NCBI GenBank assembly: GCA_945888325.1
Contig: CAMDAC010000003.1
Location: forward strand, 124,001 to 188,000
DNA from: Candidatus Sulfopaludibacter sp. SbA3
GTDB taxonomy: Bacteria; Pseudomonadota; Alphaproteobacteria; Caulobacterales; Hyphomonadaceae
Length of the DNA stretch: 64,000 bases
Direction of reading: 5' to 3'
In this document: positions 1 through 64,000 of the stretch, in pieces
Layout of the letters: each line of letters starts with the position of its first letter
How positions within the stretch are numbered: position 1 is the stretch's first letter
Made by a program: the position numbers and the translations under genes
Notes under the pieces: generated by a model
Seen by the model: only the letters and a program-made list of their open reading frames with translations
Databases searched by the model: none
What the model was told of the DNA's origin: nothing

Positions 1-8
1 GGATAAGA

Positions 9-26
9 TAGTTTCATATGTAACTA
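9..26. promoter_or_regulatory. Candidate MarR operator upstream of the MarR gene
   Basis: An 18-base imperfect palindrome, TAGTTTCATATGTAACTA, has a single mismatched pair and sits about 38 bases before the MarR-family start codon. Size, AT-richness and position fit a MarR-type operator overlapping a promoter, so autoregulation is a reasonable inference. A divergent gene to the left is outside the window and cannot be judged. Confidence 0.45.
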
Positions 27-63
27 ATATTGCCTCGCCCTGCAAGCGAGTCCAGAGGATCCG

Positions 64-531
64 ATGCCCGAAAAGACCCACCCCGCGCCCCTGCGCCTTG
101 CGACTTTCCTGCCGTTCCGGCTGTCGGTGCTCTCGAACGCCGTCTCGCAGCGGATCGCGGAACTCTATGACCGGGAGTTCGGGCTCTCGATCTGGCAATG
201 GCGCGTGATGGCGGTGACGGCCGATACGCCGGGCATCAGCGCTACCGAGATCGGCCAGCGCACGCAGATGGACAAGGTGGCCGTCAGCCGCGCGGTCGCA
301 GGCCTGATCGAGGTGGGCTACCTCGAGCGGCGTCCGTCCACGGATGATGCGCGGCGGTCAAACCTCGTGCTCACGCCCGCCGGGATCGGCATCTACGAGC
401 TGATCGTGCCGCTGGCTCTCGCGGAGGAAGCGCAGCTGGTCAGCGCCCTGTCCGAGAAGGAACAGACAGAGCTGGCGCGGCTGATGGGCAAGCTTGCAAA
501 GGCGGCCTCGCCGGAGCGGGATTTGTGGTGA
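64..531 (+). CDS. MarR family transcriptional regulator
   Basis: The 155-residue protein has the MarR winged-helix layout: an N-terminal dimerisation helix, a helix-turn-helix around residues 55-90 (SATEIGQRTQMDKVAVSRAV) followed by a wing containing RRPSTDDARR, and a C-terminal helix. The DDxR wing motif is typical of the family. The start follows AGAGGAT with 3 bases spacing to ATG. The ligand is unknown. A palindrome upstream suggests autoregulation. It converges on the alpha/beta hydrolase gene with only 3 bases between the two stops, so nothing links the two functionally. Confidence 0.9.
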   Translation: MPEKTHPAPLRLATFLPFRLSVLSNAVSQRIAELYDREFGLSIWQWRVMAVTADTPGISATEIGQRTQMDKVAVSRAVAGLIEVGYLERRPSTDDARRSNLVLTPAGIGIYELIVPLALAEEAQLVSALSEKEQTELARLMGKLAKAASPERDLW

Positions 532-534
532 GGC

Positions 535-1512
535 CTAACCGGCCCGCCGTCTCCGCTGGCGCAAATTCCGCGAGACCGGGCCGTCCTCTTCCAGCGTGTA
601 GCGCTCGACGAGGCGGGCGATGAAAGCGGAGAGCTGGTCGCGGATTTCGTAGGGCGCTTCCATCGGCAGGAAGTGCGAGGTGCCGCGAATGCCGCGCATC
701 ATCAGCGAGGGATTCTTCTGGATGATCTCGGCACGGACCTTGTCGGAGATCACCGAGTCGCGGCTGGGGCGCAGGATGACGATCGGAATGTTCTTCTTGC
801 GCACCTTGCCGAGCGCGCTCCAGGGCGCGTTGCGCTGGGCGCCGAAGGTGGCCGCTTCCCATTTCGGCGTGCAGAGCAGCTTCCAGCTCTGCTTCTCCGC
901 GTCGGCGGGGCCGGTGTCCGTGCGGTCGAGACCGTCGAGCAGATAGTCGGCCAGAAAGGGTTCGCGCCAGGACTTGAATGTGGCCTTGCCAGAATAGCCG
1001 TCGAGCGCCTCGCGGAAGGAATTGAACTCGCCGCGCCGCTTGCGGGCACGCGCAGCCATGTGGTTGCGCCGGATCAGCCAGTTCACCGGCGGGAAGATAT
1101 GGTTCCAGAAATAGGTCTTGCGCGACATGATCACGGGGTCGGCCAGCACGAGGCCTTTCACGAGGTCCGGACGCTTGCCAGCGACCAGCAGCGCGACGCA
1201 GCCGCCCATCGAATGGCCGCCGAGCACGACGCCCTGCGGCGCTTCGTTCTCGAGGAACTCGATCACATCATCGCGGTACCGGTTCCAGGAGGCGAGCCCG
1301 CCCTTGGCTGGCATCGAAGAGCGGCCATGCCCGCGCAGGTCCAGCGCGGCGACGCGGGCGCGCAGGCCGAGCGGGGCCAGCATCGACTGGTAGGTCATCG
1401 CGTTGAAGCCGGTCGCGTGCAGCCAGACGGCGGCATAGGGCTTGATCGGATCGCCGAACTCGATCCCGGCCATCTGCCCGCCGGATTTCATGTCTTCGCG
1501 GAAACGGCGCAT
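535..1512 (-). CDS. Alpha/beta hydrolase
   Basis: The 325-residue protein carries the alpha/beta hydrolase signatures: an oxyanion region near LHATGFNAMTY, the strand-turn DLRGHGRSS, the nucleophile elbow GGHSMGG with the catalytic serine, and a late histidine in GTSHFLPMEAP. The substrate cannot be read from the sequence; small esters or lactones are typical for this class. Its ATG overlaps the stop of the DUF4197 gene (ATGA), so the two are translationally coupled in one transcript. No signal peptide is seen, suggesting a cytoplasmic enzyme. Confidence 0.88.
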   Translation of the reverse strand: MRRFREDMKSGGQMAGIEFGDPIKPYAAVWLHATGFNAMTYQSMLAPLGLRARVAALDLRGHGRSSMPAKGGLASWNRYRDDVIEFLENEAPQGVVLGGHSMGGCVALLVAGKRPDLVKGLVLADPVIMSRKTYFWNHIFPPVNWLIRRNHMAARARKRRGEFNSFREALDGYSGKATFKSWREPFLADYLLDGLDRTDTGPADAEKQSWKLLCTPKWEAATFGAQRNAPWSALGKVRKKNIPIVILRPSRDSVISDKVRAEIIQKNPSLMMRGIRGTSHFLPMEAPYEIRDQLSAFIARLVERYTLEEDGPVSRNLRQRRRRAG

Positions 1513-2234
1513 CAGGCAGCGGCTCCAAACACCTTGCGGAGAAGGTCGGTCGTGCGTGCCAAGGGATTCTCCCGGATCTTCTTTTCCTCTTCGGCCACAT
1601 AGAAGAAGATGCCGTCAAGCCCGAGCGACACCGCATGCGACGTCAGGTCCGCCTGCACGCTGGAAGTTGTGCCGCCGAGACCGATTCCGGACAGGTAGTT
1701 TTCCATCGCCCTGAACGCCCCGGACTGGGAGAGCGCGGTGCGCACATGCGGCGTGAAGGCGGCGGTCAGCTGCGTCTCGGTCCGCGCACGGAGGAAATCG
1801 GTGGCGGCCGTATCGCCGCCGCGCAGGATGCCGAGCGCGTCCTCGATGGTCATGTTGCGCACAGCGCCGAGGATCAGCGCCCGGGCTTCCGGCACGGCCG
1901 CTTCGGCGGCGCGGTTGAGGCGCAGCTCGACATCATCCAGCGGGCCGCTGGCGCCGATGACAGCGAGATTGCGCTGAACCTCGCGGTAGGTTTTCGGCAG
2001 CGGGATGCGGATGCGCGGGTCGCCGAAATAGCCGTTCTCGCGGCCGAGCTGGCCGGCGACATTCGTGGTGCCGACCACCAGCGCTTCGCGCAGGCCCGCG
2101 TCGATTTCGGCGGTCGTCAGCGCGCCGCCGGGCTGGGTCAGGATTTCGCCAAGGACCGGCCCGTAGGCGCCGGCCGATTCGCACCCCGCCGGAAGTACTG
2201 CAAGAACCAGGGCCGCAAGGATTCCAGGTTTCAT
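1512..2234 (-). CDS. DUF4197 domain lipoprotein
   Basis: This 240-residue protein begins with a short signal peptide and a lipobox (VLPAGC), so it is predicted to be lipidated and periplasm-facing. The remainder matches my recollection of DUF4197: LTTAEIDAGLREAL, a YFGDPRIRIPLP segment and a helical C-terminus with DGIFFYVAEEEKKIR. The function of this family is not established. A GGGAG Shine-Dalgarno lies 8 bases before the ATG. It is the first gene of a two-gene unit with the alpha/beta hydrolase. Confidence 0.85.
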   Translation of the reverse strand: MKPGILAALVLAVLPAGCESAGAYGPVLGEILTQPGGALTTAEIDAGLREALVVGTTNVAGQLGRENGYFGDPRIRIPLPKTYREVQRNLAVIGASGPLDDVELRLNRAAEAAVPEARALILGAVRNMTIEDALGILRGGDTAATDFLRARTETQLTAAFTPHVRTALSQSGAFRAMENYLSGIGLGGTTSSVQADLTSHAVSLGLDGIFFYVAEEEKKIRENPLARTTDLLRKVFGAAA

Positions 2235-2373
2235 GCTTCAAACTCCCAAGTCCGTCCGGAAACGGTTTACGCGGCACATGCAGACCCTACAGGAGGGATT
2301 CCCGGAAATGAAGGGCGCACACGCCCCCCGGCTGCGTATGTTCGGGTTACCGGGATTTTAGGATCGCCGTATT

Positions 2374-2413
2374 GACCACGTCTGTAGTCCATAATATGAC
2401 CACGCTTGTAGTC
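2374..2413. promoter_or_regulatory. Tandem BlaI/MecI-type operators
   Basis: Two near-identical 16-base imperfect palindromes, GACCACGTCTGTAGTC (2374-2389) and GACCACGCTTGTAGTC (2398-2413), lie centre to centre 24 bases apart, just before the repressor start at 2429. The half-site GACTACA/TGTAGTC is the known BlaI/MecI operator core. The arrangement implies repression of the blaI-blaR1-like operon by its own product, with two dimers on adjacent DNA turns. Confidence 0.8.
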
Positions 2414-2428
2414 GTACACAGGTGGCAG

Positions 2429-2794
2429 ATGACACAGATTTCCGCTTCCGAACTAGAAGTCATGGATGTCCTCTGGGCGCGCCCCGGGTTGGCGGCGAGC
2501 GACGTGCACGATGCGCTCGGCGACGGGCGCGACTGGAACGTGCGCACGGTGAAAACCTTCCTCGCCCGCCTCGTCGAAAAGGGCGCGCTGACCACCGTCG
2601 AGGACGGCAGGCGCTACCTCTATTATCCGGCGATCAAGGAAGACGAATACAAGGCCGCAGCCGCCACGCAGTTCATTGACCGCGTCTTCTCCGGGCGCGC
2701 CGCGCCGCTCGTCGCCCACCTGGCCGACAGCCGCGGCCTGACGCGCGAAGACATTGCCGAACTCGAGAAACTCCTGGGGGAGCTGAAGAAATGA
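2429..2794 (+). CDS. blaI: BlaI/MecI/CopY family transcriptional repressor
   Basis: A 121-residue winged-helix repressor. It opens with ISASELEVMDVLWARPG, the conserved start of the BlaI fold, followed by the recognition region RTVKTFLARLVEKGALTT, a wing with GRRYLYYP, and a C-terminal dimerisation helix. I chose ATG 2429 over the upstream TTG at 2372 because AGGTGG sits just before it and the upstream stretch is the operator pair. The stop overlaps the BlaR1-like start (ATGA). In known systems the cognate M56 protease triggers cleavage of the repressor; that is inferred here. Confidence 0.9.
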   Translation: MTQISASELEVMDVLWARPGLAASDVHDALGDGRDWNVRTVKTFLARLVEKGALTTVEDGRRYLYYPAIKEDEYKAAAATQFIDRVFSGRAAPLVAHLADSRGLTREDIAELEKLLGELKK

Positions 2795-4767
2795 TCCACG
2801 CCATTCTCAACGGGGACTTCTTCCACGCGCTCGAGACGTTGCTGGCGGTGTCGGTCCTGCTCTTGATCGTGCTGATGCTGCGCCGACCGGTGGCGCGCCA
2901 GTTCGGGGCGGGCGTTGTCTACGTTCTATGGGCGATTCCGGTTGTGCGATTTTTCCTGCCGCCGCTGACCACGCCGGTGTCGACGCTGAACCTCAACTTT
3001 GCGCCCGCCGGAGAGGCCGTCGCTGAAATGATGACGCCTCTGGAGGCCGACATCACACTCACGGCCGCGCCGCCTATCGTGACCGGCTGGACGCCGGGAC
3101 CGGAGATGGACGCGGCCGTAGCCGAGCCCAGCACATTGTCGCTGGCAGCTCAGCTGATGCCGGCCCTGCTGATCGCCGCGGTCGCGGCCTGGGTCGCCGG
3201 CGCAGTGTTCCTCGCGGCGCGCAACCTCATCGCCCACTGGCGCTTCATGCAGACGGTCGACCGCGAGGCGATGCCGGTGTCTGCGCCGATGGCTGACCTT
3301 GTCGCCCGGATCGCGGCGGAGACCGGCCTGCGCCGTCCGCCGCGCCTGGTGGCGAGCCTGATCTCCCGCGGTCCGTTCGTGACCGGACTATTCCGCCCCG
3401 TTGTCGTGATGCCGGCCTGGTTCGAGGACGACTACACGCCGATGGAGGCGCGTGCTGCGCTCGCCCATGAACTGATGCATGTGCGGCGCGGCGATCTCTG
3501 GGCCTTGCAGGTATCCGAACTCTTCGTGGCGGCGATGTGGTTCAACCCGCTGGCTTACATTGCCCGGAATGCATTCCGGACCGATCAGGAAGCCGCCTGC
3601 GACGCTGATGTCCTGGCCCGCTGCCAGACCAGTCCGCATGCCTACGGGTCCACCCTGATCAAGGCGGCCCGCCTCCACCTGCCCGAACCGGCGCTTGCGA
3701 CTGGCCGTCTGCCCCTGACCCACGCCCTCAAGGAAAGACTGACCCGCATGACCTACCCCGCCCCCTCGTCCCGCCGCCGCATGATCGGCTTCGGCGCGGC
3801 CCTCCTGTTCGGCGCCTCGACGCTGGCGATCACCGCCTCGGTGGCCGCCGCTGCCGAGCCTGAAAACAAAGACACGCATGAATTCCGCATCGAGACCGAC
3901 GGTCTCCTGATCAGCAACGAAGACACCGGCCGCCAGATCGTCCTGCTCGGCGATCCGATGTCGAAAGTCTTGCCGGTGCCGCCGGAGCCGCCGGAACTGG
4001 CTGAACTTCAGCGCCAGATCGAAATCGATGTGGCCGAACTGACCGGCCCGGAGATCATGGGCCCGATCCTGGAATGGCATGACAGCGACGACTGGAAAGA
4101 GTTCGAAGCCCTCGCCGTCGAAATGGCCGAACTTCACAACGAGACGGTCGAGGAAACCGTCGAGGAAAAAGACGGCAAGCGGGTGGTCACCATCAAGCGG
4201 ACCAGCAATGCCGACATGACCGAGCAGCAGCGCGAGGCGCTGGAAGCCAAGCTGGAGGCCAAGGCCGCCGCGCTCGAAGCGAAGATGGCCGTCCGCGAGA
4301 GCGAGATGGAAGCGCATGAAAGCAAGATGGAAGGCCGGATGATCGTCCTCGAGCAACGCATCGAGGAGAAGTCGGCCGAGATCGAGCGGATCATGGAGGA
4401 ACGTTTCGGCGAAGAGTTCGAAGCCCGCATCGAAGCGCAGGCGGAAGTGATCGAAAACCTGGTCGATGCCTGCGAAGATGCCGAGCTGACACCCGGCGAG
4501 ACCCGCATCCTGGAGCAAGCCGATCCGGACGGCGACGTGTTCCGCCTCGCCTGTGTCGAAGGCAACCGCGACCGGCTGAAGGCCGCCGAAACGCTGGCCG
4601 CCATCGACTCCCATCCCGGCATCACCGCCGCCGAGAAAGCGGCCTTCAACGCCGCCGCCGCCGGTGAGCGCCGCAAGCAGGTGATGGTCATCCGCACCGA
4701 TGTCTCGGAAGCGCCCGAGCCGCCAGAGCCGCCCGCCGCCCCGGAACCGCCGCTCGCAGGCGAATAA
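2791..4767 (+). CDS. BlaR1-like M56 family membrane metalloprotease with C-terminal coiled coil
   Basis: This 658-residue protein has the BlaR1/MecR1 M56 core: transmembrane segments near residues 12-31, 40-58 and 120-147, a cytoplasmic loop with the zinc motif HELMH (226-230) and a likely third ligand E267 in QEAACD, then a fourth membrane segment near 331-350. The exported C-terminus is not a penicillin-binding sensor. It is about 300 residues with a long charged coiled coil (roughly 476-565) and a proline-rich tail (PEPPEPPAAPEPP). The sensed signal is therefore probably not a beta-lactam. It is translationally coupled to blaI. Confidence 0.88.
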   Translation: MIHAILNGDFFHALETLLAVSVLLLIVLMLRRPVARQFGAGVVYVLWAIPVVRFFLPPLTTPVSTLNLNFAPAGEAVAEMMTPLEADITLTAAPPIVTGWTPGPEMDAAVAEPSTLSLAAQLMPALLIAAVAAWVAGAVFLAARNLIAHWRFMQTVDREAMPVSAPMADLVARIAAETGLRRPPRLVASLISRGPFVTGLFRPVVVMPAWFEDDYTPMEARAALAHELMHVRRGDLWALQVSELFVAAMWFNPLAYIARNAFRTDQEAACDADVLARCQTSPHAYGSTLIKAARLHLPEPALATGRLPLTHALKERLTRMTYPAPSSRRRMIGFGAALLFGASTLAITASVAAAAEPENKDTHEFRIETDGLLISNEDTGRQIVLLGDPMSKVLPVPPEPPELAELQRQIEIDVAELTGPEIMGPILEWHDSDDWKEFEALAVEMAELHNETVEETVEEKDGKRVVTIKRTSNADMTEQQREALEAKLEAKAAALEAKMAVRESEMEAHESKMEGRMIVLEQRIEEKSAEIERIMEERFGEEFEARIEAQAEVIENLVDACEDAELTPGETRILEQADPDGDVFRLACVEGNRDRLKAAETLAAIDSHPGITAAEKAAFNAAAAGERRKQVMVIRTDVSEAPEPPEPPAAPEPPLAGE

Positions 4768-4796
4768 CCAAAGCGCCCGACTCACAGACCCCTCAG

Positions 4797-4827
4797 CCCC
4801 GGCCCGAAAGGCCCGGGGTCTTTTTTT
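4797..4827 (+). terminator. Rho-independent terminator after the blaI-blaR1-like operon
   Basis: A GC-rich hairpin with 9 stem positions, one mismatch and a GAAA tetraloop (CCCCGGCCC, GAAA, GGCCCGGGG) is followed directly by TC and seven T residues. This is a textbook intrinsic terminator on the plus strand. Confidence 0.85.
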
Positions 4828-4906
4828 GCCTGCCAGCCAGCGCTTTGCGCGCCGCGCCGGACCCGTTAGGGTGCGCGCCTCAGACAAGACCCGGGAGATG
4901 GACGCC

Positions 4907-5332
4907 ATGAAACTTCGTGCCCTTTGCGCTGCGCTGCTCGTGGCCACCTCGCTCGGCGCCTGCGCGACCGCGCCTGAGCCGTGCACCACCGAGTGGATCG
5001 ACTACCGGACGGACAAGGTGCTGAAACGCTTCGCCTACGAAAACCGCGGCCTCGTGTCCGAGCTGCGCAACCTGTTGCGCGCCGATGGCGAGGTTGATCC
5101 GGTGCAGGCGATCCTGCTGGCGGCGAAGGCCGAAGACCTGCGCGACTTCGCCACCAGCTTCGAGCGGATCATCATCCCGGAACTGGAAGCGGCGGTCGGC
5201 CAGTGCGGCAGCAAGCCCGAGTTCATTCCCGCCTTCACCGAGTTCCTGCGCAAGGAAGGCGTCTCGGAAGAAGCGCTCGAATGGGTCGGGCCGATCATGG
5301 CCCTGTCCCAGGTCGCCCGGTCCTATCCGTAA
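4907..5332 (+). CDS. Hypothetical lipoprotein
   Basis: A 141-residue protein with a signal peptide (MKLRALCAALLVATSLGAC) ending in a lipobox, so it is probably membrane-anchored in the periplasm. I recognise no family. The mature part is mostly helical, with two cysteines (EPCTTEW and GQCGS) that could pair. The ORF track extends it 69 codons upstream, but that stretch crosses the terminator, and a GGGAG motif precedes ATG 4907. kdsB follows in the same direction after 23 bases. Confidence 0.75.
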   Translation: MKLRALCAALLVATSLGACATAPEPCTTEWIDYRTDKVLKRFAYENRGLVSELRNLLRADGEVDPVQAILLAAKAEDLRDFATSFERIIIPELEAAVGQCGSKPEFIPAFTEFLRKEGVSEEALEWVGPIMALSQVARSYP

Positions 5333-5355
5333 CGCGCTGAAGCGAACCCGCTGCA

Positions 5356-6165
5356 ATGAAAACCCTGATTGTCGTTCCGGCCCGCTATGCCTCGACGCGC
5401 CTGCCGGGCAAGCCGCTCGCGAAGATCGCCGGGCGCGCCATGGTGGACCGTGTGGCCGGCCTCGCGCGGCGCGCCGCCGCTCAGCTGGAGCAGGCGGAAC
5501 ATGTCGTCGCCACCGATGACACGCGCATCCTCGAACATTGCCGCGATGCCGGCATTCCCGTGGTGATGACCGATCCTGACCTGCCCTCCGGTTCCGACCG
5601 CGCGCTGGCCGCAGTCGATGGGCTTGGCGCTGCGCCCGAGTTCGTCGTCAACCTGCAGGGCGACGCGCCGTTCACGCCGGCCGCGCATGTCGTCGCCATC
5701 GTCGACGCGCTCGCGACCTCCGGCACGGACGCCTCCACGCCCTACATCCGTCTCAGCTGGGAAGCGCTCGACCGGCTGCGCGCGCACAAGCTTGAGACGC
5801 CGTTCTCCGGCACGACGCTGGTCACCGATCCGTTGGGCCGCGCCATCTGGTTCTCGAAGGTCATCCTGCCCGCCATGCGCAAGGAGAAAGACCTGCGCGG
5901 CATGGGCCCGCTCTCGCCGGTGTGCCAGCATGTCGGTCTCTACGCTTACCGGCTTGAAGCGCTGCGCCGCTACTGCGCGCTGCCGGAGAGCCGGTATGAG
6001 CGCCTGGAAGGCCTTGAGCAGCTACGCCTGATCGAGAACGGCATGAGCGTGCAGGCGGTGGAAGTGCAGCCGGGGCGGATCGCCATCCCGGGCATCGACA
6101 CGGCCGAGGACATTGCCCTCGCCGAACGCCTCGTCGCCGCGCACGGCGACCCGGACGGGAACTGA
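5356..6165 (+). CDS. kdsB: 3-deoxy-manno-octulosonate cytidylyltransferase
   Basis: CMP-KDO synthetase activates KDO with CTP for lipopolysaccharide inner-core assembly in the cytoplasm. The 269-residue protein starts VVPARYASTRLPGKPL, the nucleotide-binding signature of the family. It continues with TDDTRI, PSGSDRALAA, NLQGDAPF and a C-terminal GIDTAEDIALAE, the expected order of motifs. Length is close to the family norm of about 250. One substitution is visible: the usual SGTDR is SGSDR here. The histidine phosphatase gene follows after 3 bases, suggesting co-transcription. Confidence 0.92.
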   Translation: MKTLIVVPARYASTRLPGKPLAKIAGRAMVDRVAGLARRAAAQLEQAEHVVATDDTRILEHCRDAGIPVVMTDPDLPSGSDRALAAVDGLGAAPEFVVNLQGDAPFTPAAHVVAIVDALATSGTDASTPYIRLSWEALDRLRAHKLETPFSGTTLVTDPLGRAIWFSKVILPAMRKEKDLRGMGPLSPVCQHVGLYAYRLEALRRYCALPESRYERLEGLEQLRLIENGMSVQAVEVQPGRIAIPGIDTAEDIALAERLVAAHGDPDGN

Positions 6166-6168
6166 GCG

Positions 6169-6771
6169 ATGGCGCGCCTGTTCGTCGTGCGGCACGGCAA
6201 CACGTTCGATACGGGCGATGTGGTCACCCGCGTCGGCGGGCGCACCGACCTGCCCTTGTCCTCGTCCGGACGCAAACAGGCAGCCGCGCTGGCCGCGCAT
6301 TTCGCGGAAACCCGCTTCGCCGCCGCGCTCGCCTCGCCGCTGGAGCGCACGCGCGCCACGGCGCGCGCGATCCTCGGCACACGGACGGATGCACCCGCCT
6401 TGCTGATCCGCAGCTTCCTGCGCGAGATCGATTATGGCCCGGACGAGAACCAGCCGGAGGATACGGTCACCGCCCGCCTGGGCGACGCGGCGCTCAAAGC
6501 CTGGGACGAAAACGGCACGCCGCCGGAAGGCTGGATCGTAGACCCGCCGGCGATCCGCGCGGGGTGGACCGCGCTGCTGAAGGACATCGGCACGCTCGCG
6601 CACGAGGCGAACATTCTCGTCGTCACCAGCAACGGCACCGCGCGCTTCCTGCCGGATGTGGTGGACGCGGCGCCCGACGGGCTGGACCGCAAGCTGAAGA
6701 CTGGCGCCTGGGGCGAGATCGATGTCACGTCCGCTCGCGCCGAGATCAAGGCGTGGAACCAACGCCCCTGA
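6169..6771 (+). CDS. Histidine phosphatase family protein
   Basis: A 200-residue member of the phosphoglycerate mutase-like superfamily. The catalytic RHG motif lies at the N-terminus (FVVRHGNTFD), followed by DLPLSSSGRKQAAALA and ASPLERTRATA. The usual second histidine is not evident: where GxxxR or H is expected late in the protein I read VTSNGTARFLP, with N in its place. It may therefore be weakly active or act on an unusual substrate. It is coupled to kdsB and ends 12 bases before the convergent kinase gene. Confidence 0.83.
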   Translation: MARLFVVRHGNTFDTGDVVTRVGGRTDLPLSSSGRKQAAALAAHFAETRFAAALASPLERTRATARAILGTRTDAPALLIRSFLREIDYGPDENQPEDTVTARLGDAALKAWDENGTPPEGWIVDPPAIRAGWTALLKDIGTLAHEANILVVTSNGTARFLPDVVDAAPDGLDRKLKTGAWGEIDVTSARAEIKAWNQRP

Positions 6772-6783
6772 TCAGGCTGTGAG

Positions 6784-9192
<2,409 letters not shown>

Positions 9193-9256
9193 ACGTTCCC
9201 CTTCACCGACAGGCAGACCACCGGATCACGGGAGTTTGGGCGGCAAAGATTGCCGC

Positions 9257-9285
9257 TTGGTTAACCAAATCGCGGGCTTTGTTAA
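9257..9285. promoter_or_regulatory. TTAA-rich palindrome upstream of the PleC-like kinase
   Basis: A perfect 12-base palindrome, TTGGTTAACCAA (9257-9268), is followed 17 bases on by GTTAAC. Both lie in the short gap between the pepN stop and the kinase start. TTAACC resembles a CtrA half-site, but the full TTAA-N7-TTAA spacing is absent, so any CtrA link is only suggestive. Confidence 0.3.
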
Positions 9286-9291
9286 CGCCTG

Positions 9292-11895
9292 TCAGGCCCC
9301 GCCGGCGAGCGCCCGGCCGGCAATGTCCATCGCGTTCTCGGACAATCCCGCCTCGACCAGCCGCTTGAGGCACGCTTCCGCCTCTGCCCGCGCCTTGGGC
9401 TCCAGCAGGCGCCATTGCTCGAAGGCCGTGATCAGACGAGCGCCCAAGGCGGGGTTGACCTTGTCGGCGGCGAGGATGGTCGCCTCGACCGCGCGGTAAC
9501 CGGAGCCATCGGGTGCGTGGAAAGCGGCGAGGTTCTGCATCGCGAAGGCGCCGATGACGGAGCGGACCCGGTTGGGATTTTTGAGGTCAAAGGCCGGATG
9601 GGCGATCAGGCGTTTGACGTCTTCGGCGGTGCCTGTGGAGGCCTGGACCGAGAACCACTTGTCCATGACCAGCGGGTTGTTCTTCCACAGCGCTTCGAAA
9701 TGCGAGATCGCCTCGGCCCTCGCCCCGCCCTTGGTGAACATCAGCGCGCGCAGCGTCGAGAGCCGCTCGGTCATGTTGGGCGCGCGCTCATACAGACTGT
9801 AAAGCGCCGGTGCGGCGTCGCGCGAGTCCGAGGCGCTGAGCAAGCCGATGAAGGCCGTGCGCATCGCGCGGATGGACGCCTGCTCCGCGCCCGGATGATA
9901 CGGCGCCGGAGGCGGGGCTTTCAGGGTTTCGGACACCTCACTGGCGAGCTGCTGATAAAGCGCCGTCTTCAGTTTCTTCTGTGCAGCGGCGAGCGCGACC
10001 GGATCCGCCGGTTGCCGCTCGAGGAAGAGTTCGCCGACTTCCGGCAGGCGCGTCAGCAAAGCGGCATAGGCCGGATCGTCCTTGGCACCGCGAACGGCCG
10101 CGGCGATGGCGGCGACCAGTTCGTGGTCCGGATTGGTCTGGCTGCCGTCTGACAGGGCGATGATCTCGTCCTTGATCAGGGTCTGCAGGCCGTCCCATTT
10201 GTTGAACGGGTCGGTCTCGGCCTTGACCAGGGCGAGGCGGTCTTCGCGGGTCAGGTTGCGGTCAATGCGAATGGGCGCGCTGAAGTCCCGGCCCACCGAA
10301 AGGCTGGGTCTCGGGCTTCCGGGTGGGACCTTCAGTTCGAGGGTTTCATTGGCTTTTTCGAGTACATGGAGGAAAGGTTTGGCAGTGTGGCCGCCTTTTC
10401 CGTCGAGCAAGGCGCAGAGCAGCGGGATCGGGAGCGGGTGTTTGACCGGTTGGCCGGGGGTGGGCTTAACCGATTGAGAAAGCTCGACTTTCAGGGTGCC
10501 GGTGGCAGGGTCCCAGGCCTCGGTGACGCGAACTTCGGGGGTGCCGGCCTGGGCGTACCAGCGGCGGAACGCGGAGAGATCGCGCCCGGAAACCGCTTCA
10601 AAGCACGCATAATAGTCCTCGATCGTTACCGCCTGACCATCATGGCGTGCAAAATAAAGGTCCATTCCTTCTCGATATTTATCATTCCCTATCATCCGGC
10701 GCAGCATGCCGATGAGTTCGGAGCCCTTCTCGTAAACCGTCGCCGTATAGAGATTGTCGATCGCGCCATAGGTGTCCGGACGCACGGCGTGGGCGAGCGG
10801 GCCAGCGTCCTCGGCGAACTGGCGGGCGCGCAGCTTGATGACGTCCTTGATGCGCTGCACGGGGCGTGAGCGCATGTCGGCGGAGAAGTTCTGGTCGCGG
10901 AAAACCGTCAGGCCTTCCTTCAGGCAGAGCTGGAACCAGTCACGGCAGGTGATGCGGTTGCCGGTCCAGTTGTGGAAGTATTCGTGGGCGACGATCGATT
11001 CAATGGCTTCGAAATCGAAATCCGTGGCGGTCGACTCGTCAGCCAGGACATAGGCCGAGTTGAAGATGTTGAGGCCCTTGTTCTCCATGGCGCCGAAGTT
11101 GAAGTCGCGCACCGCGACGATGTTGAACACGCCGAGATCATACTCGCGGCCATAGGCCTCCTCGTCCCAGCGCATCGAGCGTTTCAGCGCGTCCATCGCC
11201 CAGGCGGCGCGCGGGGCGTCGCCCTTGTCGACATGGATGCCGAGATCGACGTGTTTGCCGGACATCGTTGTGAAGGTATCGCGCAGCACGTCATAGTCGC
11301 CAGCGCAGAGCGCGAAGAGGTAGGCGGGTTTCTTGTGGGGGTCGATCCATTCGGCGTAGTGGCGCCCGTTGGCCAAGTCGCCCGAGGCGCCCGGGGTGCC
11401 GTTGGACAGGAGGATCGGGAATTCGTCTTTCGAACCGACCATCCGCACGCGGAAGGAAGACATCACATCCGGACGGTCCGGATAGAAGGTGATGCGGCGG
11501 AAGCCTTCGGCCTCGCACTGGGTGCAGAGGCGCCCGCCTGAGAGGTAGAGTCCCGACAGCGCGGTGTTGGCCTCCGGTGAAATCTCGACTTCGGTTTCGA
11601 GCACGAAGGGCTGCTGCGGCGGCGAATGCAGCGTGAGGCCGCGTGCGTCGACCGTGAAGTCTGCCGGATCCACCGGCTTCGCGGCCTCGCCCGCGAGGCC
11701 CACGGCGACATAGTTCAGGTGCAGCGCTTCGCCGTCGAGGCGCATCGCGCCCTGGCCGCGCGGCGTGATCGACAGCGCGGCCTTCACCACGGTCTTCTGC
11801 GCGCCGAGGTCAAAGTCGAGCGTCACATCGGTGATCTCGAAGGGATAGGGCGTGTAGTCCTTGAGTTTCACCGCTACCGGGGTTTCCGTTCGCAT
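9292..11895 (-). CDS. pepN: Aminopeptidase N (M1 family)
   Basis: An 867-residue zinc aminopeptidase that removes N-terminal residues from peptides in the cytoplasm. It carries the substrate motif GAMEN (268-272), the zinc motif HEYFH (304-308) and the third ligand E327 in KEGLTVFRD, spaced as in M1 enzymes. HNWTGNRITCRDWFQ is typical of the gammaproteobacterial-type PepN. Length matches E. coli PepN (about 870). The start follows GAGGAG by 9 bases. It appears to be a single-gene unit between the ribosome factor and the kinase. Confidence 0.95.
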   Translation of the reverse strand: MRTETPVAVKLKDYTPYPFEITDVTLDFDLGAQKTVVKAALSITPRGQGAMRLDGEALHLNYVAVGLAGEAAKPVDPADFTVDARGLTLHSPPQQPFVLETEVEISPEANTALSGLYLSGGRLCTQCEAEGFRRITFYPDRPDVMSSFRVRMVGSKDEFPILLSNGTPGASGDLANGRHYAEWIDPHKKPAYLFALCAGDYDVLRDTFTTMSGKHVDLGIHVDKGDAPRAAWAMDALKRSMRWDEEAYGREYDLGVFNIVAVRDFNFGAMENKGLNIFNSAYVLADESTATDFDFEAIESIVAHEYFHNWTGNRITCRDWFQLCLKEGLTVFRDQNFSADMRSRPVQRIKDVIKLRARQFAEDAGPLAHAVRPDTYGAIDNLYTATVYEKGSELIGMLRRMIGNDKYREGMDLYFARHDGQAVTIEDYYACFEAVSGRDLSAFRRWYAQAGTPEVRVTEAWDPATGTLKVELSQSVKPTPGQPVKHPLPIPLLCALLDGKGGHTAKPFLHVLEKANETLELKVPPGSPRPSLSVGRDFSAPIRIDRNLTREDRLALVKAETDPFNKWDGLQTLIKDEIIALSDGSQTNPDHELVAAIAAAVRGAKDDPAYAALLTRLPEVGELFLERQPADPVALAAAQKKLKTALYQQLASEVSETLKAPPPAPYHPGAEQASIRAMRTAFIGLLSASDSRDAAPALYSLYERAPNMTERLSTLRALMFTKGGARAEAISHFEALWKNNPLVMDKWFSVQASTGTAEDVKRLIAHPAFDLKNPNRVRSVIGAFAMQNLAAFHAPDGSGYRAVEATILAADKVNPALGARLITAFEQWRLLEPKARAEAEACLKRLVEAGLSENAMDIAGRALAGGA

Positions 11896-12014
11896 CGGGG
11901 GCGCTCCTCAAGTCAGATGGATCAGGCTTCAGGGATACAGGAGCGTGCCGGGACCGGCAACGGCGCTTGATGCCGCCCTTGCCGGACAGGTGACGCGCAG
12001 AAAGGGCGCGGTGT

Positions 12015-12338
12015 TCAGTGGCCCTTGCGGCTGGTGAGCTTGCCGTAGGTGCGATCCAGGGCCGTGACCATTTTGCCGAGCGCGCCGACGGTGGCCTGGT
12101 GCACACTGCGGGCGGTGTCTGTGACCTTTACCGGCCCCAGGCCAGTGGGCCTTACCTCGATCACGCATTGCTTGTCGTCACCGGCTTCGCGTCCGGCATT
12201 GTCGTCGGTGACGTGGATTTCGACACGAGTCAGCTTGTCCTCGAAGCGGGAAAGGCGGTCGCGGATGAGCGTTTCGAGCCCGTCCGTCATGGCGGCGCTG
12301 CCTTCGATAGTTTTGCCGGTATTGACCTGAACGATCAT
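12015..12338 (-). CDS. Short ribosome hibernation promoting factor (HPF/RaiA family)
   Basis: The 107-residue protein has the S30AE/HPF N-terminal fold pattern: a beta strand, a helix ending in LIRDRLSRFEDKLTRVEIHVTDDN, then strands and a second helix. Family members bind the ribosome decoding region and silence translation in stationary phase. The C-terminal dimerisation domain of long HPF is missing, so it is a short form. A strong AGGAGG lies 5 bases before ATG. It shares orientation with the upstream small gene and with pepN. Confidence 0.78.
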   Translation of the reverse strand: MIVQVNTGKTIEGSAAMTDGLETLIRDRLSRFEDKLTRVEIHVTDDNAGREAGDDKQCVIEVRPTGLGPVKVTDTARSVHQATVGALGKMVTALDRTYGKLTSRKGH

Positions 12339-12385
12339 GGCGGCCTCCTGTTTATGGTGGATGTGGGCAGGCGGGCGGACGCCCG

Positions 12386-12607
12386 CTAGCGGACCTTGCG
12401 CGACCGCTCGAGGACGGGGCGTTGGCCTTCGGCGTCGAGGGCGCCGGACGGTGCCTGGCCTTCCTGCGGTTTCGAAGTCATGCCGGCATCCGGTGTGGGC
12501 TCCGGCAACGGATGGTCAGGCGCCGGTGCAGCGGATTTGAGATCCATGGCGTGTTGTGTGGGCGCAACCTGGGCAGCCTGCTTTTTCGGTCGATCTTTTT
12601 TGCTCAT
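12386..12607 (-). CDS. Small disordered hypothetical protein
   Basis: A 73-residue protein rich in lysine, proline and alanine, starting MSKKDRPKKQAAQ. It has no hydrophobic segment or recognisable domain and is probably intrinsically disordered. I set the start at ATG 12607, which has GGAGA about 8 bases upstream, rather than the GTG at 12634. It precedes the HPF gene by 47 bases, so a stationary-phase role is possible but only by position. Confidence 0.55.
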   Translation of the reverse strand: MSKKDRPKKQAAQVAPTQHAMDLKSAAPAPDHPLPEPTPDAGMTSKPQEGQAPSGALDAEGQRPVLERSRKVR

Positions 12608-12767
12608 GTTGTTCTCCGTGTTGGCAAGGCCCACCCGTCTACCAACTCAATGCGTCTCGGCACGGATCGTTCCACTCCGATCTGCGATCTGGTCGCATGG
12701 GTGTGATTGTCACTTGGGGCCGACCGGCCCGTTGTATGCCGCGCCGAGCGCTGGCAAGACTCCGGCG

Positions 12768-13163
12768 ATGAACCCTGCCCTTGTCCCTTACCCGCCGGCG
12801 ATCCGGCGCGCGGCCTTTGTCATCGCGGCGCTGCTGGCGGTGGTAATCGCGTATTTTTCGCTGGTGCCGCCGGGCGAGGCGCCGGCGCCGCAGATTTCCG
12901 ACAAGATCCGGCATTTCGCGGCCTATGCGGGGCTGGCCGTTCCGGTGTCGATGTGGTTCGGGCCGGGACGGATTGCGGCGGTGATGGTCACGGCGGCTTA
13001 CGGGATCGGCCTTGAAATCGCGCAAGGGCTGGCGGGCACGGGGCGGGAAGCCTCCCTCGCCGATGCCGCGGCCAACACGCTGGGTGCGGCGGCCGGGTTC
13101 CTGCTGATCTGGTTTATCGCCCGGACGCGCCGGGCTTTAGCGATCACTCGGCGGCGATCGTGA
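12768..13163 (+). CDS. VanZ-like membrane protein
   Basis: A 131-residue integral membrane protein with about four hydrophobic segments. The DKIRHFAAYAGLAVPVS and EASLADAAANTLGAAAGFLL motifs are those of VanZ-family proteins, where the conserved D...H...D/N pattern marks the fold. Cellular function of such standalone VanZ proteins is not settled. I start at ATG 12768; the longer ORF-track version runs over the neighbouring minus-strand gene. Its 3' end overlaps the convergent hypothetical gene by 20 bases. Confidence 0.8.
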   Translation: MNPALVPYPPAIRRAAFVIAALLAVVIAYFSLVPPGEAPAPQISDKIRHFAAYAGLAVPVSMWFGPGRIAAVMVTAAYGIGLEIAQGLAGTGREASLADAAANTLGAAAGFLLIWFIARTRRALAITRRRS

Positions 13164-13719
13164 TCTCTTCGTCGAGGCGGTAGACGTCGCGCAGGATCAG
13201 CGCGCAGTGCTGGGCGACCGGCTTGAGATCCAGCGGCAGCTCGTCCGGATTGGCGGACGCAAACTCGGCGATCTTGCGGGCGATGCGCATCAGGTCCGGC
13301 GTATGGACGATCATCCTTGCCTGGTGCTCGACGCGCTGCGGGTCGCGGTCATATTCCGCGCCGCCGACGCGCCAGCCGCCGGTGCCGCCGTCATCGGTGG
13401 CGACCACCGGATAAGTGCCGGGATTGGCGAGGGTTACGCCAAACTCGCTGGGGCGCCATTTGATCAGGCGGCGTTCGACGTTCCAATGCTCGAGCATCAT
13501 GTCTTCGTCGTCGTCGCTGACGCGGTTCTGGTTGTGCACGGCCTGCTCCGAGACCAGCTCGTGGGCATGGAACGGGCGGCCCAGACCGCAGTCATAGGTA
13601 ATGCGCAGCGGCTCGTTCACGTCCTTGACCCAATGGGGCACGACATGCTCGATCACCGCCCAGGTGCCGACCGGCTTCACGAACACGCGCTGCGATTTGT
13701 GGAACAGGGCCTTGGCCAT
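13144..13719 (-). CDS. Conserved hypothetical protein
   Basis: A 191-residue soluble protein I cannot place in a named family. It opens MAKALFHKSQRVFVKPVGTW, which looks like an SH3-like beta strand region, then an acidic DDDED stretch and a C-terminal helical part. There is no signal peptide or membrane segment. The composition and clean reading frame fit a real cytoplasmic gene, and I believe similar proteins occur in other Caulobacterales, but I could not check. It is divergent from the acyl-CoA dehydrogenase across a 197-base gap. Confidence 0.65.
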   Translation of the reverse strand: MAKALFHKSQRVFVKPVGTWAVIEHVVPHWVKDVNEPLRITYDCGLGRPFHAHELVSEQAVHNQNRVSDDDEDMMLEHWNVERRLIKWRPSEFGVTLANPGTYPVVATDDGGTGGWRVGGAEYDRDPQRVEHQARMIVHTPDLMRIARKIAEFASANPDELPLDLKPVAQHCALILRDVYRLDEEITIAAE

Positions 13720-13916
13720 GGTTGCGTCTCCTCATCCAGCCGGGAACGTGCCACAGGATCTTGGGAGTCCGGTGAACAAGACCGGTGAATTTTGAAGCAA
13801 ATGTCGCGGCGCCATTGCCGCTGGGTCACACCTTTCCGCGCGCGTAAAGTGGGCTATTCTCTGGCCATCCGAGATAACAGGTAACGCCCCCGAAGGGCGA
13901 TGGGAGCCAGTGCGCC

Positions 13917-15032
13917 ATGAATTTTGATTTCTCCGAAGACCAGAAATACCTCGCCGGTGAAGCCCGGAAGTTCCTGTCGGCAGCAAGCCCGACCTCGGAA
14001 GTCCGCAAGGTGCTGAACGACGACAAGCTCGCCTACCACGCTGACCTCTGGAAAAAGGTCGTGGAAATGGGCTGGCTCGGCGCCGCCATTCCGGAAGAGC
14101 ATGGCGGGCTGGGCCTCGGCATGCTGGAAATGTGCGTGCTGGCCGAAGAGATGGGCCGCGCGATTGCGCCCGTCCCGTTTGCCTCGACCGCCTATTACCT
14201 GACCGAAGCGGTCAAGCTCGGCGGCACCGAGAAGCAGAAAGCCGCCATCCTGCCGCAGATCGCCGCCGGCTCCGTGATCGGCGCCTATGCCGCCTCCGAG
14301 GGCCCGGGCAATCCGGACGCCGCTTCCTTGCGCACCACATTCGACGGCAAGACGCTGACCGGCGTGAAGATTCCCGTCACCGACGGCGACATCGCGACCC
14401 ATGCGGTCGTGCTGGCCAAGGAAGGCAAGGGTGTCTCGCTGGTGCTCGTGGACCTCTCGGCCAAGGGCGTCACCCGCAAGCCGCTGCAGACAATCGACCC
14501 GACCCGCAGCCATGCCGAACTCCATTTCGATGCGACACCGGCCGAACGCCTCGGCGGCAAGGGCGACGGCGAATCGCTGAACACCCAGCTGCTCGACCGG
14601 GTGGCCGTGCTGCTCGCGTTCGAACAGCTTGGGGGCGCCTCGGTCTGCCTAGAGATGGCGAATGACTATGCCAAGAACCGCTACGCCTTCGGCCGCCCGA
14701 TCGGCGGCAACCAGGCGATCAAGCACAAGCTGGCCGACATGTACGTGAAGAACGAGGTTGCCCGGTCGAACTGCTATTACGGCGCCTGGGCGCTCTCGAC
14801 CGGCGCAGCCGAATTGCCGGAAGCGGCGGCGGCGGCGCGGGTGGCTGCGTCAGAGGCCTACTGGTTTGCGTCGAAGGAAAACATCCAGACGCATGGCGGC
14901 ATGGGCTTCACCTGGGAAGTCGACTGCCACCTCTACTACCGCCGCGCCAAGCTTCTGGCCGTGCAGGCAGGATCGCCGAAGGTCTGGAAAGAGAAACTGG
15001 TGCGCGCGCTCGAGGCGAAGAATGCGGCCTGA
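13917..15032 (+). CDS. Acyl-CoA dehydrogenase, short subclass
   Basis: A 371-residue flavoprotein of the acyl-CoA dehydrogenase family, which oxidises acyl-CoA thioesters to enoyl-CoA and passes electrons to ETF. Typical N-terminal helices (FSEDQKYLAGEARKFL, PEEHGGLGLG) and the C-terminal HGGMGFTWEVDCHLYYRR are present. The mid-domain AASEGPGNP departs from the usual active-site consensus, as in non-canonical subunits of steroid-type heterotetrameric ACADs. A second, longer ACAD lies 0.8 kb downstream on the same strand, so the two may pair. A hairpin terminator follows. Confidence 0.9.
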   Translation: MNFDFSEDQKYLAGEARKFLSAASPTSEVRKVLNDDKLAYHADLWKKVVEMGWLGAAIPEEHGGLGLGMLEMCVLAEEMGRAIAPVPFASTAYYLTEAVKLGGTEKQKAAILPQIAAGSVIGAYAASEGPGNPDAASLRTTFDGKTLTGVKIPVTDGDIATHAVVLAKEGKGVSLVLVDLSAKGVTRKPLQTIDPTRSHAELHFDATPAERLGGKGDGESLNTQLLDRVAVLLAFEQLGGASVCLEMANDYAKNRYAFGRPIGGNQAIKHKLADMYVKNEVARSNCYYGAWALSTGAAELPEAAAAARVAASEAYWFASKENIQTHGGMGFTWEVDCHLYYRRAKLLAVQAGSPKVWKEKLVRALEAKNAA

Positions 15033-15053
15033 GGCAAGCGCCCTCAAACATAT

Positions 15054-15081
15054 CGAGCGGCGGGATCTCTCCCGCCGCTCG
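15054..15081. terminator. Hairpin between convergent genes
   Basis: A perfect 12-base-pair inverted repeat (CGAGCGGCGGGA and TCCCGCCGCTCG) with a TCTC loop lies between the stop of the first acyl-CoA dehydrogenase and the convergent secreted-protein gene. There is no clear T tract on either side, but the position suggests a shared bidirectional terminator. Confidence 0.6.
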
Positions 15082-15093
15082 CAACATGCTGGC

Positions 15094-15627
15094 TTATTCG
15101 CCGGTGTAGGCGACGGCAGCCACAGGCTCCGGAGCCGACCAGGTGACGGAGTCGGACGGCGTGGTTGCGCCGGCGGTGAACACTTTCAGCGTGGCGGTCT
15201 TGTAGGTGATGTCGAAGTTCTCGACGACCGTCGAATTCTCGCCGGTGTAGGTCGAGTAGTTGTTCAGGACGGCGTCGGTGAGCGTCCAGACCTGCTTGTC
15301 GGACGAGCCGTCAGCGGTGATCGTGATGTCCACGGACGAAACCGGGGTTGCGTTGACGACGTGCTTGAGCACTTTCACGGACGCGGTGTCGAACGTGCGG
15401 GTGACATAGATGCCGCCGGCATACAGGGTCGACTTGGCAGGTTCGACCGGCAGGTAGGTGACCGGGTCGTAGACCGGCTGCTGCGACACGCTGAAGGTGA
15501 CGGCAGTCGCGGAAACCTTGTCGGCGCCCAGTTTGAGTTCGACGCCGGCATGCGCCATCCCGGCAATGAGCATGGAGGCGGCCGAGGCTGCGGCGATGCG
15601 GCGGGTATGCGCAAAGATATTCGACAT
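15094..15627 (-). CDS. Secreted protein with an Hcp-like pattern
   Basis: A 177-residue protein with a Sec signal peptide ending AGMAHA. The mature part is beta-rich, threonine and valine rich, and lacks cysteine. The segments VKVLKHVV, QVWTLTDAVLNNYSTY and VENFDITYKTATLKVF recall the beta-barrel of Hcp (type VI tube) proteins, but no T6SS genes are in this window and the signal peptide argues against a canonical Hcp. I set the start at ATG 15627 with AAGGGA upstream. It is inverted between two acyl-CoA dehydrogenase genes. Confidence 0.6.
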   Translation of the reverse strand: MSNIFAHTRRIAAASAASMLIAGMAHAGVELKLGADKVSATAVTFSVSQQPVYDPVTYLPVEPAKSTLYAGGIYVTRTFDTASVKVLKHVVNATPVSSVDITITADGSSDKQVWTLTDAVLNNYSTYTGENSTVVENFDITYKTATLKVFTAGATTPSDSVTWSAPEPVAAVAYTGE

Positions 15628-15784
15628 ATGACGTTGTCCCTTTGTACTGCGCCGCGGGCGGGAGCCCATCGCTCATCACCCCGGCGCACGAAGGGCATTC
15701 GACGCCCCAATTCGGGATGGAATATGGCAACCGCCTGTCAGCAACCGTTCACCGCGAAATATTTTTACCAAACCGTAACCGGGC

Positions 15785-15802
15785 TTGAAATTCCGGTTTC
15801 AA
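15785..15802. promoter_or_regulatory. TTGAAA-N6-TTTCAA dyad upstream of second acyl-CoA dehydrogenase
   Basis: A perfect inverted repeat with 6-base arms (TTGAAA, TTTCAA) and a 6-base spacer ends 31 bases before the start at 15834. It is a plausible repressor operator, for example for a TetR-type fatty acid regulator, though no such regulator lies nearby. Confidence 0.4.
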
Positions 15803-15833
15803 CCCCTAGCCAGTGAAAGCAACGGAGACCGAG

Positions 15834-17036
15834 ATGGACTTCAACGATACCCCCGCCGAAGCCGCCTTCCGCAAGGAAGCGTATGACTTCCTGTCGAAAC
15901 ACCTCGAGCTGAAAACCGGCTCGCGCCCGCGGGCCGGCTCCGGCGACTCGGCGCTGAAGCGCGCCAAGGACTGGCAGCGCATCAAGGCCGAAAACAAGTT
16001 CGCCCAGATCACCTGGCCGAAGGAATGGGGCGGCCGCGGCGGCACCTCGATGGAATCGGTGATCTGGGGACAGGAAGAGGGCAAGTTCGACGCCCCGACC
16101 GGCCCGTTCGCCATCGGCCTCGGCATGTGCGTGCCGACCGTCATCGCGTTCGGCTCCGACGCGCACAAGGAACGCTATGTCCAGAAAGCCCTGATGGGCG
16201 AAGAGATCTGGTGCCAGCTGTTCTCCGAGCCGTCGGCCGGCTCTGACGTCGCAGGCCTCAAGACCAAGGCGGTCAAGGACGGCGATGAATGGGTGATCAA
16301 CGGCCAGAAGGTCTGGACCTCCGGCGCCCACTATTCCGATTTCGGCATTGTCCTCGTGCGGACGAACCCGAAGGTTCCGAAGCACAAGGGCCTGACGATG
16401 TTCATCGTCAACATGAAGCAGAAGGGCGTTGAAGTGCGCCCGATCCACCAGGCGTCCGGTGGCCGCGAGTTCAACGAGGTGTATTTCACCGATGTGCGTA
16501 TTCCGGACACGGACCGTCTCGGCGGCGTGGGCGATGGCTGGAAAGTCGCGCTCGTCACGCTGATGAACGAGCGTCTCGCCGTGGGCGGCTCGCCGGGTCC
16601 CGACTGGGGCGAGATCATGACCTATGCCAAGGATGCTGGCAGCATTTCCGACCAGGCCTTCCGCGAGAAGCTGGCCGACTGGTATGTCGCAGCCCAGGGC
16701 TACAAGCTGACCAAGTTCCGCACGATGACCGCGCTGTCGCGCGGCCAGACACCGGGACCGGAAAACTCGATCGGCAAGATCATCACCGCCAACCACCTGC
16801 AGGACATCTGCAACTCGGCGATCGAGATGCAGGACCATTTCGGCATCATCACCGAAGCCGAGCGGATGCCGGGCGACGCGATCTTCCAGCAGAGCTTCAT
16901 GTGGGCGCCGGGCCTTCGCATCGCGGGCGGCACGGACGAGATCCTGAAGAACATCATCGCCGAGCGCGTGCTCGGCCTGCCGCAGGATGTCCGCGTCGAC
17001 AAGGACCTTGCGTTTGACGAGATGAAAGCGGGCTGA
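15834..17036 (+). CDS. Acyl-CoA dehydrogenase, long subclass
   Basis: A 400-residue acyl-CoA dehydrogenase. Recognisable are WPKEWGGRGG, the FAD/substrate segment FSEPSAGSDVAGL, INGQKVWTSGAHYSDF, NEVYFTDVRIPD and the C-terminal GGTDEILKNIIAERVLGLP. This is the complete, catalytic-looking partner of the shorter ACAD upstream. ATG 15834 follows GGAGA by 6 bases and is preferred to the GTG at 15813. A strong hairpin terminator follows. Substrate cannot be assigned; long-chain or steroid side-chain CoA esters are typical for this subgroup. Confidence 0.92.
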   Translation: MDFNDTPAEAAFRKEAYDFLSKHLELKTGSRPRAGSGDSALKRAKDWQRIKAENKFAQITWPKEWGGRGGTSMESVIWGQEEGKFDAPTGPFAIGLGMCVPTVIAFGSDAHKERYVQKALMGEEIWCQLFSEPSAGSDVAGLKTKAVKDGDEWVINGQKVWTSGAHYSDFGIVLVRTNPKVPKHKGLTMFIVNMKQKGVEVRPIHQASGGREFNEVYFTDVRIPDTDRLGGVGDGWKVALVTLMNERLAVGGSPGPDWGEIMTYAKDAGSISDQAFREKLADWYVAAQGYKLTKFRTMTALSRGQTPGPENSIGKIITANHLQDICNSAIEMQDHFGIITEAERMPGDAIFQQSFMWAPGLRIAGGTDEILKNIIAERVLGLPQDVRVDKDLAFDEMKAG

Positions 17037-17065
17037 CGCCTGCCCCTTTGCGGGATCCGAAAGTC

Positions 17066-17096
17066 AGGGCGGCTTGCTTCGCAGGCCGCCCTTTCT
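17066..17096 (+). terminator. Intrinsic terminator after second acyl-CoA dehydrogenase
   Basis: A 12-base-pair stem (AGGGCGGCTTGC with GCAGGCCGCCCT, one G-T wobble) with a TTC loop is followed by TTTCTC. It separates the dehydrogenase from the Crp/Fnr gene. Confidence 0.75.
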
Positions 17097-17108
17097 CATG
17101 ATGGCGGC

Positions 17109-17723
17109 ATGACCGGACCCAATCCCATCTCTCACGGCGCGCACCGGCTGGCCTGCCCGGCCGGCACCGTCCTGTTCCGGCCGGACGATGCCTGTTCGGG
17201 CTTCGTCGTTCTGCAGGAAGGCTCGATCCGCGTCTCGCTGACCAGCGCCGGCGGGCGGGAGATCGTGCTATACCGGGTGCGGCCCGGCGAAATCTGCCTG
17301 CAGACCTTCACCTGCCTCGCCGAAGGACGCACCTATTCTGCCGAGGGCGTTGCAGAGAGCGAACTGACGGGAGAGTTGATCCCGCCCGGCGAATACGAAC
17401 GCCGGATGGCGCAGGATCCGGATTTCCGGCGCGCGGTGTTCACTGCCGTGGCGCACCGGTTTGCCGATTTCGAACATCTCGTCGAATCCCTCGCCTCGGC
17501 CAGCATCGAGGCGCGCCTTGCCGAGGCGCTGCTGGCGCGCGCCGACGCCGCGGGTGAGGTGCACCTGACGCATGACGGGCTCGCCTCGGAGATCGGCTCG
17601 GCCCGGGAAGTGGTCAGCCGCCAGCTGTCCCGGTTCGAGCGGTCCGGCCTCGTGGCGCTGGCCCGCGGGAAGGTGACCCTGCTGGCGCGCGGCGCGCTGG
17701 AACACAAGGCGGCCGGCCAATGA
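17109..17723 (+). CDS. Crp/Fnr family transcriptional regulator
   Basis: A 204-residue protein with an N-terminal cyclic-nucleotide-binding-type beta barrel and a C-terminal Crp helix-turn-helix (HDGLASEIGSAREVVSRQLS). The barrel has four cysteines (C16, C29, C63, C69) but not the Fnr [4Fe-4S] spacing, so thiol or redox sensing is possible but unproven. The next gene encodes a DUF2892 protein, and a perfect palindrome lies between them, making local control of that gene likely. I see no good Shine-Dalgarno before ATG 17109. Confidence 0.9.
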   Translation: MTGPNPISHGAHRLACPAGTVLFRPDDACSGFVVLQEGSIRVSLTSAGGREIVLYRVRPGEICLQTFTCLAEGRTYSAEGVAESELTGELIPPGEYERRMAQDPDFRRAVFTAVAHRFADFEHLVESLASASIEARLAEALLARADAAGEVHLTHDGLASEIGSAREVVSRQLSRFERSGLVALARGKVTLLARGALEHKAAGQ

Positions 17724-17736
17724 AGCTTTCAGGCTT

Positions 17737-17751
17737 GGTGACTTAGTCACC
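17737..17751. promoter_or_regulatory. Palindromic operator between crp-like and DUF2892 genes
   Basis: GGTGACTTAGTCACC is a perfect 15-base dyad with 7-base arms and a single central base. It lies 14 bases after the regulator's stop and 55 bases before the DUF2892 start. It resembles a Crp-type TGA...TCA site, but with five central bases rather than six. Confidence 0.6.
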
Positions 17752-17805
17752 GACACAGGCCCCGGCGCGGGCCTAACCTGTCTCCACAAGCAAAGGAGAC
17801 TTCCC

Positions 17806-18003
17806 ATGTTCAAGACCAATGAAGGCACAATCGACCGCGCCCTGCGCGTGATGGCCGGTATCGTGCTGATCAGCCTCGTGTTCGTCGGCCCGCAGACGCC
17901 TTTCGGCTGGATCGGCGTCGTGCCGCTGCTGACCGGCCTCGTCGGCTGGTGCCCGGTTTACACCCTGCTCGGGCTCAACACCTGCCCGGTCAAGAAAGGC
18001 TAA
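17806..18003 (+). CDS. DUF2892 (YgaP-like) membrane protein
   Basis: A 65-residue protein with two hydrophobic segments and the DUF2892 hallmarks: NEGTIDRALRVMAG at the start and GWCPVYTLLGLNTCP at the end. In YgaP this domain anchors a rhodanese to the inner membrane; here it stands alone. The two conserved cysteines hint at sulfur or redox chemistry. AAAGGAG sits upstream of ATG. It shares its last bases with the convergent auxiliary lipoprotein gene. Control by the upstream Crp/Fnr protein is inferred from the intervening palindrome. Confidence 0.88.
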   Translation: MFKTNEGTIDRALRVMAGIVLISLVFVGPQTPFGWIGVVPLLTGLVGWCPVYTLLGLNTCPVKKG

Positions 18004-18602
18004 GGCGCCGAAGCAGCTGCGACCGCTTCCTTGTCGGTGGTATCGACAATGAAGGCGGCCAGCTCGCTGACGCAGGCCCGGCCCGCATCGGTAAGCGATT
18101 TGGCGCGGGCGGCGTTGGACGTGTCGAGCGCAATCGCCGTCGTCTCCAGCGTCGTCTGCGCCACGACGGCGCGCGTGCGCCCGCGAAGCACGGTGGCATC
18201 GAGACGGCAGCGGGCGGTCTCACCGTAAAGCGTGAATTCAGACAGGCGCCAGGTCACCTCGAACTGGGTCGGCCCGGAAGAGTTCGACGGCAGGGCGGCA
18301 AACTCGCCCTCGCCGCTCAGGGAATCGAGCAGGGCGCCCTGCATCATCTCGGTAGCATTGTCCGTCCACTGAACGCCGCGCACGATGCGCAGCGCGCCGC
18401 TCTCGTCTTCGGCTGCGATGGTGCGTCCTGAAAACAGGCGTGAGGCTTCCGGCTCGCGGATGGTGACGGTCGCGTTGAGGCGGTGCATCGGCTCCATCGG
18501 GCCAATCCGGTAAAATGCGTCCGGCGCCTCCGGCTGGGTGAGGACGTTGACGCAGCCGGCGAGGCTGGCCAGCGCGGCCGACAGGATCAGGGTCCGGATC
18601 AT
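18000..18602 (-). CDS. ABC-type transport auxiliary lipoprotein (PqiC/DUF330-like)
   Basis: A 200-residue lipoprotein with signal peptide and lipobox (ASLAGC). The pattern YRIGPMEP near the N-terminus, a mid-region ARxVRGVQWTDN-like segment (IVRGVQWTDNATEMMQ) and a strand LSEFTLYG fit the ABC-transport auxiliary family, which works in the periplasm with MCE proteins. Its ATG overlaps the MlaD-like stop, so it is the last gene of the lipid-transport operon permease-ATPase-MCE-lipoprotein. Confidence 0.85.
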   Translation of the reverse strand: MIRTLILSAALASLAGCVNVLTQPEAPDAFYRIGPMEPMHRLNATVTIREPEASRLFSGRTIAAEDESGALRIVRGVQWTDNATEMMQGALLDSLSGEGEFAALPSNSSGPTQFEVTWRLSEFTLYGETARCRLDATVLRGRTRAVVAQTTLETTAIALDTSNAARAKSLTDAGRACVSELAAFIVDTTDKEAVAAASAP

Positions 18603-19555
18603 CGCGTCTTCTCCTCGTACGGCAGCGGTTCACCGACGATGAAGCCCTGCGGGTTGCGTTCAATTTCGCGCACCGTCCGGTCAAGCCGGTTGATCAGTAC
18701 GCGCAGGTCCTGGCTGGCGGCGGTCGTGTTCTCGAAGGTGGCTGCAGCCGGGCCTTCCATAACGGCCGTGGCCGCGGCGACGGCCCGCTGGCTTTCCTTC
18801 AGCGTGCCGGTGGCGGCGGTGGCCACCGAGCGGAAATCACCGACCAGCGTCTTGAGATCGGTCTGCACTTCGGCGAGGCCCGAACCGGTAGACACGCCGA
18901 CGATTTCCCATTCGCGCGAGGCGGCCTCGAAAGCGACCGAGGCCTCCGATACATCCTTCAGCGTTGCCGAGGCCTCGACGATCAGGCCGTCGTCCGAAGC
19001 GAGTTTGGTGGTGATCGTCTCGAGGTTCCGGATCGAGGTGCTCAGCGAGGCGATGTTCTCTTCCGTCAGGATCTTGTTGATCCCGTCGAAGGTCATGTTG
19101 GCGCGGCCGAGGGCCTGCGCGCCGCCGGCGACAATCTGGTCGACCAGCGTGCGTTCGGACTTGATAATCGGCACGGGCTGTCCGGGGCGGCTTTCGAGCG
19201 GCTTGCCGGTGCCGGCTGTCAGCTGCACGAAGGTGATGCCGGTGATGCCAGCGAGCTGGATCGAGGCGGTCGAGTCCTCGCGGATCGGTGTCTCGCGCGA
19301 GACGCGGATGTGCGCGCGCACCTTCGAGGGGTCCGCCTTGTCGATGCGTACCGAGGCCACCTCGCCGACCTTGACGCCGATATAGCGCACGGCCGCGCCT
19401 TCCTCGAGCGAGACCGGCCCTTCGAAGACGATGTCGTAGGACTTGTAGTCGCGCTGGAATTCGGACTGGCCAAGCCAGAGCACGAAGCCAGCGATGACCG
19501 CTGCCGCCACAAGGACGAGCGCGCCAATCAGTGCGTAGTTTGCCCGGGTTTCCAT
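18599..19555 (-). CDS. MlaD family (MCE domain) lipid transport protein
   Basis: A 318-residue protein with one N-terminal transmembrane helix (ALIGALVLVAAAVIAGFVLWL) and an MCE domain near residues 40-120, including GLSVGxxV-like GAAVRYIGVKVGEV. A long helical tail follows. MCE proteins form hexameric rings that carry phospholipids between membranes. It starts 7 bases after the ATPase stop in the operon and overlaps the auxiliary lipoprotein gene. Confidence 0.9.
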   Translation of the reverse strand: METRANYALIGALVLVAAAVIAGFVLWLGQSEFQRDYKSYDIVFEGPVSLEEGAAVRYIGVKVGEVASVRIDKADPSKVRAHIRVSRETPIREDSTASIQLAGITGITFVQLTAGTGKPLESRPGQPVPIIKSERTLVDQIVAGGAQALGRANMTFDGINKILTEENIASLSTSIRNLETITTKLASDDGLIVEASATLKDVSEASVAFEAASREWEIVGVSTGSGLAEVQTDLKTLVGDFRSVATAATGTLKESQRAVAAATAVMEGPAAATFENTTAASQDLRVLINRLDRTVREIERNPQGFIVGEPLPYEEKTR

Positions 19556-19562
19556 GCTTTTT

Positions 19563-20342
19563 CTAAGCCTCTTCTTCTGTCACCGGCGCGGCGGCGCGTC
19601 CGCGCGGCCCGCTGAAATATTCCTGGATCCACGCATGATCGACTTCGCGAAGCTCCGGGATCGTTCCGACGGCCAATACCTTCTTTTCTCCCAGAACCAC
19701 GATCCGGTCGCACGTCGCGTGCAGCGTATCGACATCATGGGTGACGAGAAAGACCGTAAGTCCAAGGGCGCGCTGCAGTGAGCGCACGAGCGTATCGAAG
19801 GCGGCGGCCGTGATCGGGTCGAGACCGGCGGTCGGCTCGTCGAGAAACAGCAGCTCCGGATCGAGCGCCAGCGCGCGCGCCAAAGCCGCGCGCTTGCGCA
19901 TGCCGCCGGAGAGATCGGAGGGGTATTTGTCTCCGGCGCTGGCGGCGAGGCCCGAGAGTCGGATCTTCATATCGGCGAGGTCGTGCATCAGCGGGCGGCT
20001 GAGCTGCGTGTGCTCCTTCATCGGCACCATGACATTCTCGCGCACCGTCAGGTTCGAGAACAGGGCGCCGTCCTGGAACATGATGCCCCAGCGCCGCTCA
20101 ATGGCTGTGCGCTCTTCGCGCGACAGGGTTTCCAGCTGCTCGCCGAACACTTCGATGCTGCCGCTTTCGGGTGGCTTGAGACCGGTGATGGCGCGCAAGA
20201 GGACCGACTTGCCGCAGCCGGATGGGCCGATCACGCCGACCACTTCGCCCTGCGGTATGTCGAGGTTCAGATGCTCGAGCACCACCGAGGACCCGAAGGC
20301 CACCTTGAGGTCCCGTATACGGATGATCGGCGCGGCGCTCAT
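19563..20342 (-). CDS. ABC transporter ATP-binding protein, MlaF-like
   Basis: A 259-residue ATPase with Walker A GPSGCGKSVLLRAI, Q-loop MFQDGALFSNLTV, signature LSGGMRKRAALARAL, Walker B LLFLDEPTAGLD and switch histidine VTHDV. LSGGM and GPSGCGKSV are characteristic of the MlaF/Ttg2A lipid-transport branch. I trimmed the ORF to ATG 20342, which overlaps the permease stop (ATGA). It drives lipid movement together with the adjacent permease and MCE protein. Confidence 0.93.
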   Translation of the reverse strand: MSAAPIIRIRDLKVAFGSSVVLEHLNLDIPQGEVVGVIGPSGCGKSVLLRAITGLKPPESGSIEVFGEQLETLSREERTAIERRWGIMFQDGALFSNLTVRENVMVPMKEHTQLSRPLMHDLADMKIRLSGLAASAGDKYPSDLSGGMRKRAALARALALDPELLFLDEPTAGLDPITAAAFDTLVRSLQRALGLTVFLVTHDVDTLHATCDRIVVLGEKKVLAVGTIPELREVDHAWIQEYFSGPRGRAAAPVTEEEA

Positions 20343-21463
20343 ATGCCGAGCTCCATGTAGAAGATCGCGAACATCGCATCGAGCACGATGATCGCGAAGA
20401 TCGCCTGCACGACCGAGGTCGTCGTGCGGTGGCCGAGCGACTGGACGCTGCCGCCGGTGAGCAGGCCCTGGCGGCACGCAATCAGGGCAACGACGAGGCC
20501 GAAGACAGGGGCCTTCGACATGCCGATCCAGAACTGGTCGAGCGGAACAGAAGTGCGCAGGCGCTCGATGAAGAGGCCCGGATTGATGTCGAGCGAGGTC
20601 CAGCCGACGACGATGCCGCCGGCGATACCGGCGAGCGTGGCGACGAAGGCGAGGATCGGTGTCATCACCACCATGGCCAGCACGCGCGGGGCGACCAGCA
20701 CTTCCATCGGCTTCAGGCCGAGGGTCTGCATCGCGTCGATTTCCTGGCGCATCTTCATGGTGCCGATCTGCGCGGTGAAGGAGGAGTTGGTGCGCCCCGC
20801 GAGCACGATGCCGGTCAGCACCACTCCGAATTCGCGCAGCATGGAGTAGCCGATCAGTTCGACGGTGTAGATCTCGAGATCGAAATCGCTGAGCGTCGTG
20901 GCGCCGATATAGGCGACCACCATGCCGACGAAAAAGGACAGGAAAGCGACGATCGGCATCGCGTTGAGGCCGGCCTCTTCCATGACGGCGACGATCGAGG
21001 TCCAGCGCATTTTCCAGGGCTGGGCGCCGAGCCGGACAATCGTGAATACCGTCTCGCCGAGGAACGCGAGCGTGGCGATGAGTTCGCGCACGAAGGCTTC
21101 CGTGCCGCGGCCGACGCGTTCGAGCATCTCGATGAGGCCGTGCGGCGTCGCTTTGGGTGGTTCGGCGGGATCTGAGACGGCGTGGACCTGCGCGATCAGG
21201 CTGGCGGCGGAGGCATGCTCGCCGATCAGGCGCGGCGGGGTCTCGCCGCCCTCGCGCATCGCCCGGTCGATCAGGAAGGCGCCGGCGGTGTCGATGCGGC
21301 CGAGGCCGGACACATCGATCCCGGCGCCGGAGGGCAAACGCAAGTCGGCAAATTCGCGTTCGACATTATGCAAGGTCGCTACAGTCCAGTCGCCCCGCAG
21401 GCGGAGGACCGTTTCTTCGCCGCTCTTCTCAAGCGCGAAACCGGGGGCGGATGGGCTCATCAT
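20339..21463 (-). CDS. MlaE-like ABC permease with N-terminal STAS domain
   Basis: A 374-residue protein joining a STAS domain (about residues 10-100, with GAGIDVSGLGRIDTAGAFLID) to a MlaE-type permease with five or so membrane segments. AGRTNSSFTAQIGTMK, EIDAMQTLGLKPMEVLV and PRVLAMVVMTPIL are diagnostic for MlaE. In E. coli the STAS function is a separate protein, MlaB, so this is a MlaB-MlaE fusion, a known alternative arrangement. It is the first gene of the operon. Confidence 0.92.
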   Translation of the reverse strand: MMSPSAPGFALEKSGEETVLRLRGDWTVATLHNVEREFADLRLPSGAGIDVSGLGRIDTAGAFLIDRAMREGGETPPRLIGEHASAASLIAQVHAVSDPAEPPKATPHGLIEMLERVGRGTEAFVRELIATLAFLGETVFTIVRLGAQPWKMRWTSIVAVMEEAGLNAMPIVAFLSFFVGMVVAYIGATTLSDFDLEIYTVELIGYSMLREFGVVLTGIVLAGRTNSSFTAQIGTMKMRQEIDAMQTLGLKPMEVLVAPRVLAMVVMTPILAFVATLAGIAGGIVVGWTSLDINPGLFIERLRTSVPLDQFWIGMSKAPVFGLVVALIACRQGLLTGGSVQSLGHRTTTSVVQAIFAIIVLDAMFAIFYMELGI

Positions 21464-21550
21464 GTACCGTACGGGCCTGACCTCACTAACAAAACATGCT
21501 TAAGCACAGGGCTGGCCAGTCCAACACAATTCAACCGGTAGGCTTAACCC

Positions 21551-22534
21551 ATGCGCAATCTGCGGCTCGAAATTGCCCATGTTTCCTCGCCTTTGCGCGC
21601 AGCCTTCGCCATCTCGCGAGGCGCCAAGACACAGGCCGAGACCGTGCGCGTGCGGGTCTCGGACAGCCACAACGCGGGGCGGGGCGAGGGCGTTCCCTAT
21701 GCGCGGTACGGCGAAACGGTGGAAAGCGTGATCGCGGCGCTGGAAAGCGTTCGCGGCCAGGTGGAGGCGGGCCTCGACCTCGCGGCGCTGCAACTCGCCC
21801 TGCCCGCCGGCGCCGCGCGGTGCGCGCTGGACTGCGCGCTCTGGGACCTTGAAGCGAAACGTACGGGCCGGCCGGTCTGGCAGCTCGCGGGCCTGCCGGC
21901 GCCGAAACCGGTCGAGACAGCGCTCACGATCAGTCTTGCAGACCCCGCCGCGATGGCCGAAGCAGCCACGCGGGCGCCCGGCCGTTTGCTGAAACTGAAA
22001 CTCGGCGGTCCGGAAGACCTGGACCGGATCAAGGCCGTCCACCTCGCCCGGCCGGACGCGCGCCTGATCCTGGACGCCAATGAAGGCCTCGCGCCGGACG
22101 CCTACCCGGCCATCACCGCTGCGGCCGCGAAGCTGGGCGTGGTGCTGCTCGAGCAGCCCTTTCCCGCCGGCAAGGACGACGCGCTGATCAAGCGGCCCGG
22201 CCCGGTTGCGGTGTGTGCGGACGAAAGCGCGCATACCAGCCGCGACATCCAGACGCTCGCGCGCGCCTATGACGCGGTGAACGTGAAGCTCGACAAGGCG
22301 GGCGGCCTGACCGAAGCGCTCGCCATGGTGCGCGCGGCGCGCCGGTCCGGCATGGGCGTGATGGTCGGCTGCATGGTGGCGGGGTCGCTGTCGATGGCGC
22401 CGGCCGTGCTGCTGGCGGGACTGGCGGACGCGGCGGATGTGGATGGGCCGCTCTGGCTGGAAGCGGACATTGAGGACGGATTGGCGTACACGGACGGGAT
22501 TGTCTCGCCGCCGGGTGCGGCGCTCTGGGGTTAG
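21551..22534 (+). CDS. Dipeptide epimerase, enolase superfamily
   Basis: A 327-residue muconate lactonising subgroup enzyme. Present are the KLKLGG catalytic lysine motif, metal ligands in LILDANEG, LLEQPF and CADES, and the second catalytic lysine in NVKLDKAGGL. This set and the N-terminal SRGAKTQAET are those of L-Ala-D/L-Glu epimerases, which recycle murein peptides; related members racemise N-acetyl amino acids. Exact substrate is uncertain. It converges on the ABC-F gene with overlapping stops. Confidence 0.85.
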   Translation: MRNLRLEIAHVSSPLRAAFAISRGAKTQAETVRVRVSDSHNAGRGEGVPYARYGETVESVIAALESVRGQVEAGLDLAALQLALPAGAARCALDCALWDLEAKRTGRPVWQLAGLPAPKPVETALTISLADPAAMAEAATRAPGRLLKLKLGGPEDLDRIKAVHLARPDARLILDANEGLAPDAYPAITAAAAKLGVVLLEQPFPAGKDDALIKRPGPVAVCADESAHTSRDIQTLARAYDAVNVKLDKAGGLTEALAMVRAARRSGMGVMVGCMVAGSLSMAPAVLLAGLADAADVDGPLWLEADIEDGLAYTDGIVSPPGAALWG

Positions 22535-24417
22535 CGGACCGCCGCCTCGTAGGCTTCGCTCGCTTCGAGCCAGACGGCTTCCGCCGCTTCTCTCTCGGCC
22601 ACGAACTTCGCGCGTTCCTTCAGGCGCTGGCGCACCTCGTGCGGCGGGATGTCGGGGCGGGCGACTTCCACATCGAGCGCGGCGATCTTCGCGGCGAGCC
22701 GCTCCATCGTCTTCTCCGCGTCCTGAGCTTTCTTCTTCAGCGGCGCGGCAGCTTCGCGCGCCTGCGAGGCCTTGCGGCGCGCTTCGGCCTTGTCGCCGGT
22801 CTCGTCGGATGCGGCGGCTTTCGCGGGCGAGGTCTTCTCGCGGTCGGTGCTGAGCACCAGCGTGCGGTAATCGTTGAGGTCGCCGTCATAGGACGAGACC
22901 TTGCCATCCTTCACCAGCCAGAGCGCATCGGCGGTGGCTTCGGCAAGATACACATCGTGGGTGATCAGCAGGACGGCGCCGGCAAAGTCGTTGATCGCGT
23001 AGATCAGCGCTTCGCGGCTGTCGATATCAAGGTGCGAGGTCGGCTCGTCGAGGATCAGGATATGCGGCTTTTCCAGAGCGATAAGGCCAAGGATCAGGCG
23101 CACCTTCTCGCCGCCGGACAGGGCTTCGACCTTGGTCTCGACCTTTTCGTGGCTGAAGCCCATCTGGGCGGCGACCGAGCGCTGCTTGGCGGGCGGCGTG
23201 CCTTGCGGCAGCGCGCGCATGACGTGTTCGAGCAGCGTGTCGCCGGCGGTCAACTCGTCCAGCTGGTCCTGCGAGAAATACCCGATACGGACGGCTTTCG
23301 GCATCAGCCGCTTACCCGCCATCAACGGCAGGCGCTCGGCGATGGATTTTACCAGCGTTGTCTTGCCCTGCCCGTTGGTGCCGACAATCGCGATCCGGTC
23401 GTCCGGGTCCAGACGGATATCCACGCCGCTGAGGATGCGCGCATTGGCGCCATAGCCGAGGTCGGCGCCCTTGATCTCCAGCAGCGGCGGCGAGAGTTTC
23501 GACTCCGGCGCCGGGAACAGGAAGGGCGTCGTGCGCTCCGCAATCGGGATCGACACGTCCTGCATCTTCTCGAGCATCTTGACGCGGCTCTGGGCCTGGC
23601 GCGCCTTGGAGGCCTTGGCGCGGAACCGGTCGACGAAGGCCTGCAGGTGCGCGCGCTCGGCGGCCTGCTTGGTACGCTGGCTTTCCAGCTGCGCCAGTTT
23701 CGCCGCGCGCAGGCGCAGCCAGTCGTCATAGCCGCCGGGCGTGATCGACAGCTTGCGGTGTTCCAGCGCCAACGTGTGGGTGACCGAGCGGTTCAGCAGT
23801 TCGCGGTCGTGGCTGACGATCAGCACGGTGTTCGGATATTTACGCAGGTAGCCTTCGAGCCAGGCGGCGCCTTCGAGGTCGAGATAGTTCGACGGCTCGT
23901 CGAGCAGCAACAGGTCCGGCTGCGCGAACAGGGCGCCGGCAATCGCCGCGCGCATCCGCCAGCCGCCGGAGAATTCCCGCGTGGCGCGCGAGAGGTCTGC
24001 GTGCTTGAAGCCGAGGCCCATCAGCACTTCGGCGGCGCGGGCTTCGGCGGACCAGGCGTCGATGTCGAGCAGGCGCGCATGGATCTCGCCGATCCGGTCC
24101 GGATCGGTCGCGGTCTCGGATTCCGTCATCAGCGCGTGGCGTTCGGCGTCGGCCTGCAGCACGACGTCCATGATCGTATCGTCGGAGGGCGCGACTTCCT
24201 GCGCGACCCAGCCGAGGCGGGCGCCGTTCTGCAGCCGGATCGGGCTGTCCTTGCTCGGTTTTGCGATCTCCTCGCGGATCAGGCGCAGCAGGGTCGACTT
24301 GCCCGTTCCGTTGCGCCCGACCATGCCGACTTTCCAGCCGGAGGCGATGCGCGCCGACGCGGCTTCAAACAGCGGGCGCGCTTCCACGCGGTAGTCGAGA
24401 TTGCGGATTTCGAGCAT
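22531..24417 (-). CDS. ABC-F family ATPase
   Basis: A 628-residue soluble protein with two ATPase domains and no membrane segment: Walker A motifs GRNGTGKSTLL and GTNGQGKTTLV, signatures FSGGWRMR and LSGGEKVRL, Walker B LLLDEPSNYLD and LILDEPTSHLD, an inter-domain linker of about 80 residues and a C-terminal coiled coil rich in K and E. ABC-F proteins act on the ribosome or, for the Uup type, have DNA-related phenotypes; the long C-terminal coiled coil makes Uup-like more likely. The start follows GGGA. Confidence 0.93.
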   Translation of the reverse strand: MLEIRNLDYRVEARPLFEAASARIASGWKVGMVGRNGTGKSTLLRLIREEIAKPSKDSPIRLQNGARLGWVAQEVAPSDDTIMDVVLQADAERHALMTESETATDPDRIGEIHARLLDIDAWSAEARAAEVLMGLGFKHADLSRATREFSGGWRMRAAIAGALFAQPDLLLLDEPSNYLDLEGAAWLEGYLRKYPNTVLIVSHDRELLNRSVTHTLALEHRKLSITPGGYDDWLRLRAAKLAQLESQRTKQAAERAHLQAFVDRFRAKASKARQAQSRVKMLEKMQDVSIPIAERTTPFLFPAPESKLSPPLLEIKGADLGYGANARILSGVDIRLDPDDRIAIVGTNGQGKTTLVKSIAERLPLMAGKRLMPKAVRIGYFSQDQLDELTAGDTLLEHVMRALPQGTPPAKQRSVAAQMGFSHEKVETKVEALSGGEKVRLILGLIALEKPHILILDEPTSHLDIDSREALIYAINDFAGAVLLITHDVYLAEATADALWLVKDGKVSSYDGDLNDYRTLVLSTDREKTSPAKAAASDETGDKAEARRKASQAREAAAPLKKKAQDAEKTMERLAAKIAALDVEVARPDIPPHEVRQRLKERAKFVAEREAAEAVWLEASEAYEAAVR

Positions 24418-24512
24418 GGGCGTCCCATACCCGCTCGACGCGGAAAAGACACGCTAAAAGCGCTGCAATATTACATCTCGGCCATGCTCCACCCGCGCCC
24501 CATTCCCGCCAT

Positions 24513-24525
24513 GTTGCGCTGCAAC
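24513..24525. promoter_or_regulatory. Small dyad before the GNAT gene
   Basis: GTTGCGCTGCAAC is a perfect dyad with 5-base arms and a 3-base centre, 9 bases before ATG 24535. The core GCGCTGCAA also occurs about 50 bases upstream, so the pair could be operator sites in the ABC-F/GNAT divergent region. Confidence 0.25.
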
Positions 24526-24534
24526 AATTCTACC

Positions 24535-25170
24535 ATGGATAATCGCAGTTTCCCCATCCATCTGGACAGCGGCGAGGCGGTCCTCGTACGGCCCATCGGG
24601 CGGCACGACGCCGACCGCATGCGCGCCGGAATCGCGGCGCTGTCAGACCATTCGCGCTATCTGCGCTTCTTCAACGGCGGCCAGACGATGCCGGAGCACG
24701 TGATCGAGCGGCTTTGTGACGCCGATGGCTGGAAACACGTCGCGTGGGGCGCGATTGACCTCTCTTCGCCCGGCGAACCCGCCATCGGCGCGGTCCACGC
24801 CACCCGCCGGGGCACCAGCCGCGAGGCGGAACTCGCCCTCGCCGTGCTGGATGACTGGCATGGCAAGGGGTTGGCCCGTCTGCTGCTGACGGGCGTGATC
24901 GCGGATGCGCGCCGCGCCGGCATCACCCACCTGACGGCGGAGACCTTCGCCGAGAACCGCGCGACACGGCAGCTGTTCCGCGGCCTCGGCGGGCTGTCGG
25001 TGCACCGCGACGGGCCGGTGGTCAGCTACCGCTTCGACATCGAGACAGCCGCGCAGAAACTCGATGGCCTGACGCAGAACGCGGCCGGTGACTTGATCCG
25101 TTCAGGATTGAATCAGACGGCCCCGGCGCAAGCCCTCGAGCCGTCTGTTCGCGTGCGCCGTTCCGTCTGA
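24535..25170 (+). CDS. GNAT family N-acetyltransferase
   Basis: A 211-residue acetyltransferase. The N-terminus VLVRPIGRHDADRM and SDHSRYLRFF, the acetyl-CoA loop DDWHGKGLARLLL and the ENRATRQLFRGLG segment fit the GNAT fold, close to the acetyl-CoA synthetase acetyltransferase type. The start is uncertain: ATG 24484 and ATG 24511 are in frame upstream and none has a clear Shine-Dalgarno. The 843-residue ORF-track version is antisense to the ABC-F gene and is not believed. It converges on the CrtC/AttH-like gene. Confidence 0.85.
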   Translation: MDNRSFPIHLDSGEAVLVRPIGRHDADRMRAGIAALSDHSRYLRFFNGGQTMPEHVIERLCDADGWKHVAWGAIDLSSPGEPAIGAVHATRRGTSREAELALAVLDDWHGKGLARLLLTGVIADARRAGITHLTAETFAENRATRQLFRGLGGLSVHRDGPVVSYRFDIETAAQKLDGLTQNAAGDLIRSGLNQTAPAQALEPSVRVRRSV

Positions 25171-26283
25171 TCAGGCCGCGCCGTCGAGGATTTCCTTGAA
25201 GCCGCTCGGCGCGTGCGGGCCGATGAACAGCTGCTCGAACGTGCCAATGCCTTCGGAGCCTGTGCCATCCGGGCCCTTGTGCACGGCCTTGACGATTTCC
25301 TGGATATGCAGGTTCTCCGGCATCGCCCAGGGCGTCTTTCCGGGCTCGAAATTCTCGCGGACCACTTTCAGCTGATCGCCCTGGAAGGCGCCGTGGCGCC
25401 AGACCGGGTGGCCATAGCCAATGCCCTTCATCAGGAAGGTGCCGAGCGGCGTGAAGTCCACCGTATGCGGACGGCCTGACGGATCGGTGACCGACAGGGT
25501 CGCCGTCTGCATCCGGCGCGTGCCCTTGGCATAGCGCACGTCCATCACGGGATTGCTGAGGTGGATGCCTTCGCCCTGTTTCGAGCCGTCCATCACCAGC
25601 GAGGCGCGCTGGTTCCAGGGCTCGCCGGCGCCGTCTTCGTTGACGTGGAAGAACATCGAGAGGTTCGGGAAATTGGTCGGCGTCCAGATCCAGTAGAATT
25701 GCGGCGGCACGGCCGGGATGGCGGGCTGCGGATCCGGGGCACCGATCGGGCGCACGCCCCAGCTACGATCGCGCGTACCGGTCCAGCTCGCGGGATCGAC
25801 CTTGATCTCCGTGCCATCGACTTTCAGCGTGCCCGACCAGCGGCCGTTCTGCGTCATCCGCGTCAGGTCCATCATCATGCGCGAGCCGATGCGGCGGGTG
25901 AAGCGCGGCTCCTCGATCGGGAACGCGCGGCCGGTAAACTCGACATCCAGCGCGAGGCCTTCGGTTTCCTTCAGCGTCAGGCGCACCTTCTTGAGCGGCT
26001 CGACAACCGTCACCGAGAGCGGGCCGACGAAGGTGTCCATCCGCTCCATGTTCAGCGGGCGAGACATGAAGACCGACGATTGCTTGCCATCGCGCAGGAT
26101 CGATACCGAGGCGTCGATGATGTTGAGCGCTGGGTAGACGCCCATGGCGGCGGCGAAGAAGGTTTTGCCGTCGGCGCTGTAGCCGTTGAAGAAGAAGCGG
26201 TCGTAGAAATTGCGGTCCGAGCCGGCGAAGGCGACCGGTTCCGGGGTCTGGTGGATCGGATATTCGTCTCCGGCGGTGAGCAT
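25171..26283 (-). CDS. CrtC/AttH lipocalin-like conserved protein
   Basis: A 370-residue soluble protein, beta-rich with many aromatic residues. Segments such as DRSWGVRP, FYWIWTPTNFPNLSMFFHVNEDG and a GTGSEGIGTFEQLFIG C-terminus resemble the large bacterial family related to the AttH/CrtC lipocalin-like fold, whose members I know mainly as uncharacterised proteins next to lipid or terpenoid metabolism genes. DRSWG is a recurring motif there. No reaction can be assigned. GGAAG precedes the ATG; a thioesterase is divergent from it. Confidence 0.6.
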   Translation of the reverse strand: MLTAGDEYPIHQTPEPVAFAGSDRNFYDRFFFNGYSADGKTFFAAAMGVYPALNIIDASVSILRDGKQSSVFMSRPLNMERMDTFVGPLSVTVVEPLKKVRLTLKETEGLALDVEFTGRAFPIEEPRFTRRIGSRMMMDLTRMTQNGRWSGTLKVDGTEIKVDPASWTGTRDRSWGVRPIGAPDPQPAIPAVPPQFYWIWTPTNFPNLSMFFHVNEDGAGEPWNQRASLVMDGSKQGEGIHLSNPVMDVRYAKGTRRMQTATLSVTDPSGRPHTVDFTPLGTFLMKGIGYGHPVWRHGAFQGDQLKVVRENFEPGKTPWAMPENLHIQEIVKAVHKGPDGTGSEGIGTFEQLFIGPHAPSGFKEILDGAA

Positions 26284-26385
26284 GGCGGCTTCCTTCCTTG
26301 GCGTGACCTCTTGGCGTATGGGTCCGTCGGGCTAGGTTGGCGCCGCGCCGCAGCACAATCAAGCCGTTCCGCCGGGAGAAGCCGC

Positions 26386-26808
26386 ATGACCAAGTTCACC
26401 GCTGCCGAGGCCAACGCCTTCCTCGACGCCGCCTTCGAGGGCCGGGGGCGGCAGAACCAGGTGATCCTGATGGAGGAAGGCCGCGCGATACTGCGCCTCG
26501 AGGCGGACGTGACCCACCTGCGCCCGGGCGGCTATATCTCCGGCCCGACCCAGATGAGCCTGGCCGACTCGGTGGCCTATATGGCAATCATGACACTGAC
26601 CGGGCTTGAGCCGATGACGGTCACCAGCAATCTCAACATCAACTTCCTGCGCCCGTGCATCGGCCCGGTCGTGCTGGCCGAAGGCAAGGTCATGAAGATC
26701 GGGCAGGCCCTCGCGGTCATTGATGTGGATATCCGCATCGAGGGCGCCGAGAAGCCCGCGAGCCATGCGATCGTCACCTATGCGCTGCCGCGCAAGGCGG
26801 CGACATGA
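26386..26808 (+). CDS. PaaI family hotdog thioesterase
   Basis: A 140-residue single hotdog domain. LRPGGYISGPTQMSLADSVAYMAIM is the long central helix with the catalytic-loop region, followed by TSNLNINFLRPCIGPVVLAEGKVMKIG, typical of PaaI-type acyl-CoA thioesterases. It would release free acids from CoA esters in the cytoplasm. I start at ATG 26386 after CGGGAG; the longer ORF lies over the minus-strand neighbour. The stop overlaps the DUF423 start (ATGA). Confidence 0.85.
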   Translation: MTKFTAAEANAFLDAAFEGRGRQNQVILMEEGRAILRLEADVTHLRPGGYISGPTQMSLADSVAYMAIMTLTGLEPMTVTSNLNINFLRPCIGPVVLAEGKVMKIGQALAVIDVDIRIEGAEKPASHAIVTYALPRKAAT

Positions 26809-27164
26809 ACCGGCTCGTCCTGGCTGCCGCCGTGCTCGGATTTGCCGGCGTCGGGCTCGGCGCTTTCGGCGCACATGCGCTGGATGCACAGCTCACGGAA
26901 GAATCGCGCGGTTGGTGGGATACGGCGACGCTGTATGTCCTGCCCCATGCCGCCGCCGCCCTCGCCGCCGGCCTCAGCGAACGCGGCGGACGCACGGCGC
27001 TCGGCGGCTGGCTGTTCGTGACCGGCGCAGTGATTTTCGCCGGCAGTCTCTATGCGATGTCACTTGGCGCTCCGCGCTGGTTCGGCGCGATTACGCCGAT
27101 CGGCGGGCTGAGCCTCCTTGCCGGATGGCTCACCCTCGCGCTCAGTGCCCTGAAGAAAAACTAG
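26805..27164 (+). CDS. DUF423 membrane protein
   Basis: A 119-residue protein with four predicted membrane segments. GLGAFGAHAL near the N-terminus, WDTATLYVLPHAAA and SLYAMSLGAPRWFGAITPIGG are the DUF423 signatures. Function is unknown across the family. It is translationally coupled to the thioesterase and overlaps the convergent lipoprotein gene by 4 bases. Confidence 0.9.
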   Translation: MNRLVLAAAVLGFAGVGLGAFGAHALDAQLTEESRGWWDTATLYVLPHAAAALAAGLSERGGRTALGGWLFVTGAVIFAGSLYAMSLGAPRWFGAITPIGGLSLLAGWLTLALSALKKN

Positions 27165-27775
27165 GAGCCCGTGGTGCCTTCGCCGACATAGCGGTCGGCC
27201 AGCTTGTCGGCGGTGATGCGCGCGTCATCGATCATCACCGCGAAAGCTTCGATTTCCGACACGATCGGCTGCACGTCCATGTCGGCGCGGACGGCCACAA
27301 GGTCGAGAGCTTCCTGGAAGCCGCGATGCGCCATCTGGGCCCGCACCAGCGCGCGCTCATAGCTCATTACGTCGCCGCGGTTCGAGGCATTCTTGTCGCC
27401 GCTGCGCAGGACCGATTCGGCTTCGGCAGTAACCTCCGCCAGCCCCCGGCGCGCCGACTGGCTGTCGGTAATGATCCGGGCGAGGACGAGTGAAGGCGCC
27501 TTGGTGCTGGCGCCGATACGGGTTGCGTAGAAACCCTGCGCGCCGGCCACTTCGGTTTTGCCGTGCATCAGGGTATCGGCGAGCGAGGCGAGGCCATCAG
27601 CCTCCTCGACCCAGCCGGCCTCGACGACTTCGTCACAATAGGCGTTGGACGCCTGGCGCAATTCGGATTGGCTTTTGGTTAACGAGGCCTCAACCGTCGC
27701 CTCGCCGGGCACAACCGAAACGGTTGCGCATCCCGCAAGAACGCCTAGGGATAGGCACAGAAGAACGCTACGCAT
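27161..27775 (-). CDS. Hypothetical lipoprotein
   Basis: A 204-residue protein with a signal peptide and lipobox (LGVLAGC). I trimmed the start to ATG 27775 so that MRSVLLCLSL forms a normal signal. The mature part is helical and acidic, with no domain I recognise; several heptad-like stretches suggest a helical bundle. It is a lone minus-strand gene, divergent from the proline iminopeptidase. Confidence 0.68.
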   Translation of the reverse strand: MRSVLLCLSLGVLAGCATVSVVPGEATVEASLTKSQSELRQASNAYCDEVVEAGWVEEADGLASLADTLMHGKTEVAGAQGFYATRIGASTKAPSLVLARIITDSQSARRGLAEVTAEAESVLRSGDKNASNRGDVMSYERALVRAQMAHRGFQEALDLVAVRADMDVQPIVSEIEAFAVMIDDARITADKLADRYVGEGTTGS

Positions 27776-27886
27776 CAATATGCTACCCGCCAGCAGCTTT
27801 GGCCCCACTCATTAAAAACAGTATGGGTGGGATGTACACAAGTCCAGTCATTGTCGAAAATCTAGTCGATTATAAGTGAAGAGCGC

Positions 27887-28876
27887 ATGAACAGACGCCA
27901 GAGCCGCCGTATTCTCTACCACAGGCACGAGCCCTATGCGTCCGGGCGCCTGCGCGTCTCACCGCTGCACGAAATATACTGGGAAGAATCAGGCAATCCG
28001 AAAGGCATACCGGTCGTCGCCCTGCATGGCGGCCCGGGGGGCGGATCGAGTCCGGAAATGCGACGGTTTTTTGACCCCGAGCGTTACCGCATCTTCCTGT
28101 TTGACCAGCGCGGGTGTGGACGCTCGACGCCGCACTCGGAACTGGAGGGCAACACGACCTGGGACCTGGTCGATGACATCGAGGCCCTGCGCAAGCATGC
28201 GGGCGTGTCCAGCTGGCTGGTCTTCGGCGGCTCCTGGGGCTCGACGCTGGCCATCGCCTATGCGGTGACCAATACCAGCCGCGTCCTCGGCCTCGTGCTT
28301 CGCGGCATATTCCTGGTCTCGAAGTCCGAGATCCAGTGGTTCTACCAGGAAGGCGCCAGCCGGCTGTTCCCGGATGCGTTCGACCGCTACGTCGCGCCGA
28401 TTCCGGAAGAAGAGCGCGGCGATCTCGTCACCGCCTTCTACAAGCGCCTGACGGGCACCGATGCGGTGGCCCGGATTGACGCGGCCCGCGCCTGGGCCCG
28501 CTGGGAGGGCCAGACGCTCTCGATCAAGGGCCCGGTGACCACGCCGCCGCGTTTCAACGAGGACGACTTCGTCGACGCCTTCGCGCGGATCGAGTGCCAC
28601 TATTTCATCAATGACGGCTTCTTCGACACCGACAACTGGCTGCTCGAACAGGCGAAGCTGAAACTGCAGGCAACGCCCGGCGTGATCGTGCACGGGCGTT
28701 ATGATGTGGTGACGCCGCTATCGACAGCCTGGGAACTCTCCAAGGCCTGGCCGAAAGCCGAGCTGCACATCGTGCCCGACGCCGGCCACTCGTCGATGGA
28801 ACCCGGCATCATCGACCGCCTTGTTCAGGCCACGGACGATTTCGCGGATCAGCTGGCGGTCAGGTCGCGCGCTTAG
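27887..28876 (+). CDS. pip: Proline iminopeptidase
   Basis: A 329-residue S33 peptidase that cleaves N-terminal proline from peptides. Diagnostic motifs are HGGPGGGSSP (oxyanion hole), FDQRGCGRSTPH, the nucleophile elbow GGSWGS (Ser116), HGRYDVVTP with the acid, and DAGHS with the histidine. Length is standard for the family (about 320). It is preceded by a weak AAGAG and appears monocistronic, converging on the enoyl-CoA hydratase gene. Confidence 0.93.
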   Translation: MNRRQSRRILYHRHEPYASGRLRVSPLHEIYWEESGNPKGIPVVALHGGPGGGSSPEMRRFFDPERYRIFLFDQRGCGRSTPHSELEGNTTWDLVDDIEALRKHAGVSSWLVFGGSWGSTLAIAYAVTNTSRVLGLVLRGIFLVSKSEIQWFYQEGASRLFPDAFDRYVAPIPEEERGDLVTAFYKRLTGTDAVARIDAARAWARWEGQTLSIKGPVTTPPRFNEDDFVDAFARIECHYFINDGFFDTDNWLLEQAKLKLQATPGVIVHGRYDVVTPLSTAWELSKAWPKAELHIVPDAGHSSMEPGIIDRLVQATDDFADQLAVRSRA

Positions 28877-28956
28877 AGGGCCTGATCAAAAGGTCGCGTT
28901 TGGGCCCAGCCGCCCTATGGATTGGCGCTCGCTGCTGTTGCGTATCGCTTCACCAA

Positions 28957-29634
28957 CTAGCTGAAGGCGCTTTCGCGGCCTTCATTTGCCAGCTGGTGGA
29001 CGCGGGCGGCCAACGCGCCCCGCATTTGCGCCTTCACGGCGCGGAACCCGGGTTGTGCCGCAAGCTCGAGGGCCCGGTTGTTTGCGAGCGCCGTCACGCG
29101 GTCCGGATCCGTCGTTTCATCGAAGACGCCATGACGCATAAAGTCTGCTGCTGACACGATGCGCGACGAGAGCGTCAACTGCCGGAGCAGTGTCGCCGGC
29201 AGTTCGCTCTGTACGATGTGCGCCGGCCCATCGGGAAACGCGATGCCGGCTTTCGCCTCCAACAGGCCAAACTTAGCCTGCTCCGCATTCGTTGCGACGC
29301 GGTAGTCGCAACACAGCGCAAGCACCAAACCGCCGCCCAGAGCATGACCCGGAATTGAGGCGACCACAGGGGCGGGTATGCGCAACAAATTTGCGGTCAT
29401 GCGGGTTATCGCCCGCGCCATCTGAATACGCTGGGCGCGGTCATACCCCATGAACTGCTTTGCATCGACCCCTGCGGAGAACACGCCTTCAGAGCCTTCG
29501 AGAACAAGCGGCAAATCCGGAGGGTGATTTTCGAACAATGCGCTGAGCCGCTCAACGGCGTCGAGGTCCAACGTGTTCATGGGGTCACGGCGCAGCGTTA
29601 CCGTTCGCACGCCATCTTCCGTGTCTTCCAACAT
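28957..29634 (-). CDS. Enoyl-CoA hydratase/isomerase family protein
   Basis: A 225-residue crotonase-fold protein. FSAGVDAKQF supplies the first oxyanion-hole segment and PGHALGGGLVLALCCDYR the second; GLLEAKAGIAFPDG holds one of the usual glutamate positions. It is shorter than typical hydratases (about 260) because the C-terminal helices are reduced. A GTG at 29640 is an alternative start to ATG 29634. It may belong to the same catabolic theme as the nearby BVMO, although the spacing of 180 bases makes one operon uncertain. Confidence 0.85.
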   Translation of the reverse strand: MLEDTEDGVRTVTLRRDPMNTLDLDAVERLSALFENHPPDLPLVLEGSEGVFSAGVDAKQFMGYDRAQRIQMARAITRMTANLLRIPAPVVASIPGHALGGGLVLALCCDYRVATNAEQAKFGLLEAKAGIAFPDGPAHIVQSELPATLLRQLTLSSRIVSAADFMRHGVFDETTDPDRVTALANNRALELAAQPGFRAVKAQMRGALAARVHQLANEGRESAFS

Positions 29635-29820
29635 TGCCACCGCCCATGCTTGCTCGGGTTGGTTTGAGCGGTCTTGTGCCGCTGCAACTATTTCTACGCG
29701 GCAAACGCCCTGTGATCATCCATCGAATGGGATTTTAGGAACTGCGTGTCGCCATCGCAATCCTGACTTCTTGATCAGAAATTGCCTGGCCGCATCCGGG
29801 ACAGTCAAGCAGCCCGGAGG

Positions 29821-31647
29821 TCAGGCCTCCGCGCGGAACTCGACGCCCTCGAACTTGCCCGACGTGCGCCAGCCTTCGATGTAATTGAAGAACGCCACGG
29901 CGCCCGCCGGATAGCCGACGAAGTAGCGCGCCTGCGGACCGGGATCGCGGCCTTCGTTGTTGTAATAGCCGGGCGTGCAGTCGGGCGAGCCGATCATCAG
30001 GCCCATACCGGACAGCAGCAGGTCCACCCAATCGTCCTCGGCCTGTTTGCTGACCTCAACTTCCTTTGCGCTCGTTGCCTCGGCGTGGCTGACAATCAGG
30101 GAGATCGTCCGCGCAGAGTCGACGAGGTTGTGCGGGTAGTTGGAGATCAGGTTCGCCGCCTGCGTCGCCTGGACGAGGAAGGCGTTCGGGAAATTGTGGA
30201 CGTGCATGCCGTGCTTGGTGCGCATGCCGTCGGCCCAGTATTGCGAGAGCGTGACGCCGCCGCGGCCCTTGGGATCAAAGCCGGTGCGCCGTTCCAGCGG
30301 CGTGCCCACTTCGAAGCCCGAGGCGTAGACGATGCAGTCCACCTCGTACTCCACGCCGTTCACGACGACGCCTTTTTCAGTGATGCGCTCCACACCCTTG
30401 CCATCGGTATCGATCAGGTGGGCCGCGGGTTCGTTGAACGCCTGCAGGTACTGGTCGTGGAAGCAGGGCCGCTTGCAGAGCTGGCGATACCAGGCCTTCA
30501 GCTTCTCAGCGGTTTCGGCGTCCCTGACGACCGCTTCGGCGCGCTGGCGGATCTCTTCCATCTTCTCATGGTCGGCGTCCTCATAGGCGGCCAGCATGCC
30601 CATCGGGTTGCGCTGGTCGGCCGGCAATTGGAGGATGCGGTTGCGGATGCGCTTGGCAAGATCGGTCCAGCCATCCTGCACCAGGTCCTCCGGCGCCATC
30701 CCGATACCCGCCTGGTTCTGCGTGAAGTTCTCCAGCCAGCGTTGCTGCCAGCCGGGTGTCGCGATCGAGGAAAACCATTCCGGATCAATCGGACGGTTGT
30801 CGCGCACATCGATGGACGACGGCGTGCGCTGGAAAACGTAGAGCGCCTTGGCGGCGCGCGCGAGATGCGGGACGACCTGAACAGCCGTGGCGCCGGTGCC
30901 GATGATCGCGACGCGCTTGTCCTTCAGCTTGTCCAGCGGCGCACCGTTGGGATCGCCGCCGGTATAGTCATAGTCCCAGCGGCTGGTGTGGAAGGCGTGG
31001 CCCTTGAAGTCCTTGATGCCGGGAATGCCGGGCAGCTTGGGCGTATTCAGCGGGCCGGTGCCGAGGCCGATGTATTTTGCGGTGAAGTTGTCGCCCCGGT
31101 TCGTGCGGATGACCCAGACGCTGCGCGCCTCGTCCCAGGAAAGGTCCTCGATGACAGTGTGGAAGAGGGCGTTCTCGTAGAGTCCATAGTGCTGCCCGAT
31201 GCGCTGGCACTGCTGCAGGATTTCCGGCGCGTGCGCATACTTCTCGCTCGGCATGTGGCCGGTCTCTTCGAGCAGCGGCATGTAGATCATTGAGGCGGTA
31301 TCGCACTGCGCGCCGGGATAGCGGTTCCAGTACCAGGTGCCGCCGAAGTCTCCGCCTTTCTCGATGATGCGGACGTCGTTGATCCCGGCTTCCTTCAGGC
31401 GGGCGCCGGTCACCAGGCCTGCAAAACCGCCGCCGACGAAGGCAAAGGTGACGTGGTCGGTCTTCGGCGCGCGCGGGGTGACCGGCGTATAGGGGTCTTC
31501 AAGGTATTCGTCGAACAAGCCGGCGATCCGGGTATACTGATCATTGCCGTCGCTGCGCAGCCGCTTGTCGCGTTCGGCGCGATAGCGCTCGCGGATCGCG
31601 TCCTTGTCGATGGGCTTGCGTTGGATCTGCGCCGCGTCATCCGCCAT
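29821..31647 (-). CDS. Flavin-containing Baeyer-Villiger type monooxygenase
   Basis: A 608-residue FAD/NADPH enzyme. The FAD Rossmann motif is GGGFAG (72-77), followed by GGTWYWNRYPGAQCD, the Baeyer-Villiger fingerprint FKGHAFHTSRWDY (214-226) and the NADPH Rossmann motif GTGATA (250-255). Such enzymes insert oxygen next to a ketone to give an ester or lactone. The N-terminal extension of about 65 residues is typical of the larger BVMO subclass. GAGAGG precedes ATG. Substrate is unknown; cyclic, steroid or long-chain ketones are possible. Confidence 0.92.
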   Translation of the reverse strand: MADDAAQIQRKPIDKDAIRERYRAERDKRLRSDGNDQYTRIAGLFDEYLEDPYTPVTPRAPKTDHVTFAFVGGGFAGLVTGARLKEAGINDVRIIEKGGDFGGTWYWNRYPGAQCDTASMIYMPLLEETGHMPSEKYAHAPEILQQCQRIGQHYGLYENALFHTVIEDLSWDEARSVWVIRTNRGDNFTAKYIGLGTGPLNTPKLPGIPGIKDFKGHAFHTSRWDYDYTGGDPNGAPLDKLKDKRVAIIGTGATAVQVVPHLARAAKALYVFQRTPSSIDVRDNRPIDPEWFSSIATPGWQQRWLENFTQNQAGIGMAPEDLVQDGWTDLAKRIRNRILQLPADQRNPMGMLAAYEDADHEKMEEIRQRAEAVVRDAETAEKLKAWYRQLCKRPCFHDQYLQAFNEPAAHLIDTDGKGVERITEKGVVVNGVEYEVDCIVYASGFEVGTPLERRTGFDPKGRGGVTLSQYWADGMRTKHGMHVHNFPNAFLVQATQAANLISNYPHNLVDSARTISLIVSHAEATSAKEVEVSKQAEDDWVDLLLSGMGLMIGSPDCTPGYYNNEGRDPGPQARYFVGYPAGAVAFFNYIEGWRTSGKFEGVEFRAEA

Positions 31648-31805
31648 GGTGGTACCTCTCCCGTTGGTCCTGCGCCTTGCTCGGCGGCCAGCCGGAAAGA
31701 TAGCCTATCCGGACTGCCTGCCTAGCCGTGACCCAAGGGCGCCGGACCCGGAAAAATGAGGCTGGCAGCGCCCCGCTCTATTGGCGGCCGCGCGTCCGAA
31801 GGCCG

Positions 31806-33152
31806 TCAGCCGGGCAGCAGTCCGGCGCTTGAAGCCGCCGAAATCAGACCGAAGACGAGGATCAGCGCGATCAGCGGCGGCGCAACCCAGCGCATCATGA
31901 AGCGCCAGACGTTCATCACGCGCCCGTCACCCAGTTCGCTGACCAGCATCTCGCGCGACAGCGCCCAGCCCGCAAACACCGCGATCAAAAGCCCGCCCAG
32001 CGGCAGCATCAGCGAGCCCGTGACGAATTCCATGAAAGCAATGTACTCGGTCGAGAACACATAGCCCGCGCCGATCATGAACACCGCGAACCCGATGCCG
32101 ACCGCCGCCCCGGCGCGCGTCACGCCCTGCTTCTCCTCAAGCCAGGAGACCGCCACTTCCATCAGCGAGATCGACGAGGTGAAGGCCGCGAACAGGGCGA
32201 GCGTGAAGAACAGGCCGCCGATCATCTCCCCGCCGGGCATCTGGCCGAAGGCGATGGGCAAGGTGACGAAGAACAATTCCGGCCCCTGCGCCGGCGACAG
32301 GCCCGCGGCGAACACGATCGGGAACACGGCAAACGCCGCCACCAGCGCGACCAGCGTGTTGGACAGCGCAATCGTCACCGAGACGTTAGGGATGTCGGTA
32401 TCGCGCGGCAGGTAGGCGCCGTAAGTCATCATCAGGCCCAGCCCGACGCCGACCGAGAAGAACGCCTGCCCCATCGCCGCCAGCACCGTGGCCAGTCCCG
32501 TCTGCGAGAAATCCGGCTTCAGGATGAAGCTCGCCGCCGCGGCAGCGTCGCCTTCCACCAGGGCAAAGCCGACCATACCGAGCAGCATCACGAAGAACAG
32601 CGGCATCAGGATCAGGTTCACCCGTTCCAGGCCGCTCTTCACGCCGCGCGCCACAACCACGATATGCGCCAGGATGAACAGCGCGAGCAGCACCAGCACC
32701 CTTGGACGGTCCTCGATCGTCGCTTCAAAGTTGTCGCGCGATCCCGCCGCGTCGATCCCTTCAAACGCGCCGGACACGGCTTGCGGAATGTAGCTCAGCA
32801 CCCAGCTCGAGATTACGGCATAGAAGGTCAGGATGAAGAACGAGGCGACTGTACCGATCCAGGCGACGAGGCCCCAGTATTTCGACCGGCTTTCCGCCCG
32901 CGCCAGGGAGTGCGCGCCCTCGACCGCCGACATGCCGGATTTGCGGCCCATCGCATACTCCGCCATCAGCAAGGGAAGGCAGAGGAAGGCGACGCACGCG
33001 ATATAGATGATGATGAAGGCGCTGCCGCCATACTCACCGGCAAGATACGGAAAGCGCCAGAAATTGCCGAGACCGACCGTGGAGCCGACGGCGGCCAGAA
33101 TGAACCCGATGCGCGAGCTCCATTCTTCAGTCTTCCGGCCAATCTGTGCCAT
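31806..33152 (-). CDS. Sodium-dependent transporter, NSS/SNF family
   Basis: A 448-residue polytopic membrane protein. The N-terminal EEWSSRIGFILAAVGSTVGLGNFWRFPYLA is unmistakable for neurotransmitter:sodium symporters, with the unwound first helix and the sodium-site residues. The FFSVGVGLGLMMTYGAY segment is also typical. Bacterial members take up amino acids with sodium. The protein has about 12 hydrophobic segments. GGGGAG lies 8 bases before ATG. It appears monocistronic downstream of rodA. Confidence 0.94.
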   Translation of the reverse strand: MAQIGRKTEEWSSRIGFILAAVGSTVGLGNFWRFPYLAGEYGGSAFIIIYIACVAFLCLPLLMAEYAMGRKSGMSAVEGAHSLARAESRSKYWGLVAWIGTVASFFILTFYAVISSWVLSYIPQAVSGAFEGIDAAGSRDNFEATIEDRPRVLVLLALFILAHIVVVARGVKSGLERVNLILMPLFFVMLLGMVGFALVEGDAAAAASFILKPDFSQTGLATVLAAMGQAFFSVGVGLGLMMTYGAYLPRDTDIPNVSVTIALSNTLVALVAAFAVFPIVFAAGLSPAQGPELFFVTLPIAFGQMPGGEMIGGLFFTLALFAAFTSSISLMEVAVSWLEEKQGVTRAGAAVGIGFAVFMIGAGYVFSTEYIAFMEFVTGSLMLPLGGLLIAVFAGWALSREMLVSELGDGRVMNVWRFMMRWVAPPLIALILVFGLISAASSAGLLPG

Positions 33153-33232
33153 GAATCATGCTCCCCGGGGCATTGTTTCGCGGGACCCTAGTCAGAAAGA
33201 GGCAAAGATCAACGTAGATTGACGTTTCCGGA

Positions 33233-34465
33233 CTAGAACAGTCCTCGCGAGGAAAGTTTCTCGTCCTGGTGCAGGTGGGCCGACAGGATCAACCCGAAAC
33301 AGGCCATCACGGTGATCAACGCGGTGCCGCCATACGAGATCAGCGGCAGCGGCATGCCCAGCACCGGCAGCAGGCCCAGCACCATGCCGCTGTTGAAGAT
33401 CGCGAAGAAGGCAATCGTCGAGGTCGCGCCGATCGTGGCGAGGCGGCCAAACCAGCTCTTGTTGCGCGCCGCCACCCGGAACGACCAGACGAACAGGAAA
33501 GCGAACACCGCGAGCAGGCCAACCGCGCCAATGAATCCGAATTCCTCGGCGATGATCGTCAGGATGAAGTCGGTCTGCTGCTCGGGCACGTATTCCTGCT
33601 GGGACTGGATGCCCTGCAGGTATCCCCGTCCGCTGAACCCGCCGGCGCCGATGGCGATCTTCGCCTGTTCGATCTGGTAGCTTTCGCCGAGCCCGTTGGT
33701 TGCCTCGCCGGTGATCCCGGCGATCAGCGTATCGACGCGCTCGCGCTGGTAAGGCTCCAGCACGAAGGTATAGATGGCGGGAACCGACAGCAGGCCGATG
33801 CCGATGGCGGCCGCGACCCAGCGCATGGCGATACCGGCAAAGAAGATGATCATCGCGCCCGAGGCGGCCAGCGCCAGGGCGGTCGACAGGTTCGGCTGCT
33901 TGAACACCAGCGCCGCCGGGACCAGCATGATCAGCAGAGCGCCGCCATGCACCAGCAAGGGCGGGCTCTGGCCATTGGTCGGCATCATGCGCTGATAGTA
34001 GCTGGCGAGCGCCATCGTCACGGCGAGCTTTGCCGGCTCGGACGGCTGCAGGATGATCGGCCCGACCTTCAGCCAGCGCGCCGCGCCGCCGCCCATCACG
34101 CCGAAGAAATCGACCATCACGAGCAGCACGATCACCACGGCATAGGCCGGCCAGGCAAAGCGCGCCCAGATGCCGAGCGGCAGCAGCGCGAGGCAGATCA
34201 TCAGCACAAAGCCGACGCCAAGACGCGTGATCTGGTCACGCCAGAGGTCGGCTTCGTCCGGCGACGGCGCCTGCGCGACGGGGTCCCAGCCGACCGAGAA
34301 CAGCATCGCCACGCCGGTCAGACCGACGCCGACGATCAGCAGGATGATGCTCCACGGCAGGCGCGCAATGGCGCCAAACGGGCCGAAATTCGCAAAGTGC
34401 AGCGCGCGCGCCGTCGGGGTGCGCGCTTCGCCGCGGGTATAGCCGGTAAAGCCTTCGCGGCTCAT
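33233..34465 (-). CDS. rodA: Rod-shape-determining peptidoglycan polymerase RodA
   Basis: A 410-residue SEDS family glycosyltransferase with about ten membrane segments. GATGxGxGSxxGRGxxxG-like IAIGAGGFSGRGYLQGIQSQ, the EEFGFIGAVG motif and the C-terminal GMPLPLISYGGTALIT are SEDS hallmarks. It polymerises glycan strands together with PBP2 in the elongasome. Its ATG overlaps the mrdA stop, making it the last gene of mreB-mreC-mreD-mrdA-rodA. The cytoplasmic N-terminal extension of about 35 residues is longer than in E. coli. Confidence 0.95.
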   Translation of the reverse strand: MSREGFTGYTRGEARTPTARALHFANFGPFGAIARLPWSIILLIVGVGLTGVAMLFSVGWDPVAQAPSPDEADLWRDQITRLGVGFVLMICLALLPLGIWARFAWPAYAVVIVLLVMVDFFGVMGGGAARWLKVGPIILQPSEPAKLAVTMALASYYQRMMPTNGQSPPLLVHGGALLIMLVPAALVFKQPNLSTALALAASGAMIIFFAGIAMRWVAAAIGIGLLSVPAIYTFVLEPYQRERVDTLIAGITGEATNGLGESYQIEQAKIAIGAGGFSGRGYLQGIQSQQEYVPEQQTDFILTIIAEEFGFIGAVGLLAVFAFLFVWSFRVAARNKSWFGRLATIGATSTIAFFAIFNSGMVLGLLPVLGMPLPLISYGGTALITVMACFGLILSAHLHQDEKLSSRGLF

Positions 34466-36408
34466 ACAGGATCTCCGTCCGGCTTTCCGTCCGTAGACGG
34501 TGTGACGGACGCGCGTTTGGCATAAACAGGCGTGCGCCCGCTATCCATCTTGATCGCGGCGGCGAGAATGTCCCGGCCTACAGGCGCTGCGGTGCGCGAG
34601 CCGCCCTCGCCATGCTCGACGATGACCGAGACGGCATAGCGCGGATTGTCGGTCGGCGCGTAGGCGACGAACAGGGCGTGGTCACGCAGTTCGCGCGCAA
34701 TCGACGCGCCGCCGCGAATGCCCTTTGCCCGCTCCTCAGCCGAAATCCGGCGGACCTGCGCAGTGCCGGTCTTGCCCGCAAGGCGCGGGCCGCCGAGGCC
34801 GAGATCGCCGGAGCGGTAGCCTGTACCGCCGGGCTCCGACGTCACACCGTACATGCCGGCCTTCTGGATTTCCATGATGGCGGGGTCGAGCGGCGCGTCC
34901 AGCATCTTGTCTTCGTCCGAGGGCGGACCGAATCCGATCAGCTTGGGCTTCAGCGGCGCACCGGTGGCGGCGATCCGCGCGGTCATCAGCGCCAGCTGCA
35001 GCGGCGTCACGCCAAGCTGTCCCTGCCCGATCCCGAAGTTCAGCGTCTCGCCTTCGAACCAGGGCTCGCCCCGCGCTTTCAGTTTCCAGGCGGGATCGGG
35101 CACCAGGCCACTGCGTCCACCGGTCATGCCGAGCACGAAGGTTTCGCCGAATCCGAACTTGTGCGCCACTTCGGCAATCTTGCTGACCCCAGTGCGCCGC
35201 GCGATCTCGTAGAAATACACGTCACAGGAATGCTTGATCCCGTTGTGCATGTTCATCGTGCCGTGGCCGCCTTTTTTCCAGCAGTGCCAGGTGCGGTTGC
35301 CGAAGCGGTATGAGCCGCCGCAGCGGACGGTGTCGGTGGTCTTGACCACCCCCGCCTCAAGCGCGGCAGTGGCGACCACCATCTTGAACGTAGAGCCCGG
35401 CGGGTAGACGCCGCCATGCGCGCGCGGATAGAGCGGCGCCATCGGGTTGTCGCGCAGTTCGGCATAGTCCTTGCCGGATATTCCGTTCACGAACGAGTTC
35501 GGATCAAAGGCCGGGGTCGAGACCATCGCCAGCACGTCGCCGGAGGCCACATCCATCAGCACGGCAGCGCCGCTTTCGCCCTCGAACCGTTCGATCGCCA
35601 CCCGTTGCAGCTCGGCATCGATGGTGACGAACAGGTCCTTGCCCGCCACGGCGGCGTTTGTGGGGTCCTGCTCCAGCTCCTGCATCGGGCGGCCATGCGC
35701 GTTGGTCACGACGCGGCGGCGCCCGGGGCGGCCTCGCAACCAGTCCTCGGCAAACCGCTCCATGCCCTGCCGGCCCACACGGATGTCCGGGTGGCGGAAC
35801 AATTCCTCGAATGTCTTCAGTTCGTCCGGCGAGCGGCCTTCGGCCAGCCGCGTCAGGTCGTCGGCGCTGGCGCGCGCGACATAGCCGAGTACGTGCGCAA
35901 AATCCCGTCCGCGCGGATAGGACCGCGTCGAGGCCATCTGCACATCGACGCCGTCCATCTCCACGGCGCGCACGCGCAGGCGCGCAAACTCCTCATAGCT
36001 CAGTTCCTGCACCACGGTGACCGGCACGAAACTCGCGCGGCGGATCCGGTTGGTCTGGATTTCCTCGAGCACGCGTTTGACGCGCGATTCCGGAAGGTCG
36101 ATGAACTTCGAGAGTTGCAGGAGTGTCGCTTCCGGATCGTCCAGCCGCTCGGGCACCACCGAAACGCGGCCAGCCTGGCGCTGCGACGCGAGCGGACGGC
36201 CGAAACGGTCAAGGATCTGCCCGCGCTCCGGCGGCGCCAGCACCAGGCGGATATGGTTCTCGTCGGCGAGCTTGCGATAATGCTCGGCCTCGAAGAATTG
36301 CAGCTGCGACAGGCGTCCTACCAGTGTGGCAAACACCGCGCCGCCAGCACCCATGGCCAGCAGCAGGCGGCGGTCAAAGTCTGCCTCCGGACTATTCTTG
36401 CGCGCCAT
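34462..36408 (-). CDS. mrdA: Penicillin-binding protein 2
   Basis: A 648-residue class B PBP, the elongasome transpeptidase. An N-terminal membrane helix near LLLAMGAGGAVFATLVG precedes the dimerisation domain (RGQILDRFGRPLA) and the transpeptidase domain with PPGSTFKM (catalytic serine and lysine), SCD and AGKTGTAQ. The C-terminus is extended with TPSTDGKPDGDP. It sits between mreD and rodA with overlapping start and stop codons on both sides, so translation is coupled. Confidence 0.96.
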   Translation of the reverse strand: MARKNSPEADFDRRLLLAMGAGGAVFATLVGRLSQLQFFEAEHYRKLADENHIRLVLAPPERGQILDRFGRPLASQRQAGRVSVVPERLDDPEATLLQLSKFIDLPESRVKRVLEEIQTNRIRRASFVPVTVVQELSYEEFARLRVRAVEMDGVDVQMASTRSYPRGRDFAHVLGYVARASADDLTRLAEGRSPDELKTFEELFRHPDIRVGRQGMERFAEDWLRGRPGRRRVVTNAHGRPMQELEQDPTNAAVAGKDLFVTIDAELQRVAIERFEGESGAAVLMDVASGDVLAMVSTPAFDPNSFVNGISGKDYAELRDNPMAPLYPRAHGGVYPPGSTFKMVVATAALEAGVVKTTDTVRCGGSYRFGNRTWHCWKKGGHGTMNMHNGIKHSCDVYFYEIARRTGVSKIAEVAHKFGFGETFVLGMTGGRSGLVPDPAWKLKARGEPWFEGETLNFGIGQGQLGVTPLQLALMTARIAATGAPLKPKLIGFGPPSDEDKMLDAPLDPAIMEIQKAGMYGVTSEPGGTGYRSGDLGLGGPRLAGKTGTAQVRRISAEERAKGIRGGASIARELRDHALFVAYAPTDNPRYAVSVIVEHGEGGSRTAAPVGRDILAAAIKMDSGRTPVYAKRASVTPSTDGKPDGDPV

Positions 36409-36956
36409 CAGCTGCCCCCCGGCGATTCGCCCGGGCGCCGGCCGAGATCAAACATCCCGTTGCCGAACGCGTAGATGAGGCCCGTCGTGATGAAGCTGGT
36501 CATCAAGGGCCAGGCACGGACCAGATGGTCAGAGGTGATGCTGGCAAAGCCCCAGACCAGCAGGAACGCGACCACCAGCAGCACGGCGGGGCCGACGACC
36601 GCGACCAGCGTGTCGCGCATGCCGTCCGTCTGGTCGGCGATGCCGGCGCTGAGGCCGTAGACGAGCAGGTTGATCATCGCAAAGCAGCCAAGTGGCGCGT
36701 TCGAGATGACGTCCTGCATCAGACCGAACATCACCAGCAGCAGCATCGGGCGCAGCGACAGGCCGGCCCGGCCCCAGCCGATGGCGCCCCAGAGCGCGGC
36801 AAAGGGCCAGGCGAGCGGAATGCCGAAGAAGGCTTTCGGCGTCATGCCCAGCACGCCGACAATCGCAATGATCGCAGCGCCGAAGATGAGACGCGGGCTC
36901 GGGCCGGACTGGCTCCAGAGGGTGCGCTTCTTGCGGTTGGCGGACGCGCTGGCCAT
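36408..36956 (-). CDS. mreD: Rod shape-determining protein MreD
   Basis: A 182-residue inner-membrane protein with about five hydrophobic segments; GLMQDVISNAPLGCFAMINLLVYG is the characteristic MreD region. A basic N-terminal tail (NRKKR) is cytoplasmic. It links MreC to the rest of the elongasome. It begins 3 bases after the mreC stop and its last base is shared with the PBP2 start. Confidence 0.92.
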   Translation of the reverse strand: MASASANRKKRTLWSQSGPSPRLIFGAAIIAIVGVLGMTPKAFFGIPLAWPFAALWGAIGWGRAGLSLRPMLLLVMFGLMQDVISNAPLGCFAMINLLVYGLSAGIADQTDGMRDTLVAVVGPAVLLVVAFLLVWGFASITSDHLVRAWPLMTSFITTGLIYAFGNGMFDLGRRPGESPGGS

Positions 36957-36959
36957 AGC

Positions 36960-37943
36960 CTATTCGCCTCCCTGTACCGGCGTTTCCGGCAGGCGGATCA
37001 CCGGCGGGTCGGTTTCCGGTGTCACCACCGCCGCTGTAACGGGCTCGGTCACCACCGGCCGGGCCGGCGCCGGTCGCGCGGCGGGTGCGGGCTTCGCCGT
37101 CTCCACCGGGGGAACAACAATTTCCGGCACCTCAGACTCGGGCAAGGGTTCGACAATCTCGGGCGGCGCAATCATCCTGACATAGCCGCTGGCATGATCG
37201 CGCATCGCCAGTTTGACCAGCCATTCGGAGCCCTGCTTCGTCACCGTGCCGGCCACCAGGCCGCGCGGGAACGCGCCGCCTTCACCGGAGCTGAGCACGC
37301 GCTCGCCTTCAATGAAATCAGACGCTTCCGGCAGGTCCTTCAGAACGCCGCGGTCGCGGTCCTTGCCCTGCATGATGGCGCGCACGCCGCTGACTTCGCC
37401 GAGCACCGGCAACTGGCTCTGGTAGTTGGAGACCAGCAGGATGCGCGACGACCGGTCGCCGAGCTGGATGACGCGCCCGACCAGGCCGCCCTCGTTCAGC
37501 GCGACCGCGCCGGGCACGACGCCTTGCAGGCTGCCGGCATTGGCGAGCACTGTCTGGGCGAACGGGCCGTCCACCACGGTGGTGACGCGGGCGGTCACGC
37601 CTTTCTCGGGCGGCTCACCCATCAGGTTGAGAATGTTCTCGTAAGCTTCCATCCGCTCCGCCATCGAAATGGCCGCGGCCTTGTAGCGCGCGAGATCGCG
37701 CACTTCGTTTTCAAGTTCCTTGATGCGGTGTTCGCGGCCGGCCTGCCCGCTGATCTGCGCCCAGAGGCTCGTATCGGCCGGCGCGCCGATGCGGTCGCTG
37801 ATCGTGGTGCGGGCGGGCACGAAGAAATTGCTGATCTGCGGCGCCGACTGCGCCACGATCAGCGCCAGCGCACCAAAGATCAGGATGCCCAGCGTGACCC
37901 GCCGTGCGCCTGATTTCTGACTGGAACGGCCGGAACGTGCCAT
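36960..37943 (-). CDS. mreC: Rod shape-determining protein MreC
   Basis: A 327-residue bitopic protein: one transmembrane helix near residues 20-36, a periplasmic coiled coil (IKELENEVRDLARYKAA), and the beta-rich MreC core with RVTTVVDGPFAQTVLANAG and VVPGAVALNEGGLVGRV. The C-terminus carries a long proline/alanine/valine tail that is not part of the core and is probably disordered. MreC activates PBP2 in the periplasm. It lies 28 bases downstream of mreB. Confidence 0.94.
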   Translation of the reverse strand: MARSGRSSQKSGARRVTLGILIFGALALIVAQSAPQISNFFVPARTTISDRIGAPADTSLWAQISGQAGREHRIKELENEVRDLARYKAAAISMAERMEAYENILNLMGEPPEKGVTARVTTVVDGPFAQTVLANAGSLQGVVPGAVALNEGGLVGRVIQLGDRSSRILLVSNYQSQLPVLGEVSGVRAIMQGKDRDRGVLKDLPEASDFIEGERVLSSGEGGAFPRGLVAGTVTKQGSEWLVKLAMRDHASGYVRMIAPPEIVEPLPESEVPEIVVPPVETAKPAPAARPAPARPVVTEPVTAAVVTPETDPPVIRLPETPVQGGE

Positions 37944-37971
37944 GCCTCAGGCTCCCTGCAATGCCCGTGAA

Positions 37972-39135
<1,164 letters not shown>

Positions 39136-39142
39136 TTAAATG

Positions 39143-39155
39143 GAACGTTTCGTTC
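39143..39155. promoter_or_regulatory. GAACG-N3-CGTTC dyad, copy 1
   Basis: GAACGTTTCGTTC is a perfect dyad with 5-base arms, 125 bases upstream of mreB. It is one of three copies in this region. Confidence 0.5.
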
Positions 39156-39223
39156 AATCTCGCGGAATCCCCTACCGCATCGGCGCATCACGCCCAGGAC
39201 GCCTGTCTCCACAGGGCATTGAT

Positions 39224-39238
39224 GGAACGAATCGTTCC
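39224..39238. promoter_or_regulatory. GAACG-N3-CGTTC dyad, copy 2
   Basis: GGAACGAATCGTTCC is the most symmetric copy, with 7-base arms around a central A. It contains a GANTC motif, the CcrM methylation site in Caulobacterales, so methylation could affect binding. Centre is 82 bases from copy 1. Confidence 0.55.
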
Positions 39239-39331
39239 GATTTAGTTAACAGAATAGGGGTCGACGTTAACGCTTTGGGACCCGGCGTTCACACCGTCGG
39301 GCCGGCCTGAGTCGCAAGGTGAGCGCGAAAT

Positions 39332-39344
39332 GAACGGGTCGTTC
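39332..39344. promoter_or_regulatory. GAACG-N3-CGTTC dyad, copy 3
   Basis: GAACGGGTCGTTC, with 5-base arms, lies 107 bases beyond copy 2. Like copy 2 it is followed by GGATTT or CGATTT, suggesting a conserved extended motif. Confidence 0.5.
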
Positions 39345-39379
39345 GGATTTGGTTGAGGCGGACGCGCCTAGTCTTTACC

Positions 39380-39485
39380 TGCAACGCCGGGCCAGACATG
39401 CCGCTGCACCTCCGCCTCCCCGGAGCTGGCGCCGGACCGGCCACCCTCCCCCCCTCAGGCGGGTCCGTAGTTTCCCGGCGTTGCA
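39380..39485. repeat. Long-range 12-base inverted repeat downstream of uvrD
   Basis: TGCAACGCCGGG (39380-39391) and its exact reverse complement (39474-39485) bracket 82 GC-rich bases with further small dyads. The element lies just beyond the uvrD stop and could fold in the uvrD 3' end or be an independent structured RNA. No terminator T tract is apparent. Confidence 0.4.
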
Positions 39486-39498
39486 ATCTTCCCGGCGG

Positions 39499-41835
39499 TC
39501 AGGCGGCGGTGACGAAGGTCGCGATGACCTTCTTGCGGCCCGTCTTGTCGAAATCGACCGTCAGCTTGTTGCCTTCGCTGAAGGCGACCTTGCCGTAGCC
39601 GAACTTGTCATGGAACACGCGCGCGCCCGCCGGGAACGAGTCCGGACCGGACGCGGTGGCGTTCAGGCCGGAGGCCTCGCGCGGCGGGGCGCCGGAGGGC
39701 CGCGTGGCATTCTCCTTGAGGCGTTTCCAGCCGGGGCTTTCATAGTTCGAGCGCTCGCCAAGGTCCTCGACCGTGCCGACAAAGGCCGATTCCGCCCCCG
39801 GTATACCGGAGTAACCGGTTTCCGAGACCGCATCGACATGCTCATGCGGCAACTCGTCGATAAACCGGCTCGGCATCACCGATTGCCAGCGGCCGTAGAT
39901 CTGGCGGTTGGCGACGAAGGAAATGTAGCAGCGCGCGCGTGCCCGGGTGATCCCGACATAGGCAAGGCGCCGCTCCTCCTCGAGGCCGCGCATCCCGCTC
40001 TCGTCGAGCGACCGCCGCGAGGGGAACACTTCTTCTTCCCAGCCAGGCAGGAACACGACCGGCCATTCAAGACCCTTGGCCCCGTGCAGCGTCAGGATCT
40101 GGACCTGGTCATCGCTGCCCGCGCCGGAGGCAGCGTCCATCACCAGTTCGACGTGCTCGAGGAAACCCGCGAGGGAATCAAACTCGCCCATGGCGCGGAC
40201 GAGTTCCTTGAGGTTGTCGAGCCGGCCCTGCGCCTGCGGGCTGCGGTCCTTCTGCAGCATGTCGGTATAGCCGGACTCCTCGAGGATCATCTCGGCGAGC
40301 TCGGTATGCGGCATGCCGCCGTTCAGCTTGTCGCGCCACATATTGATCTGGTCGATGAACACGGTCAGCCCGCGCTTCGCCCCGCCTTTGATCTCGTCGG
40401 TCTGCAGCACCATGGGCGTCAGCGTATAGAGACTGCGCCCGTCGGCCCGCGCATAGGATTGCAGCTTGGCGAGGGTCGTGTCCCCCACCCCGCGCTTCGG
40501 CTCGTTGACCACCCGCTCGAAGGCGAGGTCATCGTCCGGCGAGCGCACGAGGCGCAGGTAGGCCATGGCATCGCGGATCTCGGCGCGCTCGAAGAAGCGC
40601 GGGCCGCCGATCACCCGGTACGGGATGCCGAGCAGGATGAACCGCTCCTCGAACGACCGCATCTGCCAGGACGCGCGCACCAGCACGGCGCACTGGTCAT
40701 GCCTCCCGCCGCCGCGCACCCAGGCCTCGATATCGTCCGCGATCAGACGGCTCTCCGCCTCGCCATCCCAGAGACCGCGCACCTTCACCTTCGGCGCATC
40801 GATGTCGCTGGCCGCCGCACTGTCATCGCCGACGAACAGCGTCTTGCCAAGGCGTCCCTTGTTGTGGGCGATCACCGAGGAAGCGGCTGCAAGTATATGT
40901 TTTGTCGAGCGATAATTGCGCTCGAGCCTGACCACTTTGGCGCCCGGAAAGTCGTTCTCGAAGCGCAGGATATTGTCCACTTCGGCGCCGCGCCAGCCAT
41001 AGATCGACTGGTCGTCATCGCCCACGCAGCAGATGTTCTTCGAGCCCTGCGCGAGCAGGCGCAGCCAGAGATACTGCGCGACGTTCGTGTCCTGATACTC
41101 GTCGACCAGGATGTAGCGGAACTTCGAATGAAAATCCCGAAGCAGATCAGGGTTCTGCTGGAAGATCGTGATGTTGTGGATCAGCAGGTCGCCGAAGTCA
41201 CAGGCGTTCAGAACCTTCAGCCGTGCCTGGTAGATCTCGTAGCACTTGATGCCCTTGCCGTTGCCGAACAGCTCCGTCTCGTCGCCCGGCACCCTGTCGG
41301 GCGTCAGCGCGCGGTTCTTCCAGCCATCGATCAGGCCGGCGAGGTTGCGCGGGGTCCAGCGCTTGGGGTCGAGGTTCTCGGCCTGGACGATCTGCTTGCA
41401 CAGGCGCACCTGGTCATCGGTGTCGAGGATCGTGAAGGTCGACTTGAGGCCGACCAGTTCGGCATGCCGCCGCAGGATCTGCGCCGAGATCGAGTGGAAG
41501 GTGCCGAGCCAGCGCAGGCCCTCGCCCGCCTCGCCGAGCAGGGCGAGCGCCCGCTCGCGCATCTCCCGCGCCGCCTTGTTGGTGAAGGTCACCGTCAGTG
41601 TCTGCGAGGGGTAAGCCAGCCGCGTCGCCACGATATGGGCGAGGCGCGCCGTCAGCACCCGCGTCTTGCCGGTGCCTGCGCCCGCCAGCACCAACAGCGG
41701 GCCTTCGGTGTACAGCACGGCTTCGCGCTGTTCGGGGTTCAGCCCCTTCAGATAGGCCGCGCCCTCCGCCACCGGCTGGGGCGGACGCGCAGAGGCCATC
41801 TGGCTGATCGGGAGACGATTCGGATTGGAACTCAT
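39499..41835 (-). CDS. uvrD: ATP-dependent DNA helicase, UvrD/PcrA family
   Basis: A 778-residue superfamily 1 helicase with the full motif set: LNPEQREAV (Q motif), AGAGTGKT (Walker A, 51-58), TFTNKAAREM, DEYQDTN (Walker B), GDDDQSIYGWRGA, NYRST, LTLHGAKGLEWP and ERRLAYVGITRA. The C-terminal VFHDKFGYGKVAF is the PcrA/UvrD RNA-polymerase-interacting type domain. It unwinds DNA in nucleotide excision and mismatch repair. I call it uvrD; pcrA is the equivalent name. No LexA-type box is visible upstream. Confidence 0.94.
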   Translation of the reverse strand: MSSNPNRLPISQMASARPPQPVAEGAAYLKGLNPEQREAVLYTEGPLLVLAGAGTGKTRVLTARLAHIVATRLAYPSQTLTVTFTNKAAREMRERALALLGEAGEGLRWLGTFHSISAQILRRHAELVGLKSTFTILDTDDQVRLCKQIVQAENLDPKRWTPRNLAGLIDGWKNRALTPDRVPGDETELFGNGKGIKCYEIYQARLKVLNACDFGDLLIHNITIFQQNPDLLRDFHSKFRYILVDEYQDTNVAQYLWLRLLAQGSKNICCVGDDDQSIYGWRGAEVDNILRFENDFPGAKVVRLERNYRSTKHILAAASSVIAHNKGRLGKTLFVGDDSAAASDIDAPKVKVRGLWDGEAESRLIADDIEAWVRGGGRHDQCAVLVRASWQMRSFEERFILLGIPYRVIGGPRFFERAEIRDAMAYLRLVRSPDDDLAFERVVNEPKRGVGDTTLAKLQSYARADGRSLYTLTPMVLQTDEIKGGAKRGLTVFIDQINMWRDKLNGGMPHTELAEMILEESGYTDMLQKDRSPQAQGRLDNLKELVRAMGEFDSLAGFLEHVELVMDAASGAGSDDQVQILTLHGAKGLEWPVVFLPGWEEEVFPSRRSLDESGMRGLEEERRLAYVGITRARARCYISFVANRQIYGRWQSVMPSRFIDELPHEHVDAVSETGYSGIPGAESAFVGTVEDLGERSNYESPGWKRLKENATRPSGAPPREASGLNATASGPDSFPAGARVFHDKFGYGKVAFSEGNKLTVDFDKTGRKKVIATFVTAA

Positions 41836-41934
41836 CGGGAACGTATAGCAGCCGCCTGCGGGGCGCGTTACCCCCTACCTGCTTGGAACCGGCAAGGTCC
41901 TCCGGCATATTGGCCGCTCGGCCGGGAGGACGCC

Positions 41935-42501
41935 ATGAAGGCCCGCGCGATACGGCGACCAGATGAAACGGATCAAGGAGGCCTGCGCGAAAGCATGACC
42001 GAGAAACTCAATCCCGTCGCCCGCGTGCCCGAGCTCGAACTCACCCCTTTCGAACACGGCACCGCCTACCGGTCCGCCGATGCCGGCATCGCCGAGCGCA
42101 TCGGCCTGACGCAGCTGGGCGCCGTCTACAGCGAAGTGCCGCCCGGAAAATCCGGCTGCGCCTTCCACGTGCATCACGTGGAGGAGGAAATGTTCGTCAT
42201 CCTCGAAGGCGAAGGCGTCTACCGGTTCGGTCCAGACAGCTACCCCGTCAAGGCAGGCGACGTGCTCGGCGCGCCGCGCGGCGGTCCGGAATATGCGCAC
42301 AAGCTGACGAACACCGGCACGGGGCCGCTGAAATATCTCAGCATCTCGACGCAGGCCGACACCGAAATCTGCGAGTATCCCGACAGCGGAACATTCCAGG
42401 CCAGCACCCGCAAGTCCGGCGCCAGGAACAGCCACTTCAAGTTCGCCGGCCGCGTGGAAAGCCGCGTGGACTATTGGGACGGAGAAGAGTCCGCCGACTG
42501 A
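41935..42501 (+). CDS. Cupin domain protein
   Basis: A 188-residue protein with one central cupin barrel. The metal-binding motif is CAFHVHHVEEEMFVILEGEG, followed by PVKAGDVLGAPRGGPEYAHKL. The C-terminal SHFKFAGRVESRVDYWDGE is common in a subclass of small cupins of unknown substrate. GGGAGG lies 5 bases before ATG 41935; homologues may instead begin at ATG 41995 (MTEKLNPVARVP). No operon partner: it lies divergent from uvrD and convergent with the DUF3833 gene. Confidence 0.85.
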   Translation: MKARAIRRPDETDQGGLRESMTEKLNPVARVPELELTPFEHGTAYRSADAGIAERIGLTQLGAVYSEVPPGKSGCAFHVHHVEEEMFVILEGEGVYRFGPDSYPVKAGDVLGAPRGGPEYAHKLTNTGTGPLKYLSISTQADTEICEYPDSGTFQASTRKSGARNSHFKFAGRVESRVDYWDGEESAD

Positions 42502-42504
42502 CGC

Positions 42505-43044
42505 CTACTTCTTGTTGAACGCGATCGTGACCTGTCCGATCTCGATGCCATAACGGGTGACATAGGCGCGGTTGATCAGCACGCCGTCCTGCATCAGGAA
42601 CATCCAGTCATTGAAGCCGACATTCCACACACTGTCGCCGACCTTCAGGTCGACCTTGTATTTCCAGTTGAACGCATTGCCGCTCACCTGCCCCACCGCC
42701 GGCACCGGCACATCGCCCGCCGTGCCGCGGTACTGGCCATTGCCGAGAATGTCGATTTCCCAGACGCGCGTGTCACGCTCACCGTCATCATAGACGAACT
42801 TCTCGGTCAGCGTCAGGCGGTTGCCCTCCACCTCGCCGGTGATGTCCACCTTGAACTGGCGGCGCACCTTGCCGAACCGGTCCTCGAACAGGCCGTAGGC
42901 CGTCGTCTCGCCTTCGAAATACTCCTCCAGCACCAGCTGGCGCGGCGCGGCCTCGAACTGCTCGAGCGTGCTGCTGGACGCGCAGCCAGTTGCGGCCGTA
43001 GTGGCGATAAGCGCGGCCGCGGCGGCGATAGAGGATTTGTTCAT
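42505..43044 (-). CDS. DUF3833 family lipoprotein
   Basis: A 179-residue lipoprotein (lipobox TAATGC) with the DUF3833 core: LEEYFEGETTAYGLFEDRFGKVRRQF, LTEKFVYDDGERDTRVWEI and WNVGFNDWMFLMQDGVLINRAYVTRYG. The fold looks like a lipocalin-type beta barrel. Function of the family is not known; members are often near fatty acid or envelope genes. The gene is a single minus-strand unit. Confidence 0.88.
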   Translation of the reverse strand: MNKSSIAAAAALIATTAATGCASSSTLEQFEAAPRQLVLEEYFEGETTAYGLFEDRFGKVRRQFKVDITGEVEGNRLTLTEKFVYDDGERDTRVWEIDILGNGQYRGTAGDVPVPAVGQVSGNAFNWKYKVDLKVGDSVWNVGFNDWMFLMQDGVLINRAYVTRYGIEIGQVTIAFNKK

Positions 43045-43120
43045 GAGTTAGGATCCGGTCTGCAGTCACACCCAAGGCATGATACGCAGGCCGGACCCGA
43101 ACGGATGCAAATGAACGGCG

Positions 43121-44227
43121 CTAGTAAAGCGTCGCGAGCGCCTTGCCGTCATAGTCGCGCAGGTCAGCGAAGCGGCCTTCTTTCACCTTCTTCGCCCATT
43201 CCGGGTCCTGAAGGACGGCGCGGCCGACGGCGACGAGGTCGAACTCGCCCTTGTCGAGGCGCGCTTCGAGGTCATCCAGCGAGCGCTGCGGGGCGCCTTC
43301 CCCGGCGAAGGATTTCTCGAAGTCGCCATTCAGGCCGACCGAGCCGACGGTGATCGTCGGCAGGCCCGTCAGCTTCTTCGCCCAGCCGGCGCCGTTGAGG
43401 CCGTTCGGCCCGTCGATCTCCGGGAATTCCGGCTCCCAGTAGCGGCGCTGCGAGACGTGCAGGCAGTCGACGCCCGCGTCCACGAACACCTTCAGGAAGG
43501 CTTCCAGCTCCTGCGGCGTCGGCGCGAGGCGTGCGGTATAGTCCTGCTGCTTCCATTGCGAATAGCGCAGGATGATCGGGAAATCCGGGCCGACTTTCTT
43601 GCGGATCTCGCGGATGATGTCGCCGCCAAAGCTGGCGCGCTCTGTCAGGCCGCCGCCATAGCGGTCGGAGCGCTTGTTCATCGCGTCCCAGAAGAACTGG
43701 TCGATCAGGTAGCCGTGTGCGCCGTGGATCTCCAGCGTGTCGAAGCCGAGGCGTTTGGCGTCGGCCGCGGCGTCGGCATAGGCGAGCACCATGTCGTCCA
43801 CCTCGGCGGTGGTCGGCTCGGGCAGCACCTGCTTGCCGGTATGGGTCAGGCCCGAGGGGCTGTCGGTCGGCGCGTCGGGATTGGGGCCCGTGCCCTGCTT
43901 GCGCACCATGCCCTGGTGCCAGATCTGCGGGGCGATCGCGCCGCCCTCGGCATGCACCTTCTCGACCACCCGGCCCCAGCCCTTCAGGGCATCGTCCTTG
44001 TAGAAGTTCGGCACATTCGGATCATTCGACGAGCCGCCCCGGCGCACGGTCGTGCCCTCGGTGACCAGCAGGCCGACATCGGCGGCGGCCCGGCGGGCAT
44101 AATAATCGGCCACATCCTCCCCCGGCACGCCGCCCGGCGAGCGCGAGCGGGTCATCGGCGCCATCACGACGCGGTTGCGAAGTTCGAGTTTGCCGAGCTT
44201 GAAGGGGGTGAACAGGGTGCGCGTCAT
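43121..44227 (-). CDS. NADH:flavin oxidoreductase, Old Yellow Enzyme family
   Basis: A 368-residue FMN enzyme reducing activated C=C bonds. TLFTPFKLGKLELRNRVVMAPMTRSRS is the OYE start, with EGTTV, APQIWHQG, GFDTLEIHGAHGYLIDQFFWD and RSDRYGGGLTERA as the substrate and flavin motifs. I moved the start to ATG 44227 (AAGGA upstream). The usual HxxN/HH pair reads HGAHGYL. Such reductases help break down enones and xenobiotics, fitting the nearby oxidative enzymes. Confidence 0.93.
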   Translation of the reverse strand: MTRTLFTPFKLGKLELRNRVVMAPMTRSRSPGGVPGEDVADYYARRAAADVGLLVTEGTTVRRGGSSNDPNVPNFYKDDALKGWGRVVEKVHAEGGAIAPQIWHQGMVRKQGTGPNPDAPTDSPSGLTHTGKQVLPEPTTAEVDDMVLAYADAAADAKRLGFDTLEIHGAHGYLIDQFFWDAMNKRSDRYGGGLTERASFGGDIIREIRKKVGPDFPIILRYSQWKQQDYTARLAPTPQELEAFLKVFVDAGVDCLHVSQRRYWEPEFPEIDGPNGLNGAGWAKKLTGLPTITVGSVGLNGDFEKSFAGEGAPQRSLDDLEARLDKGEFDLVAVGRAVLQDPEWAKKVKEGRFADLRDYDGKALATLY

Positions 44228-44342
44228 CGGGGTGTCCTTTTGGAAGCTGGCCGTGAAGTGGGACGCGGCGCGGACTTCGTCAACCATTGACGCCGCGCGG
44301 GAGTGTCGGCACGTCTAATCAGACGCTTCAGTGGGGGTAAAC

Positions 44343-45356
44343 ATGACGCGCTTTCTGGCTCCGGCTTTGGTCCTGGCCGGCTTTCTCGCGGCCTGCGCTA
44401 CGCCGGGCTATGACTATACCGCCCGGGCCGCGCCGAATTTCCCGGAAGCCCTCAATTACACCGACGTGTCGGCCGGCCGGTTCGATGGCCCTGCCGGCGA
44501 CATTGCCGGGCGCGAGTTTGACGCCCTGATCCGGTCTGCCGAGCTGGAAGGCCGCCCCTGGTTCGTGGTGCTCGAGGCCGACCAGCCGCAGGGCGTTTAT
44601 GAAGGCGGCGTGGCGGTGACCAGCTACCGCGGCGAGATCCGCCTCGAGTCGGAGCGCCGCTGCGCCGAGTATGACGGCCCATTCGACTGCGAACGCGAGA
44701 AGATCGTCGAGATGGAGTGCACCAAGGAAATCGTCGATGTGCAGGTCACGGCCAGCCTGATCGACCTGGCGGCGCGGCGCACCGTGTTCACCTCCGCCCA
44801 GGGCGGCACGACCGAGCGGGAAGACTGCTATGATGTCGCCGAATATCCGTATACGAACCAATCAACGGGCACGATCGGCTCGACCATCTTTGAAACCTAC
44901 GGCAATTATGAAGCGCCCTATGGCATGATCGCGGACGCCGTACCCGCCGCCGTCGCCCAGTTCCGGTTCGACATCGCGCCCTACATGGCCACCTTCCGCG
45001 CCGAGATCGTCACCAAGCCGCTGGTTGGCGAGGAAGCCGGGGACGCGCGCTTCGCCGCCGCCGTGAGCGCCACAAAGCGCGGCGAATTCATCGGCGCGTG
45101 TGCGCAATGGGTGGAGCTGGCAGAGGCCTATCCGAACGCGCCGGGCATCCAGCACAACGCGGGCGCCTGCGCCGAAGCGCGGGGCGACCTTGCGACCGCG
45201 CACTCACAATACGCGCATGCCGCGGAACTCGCGAAGCAGATCCCGCTGCTGAAGGACAAGGACGCAAAGCCGATCTTCGATGCGCTGACGCGGGTCAATC
45301 AGGGGCGCTACGAAAACACGCTGATCGACCAGGCGAAGGATACCGGCGGCAGCTGA
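44343..45356 (+). CDS. Hypothetical lipoprotein with C-terminal repeat-like helices
   Basis: A 337-residue protein with lipobox FLAAC. The middle region (residues 60-160) alternates strands, has four cysteines (RRCAEY, FDCER, MECTK, EDCYD) and the phrase VDVQVTASLIDLAARRTVF, which resembles CsgG-like or other curli-type outer-membrane lipoproteins only loosely. The last 100 residues look like one or two tetratricopeptide-type hairpins (QWVELAEAYPNAPGIQHNAGACAEARGD). I start at ATG 44343 after GGGGG. Function unknown. Confidence 0.72.
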   Translation: MTRFLAPALVLAGFLAACATPGYDYTARAAPNFPEALNYTDVSAGRFDGPAGDIAGREFDALIRSAELEGRPWFVVLEADQPQGVYEGGVAVTSYRGEIRLESERRCAEYDGPFDCEREKIVEMECTKEIVDVQVTASLIDLAARRTVFTSAQGGTTEREDCYDVAEYPYTNQSTGTIGSTIFETYGNYEAPYGMIADAVPAAVAQFRFDIAPYMATFRAEIVTKPLVGEEAGDARFAAAVSATKRGEFIGACAQWVELAEAYPNAPGIQHNAGACAEARGDLATAHSQYAHAAELAKQIPLLKDKDAKPIFDALTRVNQGRYENTLIDQAKDTGGS

Positions 45357-45366
45357 AAACCGGGGC

Positions 45367-45492
45367 TCAGCCCTGGAACACACCGATGAGGGGAAGGCCG
45401 GCGGCGCTGGCTTCAGCGGCGATGCCCCAGAGGATGCCGGCCGCAAAGGCCACGGCGCTGAACACGGTTTTGTGGAAAATGTTCTTCGCCAA
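45367..45492 (-). CDS. Possible small hydrophobic protein (41 aa)
   Basis: A short ORF not in the ORF track reads LAKNIFHKTVFSAVAFAAGI and continues as one hydrophobic segment, ending LPLIGVFQG. GGGAG lies 8 bases before a TTG start; a GTG at 45501 is an alternative. A basic start followed by a single membrane helix or signal peptide is typical of small membrane proteins. The evidence is composition and ribosome site only. Confidence 0.35.
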   Translation of the reverse strand: MAKNIFHKTVFSAVAFAAGILWGIAAEASAAGLPLIGVFQG

Positions 45493-45563
45493 GTTCCGCA
45501 CTCCCACGCTGACACAACTCAGCCGATGACGTGCAAAGCGGGGGCCGTCTTGTCAACGCTTTT

Positions 45564-45770
45564 TTAACCGTCTTTTGGATCGTGTTTTGATTCTGGCATC
45601 TCGCGGCGATGGCCTTCGGTCAGCTTCGCCTGCTTTTCGGCCTTTGCGGCCTCCAGTTTCTTCTCGGCTTTCGTGCGGCCAAACTTCGCGCGGTTTTCTT
45701 TCGCGCGCTGCTCGGCATCTGCTTTTTCCTTCGCCTTGCGGGCCTTGTTGAGATTGATGGGCGTGGTCAT
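45564..45770 (-). CDS. DUF4169 family protein
   Basis: A 68-residue, highly charged protein beginning MTTPINLNKARKAKEKADAE, with AKENRAKFGRTKAEKK, the core of the alphaproteobacterial DUF4169 family. It is predicted to be mostly helical and lysine-rich; function is unknown. The ATG overlaps the stop of the GNAT gene (ATGA), so the two are co-translated. Confidence 0.88.
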   Translation of the reverse strand: MTTPINLNKARKAKEKADAEQRAKENRAKFGRTKAEKKLEAAKAEKQAKLTEGHRREMPESKHDPKDG

Positions 45771-46357
45771 GCCGCCGCGATCCGCGCGTCGAGCCTCGCC
45801 TTCACGTCCGGCCATTCGCGGTCGAGGATGGAGAAGAAGACGGTGTTGCGCTGGAAGCCATTGCCGACGATCTTGTGGTTGCGCAGGATGCCTTCCTGCA
45901 CGGCGCCAAGTTTCAGCACGGCGGTGCGCGAGCGCATGTTGCGCTCGTCCACCTGGTACTGCACACGCCGGGCGCCCCACTCTTCAAAGAGGTGTCCCAT
46001 CAGCAGGCGCTTGCACGAGGGATTCACCACCGTGCCCTGCGCCTCGGGCGCATAGCAGGTCATGCCGACCTCGACCGTCTTGTTGGTCTCGCTGGGATCC
46101 AGCCAGCTGGTGATGCCAAGGAACGCGCCGTCGGACGGCCGTGTCACGAGAAACGGGATCATCGTGCCGTCAATCGTCCGCTTGCGGATCACCTCGACCC
46201 ACTCGGTGACCCAGTCGCCCGGCGCCCAATGGGACCAGAGCCTGAAAATCTCCGGCGCCCGCTCGTTCAGCGCGTAAAGTTCCGGCGCGTCCGTCGCCTC
46301 GTCGTAGGGGCGAAGGCGCACGTGCGCGTTCTCCAGGATGAGCGGGGCGAGCGTCAT
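45767..46357 (-). CDS. GNAT family N-acetyltransferase, RimJ/RimL-like
   Basis: A 196-residue acetyltransferase of the RimJ/RimL type. LENAHVRLRPYDEATDAPEL, GITSWLDPSETNKTVEVGMTCYAPEAQGTVVNP and RSRTAVLKLGAVQEGILRNHKI are the family's N-terminal, acetyl-CoA and C-terminal segments. It may acetylate ribosomal protein N-termini or small amines. It lies in a run of three closely spaced minus-strand genes with the small 98-residue protein upstream and DUF4169 downstream. Confidence 0.88.
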   Translation of the reverse strand: MTLAPLILENAHVRLRPYDEATDAPELYALNERAPEIFRLWSHWAPGDWVTEWVEVIRKRTIDGTMIPFLVTRPSDGAFLGITSWLDPSETNKTVEVGMTCYAPEAQGTVVNPSCKRLLMGHLFEEWGARRVQYQVDERNMRSRTAVLKLGAVQEGILRNHKIVGNGFQRNTVFFSILDREWPDVKARLDARIAAA

Positions 46358-46363
46358 GGCGGC

Positions 46364-46660
46364 TCAGTCCTTGTTGGCGTCGCGCCATTGCTCCATCGCC
46401 AGCGAGATGGCGAAGGTTTCGCGGTATTTCGGACTGGAGGCCGGACGCGGCGGCTTCTGCGAGGTCAGCGCCATGATCTCGGCCAGCTTGTTGTGCGCCG
46501 CGCCCGCCTGCCCCGCGCCGATATAGGCGTGCAGCTCGACCAGCGCCGAGGACATCGGGTCATGCGCGCGGATGACGAAATAGGGCTCGTCCTCGGCCAG
46601 TTTCGGCAGGACATCGAACTGGGACGGATTGGCTTTCGAGCCGACGGGGGGCTTGGACAT
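46364..46660 (-). CDS. Hypothetical protein (98 aa)
   Basis: A small soluble protein with no recognised domain. It has a central FVIRAHDPMSSALVELHAYIGAGQ helix and a basic PPRPASSPKYRETF region. It precedes the GNAT gene by 6 bases, so co-transcription is very likely; it might be a partner or regulator of that enzyme, but this is positional inference only. Confidence 0.6.
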   Translation of the reverse strand: MSKPPVGSKANPSQFDVLPKLAEDEPYFVIRAHDPMSSALVELHAYIGAGQAGAAHNKLAEIMALTSQKPPRPASSPKYRETFAISLAMEQWRDANKD

Positions 46661-46738
46661 GGTGTTGGGTCTTTCTGAACGGGAGGTGATTCTCTGCCGC
46701 CACTCTATCCACCCGCCGGGCCAGCGTCAGCAAGACTG

Positions 46739-47035
46739 TCAGATGCCGAAGAAAAGCCGGTTGATGGCATTGGCGATGGGATCCTCGTAATCGGCGAGGG
46801 TCCGCACGACGGGGCCGAGGTCCTTGCGCTGCACGGCTGCCAGCTGCTGCACGGCGACAAGATGGTCCTCGCCGTCCAGGTTCACTTTTGGCGTCACGCC
46901 TTCCAGTTCCAGCAGTTCGCTGGCCGGAAACAACGGCGCGACCAGAACGCTCGCGCCCGTGTCCAGACCGGGATACTGCAGCACGACGACTTTCTGCTTC
47001 GCGCCCTTGAGCGTGTGTACCGTCAGGGCCTGCAT
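46739..47035 (-). CDS. ccdB: CcdB family toxin
   Basis: A 98-residue gyrase-poison family toxin. VVVLQYPGLDTGASVLVAPLFPA matches the first strands of CcdB, VNLDGEDHLVAVQQLAAV the middle, and IANAINRLFFGI the C-terminus, where F-plasmid CcdB ends WGI, residues needed for gyrase poisoning; here W is F. The gene starts 3 bases after the antitoxin stop. A stable toxin would be neutralised by the CcdA partner; activity on gyrase is inferred. Confidence 0.88.
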   Translation of the reverse strand: MQALTVHTLKGAKQKVVVLQYPGLDTGASVLVAPLFPASELLELEGVTPKVNLDGEDHLVAVQQLAAVQRKDLGPVVRTLADYEDPIANAINRLFFGI

Positions 47036-47038
47036 CGG

Positions 47039-47263
47039 TCAGAACAATCTGAGGCGATCAGACCAGAGCCCCGCTTCCTCAATCCGCTTGTTCCAGGCCG
47101 CAATCGCTTCCCGGTTATGCTCGGACCAGATCCGCATTTCCTCGGCGCGGGTCCTGAATCGGATCGCCTCCTCCGCCACGGCGGAAAGGTTCACCCCGGC
47201 GGCCTTCGCCCGTGCGACCAGCGCCTCATCGAGCGTCAGGTTGACGCGAACTTTCGAGGCCAT
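47039..47263 (-). CDS. ccdA: CcdA family antitoxin
   Basis: A 74-residue ribbon-helix-helix antitoxin. KVRVNLTLDEALVARAKAAGVNLSAV is the DNA-binding N-terminus and EHNREAIAAWNKRIEEAGLWSDRLRLF the toxin-binding tail. I use ATG 47263, after GGAGCCGCCC. It lies directly upstream of the toxin and directly downstream of a perfect inverted repeat, which it probably binds together with CcdB to control its own operon. Confidence 0.9.
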   Translation of the reverse strand: MASKVRVNLTLDEALVARAKAAGVNLSAVAEEAIRFRTRAEEMRIWSEHNREAIAAWNKRIEEAGLWSDRLRLF

Positions 47264-47283
47264 GGGCGGCTCCTGTAGACGAA

Positions 47284-47310
47284 ATGATGCGCATATATAA
47301 TCCGCATCAT
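47284..47310. promoter_or_regulatory. ccdAB operator
   Basis: Perfect 8-base arms, ATGATGCG and CGCATCAT, flank an AT-rich 11-base spacer (CATATATAATC), 20 bases before the ccdA start. The spacer includes a TATATA-like -10, so binding of CcdA or the CcdAB complex would block the promoter, the expected autoregulation of such pairs. Confidence 0.7.
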
Positions 47311-47328
47311 CCCTGCGCACAACGCCGG

Positions 47329-47634
47329 CTAGTTGCCCTGCGCCGGCATCCCGTAGCGCTCGACCTTCACGACTTCGCCGGTGACACCGTCAATCTCGAT
47401 CTCGATCACCACCCCGTCGGCATCGGCGCCCTCGAACTTCCACACGCCCCGGCGCGCCTTCACTTCGCGCACCGTGGCGAGGCCTCTCGCCTTGGCGATT
47501 TCCAGCGCCTGCGTCTCGGTCACTTCAAATTCCGCGACTGAGCGCTCGTCATCGCCCTTGCCGGCGAGGGCGGGGCCGGTGCCCGCGAGCATCAGCAGGG
47601 CGGCGAGCAGCGTGCTTCTGAGCAGTTCGGTCAT
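47329..47634 (-). CDS. PepSY domain protein
   Basis: A 101-residue exported protein with a signal peptide ending GPALA. The mature part has one PepSY repeat: VTETQALEIAKARGLATVREVKARRGVWKFEGADADGVVIEIEIDGVTGEVVKVER. PepSY domains are thought to inhibit peptidases or bind partners in the periplasm; a standalone copy has no assigned role. I start at ATG 47634. It shares orientation with the coupling-protein gene downstream of the hairpin. Confidence 0.88.
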   Translation of the reverse strand: MTELLRSTLLAALLMLAGTGPALAGKGDDERSVAEFEVTETQALEIAKARGLATVREVKARRGVWKFEGADADGVVIEIEIDGVTGEVVKVERYGMPAQGN

Positions 47635-47652
47635 GGCATGTCCTCCAATGAT

Positions 47653-47691
47653 GTGGCCGGGCAGACATAAGGTCGCCCGGCCACGGTTTTT
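47653..47691 (+). terminator. Hairpin with T tract between PepSY and coupling protein genes
   Basis: A perfect 10-base-pair stem (GTGGCCGGGC with GCCCGGCCAC, 12-base loop) is followed by GGTTTTTAG. It reads as a terminator on the plus strand, although both flanking genes are on the minus strand, where it would lie between the coupling protein's 3' end and the PepSY start. Confidence 0.5.
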
Positions 47692-47705
47692 AGGGGCGCC
47701 CCGTC

Positions 47706-49214
47706 TCAAAGCGACGGCGCCGGTCCGCCTCCCCCACCCGGCGGTTTGCTGCCCAGCAGGGGATGCGGGTCATAGAGCCCCTGAAATGCCGGATCGAGCA
47801 GGTAGTCGAGCCGCCGCGCCGTGATGCCTCGCCGGCCGGAGACCTGCAGCGCAAGGCTGGAGCGATCCATCTGCCGCAGTCCCTCCTCGGAGAAATCCCC
47901 GAGCACGCGGGAGAGCTCCGACGCCGACAACAGGTTCGGCACGCCGAACGCCTGGATCGCGGCAGTGTTGTTGAGCACCGTCGACCATTCCCCCGGCAGC
48001 ATCCGCTCAATCTGCGCGAGGTCCTGGAAGAAGGCCCAGACGCGCATGCCGTAGGAGCGTGCCAGCGTGTAGACCATCGGCAGCAGGCCGAAGTCCCCCA
48101 GCTGCGCGCACTCATCGATGGCGAACAGCGTGCGGTGTTTCGGCAGGTTGCCCTCCCGCGACAGCACCGCCGACATCAGCGCCGCCGTCCACAGCCGGAA
48201 CAGGGGCGCGTGGCTGGCGAGCTTGGTCGGCGGCACGACCAGGTAGATCGTCATCGGATCTCCCCGGCGGACGGCCGCGAGATCGATGGTCGAGGTCTTC
48301 ACCGTGCGCTGCGCCGCTTCCGAGGCGATCACCGAGAAATAGCTGCAGGCCGTGGCATGAATGCCGGAACGCGTGACGTCCGTGGTCTGAAGATAGTTCG
48401 AGATTTCCTCATACGCGAAGGATGGCAGTTTCTTGCCGCAGGTATCGAGCAGCACAGCCAGGTTGTACGTGCTGTCATCGCGCTTCAGCATCCGGCGCAC
48501 TTCGATCAGGTTGCGGTCCTGCGGCTCGCGCGTTGCGGCAATCGCCGCGATCACGCCGGCCGACAGGTCATGCCCGCGGATATCCCAGAACGGGTCCTTG
48601 GAGATCTTGCCGCCGCCGGACAGCTGCTTGGCGATGTCCATCGACAGGGCGGAGGACTCGACGCCCGGAATGGCAAACGCATCCATCGGGTTGAGACTGT
48701 CGGTTTCCGGCGAGATTACCCCGAACGGATCGATGACATGCACCGTCTGGCCCATTTCTCGGCGGCGGCGCGCCGTGATCTGGCAGGCCTCACCCTTCGG
48801 ATCGATCACGATGACCGGGCCTTCATAGGTCAGCAGGTTCGGGATCAGCGCCCCCCGGCCCTTGCCGGCGCCGGTGGGCGCGATGGTGATCATGTGGCCC
48901 TCGCCTTCCAGCCAGAGCGGATTTCCCGACTGCACCACAGGCACCGGCCCCTCGCGGAAGCCGACCTGCTGGCGCGTCTCGTCAATCTGCCAGCCGAGCA
49001 GCAACCGGTCGCCCGCGCCGAGCGCGGGATTGTCCGCAGGCGGAAGGATCGGCGGATTGTTGGGCGGCTGCTTTTTTGCCCCGCGCCTCTTTGTGCGCGT
49101 GGCCGCCTTCGCGTCTGGTTTGGCATCGGCCTTCGCCGGCCCATTGTGGTTTGGTGTGTTGGCCCCTGCCCCCTCGGCTTCCCAGCCCCGCGGAGTTTCA
49201 GATGACCCGGACAT
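47706..49214 (-). CDS. Type IV secretion coupling protein (VirD4/TraG-like), no membrane anchor
   Basis: A 502-residue hexameric ATPase of the VirD4/TraG family. Walker A is APTGAGKGRGALIPN, followed by VIDPKGE, and Walker B is LFAIDECAQLG; FFQDLAQIERMLPGEWSTVLNN is the conserved later segment. The usual N-terminal membrane helices are absent: the first 60 residues are a disordered K/A/P-rich tail. No relaxase, mating-pair or other tra/vir genes are nearby. I start at ATG 49214 (GAGGGA upstream). It may be the remnant of an element or a soluble coupling protein. Confidence 0.88.
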   Translation of the reverse strand: MSGSSETPRGWEAEGAGANTPNHNGPAKADAKPDAKAATRTKRRGAKKQPPNNPPILPPADNPALGAGDRLLLGWQIDETRQQVGFREGPVPVVQSGNPLWLEGEGHMITIAPTGAGKGRGALIPNLLTYEGPVIVIDPKGEACQITARRRREMGQTVHVIDPFGVISPETDSLNPMDAFAIPGVESSALSMDIAKQLSGGGKISKDPFWDIRGHDLSAGVIAAIAATREPQDRNLIEVRRMLKRDDSTYNLAVLLDTCGKKLPSFAYEEISNYLQTTDVTRSGIHATACSYFSVIASEAAQRTVKTSTIDLAAVRRGDPMTIYLVVPPTKLASHAPLFRLWTAALMSAVLSREGNLPKHRTLFAIDECAQLGDFGLLPMVYTLARSYGMRVWAFFQDLAQIERMLPGEWSTVLNNTAAIQAFGVPNLLSASELSRVLGDFSEEGLRQMDRSSLALQVSGRRGITARRLDYLLDPAFQGLYDPHPLLGSKPPGGGGGPAPSL

Positions 49215-49220
49215 TTTCAT

Positions 49221-49573
49221 TCCCTCACGGAGGACGACAACCGCCCTCCTTGACCAGGAGGCTCATTCAACAGACGTTGAAAGTCAATAATGATTTTTAT
49301 GGGAAATCGCACAGAGCAGCTATGCAAGCCATTTCGTCCCTATACGGACGATCCCTGTTTACCCAGCATTCGCTGCAGGATCAATCCCGACGGGCAGGCT
49401 GAACGGCCGCACAAAACTTTTTCATTGATTTCTGCGTTGGAATTAAGGCATGCAGGCGCGCATGGATTTCGCCTGCGCGCAATGCAAAACCCACGTCGAG
49501 ACATTCCGCATCAAGCAAAGTCCACAGTCTGCACAACGAACCTCGGGCACCGGAGCAGAGGTCCGCACAAAGA
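49221..49573. other. Gene-free region upstream of the coupling protein
   Basis: This 353-base stretch has no convincing ORF and is more AT-rich than its surroundings. It contains several small dyads in the coupling protein leader (CCTCCT-TGACC-AGGAGG at 49245-49261 and TTCAAC-AGAC-GTTGAA at 49266-49281), and GCAGGCG/CGCCTGC at 49452-49476. I see no clear promoter match. Confidence 0.5.
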
Positions 49574-50353
49574 CTAAAGCCCGTCCTCTTCTTTCATGAT
49601 GTCCCAGAGATATTTCTCCGGAAACATCAGGAAATCGCGCGTCAGTTTCACATGCTCCAGCGAGTCCCACTCGCGCCGCATGGGCCCCTCGCCCGTCATC
49701 TCGTAGATCCAGGCATCGGGATAGGCGAGCAGCATCGGCGAGTGCGTCGCGATCACGAACTGGCTGCCCGCCTTCACCAGTTCGTGCAGGCGCCGTAGGA
49801 AGCGGATCAACCGGTGCGGCGACAGAGCCGCCTCTGGCTCGTCGAGCACATAGAAGCCGTTGCCAAACAATCGGTGCTCGACCAGCGCGAGGAAACTCTC
49901 GCCGTGCGACTGGTGATGCAGCGACAAGCCGCCGTAAGCATCCCGGATTCTGGGTCCGCCCATCGGATCTTCATCCAGCCGGTCGATGTTGGTCGCAACG
50001 TTGAAATAGCTTTCCGCGCGCAGGAAGTAGCCGTCCCTCGGGCGCCGGATGGCGCGGACCAGGCGCAGGAACTCATGCAGGCTGGAATAGGACCGTGAAG
50101 TCTCGAAACTCTGATTGCGACTGCCGCCTTCGGCGTTGAACCCCGCAGCGATGGCGATAGCCTCGACCAAAGTTGACTTGCCGCTACCATTCTCACCGAC
50201 GAGGAACGTGACCCTGGGATGCAGGTCCAATGTCTCCCATCCGGCGACAGCCGGCAGGCTGAATGGGTAATCGCCAGCGTCCCAGCCAGCGCCGCGCTGC
50301 TGTCTGACCTGCATGATGAACCCGTCAAAATCGATCGCCCGCCGTTCAGCCAT
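49574..50353 (-). CDS. AAA family ATPase (RecF/ABC-type)
   Basis: A 259-residue ABC-type ATPase. Walker A is GENGSGKSTLVEAI, the signature-like region SHGESFLALV, Walker B FYVLDEPEAALSP and a switch histidine IATHSP. Such small RecF-like ATPases occur alone or with nucleases in defence and repair systems. I trimmed the ORF to ATG 50353, since the upstream part overlaps fumC. It lies 74 bases downstream of fumC, possibly in the same transcript. Role unknown. Confidence 0.85.
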   Translation of the reverse strand: MAERRAIDFDGFIMQVRQQRGAGWDAGDYPFSLPAVAGWETLDLHPRVTFLVGENGSGKSTLVEAIAIAAGFNAEGGSRNQSFETSRSYSSLHEFLRLVRAIRRPRDGYFLRAESYFNVATNIDRLDEDPMGGPRIRDAYGGLSLHHQSHGESFLALVEHRLFGNGFYVLDEPEAALSPHRLIRFLRRLHELVKAGSQFVIATHSPMLLAYPDAWIYEMTGEGPMRREWDSLEHVKLTRDFLMFPEKYLWDIMKEEDGL

Positions 50354-50427
50354 GCAGGTTGCCTCCGTTCCGGCCCAAGGTTGCAAACCTCGGGCCAGTC
50401 CGCAAGGCTGGATCAGCTGGGCGAAAC

Positions 50428-51831
50428 TCAGGCCGGGTCGGGCCCGATCATTTTCTCCGGCCGAACGATGGCGTCGAAGTCGGCTTCGGAGATGCCGAGC
50501 GCGAGGGCTTCGACTTTCAGCGTCGTGCCGTTCTTGTGCGCGTTCTTGGCAACCTTCGCGGCGAGGTCGTAGCCGTACTTTTCCTTCAACGGCGTCACAA
50601 GCATCAGCGAGTTCTCGAGCGCGCGCTGGATATTGTCGAGCCGCGGCTCGATGCCCACCACGCAATTGTCCGTGAACGACACCGACGCATCGGCGAGCAG
50701 CTGCACCGATTGCAGGAAATTGTACGCCATCATCGGATTGAACACGTTGAGTTCGAAATGGCCCTGCGAGCCGGCAAACGCGATCGCCGCATTGTTGCCG
50801 AGGATATGCGCGCAGACCTGGGTCATCGCTTCGCACTGAGTGGGGTTCACCTTGCCCGGCATGATCGATGAGCCCGGCTCGTTCTCCGGCAGTGCCAGCT
50901 CGCCAAGTCCGGAACGTGGACCCGAGCCGAGGAAGCGGATGTCGTTGGCAATCTTGAAACAGCTCATCGCCACCGTGGTGATCGCGCCGTGCGTGAACAC
51001 CATCGCGTCATGCGCCGCGAGCGCCTCGAACTTGTTCGGGGCGGAGGTAAACTTGAGTCCCGTGATCTGCGCGATCTTGTCGGCCACCAGTTCGGCAAAG
51101 CCCGCCGGCGAGGCGAGCCCCGTGCCGACAGCGGTGCCGCCCTGCGCCAGTTCCATCAGCGCCGGCAGCGTCAGCTCGATCCGCTTGATGCCGTTCTCGA
51201 TCTGCTTTGCGTAGCCAGAGAATTCCTGACCCAGCGTGACCGGAGTCGCGTCCTGCGTATGCGTGCGGCCAATCTTGATGATCGACTTCCAGGCCTGCGC
51301 CTTGTCGTTCAGCGCATTGTGCAGCGTCTGCAGCGCCGGCAGCAGCTTGTGCACGACCTCTTCGGCGCAGGCGATGTGCATCGCGGTCGGGAACGTGTCG
51401 TTCGACGACTGGCTCATGTTGACATGGTCGTTCGGATGGACCGGCTTTTTCGAGCCCATCTCGCCGCCGAGCATCTCGATGGCGCGGTTGGAGATCACCT
51501 CGTTGGCGTTCATGTTCGACTGCGTGCCCGAGCCCGTCTGCCAGACGACCAGCGGGAAATGCGCGTTCAGCTTGCCTTCGATCACTTCGTCGGACGCCTG
51601 GATGATCACCTTACCCAGCGCCGGATCGAGCTTGCCGAGCGCCATGTTGGTCTCGGCCGCCGCCTTCTTGACGATCCCGAGCGCGCGCACGACCGGGGCG
51701 GGCTGGCGCTCCCAGCCGATCTTGAAATTCCCCAGCGAACGCTGCGCCTGCGCGCCCCAGTACTTGTCCGCCTCGACCTCAATGGGGCCGAACGTATCGG
51801 TTTCGGTGCGGGTGGGGGTCTTGGCGGCCAT
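50428..51831 (-). CDS. fumC: Fumarate hydratase, class II
   Basis: A 467-residue fumarase that hydrates fumarate to L-malate in the TCA cycle. [41 protein letters not shown] and the family signature [16 protein letters not shown] with the catalytic serine loop are all present. Length is standard (467). It is divergent from the SRPBCC-Rieske gene. Confidence 0.97.
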
Positions 51832-51967
51832 GGAGGGCTCCTGAGGCTGGGGTCTATGTGCCCGCGCGGTCTAGCGAGGCCGGCCCGGCGCTTCAAGGGC
51901 GGAGGGGCTCGACAGGACGGACGGTCTCCGCGCAATCTGACCCGAGACACCAGCAGGGAGGCTGAAG

Positions 51968-52624
51968 ATGCAGGGAATGATAGAGGTGGGCAGTCTGACA
52001 CGCGATCTCGCCGCCAGCGTTTCGATGGCGGTGGAAGACGAGCTGGACTGGGAACACCTGCCGCACGTGCACCGGACCACCTTCCGGGCGGCGTCCCTGA
52101 TCCATGCCGACCGCGATGGTTGGGCGGCCGAGGTGGAACTGGTCGACGGCACCCCCATGCAAATGCAGGTAAAAGTCGATCCCGACCGCCGGGGTTATAC
52201 CAATGCGACCTTTGCTGGCGGCGCCGAGAACGGGCGGGCTGTGGTGCGATTCGAGGAAACGGGCACCGAAAGCTGCCGGATCAATCTGCGCTTCTTCATT
52301 CCCGAAGGCTCCAGCTTCCCGGTCGAGGCGGCAGGCGCATTCTACCGCGACCTTTTCAGCCGGATACTGGACGAGGACGAACCCAAGATGATCCACCGCG
52401 CCGCCGCCCTCAAGGCGGGCCCTGCCGGCCGCAAGGCGCGCAGGTCAGCGGCGATGGCCGACGGCGCGCGCGTCCAGGTTCCCCTTCTCTGCCCGCATCA
52501 GGGACTGCCGCTGAATTGCGAACCGGATGAAAGCGGATTGATGACTTGCCCCTGGCATGGATACAAGTTTGACGCCCGCACGGGCGCCTGCGTCCAAGGC
52601 AAGGCACGCGGCTGGACGGACTAA
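51968..52624 (+). CDS. SRPBCC-Rieske fusion protein
   Basis: A 218-residue protein with an N-terminal domain (about 1-140) that looks like a START/SRPBCC fold (ELDWEHLPHVHRTTF, then beta strands and a long C-terminal helix) and a C-terminal Rieske [2Fe-2S] domain with CPH (175-177) and CPWH (194-197), spaced 16 apart as required. Ring-hydroxylating oxygenases have Rieske first and START second, so the order is reversed. No oxidase iron site is evident. GGGAGG precedes ATG. An electron-carrying or sensory role is possible. Confidence 0.75.
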   Translation: MQGMIEVGSLTRDLAASVSMAVEDELDWEHLPHVHRTTFRAASLIHADRDGWAAEVELVDGTPMQMQVKVDPDRRGYTNATFAGGAENGRAVVRFEETGTESCRINLRFFIPEGSSFPVEAAGAFYRDLFSRILDEDEPKMIHRAAALKAGPAGRKARRSAAMADGARVQVPLLCPHQGLPLNCEPDESGLMTCPWHGYKFDARTGACVQGKARGWTD

Positions 52625-52637
52625 CCTGGAGACCTGC

Positions 52638-53144
52638 ATGGCTCGCCTACCTGTCGGCTTGATCGCCGTCTGCCTTGCGGCCTGCACGTCCGCGCCCGAG
52701 CATGCGCCGCTGGCCGAGAAGGCTGTGCCGGACTTCTGCAAGGTCGCGTACGAGGCGGGCCCAAGCTATACGCAGGCCGATGCGTCGGAGCGGTTTGCCG
52801 CGCGCAACGCGGCCCTGCCCGAAGGCGCAACGGTGGCGTCGCTGACATCCATTCGCCGGACAGGCCCGCAATATCCGCTCTGCGCGCTGAGCTACGATCT
52901 CGAAGGGCATTGCGACATGGTGTTTGACGTGCTGCCGGACGGAACAACGGCGAATATCCTGCCCGTCTGCACGAGCCGGGTGTTCGAGCGCGATGCGGTC
53001 CAGGCCGTTCGTGGCTGGACCTTTGAGCCGCCGGGCGAGGGACTGCGGCCGGCAATCTTGAACCGGCTGATGTTCACGCTGGGCGACTCAGACGCCGCCC
53101 CTGGCCCGCTGCCTGTCGCCGAGCCTGGCCCGGTCACCGAATGA
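52638..53144 (+). CDS. TonB C-terminal-like lipoprotein
   Basis: A 168-residue lipoprotein (lipobox CLAAC). The C-terminal half, GHCDMVFDVLPDGTTANILPVC followed by FERDAVQAVRGWTFEPP, is a TonB family C-terminal domain, which normally contacts outer-membrane receptors; here there is no transmembrane TonB helix or proline-rich spanner. ATG 52638 fits the signal peptide. Its stop overlaps the RusA start (ATGA), so the two are co-transcribed for no obvious functional reason. Confidence 0.75.
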   Translation: MARLPVGLIAVCLAACTSAPEHAPLAEKAVPDFCKVAYEAGPSYTQADASERFAARNAALPEGATVASLTSIRRTGPQYPLCALSYDLEGHCDMVFDVLPDGTTANILPVCTSRVFERDAVQAVRGWTFEPPGEGLRPAILNRLMFTLGDSDAAPGPLPVAEPGPVTE

Positions 53145-53515
53145 CCGAGACCGCCGCGATCGCCTGGGTCCAATCCGGAAAGGTCCGTGCCCGGATCACG
53201 GAGAGCGGCGCGTTGGAAGTGGCGTGCACCGGCCTCACCACGCAGACGAAGTATTACAAGACGCTGCTGAAGGAGTTCTTCCGCAAGGACTTCCCGCGCC
53301 TGCGGCCCGGGTACGGCGACTATAGCGTCCACATCGTGATGGAGCATCTCGGCGAGGCGCCGTGGATGGACCTCGACAACCTCGCCAAGGCCCTGCTGGA
53401 TTCCCTGAGCGGCAATGTCTTCGAGGATGACCGCCAGGTCGCGCGGCTGCTGGTCGAGCGGCGTGAGGGCGAACGGGACGGCATCTGGCTGCTGGCGGAG
53501 GCGATGGAGGCGTAG
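53141..53515 (+). CDS. RusA family Holliday junction resolvase
   Basis: A 124-residue nuclease-like protein. The RusA active-site pattern DLDNLAKALLDSLSG-VFEDDRQVARL supplies the catalytic aspartates and the conserved lysine; length is in the family range (about 120). RusA resolves Holliday junctions and is mainly found in lambdoid prophages, yet no phage genes are visible here. Overlap with the TonB-like lipoprotein gene argues for stable chromosomal residence. Confidence 0.85.
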   Translation: MTETAAIAWVQSGKVRARITESGALEVACTGLTTQTKYYKTLLKEFFRKDFPRLRPGYGDYSVHIVMEHLGEAPWMDLDNLAKALLDSLSGNVFEDDRQVARLLVERREGERDGIWLLAEAMEA

Positions 53516-53544
53516 ATCCTCGGGCTATCAATCCGCCACACAAT

Positions 53545-53600
53545 GCCCGCTCATCCTGAGCGAAGCATGCCCCTGCGGAGGCAAGGGTCGAAGGATGGGC
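53545..53600. repeat. REP-like palindromic element
   Basis: GCCCGCTCATCCTGAGC is followed some 30 bases later by GTCGAAGGATGGGC. CATCCT...AGGATG pairs as the ends of a hairpin. The sequence type TCATCCTGAGC...CGAAGGATG is a recurrent intergenic repeat in many proteobacterial genomes as I recall. Copy number here cannot be known from one window. Confidence 0.4.
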
Positions 53601-53689
53601 CAAACAAAACTGTCGCTGGCAGCTCCTTGTGCAACCCTTCCCGCCCCTCGCCGCGAACAAATCTCCCTACGGATCAATCCGCTGAAAAT

Positions 53690-53703
53690 TTCCGCGCGGA
53701 AAC
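53690..53703. repeat. 14-base palindrome downstream of the P450 gene
   Basis: TTTCCGCGCGGAAA is a perfect palindrome, next to CGGATCAATCCG at 53671-53682. Both lie between the convergent RusA and P450 genes and may be part of terminators, but no T tract is clear. Confidence 0.3.
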
Positions 53704-53730
53704 TTGCGCCACACCCCTCCGCCCACGGAC

Positions 53731-54960
53731 TCAGCCCTCCACCACCAGTTTTTCCAAACCCCGGAAAAACGGAAGCGTTCGCCAGACAAGGTCCTGCTCC
53801 GGCAGGCGCAGGTTCGGGTAACGGGCGAGGAGCTTGAGGAAGGCATGCCGCGCCTCGATCCGCGCGAGCGGAGCACCGATGCAGATGTGCGGGCCGCCGC
53901 CGAAGGCGATATGGCTGGGGCGCTTCTTCGTGATGTCGAAGGCCTGCGGAGCCTCGAACACGTCAGGATCGCGGTTGGCGGCGGCGAGCGACATGAAGAC
54001 CGGCTGGCTCTTCTGCATCGGGCAGCCGGCAACGGTGCGGTCCTTCTCGACGATGCGGGAGGTGACCTGCACCGGCGCCTCGTAGCGCAGCACTTCCTCG
54101 ACCGCCTGCGCCGCGAGATCCGGATTGGCGCGCAGGGCTGCGGCCTGCTCGGGGTGCGTGAGCAGGAGCCAGATGCCGTTGCCGATGAGATCGGTGGTCG
54201 TCAAATTGCCGCCCACCAGCAGGGCCTGAAGGTTGAGGCAGACTTCATCGTCCTGGATCTTCGCCTCGCCGCTGGCCTGCAGCTGCACCATGTCGGTGAC
54301 GAGATCATCCTTCGGCGCCTTGCGACGGGCCTGCATCAGCTCGGCAAAGTAGGCGTCGAGCGCGGTGCCGCCGGACAGCATGCGGGCATTCTCTTCCGGC
54401 GTACGGACAGGATTGAGGCCGAGGATCACGTCTTCCGACCACTGACGGAAATTCGCGAGCATGGCTTCATCAACGCCGAGGATGCGGGCGATGACGAGGA
54501 CCGGGACCGGTACGGCGACCTGTTCCATCAGGTCGAAGGCGCCGGTCGCCGGGGCAGCGTCGATCACCTTATCGACCATCGCCTCGATCTCGGGGCGCAT
54601 CTTGTTGATGCGGGCATAGAAGGCTTTCGCCAGAGGCTGGCGGATGCGGGCATGGTCCGGATCATCGAGGAAGAGGATGCTGGTGCGCCGGTCTCTTTCC
54701 GGATCGACGAGGCGCGCGGTGATGGACTCCGGGTCGGCATTCAGCGGATGGCGCACAAAACTGCGGTCGTTGACCGTGTCGCGGATGTCCTTGTAGCGGC
54801 TGAGCACCCAGACCTTTGCGCCCTCGTCGCGCATCACCGGGCAGCCGGCCTGCAGCGACTGCAACAGCGGATGCGGGTTATCGCGGGCGACGGGATTGAA
54901 CGCAGAGAGTTCGAGGACGGATTGCGGGACGCTGGGCAGCGGTTTCGGATCATCAGCCAT
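53731..54960 (-). CDS. Cytochrome P450
   Basis: A 409-residue soluble bacterial P450. The heme-binding loop is FGGGPHICIGAPLAR with Cys360, the ExxR pair is EEVLR (288-292), and the I-helix region reads LLVGGNLTTTDLIG. The acid that usually precedes the threonine is L here, which would affect proton delivery. No ferredoxin or reductase gene lies next to it. Substrate unknown; many such P450s hydroxylate lipids or steroids. Confidence 0.94.
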   Translation of the reverse strand: MADDPKPLPSVPQSVLELSAFNPVARDNPHPLLQSLQAGCPVMRDEGAKVWVLSRYKDIRDTVNDRSFVRHPLNADPESITARLVDPERDRRTSILFLDDPDHARIRQPLAKAFYARINKMRPEIEAMVDKVIDAAPATGAFDLMEQVAVPVPVLVIARILGVDEAMLANFRQWSEDVILGLNPVRTPEENARMLSGGTALDAYFAELMQARRKAPKDDLVTDMVQLQASGEAKIQDDEVCLNLQALLVGGNLTTTDLIGNGIWLLLTHPEQAAALRANPDLAAQAVEEVLRYEAPVQVTSRIVEKDRTVAGCPMQKSQPVFMSLAAANRDPDVFEAPQAFDITKKRPSHIAFGGGPHICIGAPLARIEARHAFLKLLARYPNLRLPEQDLVWRTLPFFRGLEKLVVEG

Positions 54961-55039
54961 GTTGTCTCCTCCCGGGAGCGTTTTTGTTATGGCACCCGTA
55001 TAGCCGATTTTTCGGTCTGTGGCGCCCCGTCTTGCAAGG

Positions 55040-55624
55040 TCAATTCGCGATGGGATCGCCCGAGGCGGCCATGGGACAGTGAGTCAGGAGGCTGGCAGAG
55101 AGGTCCGGCGGCAGGTCCGGCGCGGCGAAGCAGGCTTCGATCTTCTGTTGCAGATAGGCGCGCTGGGCCGCGGCATCGCCGACCAGCCGGAACTCGTGCC
55201 GGTCGAGAACCCAGCCGGAATTCCAGTACTGGAACCGCGCCATATCGGCGAGCGGCAGGGCCGCGTCCGCCTGCACCTCGAACGCGGTGTAGGCCGAGGA
55301 GTAGCTCGCTTCGCAGGCCTCATCCCTTGAGCGGCCGGCATTGATATCGTCCACGATTCGGCGCGTGCTGTAGTCACTGGCATACCGGGCACAGTCGACC
55401 ATGTCAGCGAAGCGGGCCTTCGCCTCGAGCGTGGCGTTCGCGGCCGCGAGGATGTCGGCGCGCTGCTGGATGGCTGCCTTGGCCCATTCCGCTTGCGTGT
55501 TGGGACGCCCGCCAGGGCCTTCGGCCGGACGCGTGACAATGACCGGCGGTTCGCTGGCCGGCTCCGGCGGAGCGGCGCAGGCGGCCATCAAGACCGCGAG
55601 CGGCAAGGCAGCGAGACGAACCAT
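55040..55624 (-). CDS. Hypothetical lipoprotein
   Basis: A 194-residue protein with signal peptide and lipobox (LMAAC). The start may be ATG 55624 or GTG 55639, which overlaps the thioesterase stop (GTGA). The mature part is helical with four cysteines (MVDCARY, DEACEAS, EACFA, LTHCPM). I recognise no family. It follows the thioesterase gene in the same direction, so co-transcription is likely. Confidence 0.65.
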   Translation of the reverse strand: MVRLAALPLAVLMAACAAPPEPASEPPVIVTRPAEGPGGRPNTQAEWAKAAIQQRADILAAANATLEAKARFADMVDCARYASDYSTRRIVDDINAGRSRDEACEASYSSAYTAFEVQADAALPLADMARFQYWNSGWVLDRHEFRLVGDAAAQRAYLQQKIEACFAAPDLPPDLSASLLTHCPMAASGDPIAN

Positions 55625-55635
55625 GCGGCGGCGCT

Positions 55636-56088
55636 TCACAGCTTCTTGTACAGCATCGGAATGGCCGTCGCGGTGGCGCGGGCGACGAGGGCGCCTTCGC
55701 CGTCGAAACAGTCGGCTTCCATGAAGGCAGCGGACTTGCCGAGCTTCAGGATGCGGGCGGTCACGCTGGCGGGGCCGGGCATCAGGCGTTTGAGGTAGCT
55801 GGTTTTCATTTCCAGCGTCGGCGCGGTCATCGTGACGTTGGAGGCGATGATGACAGCGGTGCTCATCGCCTCGTCCATCATCGCGGAGATGAAGCCGCCC
55901 TGCACCGCGCCGGTGGGGTTGGCGAACATCTGCGGCACATCGAACTCCATGCGCACCCATTGCTCATCCTGCGAAAGCGCGGCGAGGCGCATGCCGAGCG
56001 TATCGGAACAGGGCGGGCGTTTCTTCGAGTTCTGGAAGCGGGCCAGCATGTCGGCGTCGGACACGCGGGGCTTTGTCTCCTCGGTCAA
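55636..56088 (-). CDS. PaaI family hotdog thioesterase
   Basis: A 150-residue hotdog thioesterase: CSDTLGMRL, ANPTGAVQGGFISAMMDEAMSTAV (helix with the catalytic region) and APTLEMKTSYLKRLMPG are typical of PaaI proteins. It hydrolyses acyl-CoA thioesters. The start in the ORF track is TTG 56088; GTG 56064 and ATG 56049 are possible alternatives, and I could not decide. It follows sspB by 12 bases and may share its transcript. Confidence 0.85.
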   Translation of the reverse strand: MTEETKPRVSDADMLARFQNSKKRPPCSDTLGMRLAALSQDEQWVRMEFDVPQMFANPTGAVQGGFISAMMDEAMSTAVIIASNVTMTAPTLEMKTSYLKRLMPGPASVTARILKLGKSAAFMEADCFDGEGALVARATATAIPMLYKKL

Positions 56089-56100
56089 AACCGGGGCGCC

Positions 56101-56559
56101 TTACTTGCGGCGGTAGGCGTCAAGGTTGACGACCGTTTCGGCTGCCGGCTTGGGCGCTTCCTCGACCGCTTCCTTCGCGGGGGCAATCACGCCGGCATCG
56201 CGGCCACGGGTTTCGAAGGTGAGGCCGAAGTTCACCGACGGGTCGACGAAACGGGTGATCGCGGCGAGCGGGATCGACAGGTGCTGCGGCACGCCGGAGA
56301 ATTTCAGCACGATCTCGAAATGGCCTTCGTGGACTTCAAGGTCCCAGTACTGGTGCTGCACGACGATGGTCATCTCTTCAGGGAAGCGCTGGACCAGATG
56401 GTCGGCAATCTTCACGCCGGGGGCGCGGGTGCGGAAGGAAATGTAGAAGTGATGGTCACCGGGAACGCCGCCATTCGTTTTCGCGCGGCGCAGGGCCTCG
56501 CGCACAACGCCGCGCATGGCGGCCTGGGTGAGCGCTTCGTATCCGATGTAATCCGTCAT
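56101..56559 (-). CDS. sspB: ClpXP adaptor protein SspB (alphaproteobacterial type)
   Basis: A 152-residue adaptor that delivers ssrA-tagged and other substrates to ClpXP. DYIGYEALTQAAMRGVVREAL, DHHFYISFRTRAPGV, EEMTIVVQHQYWDLEV and FGVP-like KFSGVPQHLSIPLAAITRFVDPSVNFGL match the alphaproteobacterial SspB fold. The C-terminal NLDAYRRK is the short ClpX-binding tail, preceded by a flexible proline/alanine linker. It is the first gene of a likely three-gene unit with the thioesterase and lipoprotein. Confidence 0.92.
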   Translation of the reverse strand: MTDYIGYEALTQAAMRGVVREALRRAKTNGGVPGDHHFYISFRTRAPGVKIADHLVQRFPEEMTIVVQHQYWDLEVHEGHFEIVLKFSGVPQHLSIPLAAITRFVDPSVNFGLTFETRGRDAGVIAPAKEAVEEAPKPAAETVVNLDAYRRK

Positions 56560-56719
56560 CTTGGCGCGCTCTTCCCGGTGTTGATTGGTTATCGAATTGT
56601 AAATTACGCAGACCCTTTGAACCCCGCAACGGCCTTAGCGCAACACGCGAGCATTTATTTTCTTCTCGCGCCGCGCCGGGCGGCTTAGGCTGGTGGCCTG
56701 AACCGCAAGGAGCGCCGCC

Positions 56720-57958
56720 ATGAAGATGCCGCAGCAAGGCCGGGACTGGGACGAACTGCGCGCCGAGATGATCGCGCGCGGCGGCGGGGACGTGGACTGG
56801 CGCGGCGGGAAGACGGCCGTCTACGTGTTTAACGCAGGCGAGGACGTTCACCATGTCCAGCACGAGGCTTACGGGATGTTCATGGCCGAGAACGGCCTCG
56901 GCCCCCTCGCCTTCCCGTCGCTGGCGCAGATGGAGAAGGAAGTGATCGGGATGGCGCTCGGCCTGCTGCACGCCCCGGAAGGCGCGGCAGGGGCGATGAC
57001 ATCCGGCGGCACCGATTCGATCACCATGGCGATGAAGACCGCGCGGGATTTCGCACGCGCGAACGACAAGCCGCTGACGGACCACAACATTGTCCTGCCC
57101 CGCTCGGCGCACCTCGCCTTTGACAAGGCGGCGCACCTGATGGACATCGCGGTGCGCCGCGTACCGCTGAAGGGCGATGGCAGCTATGAGGCCGACGCGG
57201 GCGCGATGGCCGAGGCGGTGGACGCCTCGACGATCATGATGGTCGGCTCGGCGCCGAACTTTCCGCACGGCATCATCGACCCTATCGCGGCGCTGGGCGA
57301 AGTGGCAGCGGCGAAGGGTGTGTGGCTGCATGTGGATGCGTGCGTCGGCGGATACTTCGCGCCGTTTGCGCGGATGAACGGGGTGCCCGTGCCGGATTTC
57401 GATTTCGCGGTGCCGGCGGTGCACTCGATGAGCGCGGACCTGCACAAGTATGGCTATTGTGCCAAGGGAGCCTCGACGGTGCTGTTCCGTTCGGAAGCCC
57501 TCTACAAGCACATGCCTTTCTCGATGCGTGACTGGAGCGGCGCGCCGATGAAGACGCCGACGCTGGCGGGCACGCGACCGGGCGGCGCGATCTCGGCGGC
57601 CTGGGCCGTGATGAACATGTTGGGCGTGGAGGGCTACCGCGAGAAGCAGCGCCTCGTTTGTGCGACGCGCGAGAAGATCGAGGCGGGGGCAAAGGCGCTC
57701 GGCTTCGAAGTGCTCGGCCGGCCGCTGCTGGGGCTGATCGCATTCCGGCATCCGGAAGCAGAGACGCTGGCGCTCTACGCCGCCATGCGGGCACGCGGCT
57801 GGTTCACCTCATTCACCGCAGAGCCCGCCAGCCTGCACCTAATGCTGTCCCCGAAACATGCGGAAGTGGCAGACGCCTACCTGAGCGACCTTGCGGCTGC
57901 GCTGGCGGACGTGAAGGCGGGCGTGAAGGCGGAGAAGGTTGAGGCGCGGTATAGTTGA
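56720..57958 (+). CDS. PLP-dependent lyase/decarboxylase, sphingosine-1-phosphate lyase-like
   Basis: A 412-residue fold-type I PLP enzyme. TSGGTDSITMAMKTARD, MVGSAPNFPHGIIDPI, HVDACVGGYFAPFA and the PLP lysine in DLHKYGYCAKGAS are the motifs of the group II decarboxylase/S1P lyase branch, with GTRPGGAISAAWA late. Bacterial members cleave sphingolipid-type phosphobases or decarboxylate amino acids; the substrate is not determined. AAGGAG precedes ATG. It converges on the DUF1501 gene. Confidence 0.9.
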   Translation: MKMPQQGRDWDELRAEMIARGGGDVDWRGGKTAVYVFNAGEDVHHVQHEAYGMFMAENGLGPLAFPSLAQMEKEVIGMALGLLHAPEGAAGAMTSGGTDSITMAMKTARDFARANDKPLTDHNIVLPRSAHLAFDKAAHLMDIAVRRVPLKGDGSYEADAGAMAEAVDASTIMMVGSAPNFPHGIIDPIAALGEVAAAKGVWLHVDACVGGYFAPFARMNGVPVPDFDFAVPAVHSMSADLHKYGYCAKGASTVLFRSEALYKHMPFSMRDWSGAPMKTPTLAGTRPGGAISAAWAVMNMLGVEGYREKQRLVCATREKIEAGAKALGFEVLGRPLLGLIAFRHPEAETLALYAAMRARGWFTSFTAEPASLHLMLSPKHAEVADAYLSDLAAALADVKAGVKAEKVEARYS

Positions 57959-57970
57959 GGCGGGTGAACG

Positions 57971-59185
57971 TCAGGTGCGGATCAGCCCTGATATCGGCCG
58001 GACACCTGTTCCATCCGGAAAGACGGTCCGGCCAAGCGTGTCGCGGTCGAGGCCCCAATGGTCTCGCAGCACCGCCATGAAGACCGACCGGATGTCATTT
58101 GCCGGGGCAAGGTCGCGGCCCTCGAAAAGCGCTTTGGGCGCCAGTCCCGGCCAGTCGCCGCCGAATTTTCCGCCGGAGACTGCGCCGCCCAGCAGGAAGG
58201 CAGCGCTGCCCGTGCCATGATCGGTGCCGCCGGTTCCGTTTTCGGCGACCGTACGTCCAAACTCCGTGACCACGGCCACCACCGTATTGGGCCAATGCGC
58301 GCCGAGCCCGTCCCTGAGGGCGCGCATGGCGGCGTCCAATCCGGCGAGGCGCAGCGCAAGCTGGCCGTTGGCGGCGCCCTGGTTGGCGTGGGTATCCCAG
58401 CCATCGAACGACAGCACAGCGGCGGCGGGGCCGCCTTCGGCGGACATGAGCCGCGCCGCCGCCTCCGCCAGACCTTTATAGGCGCCGGGTCCGTTGCGCC
58501 GGCCCTTGCCGTCCATACCGTCCATGCCAGAGGCGCTGGCGATCGCATTCGTTTCGATGGCCGAGGCGAGCGCTGGGCCCAGCAAGGCATCGCCCGCGTA
58601 GAGGTCCATCAAGCGGCTGAGTGTGTCCTCGCTGGCAGAAGGCGCGAAGGAAGGCGCCCAGCTGGTCGCCGAGGCCGATCCGCGCAGCACAAGCGGCAGC
58701 GATCCCGAGATGGCCACCGCTTCACGTTTCAATTCCGGCGGCAGGGCGGTCAGCGCGCGGCCGAGCCAGCCATCGCTTGCTCCGAAGACTTCCGCAGCGC
58801 CGGTTTCCAGCACGTCCTGGGCGTCAAAGTGCGAGCGCTCCCGGTACGGTGACGCGCAGGCGGGAACGATGGCGAGTTCGCCGCTTGTCCACTGCGCGTA
58901 GAGAAAGGCGAGGTCCGGATGCAGGCCAAATCCCTCCGTAAGCGGAAGAACGCCGCCGGCTTCGCCCGGGGGCGACAGCGCGAGCTTGCCGCGCGCGGCC
59001 CGGTAGTGCGCATCGCCATAGGGCGCGACGGCGGCCAGCCCGTCCAGCGCCCCGCGCAGGATGACGAGGACGAACTTGCGGTCACCAGCCTGCCGGGAAA
59101 GGGTCAGGGCGCCTGCGGAACCCGCCAGGAACAAGGCGCCGCCCGCCATCAGCGCCGCGCGCCGCGTCATCAGAGGAAGGGTCAT
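57971..59185 (-). CDS. DUF1501 family exported protein
   Basis: A 404-residue protein with a twin-arginine-like N-terminus (MTRRAALMAGGALFLAG), so it is probably exported folded. KFVLVILRGALDGLAAVAPYGDAHY, PACASPYRERSHFDAQ, WDTHANQGAANGQL and VVAVVTEFGRTVAENGTGGTDHG are DUF1501 motifs (alkaline phosphatase-like fold). I start at ATG 59185 rather than GTG 59188. It directly follows the DUF1800 gene in one transcript, the usual pairing of these two families. Reaction unknown. Confidence 0.92.
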   Translation of the reverse strand: MTLPLMTRRAALMAGGALFLAGSAGALTLSRQAGDRKFVLVILRGALDGLAAVAPYGDAHYRAARGKLALSPPGEAGGVLPLTEGFGLHPDLAFLYAQWTSGELAIVPACASPYRERSHFDAQDVLETGAAEVFGASDGWLGRALTALPPELKREAVAISGSLPLVLRGSASATSWAPSFAPSASEDTLSRLMDLYAGDALLGPALASAIETNAIASASGMDGMDGKGRRNGPGAYKGLAEAAARLMSAEGGPAAAVLSFDGWDTHANQGAANGQLALRLAGLDAAMRALRDGLGAHWPNTVVAVVTEFGRTVAENGTGGTDHGTGSAAFLLGGAVSGGKFGGDWPGLAPKALFEGRDLAPANDIRSVFMAVLRDHWGLDRDTLGRTVFPDGTGVRPISGLIRT

Positions 59186-59195
59186 CACGGTTCTC

Positions 59196-60593
59196 CTAGC
59201 GGCGCTGGAATTCGGGGCTCATCAGGGCAAGTGTCAGCCCTTGCGAGGCGCTCTCGGCACGGGCGATGCTCTGGGCCGTCGCTGCGGACAGGGCGGGGCC
59301 GAGCGCCGCGCGCGCGAGACTTTCAGGGCGGACCTTGGTGCCCAGCCGGTCGGCGAGGCCCTGCGCCCACTCGACGCGCTTGATCACCGCGTCTGGCCCC
59401 GCCCAGCTGGCCGCATCGTCCGGCCAGCCCTCTGGCGATGGCGCCTGCCAGGGCACCTGCCCGAGCAGGCCGTAAGCCGCCGTGATGGCCTTGCGCTCGA
59501 TCTTGGGCAGGCCCGTGAATCGCAGGGCGGACAGGAAGAACTCATTGGGAGATTTGAACTTCTGCGCCTCGGGATTCCAGGCCTCGTCGAGCGAGATCAA
59601 GGTCTCGTGCAGCGCCGGCAGGCGGCCACCGCTGGTGCGGAAACTTTTCGCCAGCGCCTCGACGGCAGAAGCCGGCGGCGTGTCCGATATGAAATGGCGG
59701 GCCAGTTTCGTGGCAACGCGTTGCGCCGTGGACGGATGATTGGCGAGGTCGCGAAGGATGGCTTCGCCCTGCCCTTCGTCGTCCGCACTGTAGCGTTTTT
59801 CCATCACCGTCCGGGTACCCGGTTCGTGGAAGCGGTCCACGAAGATGAAGTCGCCCGGGTCTGCACCGGGGACAAGCAACTTGGTGCGCCCGCCTGCCAG
59901 TGACCACCCGGTCAGCGCCTTGGCGAACTCGGTGACGTCCGCCTGGGTGTAGCCGCCTTGCGCGCCGAGGGTTTGCAGCTCGAGGATTTCGCGGGCGAGG
60001 TTTTCGTTGAGGCCCTTGTCGCGGCGCTTGCCCGCTTTCGAGTTCGGTCCCATCGACTGGGCCTGATCGAGATAGAGCAGCATGCCGGGATGCCGGGTCG
60101 AGGCGACCAGCAGGTCCGCAAAGGTGCCGGTCATGCCGGCCCGGATCACCTCGCGCTCGAACACCCCGGCAAAGGGAATGGTGACCGCCTTGTTCGCAGA
60201 GACCGTGAAATGGTTCGACCAGAACAGGACAAGGCGCTCCGCGAACCCGGCCTCGGTCGTCAGCCCGTGCAGGGTACGCGCCTCGATTTCGGCGATCAGG
60301 ATTTCGCGCAATTCTTTGAGCGGCTTGAGGATGGCCTCCTCTTGCGCCTCCGGGCTCATCTTGCCCGCTTTGCCGTCCGTCTTTGTCTTCAGGTCTTCGA
60401 GATAGCTGCCGAGCGCTTCGGCGGCGCTGCGGGTCGTCGGCAGCCCGCCTGAAGGCAGCGTGAAGCTCGACGCGCGCGTCAATTGCTGCGCCAGCCAGGC
60501 TTTTGGATCGGTGGTTGCCGCCTCCGGTTCATCCGGCCGGGCACCCAGCCCGAAGCGGTTGACAGCGATCGACGCGGCAAGAGTCCGAGGCAT
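59196..60593 (-). CDS. DUF1800 family protein
   Basis: A 465-residue protein matching DUF1800: AVNRFGLGARPDE, LVLFWSNHFTVSANKAV, HPGMLLYLDQAQSMGPNSKAG, NLAREILELQTLGAQGGYTQADVTEFAKALTGW and a late LARHFISDTPP. No signal peptide is evident. These proteins occur in tandem with DUF1501 in many bacteria and lack an assigned biochemical role. The AGGAG of DUF1501 lies next to its stop. Confidence 0.93.
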   Translation of the reverse strand: MPRTLAASIAVNRFGLGARPDEPEAATTDPKAWLAQQLTRASSFTLPSGGLPTTRSAAEALGSYLEDLKTKTDGKAGKMSPEAQEEAILKPLKELREILIAEIEARTLHGLTTEAGFAERLVLFWSNHFTVSANKAVTIPFAGVFEREVIRAGMTGTFADLLVASTRHPGMLLYLDQAQSMGPNSKAGKRRDKGLNENLAREILELQTLGAQGGYTQADVTEFAKALTGWSLAGGRTKLLVPGADPGDFIFVDRFHEPGTRTVMEKRYSADDEGQGEAILRDLANHPSTAQRVATKLARHFISDTPPASAVEALAKSFRTSGGRLPALHETLISLDEAWNPEAQKFKSPNEFFLSALRFTGLPKIERKAITAAYGLLGQVPWQAPSPEGWPDDAASWAGPDAVIKRVEWAQGLADRLGTKVRPESLARAALGPALSAATAQSIARAESASQGLTLALMSPEFQRR

Positions 60594-60693
60594 GTTGGGC
60601 TCGCTCAGTTTTGAGGTTTAACGCGGGCCGAGCGAATATCCGTTGCGTGGAGCGAAATAAAAAGGGGTGATAGCTGCTGGCGGAGGCGGCGCG

Positions 60694-61218
60694 TCACGTC
60701 GGCACATAGGTCAGCCGGATCACGCTCTCCCCGATCCGGTCGGTGCCGGTAAGGCGCAGCGGTGGGCGGGGGCCGGGGAACATGGGGGTGCCGGTGCCGA
60801 GGACCACGGGGTGAAGGTAGATCTGGTATTCGTCGATCAGGGGCGTGAGGCTGTAGGCAATCTGCGGGCCGGTGATGGAGATTTCGCCTTCGATGTCAGC
60901 CTTCAGCCGGCGGAGTTCGGCCTCGACGTTGTCTGAAATCAGCGTGGCGTTCGGGCCGACGGCATTGAGCGTGCGGGAGACGACGTATTTCGGCTGGGCA
61001 CGCCAGGCTTCGGCGTATTCGCGCTCGGCGTCGTCCCAGCCGGGCTGGTCTTCGTCCCAGTAAACCATGATCTCGTACATGCGGCGGCCATAGACGCTGG
61101 CGGTCTCGCGGCGGACCTGGCCGATGAAATGGCGGAACAGGACGGGGTCCGGCGCGAAGCGGTCGTGGTCGACATAGCCGTCGAGGGACATGTTGAGGCC
61201 GAAGGCGAGTTTGGCCAT
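60694..61218 (-). CDS. Dihydrofolate reductase family protein (RibD C-terminal-like)
   Basis: A 174-residue single-domain reductase of the RibD C-terminal/DHFR fold. LAFGLNMSLDGYV, YGRRMYEIM, KYVVSRTLN, EISITGPQIAYSLTPLIDEYQIYLHPVVLGTGTPMF are the usual signatures for this NADPH-dependent superfamily. Standalone members are mostly uncharacterised. It is divergent from the curlin operon across a 253-base gap. Confidence 0.88.
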   Translation of the reverse strand: MAKLAFGLNMSLDGYVDHDRFAPDPVLFRHFIGQVRRETASVYGRRMYEIMVYWDEDQPGWDDAEREYAEAWRAQPKYVVSRTLNAVGPNATLISDNVEAELRRLKADIEGEISITGPQIAYSLTPLIDEYQIYLHPVVLGTGTPMFPGPRPPLRLTGTDRIGESVIRLTYVPT

Positions 61219-61380
61219 GGCGGGGTCTCCGGTTGCGGCGCGGGCAGACTGGCGCGCGAGGCGGGGTCGCGAAAGGGCGATCCGACCTTCCGGCCCGGCG
61301 CACGCCGGAAATCTGTTCGCCTACGGAGCGATATTTTCCGGCCTTCGCGGGCCGCGAACATGAACGAAGCTGAACCGGGC

Positions 61381-61395
61381 GTTCAAAGCGCGTTC
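61381..61395 (+). promoter_or_regulatory. GTTC-N7-GTTC box upstream of the curlin operon
   Basis: GTTCAAAGCGCGTTC matches the alphaproteobacterial LexA box GTTC-N7-GTTC and is a direct repeat of GCGTTCA with an 11-base period. It ends 76 bases before the curlin ATG. One exact match could be chance; a LexA or other direct-repeat regulator is possible. Confidence 0.35.
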
Positions 61396-61471
61396 AGTGC
61401 GGGCGCGTCATTCCTGTGCGGGATCGAGCGACACTTCAACCGGGCTCGAGATGAAACCAGGAGTCTGAAAC

Positions 61472-61975
61472 ATGAAACGTCTTCTCTCTACTGCCGCCGC
61501 TGCCCTGATGGTCTTCAGCCTCGGCACCGCACATGCGGATCGCAACCGGGTACGCGTGGACCAGTCGGGCTACAGCAACGGCGCCGCCGCCGCCCAGCAA
61601 GGCGACCGCAACGGCACCGTCATCGTGCAGGGTGGCCGCGGCCAGTATGCGCGCGGCGTCCAGTCCGGCTATAACAACTTCCTGCGCATGGACCAGTACG
61701 GCACGCGCAACAGCGTCACGACGGGTCAGATCGGCGAGAACAACTTTGCCGTCACCGGCCAGGAAGGCCGCAACCTGCGTGCCGACACGCTGCAGACCGG
61801 CTATGGCAACGTCTCCGGCATCGCCCAGATCGGCACCAACAATACGGCCGTGGCAGACCAGGACGGCGTGAACAACACGTCGGGCATCATCCAGGTCGGC
61901 AATGGCCAGGATGTGATGGTGCGTCAGCGCGGCGAAGGCAACATCTCCGTGGTCGTGCAGAGTGGCTACAACTGA
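61472..61975 (+). CDS. Curlin repeat protein (major-subunit-like)
   Basis: A 167-residue secreted protein with a signal peptide ending in AHA. The mature part consists of repeats of about 22 residues with the Q-x-G-x-x-N spacing of curlins (DQSGYSN, DQYGTRN, GQIGENN, AQIGTNN, VQSGYN). Such proteins form beta-solenoid amyloid fibres outside the cell (CsgA family). No cysteine is present. AGGAG lies 9 bases before ATG. A hairpin and a CsgH-like gene follow. Secretion genes csgEFG are not in the window. Confidence 0.88.
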   Translation: MKRLLSTAAAALMVFSLGTAHADRNRVRVDQSGYSNGAAAAQQGDRNGTVIVQGGRGQYARGVQSGYNNFLRMDQYGTRNSVTTGQIGENNFAVTGQEGRNLRADTLQTGYGNVSGIAQIGTNNTAVADQDGVNNTSGIIQVGNGQDVMVRQRGEGNISVVVQSGYN

Positions 61976-61983
61976 CGCCTCGC

Positions 61984-62009
61984 GCGGGGAGGCCGCCGCG
62001 CCTCCCCGC
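61984..62009 (+). terminator. Hairpin between curlin and CsgH genes
   Basis: GCGGGGAGGC and GCCTCCCCGC form a perfect 10-base-pair stem with a 6-base loop, just after the curlin stop. No T tract follows, and an AAGGAG for the next gene is close behind. It may attenuate or stabilise the transcript, giving more curlin than CsgH. Confidence 0.5.
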
Positions 62010-62034
62010 AACGCCCGCCCAAGGAGACACGCGG

Positions 62035-62436
62035 ATGAAAATCCCATTGATTGCGGCTACGCTCGCGCTGGTCACGGCCTGCGCCGCGCCGGCCCCTGCC
62101 CCGACCTACGCCCTGTTGCCACCGGACGAAGCGCTGGCTGCGACTGCACCGGCCGCGTCAGCTGACTGCTGGATCCGCGAGACCCGGACGGCCAATGGTC
62201 TGCGCCTCAAAGCCATCGTGCAGTCGGACTACGCCGTACGCGGATCATATGACTTCACCGTGACGTCGCAGGGCCCGGGCGGCTCTTCTGACGTGACGCA
62301 AGGCGGCGAGGTCGACCTGGCGGACGGCGAGAGCGCCACCGTCGGCTCGGCGGAATTTTCCGGCGGGCGCTACCGCGCCTTTCTGACACTGAGCGATGCG
62401 GGCGGCGAACTTTGCTCCGCTGAACAGCTTTCCTAG
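62035..62436 (+). CDS. CsgH-like curli assembly protein, predicted lipoprotein
   Basis: A 133-residue protein. The domain from about residue 42 on (DCWIRETRTANGLRLKAIVQ, SYDFTVTSQGPGGSSDVTQGG, FSGGRYRAFLTLSDAGGELC) matches CsgH, a beta-sandwich protein of alphaproteobacteria that blocks premature curlin aggregation in the periplasm. C45 and C127 could form a disulfide. Here the signal peptide ends in a lipobox (LVTAC, C16) and a proline/alanine linker, so it would be membrane-anchored, unlike the soluble forms I know. AAGGAG precedes ATG. Confidence 0.78.
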   Translation: MKIPLIAATLALVTACAAPAPAPTYALLPPDEALAATAPAASADCWIRETRTANGLRLKAIVQSDYAVRGSYDFTVTSQGPGGSSDVTQGGEVDLADGESATVGSAEFSGGRYRAFLTLSDAGGELCSAEQLS

Positions 62437-62445
62437 GAGACCTCA

Positions 62446-62958
62446 ATGAACCGTTCCCGCAAGATGATGCTCGCCAGCCTGGCGCTCGCGGTCTGCGCGA
62501 TGCCGCTTGCCGCCCACGCCGATCAGGGGCGCGGATACCCGAGGCAATACCTGGGCGACCGGCTGCGCGAGCAAAGCGTGGCTGCGCCGGCGCCTGCGCC
62601 AAACCGGGTCTCCGTCGCGCAGCAAGGCAGCGGCAACGGCGCCGGCGTGCTGCAGACAGGTACCGGAAACACCGCCGGCATCCTTCAGTTCGGCCAGGGC
62701 AATACCGGCGTGATCACGCAGGACGGCTCAAACAATACGGCGTGCCTCATCCAGGCGGGACGCAATCTCAACCGGTCCCTCCAGCAGGTCGGCGACAATC
62801 AGAGTGATGGTCTGCTGCAGACCCGCTGGGGCTCCGAAGTGGTACCGGTGCAGCTTTGCTCAGCCGATACGACACGGCGGGATCTGAGGGCCTATGCGAC
62901 GCCAAATCCGCGAGCGGATGTGCGCACGCGGACGCGGCCGATGGCCCAGCGGCAATAG
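62446..62958 (+). CDS. Curlin repeat protein with cysteines and basic tail (nucleator-like)
   Basis: A 170-residue secreted curlin relative, signal peptide ending AHA. It has about four Q-G-N repeats (AQQGSGN, LQTGTGN, LQFGQGN, TQDGSNN), with C100 inside the fourth repeat and C138 after it, and an arginine-rich tail (TRRDLRAY, RTRTRPMAQRQ). A proline/alanine linker separates the signal from the repeats. CsgB, the nucleator of E. coli curli, also has a basic end, so a minor-subunit role is plausible. AGGAG precedes the ATG, 9 bases after the CsgH stop. Confidence 0.75.
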   Translation: MNRSRKMMLASLALAVCAMPLAAHADQGRGYPRQYLGDRLREQSVAAPAPAPNRVSVAQQGSGNGAGVLQTGTGNTAGILQFGQGNTGVITQDGSNNTACLIQAGRNLNRSLQQVGDNQSDGLLQTRWGSEVVPVQLCSADTTRRDLRAYATPNPRADVRTRTRPMAQRQ

Positions 62959-62971
62959 TCACCGGAGCCGG

Positions 62972-64000
62972 CTAGTCTGCCGCGCACCGCCCGCCGGTGA
63001 CCTGTTCGACCACGGACGGATCGCCATCGGTTTGGGCCGGCGTGATACCCAGCGCGCACGCGATCATGCCGTAGACATTGACGTTTTCGAAGGGGGCGGC
63101 GGTTTCGCCTTGCGGGAAGATCGGACCGGCAGCCACGAACGTGGCCGCCATCGAGGGATCGAGATTGTCATAGCCGTGGTTGCCGGGGATCGGAGCGCGC
63201 CAGCCGCCGACATTCGTGCTGCGCAACAGCCAGCCGGGATCGGCAACGGCGAAGAGGTCCGGCCCGCGCGTGGGGTGGTCGAGATGGTAGTGGCCGGGCA
63301 TCGCGCCGCGCCGGTAGACGCGGATGTGTTCGGATGCGGCGGAGAGGCCGTTGTAGGCGGCTTCGAGCGCCGGGCCTTGGCCGTAAATCTGCAAGGACGG
63401 ATGGCCTGAGCCGCCATAGGGGCCCACAAACTGGGTGACGACGAGCTGGTCGAGATCGATATACTCGCCGACATCGAGCACCTGTTCGGGCGGCGTGTAG
63501 GCCATGCCGTGATCCGACACGACCATGATCGTCGTCGAGTCGGTAAGGCCTCGCGCTCCCAGGCCAGCGATGAGCTGGCCGACGAAGGCGTCGACTTCTG
63601 CGACGGCGGCTTTTGCTTCGGCCGAATTGGGACCGGTATAGTGGGTGACAGTGTCGACGCGGTCGAAATAGACGGCGGCGAAGCGGGGGCGGTCGGCGTC
63701 CGGCACATCATACCAGGCGAGCACTTCGTCAATGCGTTCCTGATAAGGCTTCTCGTGCTGGTAGGGTGTCCAGATGGACGGGCGGATGCCTTCATGAGGC
63801 ACTTCCGAGCCAAGCCAGAACATGATCGCGCTTTTTAGGCCCTGCTTCTCTGCAGTCACCCAGATCGGCTCGCCCTGCCACCAGCGTTCTTCCTGCGGGC
63901 CAGTGGTGGGCTGGAAGTACTCCTTTGCTTCGGCGTCATATGGATTGTTGGCAACCATTCCGTGGTTTTCGGGATAGAGGCCGGTGGCGAGGGAATAGAA
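62972..64000 (-). CDS. Alkaline phosphatase superfamily phosphodiesterase (NPP-like), 5' end outside window
   Basis: The gene is cut by the window edge: the reading frame continues beyond the ORF-track methionine at 63958 to 64000 and encodes SLATGLYPENHGMVANNPYD, the conserved N-terminal region of nucleotide pyrophosphatase/phosphodiesterases. Downstream are VVSDHGMAY (metal site), AVYFDRVDTVTHYTGP and GNHGYDNLDPSM. These enzymes hydrolyse phosphodiester bonds in nucleotides or lipids, usually outside the cytoplasm. Three hundred and forty-two codons are visible here. Confidence 0.88.
   Translation of the reverse strand, partial: FYSLATGLYPENHGMVANNPYDAEAKEYFQPTTGPQEERWWQGEPIWVTAEKQGLKSAIMFWLGSEVPHEGIRPSIWTPYQHEKPYQERIDEVLAWYDVPDADRPRFAAVYFDRVDTVTHYTGPNSAEAKAAVAEVDAFVGQLIAGLGARGLTDSTTIMVVSDHGMAYTPPEQVLDVGEYIDLDQLVVTQFVGPYGGSGHPSLQIYGQGPALEAAYNGLSAASEHIRVYRRGAMPGHYHLDHPTRGPDLFAVADPGWLLRSTNVGGWRAPIPGNHGYDNLDPSMAATFVAAGPIFPQGETAAPFENVNVYGMIACALGITPAQTDGDPSVVEQVTGGRCAAD

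Follow-up and report, generated by a model that had tools for sequence, protein, structure and literature searches.

Knowledge of how mreB and rodZ transcription is set in bacteria is scarce. In Escherichia coli mreB is repressed by BolA, and the LexA box of the alphaproteobacteria, which controls the SOS response, has the form GTTC-N7-GTTC. Budding or stalked Hyphomonadaceae serve as models for growth-mode switching. For Hyphomonas neptunium a ChIP-seq study gives TTAA-N7-TTAAC as the CtrA consensus and reports that CtrA directly controls mreB (PMC7200025). Among TetR-family proteins with a DNA structure, the closest by sequence to the candidate regulator presented below is Ms6564 of Mycobacterium smegmatis (PDB 4JL3, 4JKZ), which is described as a master regulator of DNA damage/repair genes that binds 31 bp as a dimer of dimers (PMC4150764). 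The locus analysed here comes from a genome that was placed in Hyphomonas (its relatives of the same genus bear that name), and a second genus of the family is Henriciella.

Palindromic sites in the mreB upstream region

The original prediction had described three GAACG-N3-CGTTC dyads upstream of mreB in the window, that is, in the whole 64-kb stretch of DNA that was analysed, with centres 82 and 107 bases apart, in a region of about 480 bases that serves mreB alone. Coordinates, letters and both spacings were recovered exactly, and the region corresponds to the 486-bp gap from uvrD to mreB, which, as had been stated, serves no other gene than mreB. The features of the locus are as follows.

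34462..36408, minus strand: pbp2/mrdA, last gene of the rod operon
36960..37943, minus strand: mreC, second gene of the rod operon
37972..39012, minus strand: mreB, the presumed regulated gene, conserved start ATG 39012
39037..39053, no strand: weak fourth site CGGTCCGGACCGTTCCG, half-degenerate, near the mreB start (about -30), 13.2 bits
39075..39083, minus strand: predicted -10 of the mreB promoter, GCTGTGATC, a conserved alignment block
39101..39116, minus strand: CtrA box TTAA-N7-TTAAC, overlapping the predicted -35 of mreB
39143..39155, no strand: site 1 (proximal), candidate operator GAACGTTTCGTTC, 33 bp from the conserved CTTGC/-35 block of mreB, on its upstream side
39225..39237, no strand: site 2, candidate operator GAACGAATCGTTC, 82 bp from site 1
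39245..39271, no strand: two GTTAAC elements, 21 bp apart, directly on the far side of site 2
39332..39344, no strand: site 3 (distal), candidate operator GAACGGGTCGTTC, in part of Hyphomonas, at variable distance
39499-41835, minus strand: uvrD, far border of the 486-bp mreB upstream gap

The operon has the order mreB, mreC, an mreD-like gene and pbp2. For mreB the conserved ATG 39012 was taken as the start, whereas the mechanical list of open reading frames has TTG 39018. No promoter was detected for mreB in a scan with consensus promoter sequences, and the transcription start used below is a position that we infer. The weak fourth site, which is confined to the Hyphomonas clade of the source genome, and the CtrA box had both been overlooked in the original prediction. 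The (C/G)GATTT that had been pointed out after copies 2 and 3 is indeed present, but it is not a separate element and represents the loosely conserved outer arm of the palindrome, whose extended consensus in the site collection is nAACGGAACGnnnCGTTCCGTTn.

The pattern GAACGNNNCGTTC was matched four times in the window compared with 0.17 ± 0.43 matches expected from shuffled sequences (four matches were never reached in 100 shuffles), so that the motif lies far above the shuffled level that had been suggested as a check; the fourth match, at 51391, is within coding sequence. In the 3.28-Mb genome 22 matches were found versus 9 with a reversed-pattern control, which indicates that about half of the genome-wide matches are background, and these background matches lie nearly all in coding frames. 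A plasmid search with the mreB promoter region gave no match.

A second check, on whether relatives have the motif upstream of mreB, was positive for Hyphomonas and for nearly all Hyphomonadaceae. Sites 1 and 2, with the core GWACG-N3-CGTWC, were present in 35/35 Hyphomonas mreB regions, and in these promoters the half-sites GWACG are nearly invariant and the three central bases are random. The two sites are separated by 82 bp in 30 of the regions and by 83 bp in the other 5, site 1 lies 141-144 bp from the mreB ATG, and the sequence CTTGC(A/T)TTAAA was found exactly 33 bp from site 1 wherever this block was read. In the alignment of the Hyphomonas mreB upstream regions the sequences diverge almost throughout, except for the palindrome cores and the promoter block. 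The CtrA consensus TTAA-N7-TTAAC stands between site 1 and the ATG in 35/35 regions, and in most Hyphomonas the inner GTTAAC (GTTWAC) keeps a fixed position, 11 bp ahead of the 17-bp site; the GTTAAC pair could represent extra CtrA half-sites or the sites of another factor.

In the other genera of Hyphomonadaceae most genomes carry sites at the same mreB position, with a proximal spacing of 81-85 bp in most, 93 bp in genus g20 and 104-106 bp in most of genus g22. A site of at least 12 bits was found in 86 of 94 Hyphomonadaceae mreB upstream regions versus 0.4% expected from Markov-resampled sequence, and two or more sites in 57 of the 94, these loci being from related genomes and the counts therefore not independent trials. 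The exact site was found in none of 72 mreB regions outside Hyphomonadaceae and in none of 23 mreB regions from other families of the order. One genome (G081) has two mreB genes, of which one (L239) is without sites and the other (C6:45079) has an upstream site.

Further sites at rodZ and at a TetR-family gene

Two further copies of the site, 241 bp apart, flank the start of the gene for RodZ, whose product contains the Pfam domains HTH_25 and RodZ_C. In most Hyphomonas site A falls within the 3' end of ptsP; site B, which is at the 5' end of rodZ, was seen in one clade. The arginine codon within site A is CGT in 23/23 cases, compared with less than 10% CGT among the arginine codons in the remaining part of ptsP, and the retention of this rare codon suggests that site A is under non-coding selection. 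When genomes were scanned with the site model, mreB and rodZ ranked first in six Hyphomonas genomes, the model having been built from those sites, and no third shared target of comparable strength was found among the best 150 first-look candidates per genome. An acyl-CoA dehydrogenase gene with a good upstream site (L018 3012 = G000:C19:34511, L094 and L122) was seen in three Hyphomonas genomes only and is a possible accessory target, not a core one. Likewise, in four Hyphomonas genomes (L015, L086, L101 and L123) a Bcr/CflA-like transporter gene has a site at its start or shortly before it; the N3 spacer of this site varies, and the site was rejected as a core target given its presence in few species. 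Sites in coding regions that are common to relatives were also discarded, as these track gene conservation.

The screen for a regulator covered the 19 TetR_N genes of the source genome and sites in their own promoters, and 1/19 had a near-consensus site. This gene (G000:C1:252041-252667, minus strand) encodes a 209-aa protein that matches PF00440 (TetR_N) with 39.5 bits (cut-off 24) and TetR_C_11 with 34.3 bits (cut-off 32), and the recognition helix SKQT(I/V)Y(R/K)WW is conserved across the family. Orthologues were found in 48/49 Hyphomonadaceae genomes (30/30 and 18/19) and in 0/24 genomes from four further families of the order (0/5 and 0/19), a distribution that matches that of the mreB sites. 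In genus g21 the distance between the TetR gene and mreB is about 9 kb, and in one further genome (G095) it is within 40 kb. In one Henriciella genome (G073, genus g15, 90% complete; mreB locus L376) two mreB sites were present and a TetR orthologue was not found, which may reflect assembly incompleteness or loss.

A site of at least 12 bits was located directly upstream of the TetR gene in 10/30 loci (11 if counting L427, with its truncated contig); outside the upstream regions the loci comprise 87 kb, in which the one in L427 was the sole site of this strength. In a second set 4/17 TetR loci had such an upstream site and none elsewhere in those loci, so that around the TetR orthologues about 150 kb are almost free of sites apart from the TetR upstream regions. 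The upstream sites span six genera, although not all species: in many Hyphomonas and in genera g16, g19 and g20 the TetR promoter is without a clear site despite the sites at mreB, which indicates that autoregulation would not be universal. In Hyphomonas a beta-carbonic anhydrase gene is transcribed divergently from the TetR gene, and in genera g1, g15, g17, g21 and g22 the divergent gene occupies the carbonic anhydrase position; given this arrangement some of the sites could serve the carbonic anhydrase gene. In two genomes the neighbour is instead an Sbt_1 bicarbonate transporter (G102, assigned by Pfam, and G072, by sequence likeness). Both kinds of neighbour were noted for L410 and its orthologues L422 and L428.

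Proposed regulation and alternative explanations

From these sequence comparisons the dyads are probably operators of a dimeric TetR-family regulator whose targets are the mre/rod operon, rodZ and, in several genera, the gene of the regulator itself. The original prediction of a regulator dedicated to the rod operon is supported by the conservation of the sites, but the target set appears wider than had been assumed: beside mreB it includes rodZ and also the TetR gene of several genera. One TetR dimer, or a dimer of dimers, would occupy each palindrome, and the protein would act together with CtrA, which would bind at the -35 of mreB. The centre of site 1 lies at a fixed distance of about 70-82 bp upstream of the putative mreB transcription start, and this fixed position upstream of the -35 makes contact or looping likelier than plain promoter occlusion. 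The regulator may thus modulate the CtrA-dependent promoter through contact with RNA polymerase or with CtrA, or by looping of the DNA that separates sites 1 and 2. DNA looping had also been proposed originally, and it fared differently for the two kinds of site pairs: the spacings of the proximal pairs tend to fall close to whole helical turns (R 0.67 for a period of 10.5 bp, a value that is sensitive to the choice of period and derives from phylogenetically non-independent spacings), whereas the distal pairs do not fit and were not significant. Looping between the sites is therefore only suggested.

The TetR protein would tune the mre promoter and rodZ in response to a ligand, and the carbonic anhydrase or Sbt_1 transporter gene beside it gives a hint of an inorganic-carbon signal. 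A speculative and, in our estimate, rather improbable extension is that this family-specific protein senses a metabolite linked to inorganic carbon and determines MreB and RodZ levels, whereby carbon supply would be coupled to elongation of the cell wall on top of the cell-cycle control by CtrA.

The sites could also be bound by another regulator, the TetR gene or the divergent carbonic anhydrase gene being a mere further target. The regulator screen was confined to the TetR family, and the divergent gene in the carbonic anhydrase position in five genera would agree with this explanation, but the site remains upstream of TetR in the two genomes where the neighbour is a bicarbonate transporter, the odd-spaced palindrome fits a TetR dimer, and the phyletic match (48/49 versus 0/24) is that of TetR; we therefore regard a different regulator as unlikely, if less so than any of the alternatives that follow. 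Since the pair of shared targets consists of rodZ and mreB, and HTH_25 in RodZ is the sole other DNA-binding-like domain in the regulon, it is conceivable that the cytoplasmic helix-turn-helix of RodZ binds the sites and autoregulates rodZ together with mreB. This is very improbable considering that the rodZ sites are patchy outside Hyphomonas and missing in most Henriciella and in more distant genera, where the mreB sites persist, and that related families have RodZ homologues without sites.

Function as RNA hairpins or terminators was judged slightly more improbable still. Two of the copies receive terminator-like scores on the plus strand, and every copy could fold into a short stem with a loop of 3 bases; against this, GAACG and GTACG halves are paired in 57/159 distinct sites, a combination that would interrupt the stem by an A-A or T-T mismatch and instead fits independent half-sites of a dimer. 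Furthermore, site 1 is located upstream of the putative promoter and no Rfam match was obtained. The mixed half-sites and the lack of an Rfam match suggest that the dyads are most likely DNA operators. Finally, most of the other copies in the genome are in coding sequence and their context is not conserved, as would be expected for background palindromes without function, but the fixed positions at mreB are kept across the family, which leaves chance with a negligible probability.

Comparison with described systems

The system is composed of parts of known kinds, namely a TetR regulator and palindromic operators. In the literature searched, which was largely that available without subscription, there was no description of the regulator, the operator or the pairing of mreB with rodZ, and no paper linking TetR to mreB or to the shape of Hyphomonas. 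With a named candidate regulator and mapped putative operators at both genes, the proposal is testable in H. neptunium, for which CtrA ChIP-seq exists.

The dyads and the LexA box have the GAAC/GTTC letters in common. The LexA box is a repeat with 7-base spacing, whereas the dyads are inverted repeats (GWAC-N5-GTWC) with 5 bases between GWAC and GTWC and do not have the direct repeat GTTC-N7-GTTC, and their presumed targets are shape genes. A LexA regulon was rejected on these grounds, and the earlier decision to set LexA aside from the spacing appears sensible. BolA of E. coli is likewise a dedicated factor for the transcriptional control of mreB, but it does not belong to the TetR proteins and does not act through a GWACG-N3-CGTWC operator.

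The control of mreB by CtrA in H. neptunium concerns the same gene and the same promoter, and the box is common to all 35 Hyphomonas regions. Given this box and the control by CtrA, the dyads would constitute a second input on a cell-cycle promoter, which as far as we have found is undescribed; the main text of the CtrA study contains no TetR or rodZ, and its passages on mreB no dyad (PMC7200025).

Ms6564 and the Hyphomonas TetR protein share their N-terminal domain, within which the recognition stretch KQTIYRWWPS is identical (E about 5e-16), and both have a palindromic DNA target, the Hyphomonas operator being a candidate. Ms6564 is tied to DNA damage/repair genes, whereas the Hyphomonas protein is linked to mreB and rodZ. 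Overall, only a portion of the protein is similar, which indicates that Ms6564 is a relative of the Hyphomonas regulator and not its orthologue.
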